The notes beneath the pieces are model-generated. The model searched no databases and had not been told where the DNA came from. It saw only the letters and a list, made by a program, of their open reading frames with translations. Of a stretch of DNA of 23,086 bases, positions 1-23,086 are shown piece after piece. How positions within the stretch are numbered: the first letter of the stretch is position 1; every line of letters starts with the position of its first letter. The stretch lies in the IMG/VR virus record IMGVR_UViG_3300044729_000111, positions 1 to 23,086 of that record; one strand, 5' to 3'. The position numbers were made by a program, and so were the translations under genes. The DNA is from a virus.

Positions 1-594
1 ACCTGCTTCTTGCATCTTACGGAAGAAGACAATGTCTTCACCTACGTACTTATCGCCGATGTTCTCTTGCTCAGCAAACATTGATTGGTCTGGGAATTTC
101 TCACGCATCTTAGGAATGATTGACTTGTGCATTAGCACAAAACCAAATCCTGCGCTGTCTACCTTAATGAGTTCATCAGGTGGTAGTGGGTGCACATGCT
201 GGATACTGAACTCATCTACATTAAAGAACAATGCTGGGTATGGCTTAGCCAATGTACCCTCGTGTTCTTTGGAGATAAAGTAAGTGCCGCTAACGACTGG
301 CTTGCCAATCTTGTCAGCTGCGTCCCATAGTTTTGCAACTACTTCCATGTTAACTACAATGTCTGAGTCAATCCATAGCAACCAGTCAGTCTTAACTTGG
401 TCAGCCCAATAGTCAAACAGAACCTGGCGTTGTCTGCCAATCTGATTACCCTGCACTCTCATACTGTGGCTTAGTTGGATGCCATTGTTGGAGCACTGTA
501 GTGCTACGCTAACAACACCTTCTGTGAACTTGCCATCAGTGTTACCGTTGTCACACCAGCCTATTGCTAGTGTTCCTTTATTTACTTTGCTCAT
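1..594 (-). CDS. GT-A-type glycosyltransferase, partial (3' end beyond window)
   Basis: I read this gene by hand. ATG is at 594-592, and 198 codons stay open to the window edge, so the C-terminus is missing. The protein looks like a nucleotide-sugar-dependent glycosyltransferase of the GT-A fold. A hydrophobic strand leads into D76-S-D78 (context LLWIDSDIV), the metal/nucleotide-sugar DxD motif. An SGTYFIS stretch near residue 102 and a GED motif at 185-187 (context VGEDIVFF) match acceptor-side and catalytic-acid positions in such enzymes. A GGGGGACAAGA ribosome site precedes the ATG, and the gene overlaps the end of the upstream glycosyltransferase by 17 bases. Both enzymes share the IDxD and EDV/EDI signatures, so they may be diverged paralogues. 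Donor and acceptor are unknown. The family call is fairly sure; the role is inferred. Confidence 0.82.
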   Translation of the reverse strand, partial: MSKVNKGTLAIGWCDNGNTDGKFTEGVVSVALQCSNNGIQLSHSMRVQGNQIGRQRQVLFDYWADQVKTDWLLWIDSDIVVNMEVVAKLWDAADKIGKPVVSGTYFISKEHEGTLAKPYPALFFNVDEFSIQHVHPLPPDELIKVDSAGFGFVLMHKSIIPKMREKFPDQSMFAEQENIGDKYVGEDIVFFRKMQEAG

Positions 595-1258
595 TCTTGT
601 CCCCCGACATAGATAGTCTATTGATAAAGCCTGCAAAATCGCCACTAAACTTCAGCGTACCTATATGATTGCATGTTTTTGATGGGTCTATAAATACCCC
701 ATACCCACCATCTCGTAACTTCTGACAAAGCAATACATCTTCGGAGATGATATCTCCATCTTGAATCTTGACTTCAAATACCCATCGGCGATTAGCGCCA
801 TTATGAACATAGGCTTCTGAGTTGTCCCATAGATGCTTGATTGCAGCCTTGGACATATAGAAGAAGCCTGTGCCAATAGACTCAACCTTGATAAGTCCAT
901 CTTCGTCAGTAACCAAATCTTCTGGCTTACACTTGACATTGTATGATTCCTCGAAGATAGACTTCTTAATAACTGGTAGACCTAAGGCATCCTTGCCTGA
1001 GTTCACCACATCAATTGCCCACTGTGGGTTCCATTCCATATCAGCATCAATCCATAGGATGCCATCAAACTCTTGCTCTACCGCTAGGGCTAGCAGGTCA
1101 TTACGGCTACGCTGGATTAGTGCGTCATAAGACATAAAGATTGGGTGGAAGTAAATGTCTGATTGCATACCAAGCAATGCAGTTTGATGCAGTGCACTGG
1201 CGTACCAGACATCTACTTTCCCATCGTAAGAAGGTGTTGCGATTAGTACTGTTTTCAT
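578..1258 (-). CDS. GT-A-type glycosyltransferase
   Basis: This 226-residue protein has the layout of a small cytoplasmic GT-A glycosyltransferase. The N-terminus is a nucleotide-binding strand (VLIATPSYDG). An R-N pair follows (QRSRND, near 50-54), and then the DxD motif D71-A-D73 (context ILWIDADMEW), which binds metal and nucleotide-sugar. Near the C-terminus SEDV (172-175) supplies a likely catalytic acid, and H198 in CNHIG is a likely metal ligand. There is no signal peptide or membrane helix. The start is supported by GGGGACACA directly before the ATG. It lies 19 bases after the 102-residue gene and overlaps the next glycosyltransferase by 17 bases, so they are probably co-translated. 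Its place after the tail fibre suggests decoration of a virion protein or host glycan, but the substrate cannot be read from sequence. Confidence 0.85.
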   Translation of the reverse strand: MKTVLIATPSYDGKVDVWYASALHQTALLGMQSDIYFHPIFMSYDALIQRSRNDLLALAVEQEFDGILWIDADMEWNPQWAIDVVNSGKDALGLPVIKKSIFEESYNVKCKPEDLVTDEDGLIKVESIGTGFFYMSKAAIKHLWDNSEAYVHNGANRRWVFEVKIQDGDIISEDVLLCQKLRDGGYGVFIDPSKTCNHIGTLKFSGDFAGFINRLSMSGDKNEQSK

Positions 1259-1277
1259 TGTGTCCCCTGACCTTTGG

Positions 1278-1586
1278 TTACGCTAGTGAATCAATATCAA
1301 AATCATCAACCTTAACTTCAGTAGGTGCTACCGCAATCTGAGTTGATACATATTGTGACTCATATACTGCATCTAGGTGAGCCTCATTAATTAGTGCCCA
1401 TAGTTCAGCCTTGTTGAAAGATGCTGGTGTTTTCTCAGCCTCAACCTCTACCAACTTGTTGAACTTTGATACATAGTCATTAAGTGAGTACTCAACCTCT
1501 ACATCCCACTTGATTACCTTGCCATCAAGGTCAACTGTAGGAGTAGCCTTAGTGATTGTCTTTACTGCATTATCTGTATGTGACAT
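1278..1586 (-). CDS. hypothetical protein, 102 aa, downstream of fibre
   Basis: I do not recognise this family. The protein is 102 residues long and acidic. A beta-rich N-terminal half (TVDLDGKVIKWDVEVEYSL) is followed by a helical stretch rich in Glu and Ala, and the tail is acidic (VDDFDIDSLA). There is no membrane segment, signal peptide or cysteine cluster. Its ATG overlaps the stop codon of the fibre gene as TAATG, so translation is probably coupled to the fibre. A tail-fibre-associated or assembly role is possible from position only. Small tail-associated proteins in this position are common in phages, but no motif supports a specific function here. Confidence 0.7.
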   Translation of the reverse strand: MSHTDNAVKTITKATPTVDLDGKVIKWDVEVEYSLNDYVSKFNKLVEVEAEKTPASFNKAELWALINEAHLDAVYESQYVSTQIAVAPTEVKVDDFDIDSLA

Positions 1587-4500
1587 TAGTTTACCTTTGC
1601 TTCTAGTTCAGCGACCTTTGCTGAAAGTTCTTGTATTGCTTTGACTAGGATTGGGATTAGTCTACCCTGAGTTGCTTCTAGTTTTTCTGGATTATCGCGT
1701 AGGGTTAGTTGCAAGTACTCGGCAAGTTCTGCCTCGTCCTCTGTTGCCATAAGTTCTTGAGCAATAAAGCCTGTGTCCTTGATGCCAACCTTGGCTCCAT
1801 CACGCATATTCCAAGTAAATGTTACTGGGTTTAACTTGTTAATAAAGTCCAGACCAACTGGGATTGACTCAATGTCTGTCTTGTCACGGGCATCTGAAAG
1901 CCCAGAGATTGAAGTAACTTGACAGCGAAGACCAGATATAGATGAATTACCAAATGTAATTTGATTAGATACAGATGTTGTTGTTGCCTGAGCATTTGTT
2001 CCAAGGAGAATATTGTTTGTTCCAGTAGTGAGTGCGCTTCCTGCTTCACGACCAACTGCTACATTTTCACCACCTGTTGTAAGTGCATATAATGCGTTTT
2101 CTCCAGCGCCAACATTGTAACTTGCTGTTGTAAGAGATTGACCCGCTGATTTTCCAAGAAGGACATTGCGCTCACCACTTGTTGCACTTGTTCCAGCTTG
2201 CCAACCAACAGCCACATTGTTTACTCCGCTAACAGTAGTTGATAAAGCATTATGACCGATTGCTACGTTATTAATACCAGTAGTATTTGCATCAAGTGAA
2301 AATGCTCCAATGGCTATATTCCTATAACCAATTGAATTACCATACAAAGCATCGCGACCAATGGCTATGTTGTCAATACCTGTAGTATTAGAATATAAAG
2401 CACCAGGACCAACTGCTGTGTTATTAGTACCAATTGTATTGTTTTGTAAGGCTGCATATCCAACGGCTAAATTATCATCACCTGTTGTATTGCTTGTCAG
2501 TGCATTGTATCCTATTGCTGTGTTTACAAAACCATTTGTGTTGTTTCTCAATGCTTGATACCCGACTGCAGTATTATAGTAGCCAGTTCTATTTTCAAAT
2601 AATGCAAACCAGCCCATAACAGTATTGCCAGCGCCTGTGCTTGTATAATATCCAGCAGCACGACCTACGGCTGTGTTGCCAAAACCAGTTGTTTGAGAAC
2701 CAAGTGCTCCAGTTCCAACTGCTGTTGCATCATCTATTGTAGAAAATGATAGGGCACCCTGACCTACAGCAACAGAGTTGTTCCCTGTAACGTTGGTTGT
2801 TAATGCATTTTGTCCAATTGCTGTGTTGTTATAACCAGTTGTATTTGAGTACAAAGAATCTTTACCAAATGCCGCGTTAAGGTTGCCCGTTGTGTTTGAA
2901 AGCATAGACCCGTCGCCAACAGCAGTATTTATAATTCCAGTAGTATTGTTATACAATGATTGTCTGCCTATTGCAATATTTCCATAGCCAGTTGTATTGA
3001 TAGCAAGAGCATTAGTTCCAACAGCAACGTTTTCTCCACCAGTAGTGTTTGCAGTCAATGCATTATATCCAATAGCAACATTACTAGCGCCAACAGTATT
3101 AGCATCAAGTACAAAGGAACCAATTGCTACGTTGTTAACACCTGTTGTGTTAAGAAGTAATGTGTTCGAGCCAATAGATATATTATCAGTACCAACTGTA
3201 TTAGTAGCAAGAGAGTTTGTTCCAACAGCAACGTTTCTTACTCCTGTAGTATTGGAGGCAATAGCAGAATATCCGACTGCTACGTTTTCAGTTCCTACTG
3301 TATTTGCAGCAAGAGAATTAAATCCAACTGCTGTATTACTTGCTCCTGTTGTATTTAACGTAAGTGATAAACGACCAATTGCTGTATTTCCAGAGCCTAT
3401 AGTATTTGTAAGTAATGCTTGATGACCTACTGCTACGTTATCATTTCCAGTTATATTAGCACCTAATGCAGATTGACCAATTGCTGTATTTCTTGCTCCA
3501 ATGGTATTAGCATCAAGTACGCTATTTCCAACTGCAATATTTCCATCACCAACAGTATTGACTAAAAGCGCATTGACTCCAATAGCAACGTTATTAGCAC
3601 CTGTTGTGTTGGCAGCAAGAACGTTAGTACCTACACCAACGTTAGTTGATACTGTAGTAGGGTTAATAGTTGTTGTCCAGGATACCGCAGTGCCATCAGT
3701 TCCTAGTACCTTGCCACCATTGCCAGTCTGAGATGGGACTACATAACCAGCAGCCTCAGTCGCTGAGGCAGCAGCCGAAGTTGCAGAAGTCGCAGCAGCG
3801 GTAGCAGATGCAGCAGCGCTTGTCGCACTTGTAGCAGCAGCCGTTGCGGAAGCAGCGGCACTTGTAGCGCTAGTTGCTGCAGCGGTCTGGCTAGTCAAAG
3901 CAGATGAAGCAGAAGTCGCTGCGCTAGTAGCAGATGTTGCAGCAGCAGTTTGACTAGTTAGTGCAGATGATGCACTTGTAGATGCAGCGCTTGCAGAAAC
4001 GTCAGCAGATGTTGCCGATGTCGCCGCTGCTGTTGCACTAGATGCTGCTGAGTTAGCAGATGTTAAAGCACTCGAAGCGCTAGTAGAAGCAGATGCTGCA
4101 CTTGTTGCAGCAGCGGCTGCGTCTCCAACAATACTTGCTGCACTTGCAGCAGCACTAGTCGCTGATGTAGCAGCAGCGGTGGCTGAGGCTGCAGCAGAGG
4201 TTGCGCTAGTAGCGGCAGCCGTTGCAGAGTTGGCAGAAGAAGTTGCATATCCAGCAATTGTGGCTACAGAGTTTGCAGCAGTTGTGGCACTTGCTGCTGC
4301 GGATGTTGCCGATGTCGCTGCCGCGGTTGCGCTTGCTGCTGCGCTAGTTGCGCTAGTGGCTGCTGCTGTAGCAGAGGCTGCAGCCGATGTAGCAGAAGTT
4401 GCTGCTGCTGTGGCTGAAGTTGCTGAGGCTGTTGCAGATGTAGCAGATGCTGTTGCACTGTTAGATGCACTCGTTGCAGAAGTAGCAGCAGATGTAGCAC

Positions 4501-5254
4501 TAGTAGCAGCACTTGCTGCTGAGGTAGATGCTGCAGTTGCAGAACCTAAGATGCTGTCTACGTAATCCTTAGGGGTAGCAGATGATGCTGACATACCCGC
4601 AGAAGATAGTCCAGTAATAACTGGTGAGCCTGAGATAGTCGGGCTTGTTAAGGTTTTATTCGTAAGAGTCTGTACTGCCGTTGCAATAACCACTGTGCCT
4701 GTCGTGTTAGGCATTGTGATTGTATTATCCTGAGTTGGGTCGACCACTGTAAGGGTGGTCTCAAAGGCATCAGGTGTTGCACCTTCAAAGACAATGCTCG
4801 CATCTACATTCGTACCCGAAATAATAGGGTTCGTGATTGTAGGGGCTGTAAGGGTCTTGTTAGTCAGTGTCTGAGTGTCGATAGTTCCGACAACCGATGA
4901 AGAGTTTGAAATGCCGTGAACGCCCGTAGAAGCCTCAATATGGGCATTAGATTCACGGTAGTCGCGACCGATAGCCATGTGACGGACAACCGCACCAGCT
5001 GAGTGAGCCTGTCCTGAGGAACCATCAATGGCTCGGGTTATTGTAAAGGTATTAGTCGATACCGCAGTGGCATCAATAATTTCTTCAATTGCTGTATCTG
5101 GGTCAACAACAATTGTAAAGGTTGTACCCGCAGGAATCGACTGTCCACCCAGAAGGGCAGCACCTGACTGGACAACTAATGTTGAAGCGCCAGCGGTAAC
5201 CGCACTTGTTAGTGTTGTCTGTTGCGAGCGAGAGGAGTAATTGCGTGTTGTCAT
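1586..5254 (-). CDS. tail fibre with heptad stalk, YadA-like repeats and Peptidase S74 chaperone
   Basis: This is a 1222-residue host-recognition fibre. Residues 1-110 form a beta-rich, probably virion-attaching domain. Two TLTNKTLT motifs follow, near 130 and 195. Residues 238-502 are almost only Ala, Ser and Thr in about 38 heptads, consistent with a slender trimeric stalk. Residues 550-1092 hold 32 copies of a roughly 17-residue unit (consensus TTGxxNxAxGxxALxxN), resembling the left-handed beta-roll of YadA-type heads. From S1120 (context LSDARDK) to the end is a Peptidase S74 intramolecular chaperone: Ser1120/Lys1125 match the catalytic dyad, GFIAQE follows, and a coiled-coil end starts at LIPILVKAIQEL. 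Such domains trimerise the fibre and then cut themselves off before the serine. The start has an AGGA site (GATAGGAATATAA). Confidence 0.93.
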   Translation of the reverse strand: MTTRNYSSRSQQTTLTSAVTAGASTLVVQSGAALLGGQSIPAGTTFTIVVDPDTAIEEIIDATAVSTNTFTITRAIDGSSGQAHSAGAVVRHMAIGRDYRESNAHIEASTGVHGISNSSSVVGTIDTQTLTNKTLTAPTITNPIISGTNVDASIVFEGATPDAFETTLTVVDPTQDNTITMPNTTGTVVIATAVQTLTNKTLTSPTISGSPVITGLSSAGMSASSATPKDYVDSILGSATAASTSAASAATSATSAATSATSASNSATASATSATASATSATAAATSATSAAASATAAATSATSAAASATAAATSATSAAASATTAANSVATIAGYATSSANSATAAATSATSAAASATAAATSATSAAASAASIVGDAAAAATSAASASTSASSALTSANSAASSATAAATSATSADVSASAASTSASSALTSQTAAATSATSAATSASSALTSQTAAATSATSAAASATAAATSATSAAASATAAATSATSAAASATEAAGYVVPSQTGNGGKVLGTDGTAVSWTTTINPTTVSTNVGVGTNVLAANTTGANNVAIGVNALLVNTVGDGNIAVGNSVLDANTIGARNTAIGQSALGANITGNDNVAVGHQALLTNTIGSGNTAIGRLSLTLNTTGASNTAVGFNSLAANTVGTENVAVGYSAIASNTTGVRNVAVGTNSLATNTVGTDNISIGSNTLLLNTTGVNNVAIGSFVLDANTVGASNVAIGYNALTANTTGGENVAVGTNALAINTTGYGNIAIGRQSLYNNTTGIINTAVGDGSMLSNTTGNLNAAFGKDSLYSNTTGYNNTAIGQNALTTNVTGNNSVAVGQGALSFSTIDDATAVGTGALGSQTTGFGNTAVGRAAGYYTSTGAGNTVMGWFALFENRTGYYNTAVGYQALRNNTNGFVNTAIGYNALTSNTTGDDNLAVGYAALQNNTIGTNNTAVGPGALYSNTTGIDNIAIGRDALYGNSIGYRNIAIGAFSLDANTTGINNVAIGHNALSTTVSGVNNVAVGWQAGTSATSGERNVLLGKSAGQSLTTASYNVGAGENALYALTTGGENVAVGREAGSALTTGTNNILLGTNAQATTTSVSNQITFGNSSISGLRCQVTSISGLSDARDKTDIESIPVGLDFINKLNPVTFTWNMRDGAKVGIKDTGFIAQELMATEDEAELAEYLQLTLRDNPEKLEATQGRLIPILVKAIQELSAKVAELEAKVN
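1979..3607 (-). repeat. 32 tandem 51-bp units encoding 17-aa YadA-like repeats
   Basis: The fibre gene carries 32 consecutive units of about 51 bases (residues 550-1092), each coding one 17-residue turn with Gly at position 3, Asn at 6, small-hydrophobic-Gly at 8-10 and Asn at 17. Only three units depart from 17 residues (16, 18 and 16, near units 18-20). The units have diverged at DNA level but keep the protein pattern, which points to old duplication under selection for the fold. The register shift in units 18-20 could be a kink or junction in the beta-roll. Confidence 0.9.
3749..4543 (-). repeat. Ala/Ser/Thr heptad repeat of the fibre stalk
   Basis: About 795 bases code roughly 38 seven-residue units (typical AAATSATSAAASAT) with many near-identical 21- and 42-base copies. 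Small residues at every position suggest a tightly packed triple-helical or coiled-coil stalk. The DNA repeats are close enough to recombine, so length variation between isolates or assembly collapse is likely here. A brief interruption (VATIAGYATSSAN) breaks the pattern in the middle, and a second one (SIVGDAA) lies further on. Confidence 0.9.
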
Positions 5255-5262
5255 TTATATTC

Positions 5263-6180
5263 CTATCGAGTATAATGAATTCGTGGCGGGTATTGGCTTT
5301 GCATTGCTGATACTTCTTCGTTTAAACGTTGTGAGTAAAGAGCAAAGAGTTGCTTTGTTGCTGATGCGCTTGCACCGTAAGGGCGCTTGCCATCTGTTTC
5401 GTCCGCCTGTGGGCTAATCTGACCTGCACGAGCAGGGTCAAGGTAAGCCAATAGTCTGTATGATGCACCAAGGATTACAATGTCACGAGCAGATTCGGAA
5501 AATCCAGTAGTGGTTGTAAATACATCTCCGCTGTTTTCCATTGCAGATGGAGGTGTGGCATACATCACCTTTACTGTACGTCCTGGTGTTATGAAGTCGT
5601 AAATAGTTACAGTTTGTGAGTTTGCACCCCAAGTAGTTACATCTGCGAATGGGTCGAAATCCCATCGGCGAATACGAATCCATTCCTTAGAAGGACCTGT
5701 GTCCTGCCAAGACATAGTTAGAATATTCTCAATACCTAAGTCTTCAAATTCGTAAGTGTTAATCGCTGCATTGAAAGTAAATGTTGTTTGCTTGACAGCA
5801 AGTAGGCTGGCACCCATTGCACGGATGGTATCGTTGATAGCCTTCTTAATTACATAGCGTGGGAAGATAGGTGAGATAGTAACCTTAGCATCAGCTGCAT
5901 GTGTAGCAGCACCTGTGCCTAGATACCCACGTCCGTAAGGTGATACGGTTGCTGTGTTACCAACGCGGTCAAATGAATCAACCCACATAAGTTCTTCATC
6001 AACTTCAAGGATACCCTTACCTACGTTACTCGTATCTCCAAGAGATAGGATTGTAGGTGAGGTGCTTGGAGACGTCAGTGTGGTGACTGCTGTGCGTAGA
6101 TATGTAGAACGGTCCTGTTGGTAAGTATAACCTGAAAGGTTAATGAGGACTTCGTCAATCATCTGTGCTAGTGTTGTCAT
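5263..6180 (-). CDS. probable head-tail adaptor protein
   Basis: This 305-residue protein probably binds below the portal and joins head to tail. The N-terminal helix (MTTLAQMIDEVLINL) is followed by a beta section with ILEVDEELMWVDSFD and RGYLGTGAATHAA near residues 58-92, then a helical stretch starting FPRYVIKKAINDTI. This pattern resembles phage adaptor proteins of the SU10-adaptor type. I rely on remembered family appearance, not a search. The C-terminal half contains a helical segment (ARDIVILGASYRLLAYL) typical of connector-ring subunits. The start overlaps the upstream stop as ATGA (four bases), and the fibre begins eight bases downstream. Position between head genes and the fibre fits. 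An alternative is a podoviral tail-tubular protein. Confidence 0.6.
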   Translation of the reverse strand: MTTLAQMIDEVLINLSGYTYQQDRSTYLRTAVTTLTSPSTSPTILSLGDTSNVGKGILEVDEELMWVDSFDRVGNTATVSPYGRGYLGTGAATHAADAKVTISPIFPRYVIKKAINDTIRAMGASLLAVKQTTFTFNAAINTYEFEDLGIENILTMSWQDTGPSKEWIRIRRWDFDPFADVTTWGANSQTVTIYDFITPGRTVKVMYATPPSAMENSGDVFTTTTGFSESARDIVILGASYRLLAYLDPARAGQISPQADETDGKRPYGASASATKQLFALYSQRLNEEVSAMQSQYPPRIHYTR

Positions 6181-6452
6181 AGGTCTATGCTCCTTAATGC
6201 AACAACTGCTGATAACCCAGTAGTTCCCGCTAGTTCATTACAGACAGCGTTCATCATCTTGTAATCTTTAGGCTGACGGTTTGCGCTAGCCTTAATGTTT
6301 AGTGCTGCTATAATACCTAAGCCACTGGTGTCAGCATAGTTATTTGCTGCACCTTGTTCGGACTGGTATACATCTGGTGTTGGGTATGTTCCACCATTTG
6401 CAAGACGATTCAACTCGTCAGCAAACGTGCTACCTGCTACTCCTGTTGCCAT
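6177..6452 (-). CDS. hypothetical protein, 91 aa, adaptor-associated
   Basis: I do not recognise this 91-residue protein. The N-terminal half (FADELNRLANGGTYP...PDVYQSEQGAANNYA) looks flexible, and the C-terminal half contains two probable helices (LGIIAALNIKA and the last 20 residues). There is no membrane segment or cysteine pattern except one Cys. It is tied to its neighbours by a TAATG overlap at its start and an ATGA overlap at its end, so it is probably made together with the head-tail adaptor. GAGG upstream serves as ribosome site. A minor virion or assembly role is possible from position, but no sequence evidence decides it. Confidence 0.65.
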   Translation of the reverse strand: MATGVAGSTFADELNRLANGGTYPTPDVYQSEQGAANNYADTSGLGIIAALNIKASANRQPKDYKMMNAVCNELAGTTGLSAVVALRSIDL

Positions 6453-6688
6453 TATCTAAACCTCGCAGCCTTCTTTGCTATGGACTTTGGTTGTTTTACA
6501 AACTGCTTACCCTTTGCATTACCTGCAGCTTTAGCCTGGTTAGTTGCTTTCTTTTCAGATGCACTCAATGCAGACCATGCCTTCTTGGGCAAATATCTTT
6601 TCTTACCTTTAGATGGTTTACCATCAGAAGTTGTCCACTCTTCCTTGGTCCATTTCTTTAAGGACTTCTGTGACTTAGCAAGTGCCAT
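6452..6688 (-). CDS. small basic phage protein (DUF5872-like), 78 aa
   Basis: This 78-residue, Lys-rich protein has a pattern of spaced Trp residues (LKKWTKEEWTTSDGK), a KRYLPKKAW segment, LSASEKKAT and GKQFVKQPKSIAKKAA. I recall this arrangement from small phage and giant-virus proteins annotated as DUF5872, whose function is unknown. I could not check the family by search. I start at the ATG at 6688, which overlaps the upstream stop as TAATG and has GGAGG 12 bases before it. A longer reading to 6754 overlaps the upstream gene deeply and has no support. The strong positive charge suggests nucleic-acid or capsid-interior contact. It is one of five consecutive tiny basic proteins. Confidence 0.78.
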   Translation of the reverse strand: MALAKSQKSLKKWTKEEWTTSDGKPSKGKKRYLPKKAWSALSASEKKATNQAKAAGNAKGKQFVKQPKSIAKKAARFR

Positions 6689-6873
6689 TACTTGTAACCG
6701 CCTCCTGCTTTTTTGTACTGAGTTGCAAGCAACTGAGCCTTGCGAGCAGACCATTCACCAGGGTCTCCACCCTTAGAGCCTGCTTTAATCTTCTTAAACA
6801 AAGAGGCACGCATTGCTGGCTTAGTATAGTTACCAGCCGCATTAACCCTTGACTTAGCCTTCTTCTTTACCAT
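6688..6873 (-). CDS. small basic conserved phage protein, 61 aa
   Basis: The protein is 61 residues long and very basic. It carries NYTKPAMRASLFKKIKAG, then GGDPGEWSARKAQLLA and a C-terminal KKAGGGYK. I recall the KAGSKGG.PG.WSARKAQ pattern from many aquatic phages as a protein of unknown function. Its ATG lies seven bases inside the upstream gene, with GGCGGAC as a possible ribosome site, and its stop forms TAATG with the next gene. No enzyme motif is visible. DNA binding or a minor head-component role is inferred from charge and genomic position only. Confidence 0.8.
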   Translation of the reverse strand: MVKKKAKSRVNAAGNYTKPAMRASLFKKIKAGSKGGDPGEWSARKAQLLATQYKKAGGGYK

Positions 6874-7124
6874 TTGACTTTGTCCGCCCAGTATGCAGCA
6901 GACATCTTGCCCTTGGCAATGTTCTTAGCATGACGTGCTTTGAATGAAGCTTGACGCTTTGTAGGCTGTCTATCGCCAGTCACACCCTGTTGACCAAAGC
7001 GAATAGTTTTGACCTTACTACCTTCTTTAGCCACAACTACGTGGCTCTTCTTGGGGTGGTTTGGTGTACGCTTAGGCTTGTTAAAGCCCGATACTCCTGC
7101 TCGCTTTAGTCTTGGGTCTGACAT
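6867..7124 (-). CDS. small basic conserved phage protein (DUF6321-like), 85 aa
   Basis: This 85-residue, strongly basic protein contains GVSGFNKPKRTPNHPKKSHV followed by VKTIRFGQQGVTG, and ends in FKARHAKNIAKGKMSAAYWA plus DKVKW. I recall this block from phages and large DNA viruses as a domain of unknown function, probably DUF6321, though the number should be checked. The start has a GATAGGAAT ribosome site nearly identical to that of the fibre gene. It ends seven bases inside the next basic gene. The invariant-looking RHAKNI and AYWADK segments suggest a folded functional domain, not only a charged tail. The function is unknown. Confidence 0.8.
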   Translation of the reverse strand: MSDPRLKRAGVSGFNKPKRTPNHPKKSHVVVAKEGSKVKTIRFGQQGVTGDRQPTKRQASFKARHAKNIAKGKMSAAYWADKVKW

Positions 7125-7132
7125 TTTGATTC

Positions 7133-7357
7133 CTATCGGTTCTTGTTTTGTGCTACGACTTTACGTAAAAGTGCTTCGTATTCAGCAGTTGTGTATTCTC
7201 TGATTGTTCCGACTCGAGTCTTCGGTGGATTAGGTGTAGGAGCTTTCTTTCCTAAGTCACCCATCTTAATGGTAGAACCGCGTCCAGTTGTAACAACAAC
7301 TTGAGACTTCTTGGTAGCCTGCGGACTAGGAGAAGCCTTTGGCTTTGGAGAAGCCAC
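7133..7357 (-). CDS. hypothetical small basic protein, 74 aa (GTG start)
   Basis: I do not recognise this 74-residue protein. The first 50 residues are low-complexity Lys/Pro/Ser/Thr (for example SPKPKASPSPQATKK and GKKAPTPNPPKT) and probably disordered. The last 20 form a likely helix (EYTTAEYEALLRKVVAQ). The initiator is GTG directly after the TAA of the upstream 44-residue gene, with only a weak AAGAAG purine stretch as ribosome site, so it probably depends on translation of that gene. It resembles its neighbours in charge and size. A linker or DNA-contacting virion protein is conceivable but unproven. Confidence 0.65.
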   Translation of the reverse strand: MASPKPKASPSPQATKKSQVVVTTGRGSTIKMGDLGKKAPTPNPPKTRVGTIREYTTAEYEALLRKVVAQNKNR

Positions 7358-7492
7358 TTACTTCTTCTTGCCCATCTTCTTCATAGCCATCTTCTTTGTA
7401 GTCTTCTTCATGGCCATTTTCTTAGCAGCCTTCTTAGCCTTAGCCTTACCTGCTGGTGTGTAATCAAACTTCTCTGTTCCTACCATTGGCAT
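7358..7492 (-). CDS. Lys-rich 44-aa protein with MPMVG start
   Basis: I found this gene by reading the gap between its neighbours. ATG at 7492-7490 overlaps the upstream stop as TAATG, and TAA is at 7360-7358. The product is 44 residues long with 16 lysines. The start MPMVGTEKFDYTPAGK resembles tiny proteins I recall from many aquatic phages (MPMVG.KKF.YT..GK). The C-terminal part repeats KKMAMKK twice. AGGA lies upstream (GATAGGACAAGTATA). No enzyme function is expected. The charge and repeats suggest DNA or polyanion binding, as in histone-like tails, but this is inference. Confidence 0.78.
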   Translation of the reverse strand: MPMVGTEKFDYTPAGKAKAKKAAKKMAMKKTTKKMAMKKMGKKK

Positions 7493-7938
7493 TATACTTG
7501 TCCTATCTCTTTCATTACTGCTGCGGTTGATTGGTTTATGTTCTTTGCATCTGGCATTGAATTAGCATTGTATGGCTTATTCAATACTTCGGAGGCTGCT
7601 TCTGCCTCACGAATCTTCTCCATCGAAGTTCCACCAGGCTGAATGCCTTGTGCCTTCGCATTAGCGTATGCAGATAGTTCACTTTCGAAACGCTTACGTG
7701 GAGCATTTCGCTGACTGTTAGCATCGCCAGTATTCATCTGAAGTCCTCTGGCCTTACAGCCAAAGCAATCAGGTCCACACTTAGTGTGGTCTATAAAGAT
7801 ATCGTTCTCATCAGGGAACGGTTCAGTTGATGTAGCATCACAATACACACACCCATATAATGCTGAGTATGGAATCATGTCTCCATCAACTAGTTTGTAT
7901 GCCCACTCAAGAACTTTACTTGCATGTTCGTGTCCCAT
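7492..7938 (-). CDS. cysteine-cluster (probable zinc-binding) virion-region protein, 148 aa
   Basis: This 148-residue protein has a probable zinc site. C30 and C33 form CVYC, and H51, C54, C58 and C61 lie in DHTKCGPDCFGCKARGL, giving at least four suitable ligands. The C-terminal half is polar and helical (FESELSAYANAKAQGIQPGG then KIREAEAASEVL). I recall similar GPDCFGCK proteins next to capsid genes of actinobacterial phages, always of unknown function. The start is supported by AGGGGACAT before the ATG. It lies seven bases after the 89-residue gene and overlaps the 44-residue gene as TAATG. A structural metal site is more likely than an enzymatic one. Confidence 0.72.
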   Translation of the reverse strand: MGHEHASKVLEWAYKLVDGDMIPYSALYGCVYCDATSTEPFPDENDIFIDHTKCGPDCFGCKARGLQMNTGDANSQRNAPRKRFESELSAYANAKAQGIQPGGTSMEKIREAEAASEVLNKPYNANSMPDAKNINQSTAAVMKEIGQV

Positions 7939-7945
7939 ATGTCCC

Positions 7946-8215
7946 CTATATTGCTGTGAAGTTTGCTGTGGTTACTCCAACGTTTCCATTGATTAGTGCC
8001 TCACGAGTTGCTTCATTTACAGTGTACTTACTACCACCAAGATATACTTCTTGGTAGGTGTCCAAATCACCATCATATGGATAACGAACCTGACGATAAG
8101 TCCCATTAACTCTAATGATGCTGATGCCACGTGTTAACTTGTAGAATGTAAAGAGTCGTTGAACTCCTTCAAAGCCTTCATCGACAGTTGGTGTCTCGAA
8201 GATGTAATCTGTCAT
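7946..8215 (-). CDS. hypothetical small protein after capsid, 89 aa
   Basis: This 89-residue protein is probably beta-rich: FTFYKLTRGISIIRVNG, YRQVRYPYDGDLDTYQEVYL, then GSKYTVNEATREALINGNVG and VTTANFT. The final part resembles a short motif in small proteins that follow phage capsid genes (a glycine-tyrosine strand, then EA..AL..AGVG). I cannot name the family. The start is firm, with AAAGGAGG four bases before the ATG, the strongest ribosome site in the window apart from that of the capsid gene. This suggests high expression and perhaps a stoichiometric virion role such as head completion or decoration, though that is inferred. Confidence 0.7.
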   Translation of the reverse strand: MTDYIFETPTVDEGFEGVQRLFTFYKLTRGISIIRVNGTYRQVRYPYDGDLDTYQEVYLGGSKYTVNEATREALINGNVGVTTANFTAI

Positions 8216-8227
8216 GACTCCTCCTTT
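8216..8227 (-). promoter_or_regulatory. strong Shine-Dalgarno site of the 89-aa gene
   Basis: Minus strand AAAGGAGG followed by AGTC and the ATG at 8215. It closely matches the complement of bacterial 16S rRNA 3' ends. A weak stem (TGGTG/CACTA) lies immediately upstream and could modulate access. Confidence 0.7.
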
Positions 8228-8243
8228 AGTGGACTCACCACCA

Positions 8244-8261
8244 GGCAGGGTTTCCCCTGCC
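8244..8261 (-). terminator. GC-rich hairpin after major capsid gene (possible partial terminator or mRNA stabiliser)
   Basis: On the minus strand this is a perfect 7-bp stem, GGCAGGG/CCCTGCC, closing a GAAA tetraloop (GNRA type). It starts 18 bases after the capsid stop codon and before the next ribosome site. No U-tract follows, so it is not a standard rho-independent terminator. Hairpins after phage capsid genes often protect the 3' end of the abundant capsid mRNA or reduce read-through. The structure is directly visible; its effect is inferred. Confidence 0.5.
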
Positions 8262-8278
8262 CAGCAGTCAATTAACTA

Positions 8279-9481
8279 CTAGAGAGCAGCGATTGATGAA
8301 CCTGATGTGATTCGGAATAGAGCCTCATCACGGTATACTGCGAAGCCAAGTACGCCGTACCAACCCATTGGGCGGAAACGCATCAACTTATCAGTTACGT
8401 TACCGATAACTACGTGTGGTTCTTCAGCTACGGCTTCTGCCATTGCCTGTGCACCGCATACGATTGTATCGAATACGCGAGTTACTGGAGTTACAGTTAC
8501 TGTTGCTCCAACTGTTACTGCTGCAGTGTTTGCTGTGTCAACTGTGATAGTTGTTGTTGAGCCACTTGTTGCGATAGCAGTAATCTTTGCACCAGATGCG
8601 ATACCTGTTGCAGCAATCTTGTCGCCAACTTCAGCGCGAGATGCGATAACAGATGATGCAGCTACACCAATAGTGAATCCTGCTGATGTTCCTGCTACAG
8701 TTGCTGTTGTTGTTGCTAATGCTGACTGGTCTGCACCTGTCTTAGCATTGAACAAACGTGATGACTCTACGAAGAATGCGCCTTCGTACTCACCGATTTC
8801 TCCAGCCCAAATCTTGCTTGAGTTTTCAGCAGATTGTGCCTGTGGGTAGCGCCATCCAAGGTCGCCTGTCTCTGCACGAAGGTCGTGTGAAACTTCTGGG
8901 TGGATACCAACCCAGTATGCATTTCCGCGACGGCCCTTAGCCTTGTTAGAACGCAACTTCGCTACAGCACGACGAATGTCTGCTGAGTCTAGTGTATCTG
9001 CTGCATCAATTGTTGCAGTTGATGTTGCGTTGCCTGCGAAGATGTTGTTTGAACCTGAGCGTAGAGTTGTCATTGCAACTGAGTCGATAGAATCGGCTAG
9101 GTTGTAAGCAATGATGTTTGCGATTGCTGGGTCTACATCTGCTAGAGAGAATAGCTCCAATGCGCGTGTTACAAGTACAGCGTTACCGTACTCGTTAAGT
9201 GTTACAGTAACAGATGTTGGTGTTGACAATGCTACTGCATCTGGGTCAACTGTCTCTGTTAGTGTTGATGTCTTTGTGTCTAGGTCAACGTACTTCTGTA
9301 GAACTACAGTTGAACCTGGGATTGCTTGCTTTGCTGGGCGCTTATCTGCGACAGAACGAATTAGGGGTTCTGAACGGAGAGCGAACTCGAGAAGGCGGTC
9401 GTATGCCTTCTGTACGAGACCAGCACCGCCAACTGTACCACCGAGCGAACCGCTCGTGGTATCTGTATATGCGTTTGCCAT
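8279..9481 (-). CDS. major capsid protein (N4-gp56-like) with inserted domain
   Basis: This 400-residue protein is the main shell subunit. I recognise it from its resemblance to N4-gp56-family capsid proteins: residues 26-66 (YDRLLEFALRSEPL, then IPGSTVVLQKYVDL), TLTETVDPDAVAL near 73-85, VTLNEYGNAVLVT near 93-105, DPAIANIIAYNLADSID near 117-133, and a C-terminal section RFRPMGWYGVLGFAVYRDEA near 368-387. Between about 255 and 333 lies a Thr/Ala/Val/Gly-rich beta stretch (VGDKIAATGIASGAKITAI and following) interrupting the fold; it looks like an inserted surface domain. The start is firm, with AAGGAG ten bases before the ATG. The scaffold precedes it and a hairpin follows. There is no obvious N-terminal delta domain, which fits a separate scaffold. 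Confidence 0.92.
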   Translation of the reverse strand: MANAYTDTTSGSLGGTVGGAGLVQKAYDRLLEFALRSEPLIRSVADKRPAKQAIPGSTVVLQKYVDLDTKTSTLTETVDPDAVALSTPTSVTVTLNEYGNAVLVTRALELFSLADVDPAIANIIAYNLADSIDSVAMTTLRSGSNNIFAGNATSTATIDAADTLDSADIRRAVAKLRSNKAKGRRGNAYWVGIHPEVSHDLRAETGDLGWRYPQAQSAENSSKIWAGEIGEYEGAFFVESSRLFNAKTGADQSALATTTATVAGTSAGFTIGVAASSVIASRAEVGDKIAATGIASGAKITAIATSGSTTTITVDTANTAAVTVGATVTVTPVTRVFDTIVCGAQAMAEAVAEEPHVVIGNVTDKLMRFRPMGWYGVLGFAVYRDEALFRITSGSSIAAL

Positions 9482-9491
9482 TTTTTTTAGT

Positions 9492-9497
9492 CTCCTT
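9492..9497 (-). promoter_or_regulatory. Shine-Dalgarno site of major capsid gene
   Basis: Minus strand AAGGAG, ten bases before the capsid ATG, separated by an A-rich spacer that should remain unstructured. This supports strong translation of the most abundant protein. Confidence 0.7.
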
Positions 9498-9512
9498 GAC
9501 TATGAACGGATA

Positions 9513-9986
9513 TTATTGTTGTCCTTGCATCAGTGAGATTAACTCTTCCATAGAACTTGCATTGTCCATGCGCTGTTCTAGGTCCTGTGCTCGGTCTGGT
9601 GTAACGGCATTCTGTGTCATGACATCTTGCTGACGTAACGTCGCAAGGTTTTGTGTGTCAGGTTTCTGTGATACCTCTATACCAAATAGGTCAGCGTTCT
9701 CGTCTAGCCAGTTCGATACTGCCTCTTCTGAAAAATCACCATCTAAATCCTTGAGGACTAGACGTGCTGCCTTCTGGTTTACACCCTTCTTTTCTAGTAC
9801 TGACTTAACGGTAGACTCACGCTGCGACTTGGTAAATGTCTCAAGTTGCTCAGTAAGTTCCTTGATACGCTTTTCATCTGCACGCTTGGCTTTGCGTAAC
9901 TTTTTAAGTAAGTCACTGCCGTCCATTTGTGTATCTGTGTCGGTATCTTGGTCTTCGTCTTCGTCGTCCCAGTAGTTGTTGCTCAT
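9513..9986 (-). CDS. capsid scaffolding protein
   Basis: This 157-residue, highly charged protein directly precedes the major capsid gene, as scaffolds usually do. Residues 4-20 are almost all Asp/Glu (DDEDEDQDTDTDT). Residues 24-60 form a likely coiled coil (LLKKLRKAKRADEKRIKEL, then EQLETFTKSQR). The middle contains LEKKGVNQKAARLVLKDLDG, a pattern I recall from scaffolds of actinobacterial phages. The C-terminus ends in a helix (MEELISLMQGQQ) that may contact the capsid protein. It is expected to shape the procapsid and leave or be degraded before packaging. The ribosome site is GGGTGG upstream. The adjacent Ntn-hydrolase gene product could be its protease, but no cleavage site can be assigned. 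Confidence 0.82.
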   Translation of the reverse strand: MSNNYWDDEDEDQDTDTDTQMDGSDLLKKLRKAKRADEKRIKELTEQLETFTKSQRESTVKSVLEKKGVNQKAARLVLKDLDGDFSEEAVSNWLDENADLFGIEVSQKPDTQNLATLRQQDVMTQNAVTPDRAQDLEQRMDNASSMEELISLMQGQQ

Positions 9987-10103
9987 AGCAACCCACCCTT
10001 CTATTCGTTGTTAGTTCGCAGGCCACAGTTCAGTTCGGGGAAACTGGCTGGCTCCTACTGTCGGTCTATTACTCTGACGGGGCCGATAGGTCCGTTCAGG
10101 ATT
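9987..10103 (-). other. 117-bp intergenic gap upstream of scaffold
   Basis: This is the longest gap inside the gene series. It holds a small hairpin at 10031-10046 (CAGTT/AACTG, six-base loop). TAGAAT on the minus strand near the left gene end resembles a -10 box, but no convincing -35 is present. A processing site or local promoter for scaffold and capsid would make sense here, but the sequence alone does not establish one. Confidence 0.35.
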
Positions 10104-11489
10104 CTAGAATTGTCCTACGCTTGATGTCGTAAGACTTGTCTTGTTCGTGCCTGCTGCACCACTAAAGGATGCAATCTCACGTTGTGTAAGCTTCTGACGC
10201 TTACGTTGTGCTGATGCTAGGCTATTGAATACCTCTTGCTCAGCTTCTGTCTGGCCATAGCCTTCAAGAGTTGTGCCATAGATATCAGATAGTTTCTCAG
10301 CAGTTGGAAGGATGTCTGCAATAGTTGCGTAACCCTTCTGTGCTTCTGCCTGTGTAACACCCTGTGCTGCTAGTTGTTCAGCAACTGATACACCAGTCTG
10401 TAGTCCTTGACGTGCTGCTGCTACACCGATTTCAGATGCTGCAACCTGACGTTCAATCTTCTGGAACTGCTGGTTAGGGTCTAGTACATAAGCAACTAGG
10501 TCTGCTTGACCAATGCCATAGAAGTCACGTAATTGACGTGAGATAGCAGGGTCAGCATTCTGTACGCGCTGTACCGCTGTAACTACACGGTTAGAAAGTT
10601 CTGCTGCAGATACATCGTTAGCGATAAACTGAGATACATACTCATCAGTATCGAACTGCTTGAGTCCATATGCACGTAAAACCTGACGATATCCATCTTC
10701 AACATTAAGATACTCACCAGGATTAAGGACTGCTAAGCCCTTCTTAATACGTGCTTCATTGGCCTTAAAGCGTGTCTTGTACTCTTCTGTTTCTTGCAAG
10801 CCTAGTGTAATTGTGGCTTCAGTTGCACCATCAATTGCTAGTTCTTTAATTTTATTTACAAGGCTTCCTAAGCCATAACGCTGAAAGCGTTCAGTAAGAA
10901 CGTCAATAGCATTCTTACGAGTTGTTTCTGCTGCAGCTTTCTTCTCTGCTGCCGCTAGGTCTGCGGCTGTTTTGTTCGCATTGGAAAGGCTAGCAATCTG
11001 AGACTGTAAAGACTGTATTAAAGCAAGTACTGCAGGGTCAGTTATATTATTAACGACATTCTGTGGCGCCACATATGTTGGCGTAACAACTGGAACAGTT
11101 GCAGGTGTAGTAGTTTTGGTTGTGGTAACTACACCAGTTACTGGGTCAACAGTTGACTTAAATCCAGGTGCATTCTCATTAATAACCTTAGCAGTATTAG
11201 TTGCATTTTCGAATGCCGCTAATTGTGCAGAAGTTTTGCCAGTTGAGCCAACCTTTACTGTGTAGTAACGTGGGTCATCAATGCCTACTGGTCCGCTTAA
11301 GACTTCACTTACATTAGCAGCAGCGCTGACGCTTACTGGTACACCTAGTGCAATCTTTTCAGCATCAGTTAATGGTTGACCTGCTCCTAGTTTTCTAACA
11401 GCTGTCTGCATTTGTGCTGGGGTTAGTGTTGGGTTATTGGGTACAGCCCCGCCACCATCAATCATCTGTAATTCTGGATTGTATCTCAT
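10104..11489 (-). CDS. large virion-region protein of unknown function, 461 aa
   Basis: I do not recognise a named family. The N-terminal 150 residues are Thr/Pro/Val-rich and probably disordered. Near 155-200 lies a coiled coil (LALIQSLQSQIASLSN, then AADLAAAEKKAAAE). The rest is helical, with repeated aromatic-glycine helices (FQRYGLGSLVNKIKEL, YRQVLRAYGL and LRDFYGIGQADLVAYVLDP). I start at the ATG at 11489, which overlaps the previous stop as TAATG and has GGGG nine bases upstream. A TTG at 11504 would add five residues but would itself contain part of that ribosome site. Helical virion proteins lying before the scaffold could be part of an internal core or a minor tail assembly. It is probably co-translated with the two genes before it. 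Confidence 0.8.
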   Translation of the reverse strand: MRYNPELQMIDGGGAVPNNPTLTPAQMQTAVRKLGAGQPLTDAEKIALGVPVSVSAAANVSEVLSGPVGIDDPRYYTVKVGSTGKTSAQLAAFENATNTAKVINENAPGFKSTVDPVTGVVTTTKTTTPATVPVVTPTYVAPQNVVNNITDPAVLALIQSLQSQIASLSNANKTAADLAAAEKKAAAETTRKNAIDVLTERFQRYGLGSLVNKIKELAIDGATEATITLGLQETEEYKTRFKANEARIKKGLAVLNPGEYLNVEDGYRQVLRAYGLKQFDTDEYVSQFIANDVSAAELSNRVVTAVQRVQNADPAISRQLRDFYGIGQADLVAYVLDPNQQFQKIERQVAASEIGVAAARQGLQTGVSVAEQLAAQGVTQAEAQKGYATIADILPTAEKLSDIYGTTLEGYGQTEAEQEVFNSLASAQRKRQKLTQREIASFSGAAGTNKTSLTTSSVGQF

Positions 11490-12346
11490 TACATCAGACC
11501 CCAATCGCTGAAGACTTTAGTAGTTAAAGTATCAATAGTATTACGTGCGTTATTAGTATATGGCCAGTCAGGTGAACTCTTGACTGTCTTTTCAACCATC
11601 CATTGAGGCATAATCTCTTGCTTACCCGTAGTTGGATTTATGTAGTTCATAATTCTTTTAACTAAAGGATTCTGGAAGTCAACAGTATCTGGGTCTAATT
11701 CTAGTAAACTAGCCACAGAAGATGTTACGTTAGATGCGAGAGCAGATAGGGATACGTTGTTCTTAATACCTTCTGCATAGGCAGGATATGCACTAGCTGC
11801 AAGACCCTTAATATCATTCATGATATCATCTGTTGTAGTCTCACCAGCAAACAATGCTGTAGACTTTGTGTCCCAATATGCAGTGTTTAGTAGATTGCCA
11901 ACGCCGTAGGCATTAGCAAATGATTGCAATGCTGATACAGAACTCATGGTGCTTCCACCAAGTTTGCCCATACTGCCAGACTTGACAATCAACTGGTCGA
12001 CTTGGTCGTCGCTCATACCGCTTTGGTAACCAATTTCTACCTGCTTCTCAACGCCAGGTGTCCATTGTATACCCTGCTGAATCAAACGCTTCTTTGATTT
12101 TACCTTATAAGAATCTAAGTCTTGTGCATATACACCAGGCTGATTGGTTGCTGCAGTTTTTCTAGCACGAGCAATAGAGTTATTGCTTCGGTAGAAGGCG
12201 CTTCCTAAAACAAAAGAACGGAAACCGTCCATGTCTCCTTTAAGATACGCCTGCCATGCTTTTTCAAGGTCTGGGTCGGTAGCCTTGAGAGCAAGAATCA
12301 TTTGAAGTTGCTCTGCTACTGTAGCATCATTGTCGCTAATAGCCAT
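11489..12346 (-). CDS. virion-region protein of unknown function, 285 aa
   Basis: This 285-residue protein is mostly helical. It has a motif-like segment near residue 30 (WQAYLKGDMDGFRSFVLGS) followed by FYRSN and a basic stretch (ARARKTAATN, then YKVKSKKRLIQQGIQW). GYQSGMSDDQVDQLIVKSG near 128 and a central helical region follow; the end is TLTTKVFSDWGLM. I cannot name the family. Its ATG overlaps the stop of the 338-residue gene as TAATG, and its own stop overlaps the next ATG in the same way, so the three proteins are probably made in fixed ratio. GGGGGTCTATA precedes the ATG. A virion-interior role is inferred from context. Confidence 0.78.
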   Translation of the reverse strand: MAISDNDATVAEQLQMILALKATDPDLEKAWQAYLKGDMDGFRSFVLGSAFYRSNNSIARARKTAATNQPGVYAQDLDSYKVKSKKRLIQQGIQWTPGVEKQVEIGYQSGMSDDQVDQLIVKSGSMGKLGGSTMSSVSALQSFANAYGVGNLLNTAYWDTKSTALFAGETTTDDIMNDIKGLAASAYPAYAEGIKNNVSLSALASNVTSSVASLLELDPDTVDFQNPLVKRIMNYINPTTGKQEIMPQWMVEKTVKSSPDWPYTNNARNTIDTLTTKVFSDWGLM

Positions 12347-13362
12347 TATAGACCCCCAGACAGGATGCTAGTCATATCTTTCATAAACTCAAATCCCTTA
12401 CGGCGTTCATATTCCTCAGGGTTTGACTCCTTAAGTTTCTTTTCAACAATTGCTTCAGACGCTTCAGCGGTTAGACCAGGTGTAGTAACCTGTACATTTT
12501 CCATCTTGCCTGTCTTCGGATTCTTAACCTTTTTGTAGGTAGTAAGAGTACCAGTATTAGCCTTATTAAGTAAGTCGAATAGTTCCAACTTCGTGGCTTC
12601 GTCTAACTTCTGCCCAATCTTTGTAAGACCCCATTGTTCAATTGCATCGAAACTCTTAGCCTTATCTAACTGTGAGATAGAACGAGTAGGAAGAGTTGGC
12701 TCATCTCCCTTTACAGACTTTAATGAATCAGTCAGTAACTGAAGTGGAGTAATTTTCGGCCCACGGCCACCCTGGTAGATAGTTGCCGCAGTTGTTACTA
12801 GTTGTGACCATAGGCCATAAGCCTCAACGGGGCTGATAGTTTTGCCCTTGGCTGCATATGCACCAATAATTTTATTCTGTAAAGCCTGGTCATTCCAAAA
12901 ATCAGTAGCATAAGTTGATGCCAATTTTAATGTTGGAGTAACCGACGATACTGGCTTGCCATCTTTAAAGGTTAATCCTTTTGTAGGCTCATTTACTTCA
13001 CCTGTATATACAAATGCTGTAGTTCCAACTGCTCCTGCAGCCCATACAGATGGGTCATTTGTATCAAGACCAGTGGCTACTCTAAGGTCTGCTGCTAAAT
13101 CATCAGTAATACCAACAGGCGCATTTGGTGCAATGACTGGACCCTTAGGTAAAGGTCCTGGTTTATCAGACTTTGGTGGAGTCTTAGGTTTACCAGACAA
13201 CTGACGATTAATTTCAGTAAGTTCAGCACGGTCTTTCTTGGTTGCCTCTAATGATGCAATACGTTCTTTTGCAGTACTTGCGGTAACATCAACCTTAGAA
13301 GCAGCAGCAATCTTAGCCGTTAATTCTTTTTTACGTTTTAATAGTTCTTCTGTGGTTGCCAT
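12346..13362 (-). CDS. virion-region protein of unknown function, 338 aa
   Basis: This 338-residue protein begins with a Lys/Glu-rich coiled coil (EELLKRKKELTAKIAAAS, then a second helix ending in RQLSGKP), followed by a Pro/Lys-rich linker (PKTPPKSDKPGPLPKGP). The remainder is a mixed fold with ISPVEAYGLWSQLVTTAA near 175 and a long C-terminal helix (EASEAIVEKKLKESNPEEYE). I do not recognise it. It starts one base after the stop of the giant protein with AGGA upstream, and its stop makes TAATG with the next gene. The linker and coil suggest a bridging structural protein. No enzymatic motif is visible. Confidence 0.78.
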   Translation of the reverse strand: MATTEELLKRKKELTAKIAAASKVDVTASTAKERIASLEATKKDRAELTEINRQLSGKPKTPPKSDKPGPLPKGPVIAPNAPVGITDDLAADLRVATGLDTNDPSVWAAGAVGTTAFVYTGEVNEPTKGLTFKDGKPVSSVTPTLKLASTYATDFWNDQALQNKIIGAYAAKGKTISPVEAYGLWSQLVTTAATIYQGGRGPKITPLQLLTDSLKSVKGDEPTLPTRSISQLDKAKSFDAIEQWGLTKIGQKLDEATKLELFDLLNKANTGTLTTYKKVKNPKTGKMENVQVTTPGLTAEASEAIVEKKLKESNPEEYERRKGFEFMKDMTSILSGGL

Positions 13363-13363
13363 G

Positions 13364-16300
13364 TTATAGTCCTGAACCTAGGTATTTGTCATAGATTCTA
13401 TCCTGTGATAGGAATCTGTCATAGATATTAGCGAACTCTAAGTCACCAGCCTTAAGTTGGTTAACATAGTAGTCGAGAATTATACGCAAATCTATGTTCT
13501 CCTTAGCATCGATATTATTAGATGGTCGCCCACGTAGTCTTGCTGCAACTGCATCTCTTGCCTTCATGTATACAGCAACTGATTTCCATGTAGGGTCATC
13601 AGCGTTATCTGCCATAAACTTTTCATCAGCAAGAATCTTCTTGAATCCAATGATTGTCTTGGCACCCTTTGTGCCATCAACATCACGGTAATCTTGATAC
13701 CATGCACTAGGTGAGCCTGTTGGCTGACCTGTAACTGGGTCAATATCAGATGCTAGTTGCTTAACAATAGCCTGCTTTGCAGCAGCCAAGTCTTCAGCAC
13801 CTGCTTGTTGTAGTGATGTAAGTCCACGCTTATCAAGGTGTGCATCAAGAACTGCCATAGCACGGCGGTACTTAGCCCAACCCTCACGTGCAGCATTCTG
13901 TTGCTGTGCTTCTTGAGGGTCTTGCTTTCCACGGTACTTCTCAGGTGTTCCTGGTGCAATAGATGTCTCTGATTGCCACCAGTATGCTGTAGGATTATAC
14001 TTAGCAGCACCTGAACCCTTGGTAATTAAACCAACTAGGTATGAGTTGTCACCCTTTACATCAGCAATTAGGTCTGTGTAACGCTTAGCATTCTGGACAT
14101 CATCCATTGTAGCCTGTGAACCTGTAGGGTTCTTAGACAAAGATGTAGCAAATTCAAAGTACTCAGGGTAATCCTCAAGGAACTTAGCATCTGCACCTAG
14201 ACCAAAGGTCTGGCTATATTCACGCCACTTGTCCATGTAGAAACGGTAAGGGCTTTCAAATTGTGGGGCAAATGGTAGGATTAAGTTAGCCGCTACACGC
14301 ATCTTATAGAATGCGTCAGTCTTCTTCTTAATTTGTCCATCTGTCAAGTAAGCAGTTCCTGCTTCTTGTGCCTTCTGTTGTTCTGTTAGCCAGATGAGTT
14401 GATATGTCTTAGCATAGTCATCATTGTTGAGGCCTTGTACAGCCTTCAAAGAGTTACGCATCCATGTAGGAAGGAACTGAGTTAGTGATGCATCAGGTCC
14501 ATATGGGAATGCAAACGATACAACCTCAGATAGTTCTGGCTTTAACTTAAGAATATTTGCTACAGGAATAGCAGCAAATGGACCAACAGATACACCGAAT
14601 GGGTTACCTTGGAAGATAACATCGAGGCTTCGCTTGCTGATACCTATCTGGTCAAGGGACGATAAGCCCTCACCAATGACAGGAAGCTTCTTTAATGCGT
14701 TAGGTATAGGCAACCACATTGTATTGTTTGCACTCAATGGGTCTCTTGTGCCTACTGGCTCACCGTTTTCATCTGTAATAAGACCTGCACGGTTAGGTGC
14801 ATTCCATACAATGTTGGCACGGTTAAGAATAGCAGGGTTATCCATGCCAATTTTGAACCATGTCTTGATTGCATTTTCTTGTGCAGAGAAGAATGGCGAT
14901 ACAAAGCGTAACATATGTGCAGCATTTGAGCGACGTTCTACGTTATAAAGGATTCCCTTCACACCTTTAAGAGCATCTGCTCGTGCACCTGCAGTTAGGT
15001 TGTACTGTAGTTCAGCAAACTCTTCACGAGTGAATGTGCCACCCTTTAAGAACTCTGCTGTCTCAAGTCGCTTCTGAATTGACTTTTCGTATAGGTCAAT
15101 AAACAATGGGTGACGTGCCCAGTTGTCTTCAGGTATCTGTGCTAGATACTTAAACAATGATGATGTGATACGCCTAGAAATAGCACGTGGGCGTAGATTC
15201 ATATTAGCATCTAGTAAGTGACCATGCACGATAGGTAGCGCATTAGGGTCACGTACTGCATCACGTAGGAAATCTTCTGTTACTTTACCAGCTTCTTCTC
15301 CAGGAAGTGCTGACATAATCTTTTCACGAATACCATAGCCGTCAGGAATATAGTTATCCAAGAACTTCTGCGCTGTAACTACATACTCTAATGAGTCGGC
15401 ACGGGCAATGCCTAGACGTGCACGTAGCTCCTTGTTATCTGCTAGTTCTTTTGCTACCTCGTCGACACTCTTGCCAGCCATAAGTCCACGAGGAACTGCA
15501 GCATTGGCAAATGTCTCATTGATAGCATTTGTCCACTCTTGGTAGTAGTTGACATCTCCTGGACGCACAGCGCCACGGCCCTTACTCGCTACGTTTGCAC
15601 CGTAGATAGTAGAGTAGTCTTCAAGAAGTGAATAGAAAGTCTGTTGTGATGAGTTCAACTCACGGAATAGTCCACCATTAGGTCCGCCAAAGGCTCCCCA
15701 AATTGTGTACTTAGTTCCATCTGGGCTATCGACAGTTGATGTAAGTTCAATGTCCTGCTCACCAATACGCTTCTTACGTGAAGCAACCTTTGATTGCTCT
15801 AACTTAGTAAGTGCTACGTTGTTTGACTCGTAAGCTGCGTTTGCTGTATCTAGTGACTTTTGCTTTACAACTAATTCACCGATTAAATCTGCATTGTCTG
15901 GGTCTAATGATACACGTGCTTCAAGATTTGCAATTTCTTTTGACAGGCGTGCAATCTCTGAACCGCTCTTCTGTAAATCTTCTTTAAGAGCCTTGTAGTC
16001 TATCTTGGCTGGTGCGTTGTAGTTGTCAACCATACGGTTCTTAGCAGTTCTAGTATTATCTACTAGGTTTCTCATTCCCTCACCTGCGTGACGAAGGGAA
16101 GCCATAGCACCTACCGTAGCCCAGATACGTAGCTGCGAGTCGGCAGCGTTACGGATAGGGTATCCAAGGCGCAGAAGAACTGCAGCCTTCCAAAGGTCAG
16201 ATGTTAACGCAATCTTGTCATGAATGCTACCACCAACTGCACGAAGTGAACTTGCGTTTTGCTTAATGACTGCATCAATTGAGTCAAAATCTGCAATTGG

Positions 16301-17974
16301 TAAAAAGTTTGCTGTCTGAGATTCAAACAATGGTACTTTAATCATTTGATTAAGTTCATGGTCGTACAGGAATCCTTCTTCTTTGGATTCGCGTAATTTA
16401 CCAGAGCGCAATTGTGTGTGATATGAGTAAAGTTGTTCTGCGTCTTCTGCAGAAATACCGTTTTTTGCAGCAATGATTCTGTAGCCAGTCTGCTCTAGGT
16501 CATTAACGACACGAGCACGTGCTTCAGGTGTAGTTGCACGAGAGTAACGCTCTACATATGACAAGGCATCTTGAGTTGTAAAGGTACCAGTCTGCAAACG
16601 TGTTATAAATGCTGCACCTTTTGTAGGTACTGGCTTAGACAATGTAATCAAACGGTCTGTGACGGCTGTCACTTCGCGGATTGAGTCACCTTCGTTAAGA
16701 TTAATGACACCACTTGGACGTTCTTTTTGTCCCCAAGTTACCTTGTAGTACAATTTGTGGAACGGTGTTGGCTGATACATCGTAACTTTTGCATCGGCTA
16801 CAGCGTTTGAATGGTACGGAAGGCTATTAGCAGTAGCAATGAATCTTCCAGTTCCCTGGAATAATCCACCAGCGCCCTCTGTAAGAGCAGGTGTTTCAGA
16901 AACTCCTAGTAACGTGTCAACGTATCGGTCATGCTTTGCCCATGCGGAGATAAAATCTCTATCAGCCTGAATTTCTTCAGGTGTACGCAAAGCAAATTGT
17001 AGCATATCATCGGTTGTTGCATCAATTAATTTAGATTCTTCATTGAGTAAAACTTTGTAATCGCTCATTGTCATCTCGCCATTTGCAATACGCAACGGCG
17101 CTACAATGTCTGGACGCTTTAATTCATCAAGAATATCTATGCCACTCTTATCACCCATGACTGCAAGCATTGTGTTGATTGCTTCGTCTTTAGTAGCAGT
17201 TGTTCCAAGCAAGTATGAAACCGTAGCCTGATTATTACTACCCTTAACCCAAGGGTGGTTCTGTGCCCAAGCAATGTCATTGTTGGCAAAATCCTCAGCA
17301 AGTCTGCTGTACTTATCTGCCAACTTATTCTGTGTTGGAATGCCAGAGCGAACTTCACGAAGTGCAAGGATTGCATCCTTAGCAGAATCTGCAGCACGCT
17401 TAGCAGCAATATATTTTCCACCAATAATAGAAACATCGCCTGCAAACTGAGCAATTGTATCAATAGAACCAGATGCAACTCTACCCATTAGGCTGTTGGA
17501 GAATGCTTCTTCACGTTGCTTATCGTCGTAGATGTCAAAGTCAGAATCCATAAACTTTGGAGTTAAATCATCTGGCAAAAAAGACAAAGAGCTACCAAGT
17601 TGCGTAGACAACGCTTGACCAAAAGAAATTTCGTTACGTGCTTCCCATGCTTTTTTCCATGAGTCGCTGATACCCATGTTTGGGTCGCGTTGTGCAAAAA
17701 GTGTTACAGCAGAAAGAGGTTCACGAATAAGGTTGCGGTTAGTGGCTTCAATTGCGCCAAGAACTCCACCAAGTGGACGACCAATATTCTTAGCCAAGTC
17801 AATTGTGGATTGCTTTAATGTACCAAGAAAAGTATCATATTCTTTTCTATCGTTCCAACCTGCTGTTGCAATATCCCAGGCAAATTTTGCAGGAGATGCA
17901 ATTGCAAGACCGACGTCTAAACCCCAGTCTCTGGTTCCTTTTGCAAGGTCACCAATGCGGTTCCAGATATCCAT
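13364..17974 (-). CDS. giant virion-associated protein, 1536 aa (putative internal/ejection protein)
   Basis: This is the largest gene in the window. The N-terminus has amphipathic, weakly hydrophobic segments (WGLDVGLAIASPAKFAWDIA). Residues about 655-728 form a coiled coil (KSGSEIARLSKEIANLEAR and following). Near 1005-1040 lies RRSNAAHMLRFVSPFFSAQE, resembling the LPD38-type segment of large polyvalent phage proteins. The C-terminal 250 residues are polar and helical. No lysozyme, protease or polymerase motif is clear. Large proteins of this kind in podovirus-like phages are often carried inside the head and ejected with DNA. The alternative, a tape measure, is less likely: it lies before the capsid gene and has no tail-tube or chaperone genes around it. 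The ATG overlaps the upstream stop (TAATG) without an obvious ribosome site. Confidence 0.8.
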   Translation of the reverse strand: MDIWNRIGDLAKGTRDWGLDVGLAIASPAKFAWDIATAGWNDRKEYDTFLGTLKQSTIDLAKNIGRPLGGVLGAIEATNRNLIREPLSAVTLFAQRDPNMGISDSWKKAWEARNEISFGQALSTQLGSSLSFLPDDLTPKFMDSDFDIYDDKQREEAFSNSLMGRVASGSIDTIAQFAGDVSIIGGKYIAAKRAADSAKDAILALREVRSGIPTQNKLADKYSRLAEDFANNDIAWAQNHPWVKGSNNQATVSYLLGTTATKDEAINTMLAVMGDKSGIDILDELKRPDIVAPLRIANGEMTMSDYKVLLNEESKLIDATTDDMLQFALRTPEEIQADRDFISAWAKHDRYVDTLLGVSETPALTEGAGGLFQGTGRFIATANSLPYHSNAVADAKVTMYQPTPFHKLYYKVTWGQKERPSGVINLNEGDSIREVTAVTDRLITLSKPVPTKGAAFITRLQTGTFTTQDALSYVERYSRATTPEARARVVNDLEQTGYRIIAAKNGISAEDAEQLYSYHTQLRSGKLRESKEEGFLYDHELNQMIKVPLFESQTANFLPIADFDSIDAVIKQNASSLRAVGGSIHDKIALTSDLWKAAVLLRLGYPIRNAADSQLRIWATVGAMASLRHAGEGMRNLVDNTRTAKNRMVDNYNAPAKIDYKALKEDLQKSGSEIARLSKEIANLEARVSLDPDNADLIGELVVKQKSLDTANAAYESNNVALTKLEQSKVASRKKRIGEQDIELTSTVDSPDGTKYTIWGAFGGPNGGLFRELNSSQQTFYSLLEDYSTIYGANVASKGRGAVRPGDVNYYQEWTNAINETFANAAVPRGLMAGKSVDEVAKELADNKELRARLGIARADSLEYVVTAQKFLDNYIPDGYGIREKIMSALPGEEAGKVTEDFLRDAVRDPNALPIVHGHLLDANMNLRPRAISRRITSSLFKYLAQIPEDNWARHPLFIDLYEKSIQKRLETAEFLKGGTFTREEFAELQYNLTAGARADALKGVKGILYNVERRSNAAHMLRFVSPFFSAQENAIKTWFKIGMDNPAILNRANIVWNAPNRAGLITDENGEPVGTRDPLSANNTMWLPIPNALKKLPVIGEGLSSLDQIGISKRSLDVIFQGNPFGVSVGPFAAIPVANILKLKPELSEVVSFAFPYGPDASLTQFLPTWMRNSLKAVQGLNNDDYAKTYQLIWLTEQQKAQEAGTAYLTDGQIKKKTDAFYKMRVAANLILPFAPQFESPYRFYMDKWREYSQTFGLGADAKFLEDYPEYFEFATSLSKNPTGSQATMDDVQNAKRYTDLIADVKGDNSYLVGLITKGSGAAKYNPTAYWWQSETSIAPGTPEKYRGKQDPQEAQQQNAAREGWAKYRRAMAVLDAHLDKRGLTSLQQAGAEDLAAAKQAIVKQLASDIDPVTGQPTGSPSAWYQDYRDVDGTKGAKTIIGFKKILADEKFMADNADDPTWKSVAVYMKARDAVAARLRGRPSNNIDAKENIDLRIILDYYVNQLKAGDLEFANIYDRFLSQDRIYDKYLGSGL

Positions 17975-18423
17975 TAAATGCCATTCATCAAAATTGCTAA
18001 AGCACGACGCGTTTCTGCAGATGTATTTGGACGGGAAGCAATATAACTTAAAACTGGATAGTATGATGCGATGCTTTTATTGAACTCAGCATTGTTGTCT
18101 GCGTTGCTTGGAAGCATAAGCGCTTCTGAACCAGGACCTGCGCCCATATTAATACCAGCCATAATTGACTCGTCAGGGTTCATCGTTGGTTCTGTAAGAG
18201 GAACAATAGGTGGTTGCGATGGTGCGACGTCCATTGGGCGTGCAACAGTTGCAGCAACCTTAGCAAGAGGAGCTGCTGCTGCCTGCTCGTTGATTTGCTT
18301 GTTCATTCCATACGCATAACCTTGTGCTACGCGACCAGATTGACCTGCTCCACCAGTACCAGAAACATTAGTAGGACTATACTGTGGGCCACCATTGGCA
18401 CCACCACGATTTTCTACAGCCAT
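17974..18423 (-). CDS. hypothetical Gly/Ala/Pro-rich protein, 149 aa
   Basis: This 149-residue protein is low-complexity over its first 100 residues: Gly/Ser/Asn-rich (NRGGANGGPQYSPTNVSGTG), then Ala-rich, then Pro-rich (VAPSQPPIVPLTEPTMNP). A probable folded C-terminal segment (FNKSIASYYPVLSYIASRPN, then AETRRALAILMNGI) follows. I do not know the family. A strong TAGGAGGAAAC site precedes the ATG, and its TAG part is the stop codon of the Ntn-hydrolase gene, so the two are probably expressed together. It could be a substrate or tether of the protease, or a minor head protein; neither is shown. Confidence 0.7.
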   Translation of the reverse strand: MAVENRGGANGGPQYSPTNVSGTGGAGQSGRVAQGYAYGMNKQINEQAAAAPLAKVAATVARPMDVAPSQPPIVPLTEPTMNPDESIMAGINMGAGPGSEALMLPSNADNNAEFNKSIASYYPVLSYIASRPNTSAETRRALAILMNGI

Positions 18424-18431
18424 GTTTCCTC

Positions 18432-18977
18432 CTACTTAGTAAATTGCTCAAAGATATGAAACGGCGGAGCCGTCTCGTTATTATTAACTGCTGCAATTCT
18501 CATTGCATCTAGCATTGTAGTTCCTGCATGTAGTGCTCCAACTGCAAAGTCACCACCAGAACCAATACCATAAAATCCTGTGTTATTCATTCCAACTGAA
18601 AAATCAGAATCTATCTCAAAGATAGTTCCATTGATTCCTAGTAGAAGGTTTAATTCAAACTTATTATCATCATCATCTGATGTTTTATTAAAATCTACGC
18701 CTGCTTCAACAAGTGCTGCTTTAAGCGATGGCACTACTTTATTAATTGCAAACTCGTATAAGTTTGCTTTAGCCTTAACAGTAACTAGTGGAGGCGTCCA
18801 CCCGTGGAGTACCACTTGTAAACTACGATAGTTACCAGCACCAGAAATAATATAGCTTCCACGCTCAACTGCCTTTGTCATGTCAGGGTGGGTATAAACT
18901 TTTCCACCAGCGTTAATTCGACTGTCTACTACGATTACACATTTGTCTTCGTGTTGCACGCCGATAATCGTAGTCAT
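18432..18977 (-). CDS. HslV/proteasome-like Ntn-hydrolase, candidate prohead protease
   Basis: This 181-residue protein looks like a proteasome-beta/HslV-family threonine peptidase. The start MTTIIGV matches HslV (MTTIVSV); removal of Met would expose Thr as nucleophile. D18 (VVDSR) falls at mature position 17, as in HslV and proteasome subunits, and K35 (DMTKAV) falls one residue past the usual Lys33. ISGAG (44-48) and GIGSGGDFAVGAL (137-149) match the substrate-strand glycine and the Ser-Gly turn. An acidic insert (DDDD, 101-104) lies mid-protein. No partner ATPase (HslU, Mpa) is in the window. It starts 14 bases after the portal stop with an AGGAGGGGACA site, where a capsid-maturation protease is normally found, so cleavage of scaffold or capsid is the favoured role. 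Degradation of host proteins is an alternative. Confidence 0.85.
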   Translation of the reverse strand: MTTIIGVQHEDKCVIVVDSRINAGGKVYTHPDMTKAVERGSYIISGAGNYRSLQVVLHGWTPPLVTVKAKANLYEFAINKVVPSLKAALVEAGVDFNKTSDDDDNKFELNLLLGINGTIFEIDSDFSVGMNNTGFYGIGSGGDFAVGALHAGTTMLDAMRIAAVNNNETAPPFHIFEQFTK

Positions 18978-18991
18978 TGTCCCCTCCTATT

Positions 18992-20758
18992 TTATAGGCG
19001 TCGTGTTGAACGAACGCTTGCTGTTGGCTTTCCACCACCAGTAATACCTGATAGTAAGCTCATAATGTCTGGTGGTGCTGCCTCAATTTGAGGTGTAGCG
19101 CCTCCTGCTGGAACGCCAGCGGGAACAGGGGACGGTTGCTCAACCGCTTGTTGGGCTCCAGCAGGAGGAACTGGTTGCGGCTGCGGCGTAAAGACTTCTT
19201 CAATGACGTCCTCTAGTGCCTGTCCCTTTTGGCGTGCCTTAATGACAGCCGCAATCTGACGCACAACTTCAGAAGCGTCCTGGCCTTGCATAGCCATCTG
19301 TGGTATCGCTTGAGAGAGTGCATTAATGGAACCGAGAAGCGATGCTCGCATACTCTCGATTTCAATCTTTTCTACTTCTTGGGTTACGTTAACTGTAAAT
19401 GGAAGTTCACGCATTGCCATATCCTTGGAGATGAGTCCACCACCAAGTGCTTGCAACATAAAGATAAGTCCCTGTGCAGGATTAAGTCCTGCCAACATAC
19501 CGTAGCGGACATCGGCTGAGTAGTCGCCCTTGATGTCCTTCTTAGGAGCGTATGTGATTTCGTATGGTGAACCTGAATCTACACCACGGATTGTCTTTTC
19601 ATCTGGAAAAATTAATTCATCAACTTGGAAACAAAGTTGGATTACATCGCGCAGTGCTGATGCAAAAATTGCTTGTGCTGACTTGACCTGTGTATCGAAG
19701 GCTCCCATAAGAGCCTGTACACCTTGGCCAGTAACAACTGATGCGCTGATGTTTCCTGTACGTGATTCAGGGTAACGTGTACCAACACGTAATTCTTGAC
19801 CAAGCAATGTCTGCTCAGTAAATGCACCTGGTGGAATATTAAGTTCTACGCGGCGGACGCCTGCTGGGTTCGCTGTACGAATAACAGCGTCGCCACCAAG
19901 CTGCAACTCTTGTACATCTTGTGGAAGTACAATAGGAGCTTGTACAGATTTCTCTGCAGCTTCCATTGCAAGCAATGCAAAGCGATTGCGAAGCAACTGG
20001 ATTCCAAGGACGTCGTCAAATTGTCCACGTAGTTCATCATCAATAGATGGCTTACGGGCTACTACAACCATCATCTTACCCAATGGATTTGTAGCACGTG
20101 ATAGTACTAAGTTATTCTTTGTAGGGATGTAGATGATTGATTGGTCTTTGTCGTAGTAACGAATCATTTCAACCTGAGTATTTAAGTCTTGCTTGTAGCC
20201 AAAGCCACCTAGCAAGGAGTACTCGTACTCAGGATATAATGCGACTAACTCAGCCAAAGATGTCATGTAGCGTTTTGCAAAGGCAATGCAGCGTCCGTAG
20301 CGGTCGAATTCTGGGTAAGCACCCACAGGGTTTTCTAGGCGGATGCGCGGCAACTTTGCTTCCTCATCCATTTCAATAAAGAATGGGAGGAAACCGTAAG
20401 TGATATACCAGTCTGCACCTTGGTACATGTGTACTGCAAGGTCAGAGTGTGAAAAATAATTAGAGGCGATACGTGTACGCTTGTCAGCAAACGAACGTGC
20501 TCTATCTGAAACAGAGTTGGCAGCCGAACAGTTGACCGCAGGTAGCGGTGCCATAACTTCTGACAGGTCGCTTGCGACAACGTCAATAAAGTTTGCAACT
20601 ACGTTAGCATCTACACCGTCTGGAAAGAAGTCAGGATAGACAGATGCAATGTTACCCTTGCGGACCGAAAGAACGTCGAGGTTGCGACCGTCGCGTTCAG
20701 CGTTGCGGAAGCGAAGGTTCTCGACTCTCGCCGCAACTTGTTCGATTGATAATGCCAT
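18992..20758 (-). CDS. portal protein
   Basis: This 588-residue protein would form the dodecameric ring at the special vertex through which DNA enters and leaves. The size, position after the terminase, and sequence pattern support this: an N-terminal helical region, a beta-rich wing with YQGADWYITYGFLPFFIEMD near 110-130 and NPVGAYPEFDRYGRCIAFAK near 145-165, a central MRYYDKDQS-type strand region, GNISASVVTGQGVQALMGAF near 350 and long helices afterward. The C-terminal 75 residues are Pro/Gln/Ala-rich (PQPQPVPPAGAQQ) and probably disordered; they may contact the internal proteins. TTAGGATAAC precedes the ATG. It is followed after 14 bases by the Ntn-hydrolase gene. Confidence 0.88.
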   Translation of the reverse strand: MALSIEQVAARVENLRFRNAERDGRNLDVLSVRKGNIASVYPDFFPDGVDANVVANFIDVVASDLSEVMAPLPAVNCSAANSVSDRARSFADKRTRIASNYFSHSDLAVHMYQGADWYITYGFLPFFIEMDEEAKLPRIRLENPVGAYPEFDRYGRCIAFAKRYMTSLAELVALYPEYEYSLLGGFGYKQDLNTQVEMIRYYDKDQSIIYIPTKNNLVLSRATNPLGKMMVVVARKPSIDDELRGQFDDVLGIQLLRNRFALLAMEAAEKSVQAPIVLPQDVQELQLGGDAVIRTANPAGVRRVELNIPPGAFTEQTLLGQELRVGTRYPESRTGNISASVVTGQGVQALMGAFDTQVKSAQAIFASALRDVIQLCFQVDELIFPDEKTIRGVDSGSPYEITYAPKKDIKGDYSADVRYGMLAGLNPAQGLIFMLQALGGGLISKDMAMRELPFTVNVTQEVEKIEIESMRASLLGSINALSQAIPQMAMQGQDASEVVRQIAAVIKARQKGQALEDVIEEVFTPQPQPVPPAGAQQAVEQPSPVPAGVPAGGATPQIEAAPPDIMSLLSGITGGGKPTASVRSTRRL

Positions 20759-20785
20759 TGTTATCCTAACGTAGATTTAAAAAAA

Positions 20786-20965
20786 TTATTTGTAAACTTG
20801 ACTTACGTTTGCTCCGCCGCGGCCTTTGATGCCACCGTCGGTACGTGAAGTGTTCTTGTTTAGTTTCTCTAGTTTCTTGTGAGTTTCAAGTTGCTTCTTA
20901 ACCAAGCGTCCACCTACTACGCCCATGGTTGCGCCAATTACGGCTGCTGCTACTGGTACTGGCAT
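20786..20965 (-). CDS. small single-span membrane protein, 59 aa
   Basis: This 59-residue protein has an N-terminal small-residue hydrophobic segment (MPVPVAAAVIGATMGVVGGR, residues 1-20), then a Lys-rich helix (KKQLETHKKLEKLNK) and a Gly-rich tail. The first part could span a membrane or bury in another helix. I start at ATG 20965 because TTAGGATATAAA is a good ribosome site that overlaps the terminase stop codon. An earlier ATG at 20995 lies inside the terminase gene and has no site. The function is unknown. A holin-like role is possible from the helix and charged tail, but its position between terminase and portal argues more for a virion or packaging accessory. Confidence 0.68.
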   Translation of the reverse strand: MPVPVAAAVIGATMGVVGGRLVKKQLETHKKLEKLNKNTSRTDGGIKGRGGANVSQVYK

Positions 20966-20978
20966 TTTATATCCTAAC
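20966..20978 (-). promoter_or_regulatory. ribosome site that sets the 59-aa start
   Basis: Minus strand TTAGGATATAAA immediately before the ATG at 20965; its TAG is the terminase stop codon. The same TTAGGATA pattern precedes the portal gene. It decides between the two possible starts of the small membrane protein. Confidence 0.6.
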
Positions 20979-22842
20979 TGTAAGTTTCTTGCCATTGCTC
21001 AGCGAATGCTTCATCTAAGTTTAATGACATGCGTTGTTGTTTTTGACTTCTGGTTGCCCAGCGATTATTTTGGAACTGACCAACCTTGCTGCCTTGTTGC
21101 ATTAATTCGCGGATGCGAATGATAGCAAACCATAAAGCCATCACGCAGTCAGTTGGGTTCTTAGTATCTGGCTTCCAGGTAATGAGTTGCTGTACAAGAG
21201 ACTTGAGTCCCTCTGAGCCTTCATTGCTTGGCAGTTCGATTAGACCGTTGTCTTGGTAGCGACCATCATGTATAGTACCAAAAAGGCTAGACATAGATGC
21301 TACACCAAAAGATGTGTCCCACTTGTTTTTACCAGTAAAGTGTGAGTTTAACTGGCAGCCGTAGGTAGCCAGATAGTTACGCAGGTCAGTGTCCATAGCG
21401 TAGTACTTCTGGTGTGCGTTAATTTCTACACGAAACTCTTGAGGGCTATACTTCTCAACCCATTCACGAATTAAAGCGTTCTCCTTTTGAGGAGTAGGGT
21501 CTGCCATGTTGACGCAGTCAAGTACATAGATTGTACTATCATCGCGGTTAAGAGTTACAGCTACAAATGCTGAACGACCAGATACGGCAGGGTCAAAGCC
21601 AATTACTGTGTAGGTCGAGCCTGCTCTGGACGGGTGCCCTGGAGCACCAGGTTTAAGCGGTCCACGCTTTCGCATACCGTTAACACATCCTGCAACTGCT
21701 GTTGGCGCGAATATGGAATCGGACTGGACGTCTTCTTGTTGGTAGACCATAGCCCAGACAGATGCCGCAACTTCAGAGCGGCGCGTAAAAAGCGAGGGTC
21801 CATCCCATTTCGGATAAAGTCCATTTTCGTCAGGCTCATCAATCTCGTTCTCCTGCATTGTGGTCTTAGGCCACAGCGTCTTCCAGTTATCAGGCTTCTC
21901 GTCAAACTGAAGTACGGCAGGCATTGCAAAGTAAGTAAAGGGTGATTTGCCACCAGACCACTGTTGAGGGTCACGTAGCATTTTGTATAGGTCAATTGGT
22001 GCAACTCGAGTGCCAACGATAATTAATTTACCATGTCGCCCAAGGCGGGTAATAACTTCCTTTTGAATCCACTCGAGCTGCTTTTCCCACTCGTGAGCGT
22101 TTGAGCCCATCACAGCATCGTCGATAATAATCAGGTCAGCGCGAGCACCGTAAATCTGTGAGCCCATACCTAGGGCCTGGACCGTTGGGTCCTTTTCGCC
22201 AGAGTCGCGTCCTGTACCCAGATAAATCATGTCAGCAGACCATTGTGTTGAGTCTGCCTTATACCCTCCATTTGGGCCGAAGGCTACTTGGAGTTTGGTG
22301 AAGGCTGGGTGGGAAAGTCTTGTTTTGATTGCGCCAAGGAATTTGCGAGCCATACCCTGAGTCTTAGAAACAATAATGACTCGCGCATTGGGGTTGGTAA
22401 CAATCTTATAAACGACGTAGTTAGTCGTAATGACCGTACTTTTAGCATGCTCAGGAGGTACGTTAATGAGAACACGGTTAGCCGCTCCTGGCTCGTAGGT
22501 CATGGCTGGGTCTAGCCAGCGGGGGTCACGGCCCTCAATCAGGTCTACCCAATCAAGGTGATGCTCGAAGAGCTTAGTGTCTAGGAACTGCTCAGAGAAG
22601 TCAGGGAAGGAAATATCTCCCAGCTCCTTTAGGTCAGTCTTGATGCCCTTACCCTCGAGGCGAGCAGCCTCGGCACGTGCTTTAAACTCAGGGTCAGTTG
22701 CTGACCATTGGCGAAATGCCACATCTGAGCGGCCCACGGAGGCCATAGCCTGGGTAATCGTGCTACCCTGACTCAGTTGCTGCAAGGCCTTTTCTTGCGC
22801 CTCGCGCTTAGGGATATTCTGAATCCCAGGTTTTCTACCCAT
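20974..22842 (-). CDS. terL: terminase large subunit with N-terminal HTH
   Basis: This 622-residue protein powers DNA packaging and cuts concatemers. Residues 12-64 form a helix-turn-helix resembling small-terminase DNA-binding domains (REAQEKALQQLSQGSTITQA, then VAFRQWSATDPEF). The ATPase domain has a variant Walker A, PPEHAKST (129-136), lacking the usual GK glycine, and Walker B LIIIDD (237-242) with Asp at the catalytic acid position; VGTR (276-279) fits the coupling motif. The RNase-H-fold nuclease shows D417 (GFDPA), E473 (RVEINAH) and D565 (NPTDC). All motifs are in order, so it looks intact. GGGGAC precedes the ATG. No separate small terminase is seen in this window; it could lie to the right. 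Confidence 0.95.
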   Translation of the reverse strand: MGRKPGIQNIPKREAQEKALQQLSQGSTITQAMASVGRSDVAFRQWSATDPEFKARAEAARLEGKGIKTDLKELGDISFPDFSEQFLDTKLFEHHLDWVDLIEGRDPRWLDPAMTYEPGAANRVLINVPPEHAKSTVITTNYVVYKIVTNPNARVIIVSKTQGMARKFLGAIKTRLSHPAFTKLQVAFGPNGGYKADSTQWSADMIYLGTGRDSGEKDPTVQALGMGSQIYGARADLIIIDDAVMGSNAHEWEKQLEWIQKEVITRLGRHGKLIIVGTRVAPIDLYKMLRDPQQWSGGKSPFTYFAMPAVLQFDEKPDNWKTLWPKTTMQENEIDEPDENGLYPKWDGPSLFTRRSEVAASVWAMVYQQEDVQSDSIFAPTAVAGCVNGMRKRGPLKPGAPGHPSRAGSTYTVIGFDPAVSGRSAFVAVTLNRDDSTIYVLDCVNMADPTPQKENALIREWVEKYSPQEFRVEINAHQKYYAMDTDLRNYLATYGCQLNSHFTGKNKWDTSFGVASMSSLFGTIHDGRYQDNGLIELPSNEGSEGLKSLVQQLITWKPDTKNPTDCVMALWFAIIRIRELMQQGSKVGQFQNNRWATRSQKQQRMSLNLDEAFAEQWQETYS

Positions 22843-23086
22843 CAGTTGTCCCCATCATTTACAGTCATTTAACGCTAGCCGATTAACGGCAGAACTTCCC
22901 CATATTATAATATATTATATAATATATAAGAGTCGCGGAGTCTTAAACGGAGCGACTCCGTATATGTATTTCTATACATATAAGATAACCTGTTCAAATC
23001 GTAAAACCGAACAACTGAAACGAATATATTTTTAAAAGCCCTGGTCAGGGCTATATATAGGGGGGCTATAGTATTATATAACAGAA
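22843..23086. promoter_or_regulatory. AT-rich leader upstream of terminase with hairpins and -10-like boxes
   Basis: The 244 bases hold no gene. 22902-22929 is pure A/T with an inverted repeat (22902-22909 with 22918-22925) and TATAAT on both strands, for example minus strand at 22904-22909 and 22914-22919; no good -35 is visible. 22930-22960 can form two mutually exclusive 7-bp stems. 22961-22982 is a perfect 8-bp AT stem, and 22878-22890 is a small GCCG/CGGC hairpin before the terminase ribosome site. A promoter, operator or packaging-initiation site are all possible. Confidence 0.5.
23029..23052 (-). terminator. possible leftward rho-independent terminator
   Basis: On the minus strand AGCCCTG/CAGGGCT (23052-23046 with 23043-23037) makes a 6-bp stem with a four-base loop (or 7 bp with an impossibly small one), followed by TTTT and then A's. 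It would end transcription arriving from genes to the right before the terminase operon starts. The T-tract is short, so I am only moderately confident. Confidence 0.45.

Follow-up and report, generated by a model that had tools for sequence, protein, structure and literature searches.

Two of the closest described systems are bacterial. BPH, the beta-proteobacterial proteasome homologue (PDB 5ovs, 5ovt and 5ovu), is an ATPase-free tetradecameric double ring whose pore loop, lying between H2 and S7, is elongated and highly acidic, and in published work it was inactive on standard substrates (PMC5777263). In HslV (ClpQ), which works with the partner HslU, a short linker stands in place of this loop, and the pore has a basic entrance (PMC5777263). 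Phage-borne proteasome homologues have already been described by Fuchs, Alva and Lupas in 2021 (PMC8665760) under the names PPH and AAH, both small group-I proteasome homologues of tailed phages without a propeptide; PPH has ∼140 residues and is without helix H2, and the authors found AAH in no actinobacterial phage. The superfamily also includes a monomeric ligase, connectase (PMC8665760). We found no paper assigning a function to a phage proteasome-like ring, and literature searches on phage HslV function, virion proteomics and prohead Ntn hydrolases likewise returned no paper.

The window analysed here is a stretch of 23,086 nt of a viral record (IMGVR_UViG_3300044729_000111), and the gene of interest is the 181-aa frame listed first in Table 1. 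An earlier note on this DNA had placed an HslV/proteasome-type threonine protease directly after the portal gene and had pointed to an M-T-T start, D18, K35 and a GSGG turn. All of these are found in the minus-strand translation, with GSGGD at residues 139–143, and the protease start lies 14 bases beyond the portal stop; the plus-strand reading of 18432–18977 has stops throughout and was rejected. In mature numbering after removal of Met the triad becomes Thr1, Asp17 and Lys34, the Lys standing one residue beyond Lys33 of HslV. The next gene starts 8 bases past the protease stop and also has its own AGGAGG. In the protease region no consensus promoter was seen in excess of shuffled sequences. 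No clear promoter was seen between portal and protease, so that co-transcription of the protease with the head genes is probable; the order of transcription is terminase, a small protein, portal, protease, a 149-aa protein, a 1536-aa giant, three further proteins, a scaffold-type protein and capsid.

Table 1. Features of the protease gene and the surrounding head module in the window
Feature	Coordinates	Strand	Basis or remark
HslV/BPH-like Ntn threonine peptidase, 181 aa	18432..18977	(-)	ATG start; profile, model and fold matches
AGGAGG ribosome-binding site of the protease gene	18983..18988	(-)	sequence, a few bases 5′ of the ATG
Thr2 codon, predicted nucleophile (Thr1 once Met is removed)	18972..18974	(-)	T in 121/125, S in 4/125 distinct relatives
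Asp18 codon (triad Asp17)	18924..18926	(-)	125/125 distinct relatives
Lys35 codon (Lys33 equivalent)	18873..18875	(-)	124/125 distinct relatives; Asn once (L056)
DDDD, residues 101–104, BPH pore-loop position	18666..18677	(-)	predicted secondary structure, BPH paper, loop acidity among relatives
GSGGD turn, residues 139–143	18549..18563	(-)	GSGG nearly invariant in alignments A1–A3
Terminase large subunit, 622 aa	20974..22842	(-)	phrog_38, 3.6e-66
Portal protein, 588 aa, directly upstream of protease	18992..20758	(-)	phrog_104, 2.4e-31; 41% to Beephvirinae portals
149-aa protein, FlowerPower gp7 orthologue, far edge of slot	17974..18423	(-)	phrog_8200
Giant protein, 1536 aa, FlowerPower gp9 orthologue	13364..17974	(-)	phrog_10618
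Scaffold-type protein, 157 aa, acidic N-terminus	9513..9986	(-)	phrog_7813; weak match to phrog_648, head scaffolding
Major capsid protein, 400 aa, without long N-terminal delta domain	8279..9481	(-)	phrog_1357, 4.9e-77

The assignment to an HslV/proteasome-type Ntn threonine hydrolase was borne out by profiles and by fold. Against PHROG the protein matched phrog_1040 (‘peptidase HslV family’) over its full length with E = 7.6e-23; the Pfam Proteasome score was 18.2 bits, under the cut-off of 22.4, and a family call from Pfam alone was rejected for this reason. A profile built from 44 relatives placed BPH at the top of the PDB (5ovu, 1.2e-9; 5ovs, 7e-9) and HslV next (4e-8). With the same 44 relatives the AlphaFold2 monomer model reached pLDDT 92 and pTM 0.88, superseding a run with 16 alignment rows (pLDDT 66), and the model contains helices at 50–59 and at 73–91. 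A Foldseek search with this model had Thiobacillus BPH as its top match (E = 3e-10), with HslV second and 20S beta and Anbu next, which answers the concern that a structural match to Ntn hydrolases might be lacking; the TM score with BPH chains 5ovs_J and 5ovt_A was 0.73. More than 1000 PDB matches had E <0.001, the best 50 of which were all BPH, HslV, Anbu or 20S proteasome, and the top match among predicted viral proteins was a phage protein named HslV. Moreover, the predicted triad is kept throughout an alignment of 125 distinct relatives, with Thr or Ser at position 2 in all 125, Asp18 in all 125 and Lys35 in 124, so that the loss of Thr2 among homologues, which would have spoken against this assignment, was not seen. 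The gene product belongs to the proteasome-like (Ntn, T1) superfamily and is closest to BPH in sequence and fold.

Two individual loci depart from this pattern. At L056 (10001–10543) Asn stands in place of the catalytic Lys35 while the near sister L055 has Lys, reflecting either a sequencing error or a dead enzyme, and at L020 (1002–1544) an in-frame stop follows residue 52 of the protease, in a locus that is normal in other respects.

The earlier note had also regarded an acidic DDDD insert as a difference from HslV. The insert is present and does set the protein apart from HslV, but it is not a new feature, because the acidic pore loop of BPH occupies the same place (PMC5777263); the idea of an acidic insert peculiar to the window protein, BPH having the same position and charge, was rejected. 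In the model, residues 101–104 fall in the loop that leads from the long second helix (73–91) to a strand starting at 109, and the corresponding loop has a median of 4 D/E in 15 residues across 302 portal-located relatives. DDDD at the pore-loop position thus points to BPH and to an ATPase-free barrel. Taken together, the fold, the profile ranking and the acidic pore loop make BPH the closest solved relative.

In comparison with BPH, the window protein has the same Thr-Asp-Lys triad, an acidic pore loop and no partner ATPase, but the two are only ∼19% identical, and the window protein is phage-encoded, with a shorter pore loop and another gene context; BPH is a tetradecamer, and the window protein was modelled as a monomer. 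HslV, the second-best match, shares fold, triad, GSGG turn and TT start, yet its pore loop is very short and it works with HslU, to which nothing similar was seen here: no HslU-like AAA_2 ATPase (PF07724) was detected in 16 related phage genomes, the control being matched in all 14 genomes, in agreement with the earlier description of a protease without any ATPase. The HslV equivalog cut-off of NCBIfam was not reached either (20.5 bits versus 157.75). Like PPH and AAH, the window protein is a small group-I homologue that has no propeptide and comes from a tailed phage; unlike PPH (PMC8665760), it has 181 residues and a predicted H2, and, as judged from its sequence, it is neither a PPH nor, by the curated cut-off, an HslV. 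Other members of phrog_1040, for example that of phAPEC8, adjoin PhoH and methyltransferase genes, in contrast to the window gene, which adjoins the portal. A genome scan with a single search pattern yielded 7 bacterial loci, mostly proteobacterial together with a planctomycete, and BPH-like; the protease matches BPH best by profile in the PDB, and the protease tree has long branches.

The nearest cultured relatives of the head module are the Beephvirinae, Streptomyces podophages such as FlowerPower, Immanuel3 and Manuel, whose terminase, portal, gp7, giant, gp13 and capsid genes stand in the same order, with portals 41% identical and capsids 52–55% identical over 70% of the length. Unlike the window, they have no protease of the BPH/HslV kind, whether in the slot or elsewhere in the genome, and NlpC/P60 and SLT domains occur in their internal proteins gp11 and gp12. 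The interval between portal and gp7 holds three small genes (52, 69 and 71 aa in FlowerPower). Among 61 distinct portal loci of the Beephvirinae type with sufficient sequence, distinct here and below meaning after removal of identical portal ends, 0 had the protease in the slot, and it was found anywhere in 0 of 16 Beephvirinae records of 40–47 kb, for which the positive control OX376640 was matched. The Beephvirinae member Abafar forms infectious podoviral particles (PMC11536984).

Within the window's own clade, distinct loci retrieved by their portal and long enough to judge have the protease in the slot in 102 of 109 cases and lack it in 7, counts to be read with the fact that the relatives are nearly all metagenomic contigs, many incomplete, and that loci are not independent. 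On the portal tree, a quick tree with SH-aLRT support only, these absences require four changes, which well-supported branches force and of which at least three are nested losses. In the gene-free records of this clade, which are fragments, the protease was not found elsewhere, and the longest of them (G004, 30.5 kb) spans both known positions of the gene, described below, and has it at neither. The capsid N-terminus is alike with and without the protease (...YTDT..LGGTVGGAGLVQKAYDRLLEFALRSEPLIRSVADKRP) and the scaffold has 157–158 aa in both cases; accordingly, the proposal that capsid or scaffold changes with protease presence was rejected. Family profiles of prohead proteases gave no match in related records (S78, 0/33; ClpP-like S14, 0/34; S49, 0/18), a result that covers these three families. 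A standard serine prohead protease of the S78, ClpP or S49 kind elsewhere in the genome, which would have weakened the earlier proposal, was therefore not encountered among related genomes. A substitute protease where the gene is missing was likewise rejected, as no S78, ClpP or S49 match was obtained and small proteins fill the slot.

Two kinds of small protein were observed at the slot. One, with a basic N-terminus and an acidic C-terminus, occurs only where the protease is missing, in 8 loci (L111, L134, L220–L223, L235 and L260), and never together with it (278 loci). The other is acidic, carries the motif WVLISEWADYEGNRFLHTEVSEAMTPWNA and lies between the protease and the 149-aa gene in 95 loci (L062, L101, L106 and others); it also occurs without the protease in L127 and L138.

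A second position of the gene was found in a sister clade. The protease type of query L270 stands behind the portal in 72 loci, and in 7 further loci an 84–88% identical gene has no portal of the family nearby; in those L270-type loci without a portal that have enough flanking sequence, the protease is flanked by a CHAP endolysin and an exonuclease. Among sister-clade records retrieved by their terminase, the protease was behind the portal in 0 of 35 portal loci with room for it, and in each of the five records of at least 33 kb a single protease copy stands at a distance from the portal, with the lysis genes on one side and a PD-(D/E)XK exonuclease on the other; a WhiB-like protein and a DnaB-like helicase come after the exonuclease. 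At the same lysis/exonuclease junction in the window's clade the protease is missing (L434). The protease is single-copy in 35 of 36 records, and this, together with the two positions, indicates an enzyme kept at one per genome while its position changes.

Homologues in other phages show a similar independence of head genes. The homologue lies among small genes beside a WhiB regulator in DSL-LC01, after ThyX and MazG in Pumpernickel, after PhoH and before the methyltransferase in phAPEC8, amid small genes at the end of the genome in Arthrobacter phage Hum25, and between thymidylate synthase (DHFR/ThyA) and RNase H in AAS21; in none of these five is it directly beside head genes. The question raised earlier, whether homologues always neighbour portal genes, is hence answered in the negative, the sister clade having the gene at the replication end and other phages beside nucleotide-metabolism or early genes. 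WhiB was present in 19 of 20 freshwater phage records. From DSL-LC01 (lake water), the kinship with Beephvirinae and WhiB, rather than from the window's record, we infer actinobacterial hosts and a freshwater habitat.

Selection on the protease was compared with that on its neighbours in the same genome pairs. Median dN/dS was 0.12 for the protease, 0.10 for the portal and 0.37 for the following 149-aa gene, and values for the protease within a type were 0.12–0.14 with no sign of positive selection. On these values, the protease is constrained within a type like a structural protein. Between types the pattern is different: at portal identities of 80–85% the median protease identity is 41%, and at L102 a portal 88% identical is accompanied by a protease only 31% identical. 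On the protease tree, which has long branches and SH-aLRT support only, the portal-located genes require at least three changes of place. Protease divergence far beyond that of the portal, combined with these changes of place, indicates that several enzyme lineages entered the slot or replaced each other in it.

What is observed, then, is that the protease is not bound to a place in the head module and that the head module exists without the protease; on account of Beephvirinae, of the nested losses in the window's clade and of the sister clade, we rejected the gene as an invariable part of the head module. The capsid-maturation (prohead) role proposed earlier is not upheld, since the gene is missing from relatives whose portal, scaffold and capsid are the same, and the sister clade has it elsewhere. 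Of the properties expected of a prohead protease, a location between portal and capsid genes was found (in 102 of the 109 distinct loci of the window's clade), but constant presence with its capsid was not. Relatives with the same capsid and scaffold that lack the gene or carry it elsewhere make it probable that this is an accessory infection enzyme. On balance we lean, with slightly better than even confidence, to an accessory self-compartmentalising peptidase of actinobacterial phages, kept by selection and exchanged between lineages. As the predicted fold would have it (triad, acidic pore loop and both of the helix pairs that a stacked ring requires), the protease would assemble into an ATPase-independent double ring, whose chamber would admit unfolded segments or peptides; acting inside the infected cell, it might digest or trim proteins of the host or of the phage, either at takeover or late in infection. 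The gene of the window's clade would have moved behind the portal into the late operon and would be co-translated with head genes while being unneeded for head maturation. Against this reading stand the slot occupancy of 102/109 and the presence of at least three protease lineages there, which suggest that late expression or the location itself brings some advantage, as well as the published inactivity of BPH on standard substrates. This same filling of one slot by several lineages is the reason for keeping in play a facultative action on the scaffold or on ejection proteins, in which the enzyme would enter the procapsid and digest scaffold or trim head or ejection proteins, gene-free relatives releasing their scaffold intact, as the scaffold of P22-type phages leaves intact. 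Such a role would suit a gene directly behind the portal and co-directional with the head genes, a slot kept in 102 of 109 portal loci, and related genomes in which no S78, ClpP or S49 protease was detected. We nevertheless regard it as unlikely, because capsid N-terminus and scaffold length are the same with or without the gene, a long N-terminal delta domain is absent from the capsid protein, infectious virions are formed in Beephvirinae (Abafar, PMC11536984) although their records lack the gene, and the 84–88% identical enzyme of the sister clade is encoded far from head genes. Its most specific form, at least three recruitments of an ATPase-free double ring of the BPH type into the late head operon, digesting scaffold or ejection proteins in a dispensable threonine-protease head maturation, seems to us somewhat more doubtful still.

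The remaining explanations separate mainly by gene position and selection. Allele replacement behind conserved portals and early-region placement in the sister clade and other phages would be natural for a protease serving counter-defence or host shut-off by destroying particular proteins of the host, its alleles being swapped in an arms race; the low dN/dS within a type (0.12–0.14), with no sign of positive selection, argues against this, and we give it only a small chance. A protease packaged via the portal region and injected for early action could account for a gene between the portal and the giant, probably ejected, proteins, but as the sister clade encodes the enzyme outside the structural operon, we hold this to be improbable. 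Membership in a superfamily that includes connectase (PMC8665760) raises the thought of a protein ligase or processing enzyme instead of a degrading protease; both helix pairs are predicted, however, the large insertion of the connectase kind between the early strands is absent, and the nearest fold is BPH, which leaves this reading very improbable indeed.

Phage proteasome homologues were known before (PMC8665760), and what is new is this phage lineage, the BPH-like form and the distribution over two places. The data fill a gap stated in that work, proteasome homologues in phages of actinobacteria, and provide phage relatives of BPH for study. Moreover, an abundant lineage with conserved catalytic residues, two gene positions and gene-free relatives with the same capsid offers a natural comparison for function.

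Some further differences were noted in the structural genes. The capsid protein (window 8279–9481; L435 13917–14867) has ∼400 aa in most of the window's clade, 317 aa in L138/G004 and ∼321 in Beephvirinae, the extra stretch being a Thr/Ala/Val-rich insert near residues 255–340. In Beephvirinae the internal proteins gp11 and gp12 have a shared domain joined to the NlpC/P60 and SLT cell-wall enzymes, and their 285-aa counterpart in the window has the shared domain only (window 11489–13362; L066 12173–14767). At 1586–5254 the window encodes a 1222-aa tail-fibre-like protein with long Ser/Ala/Thr repeats followed by many NTTG-NNxAxG repeats, and its terminal domain opens with SDARDK, like the intramolecular-chaperone tails of phage fibres.
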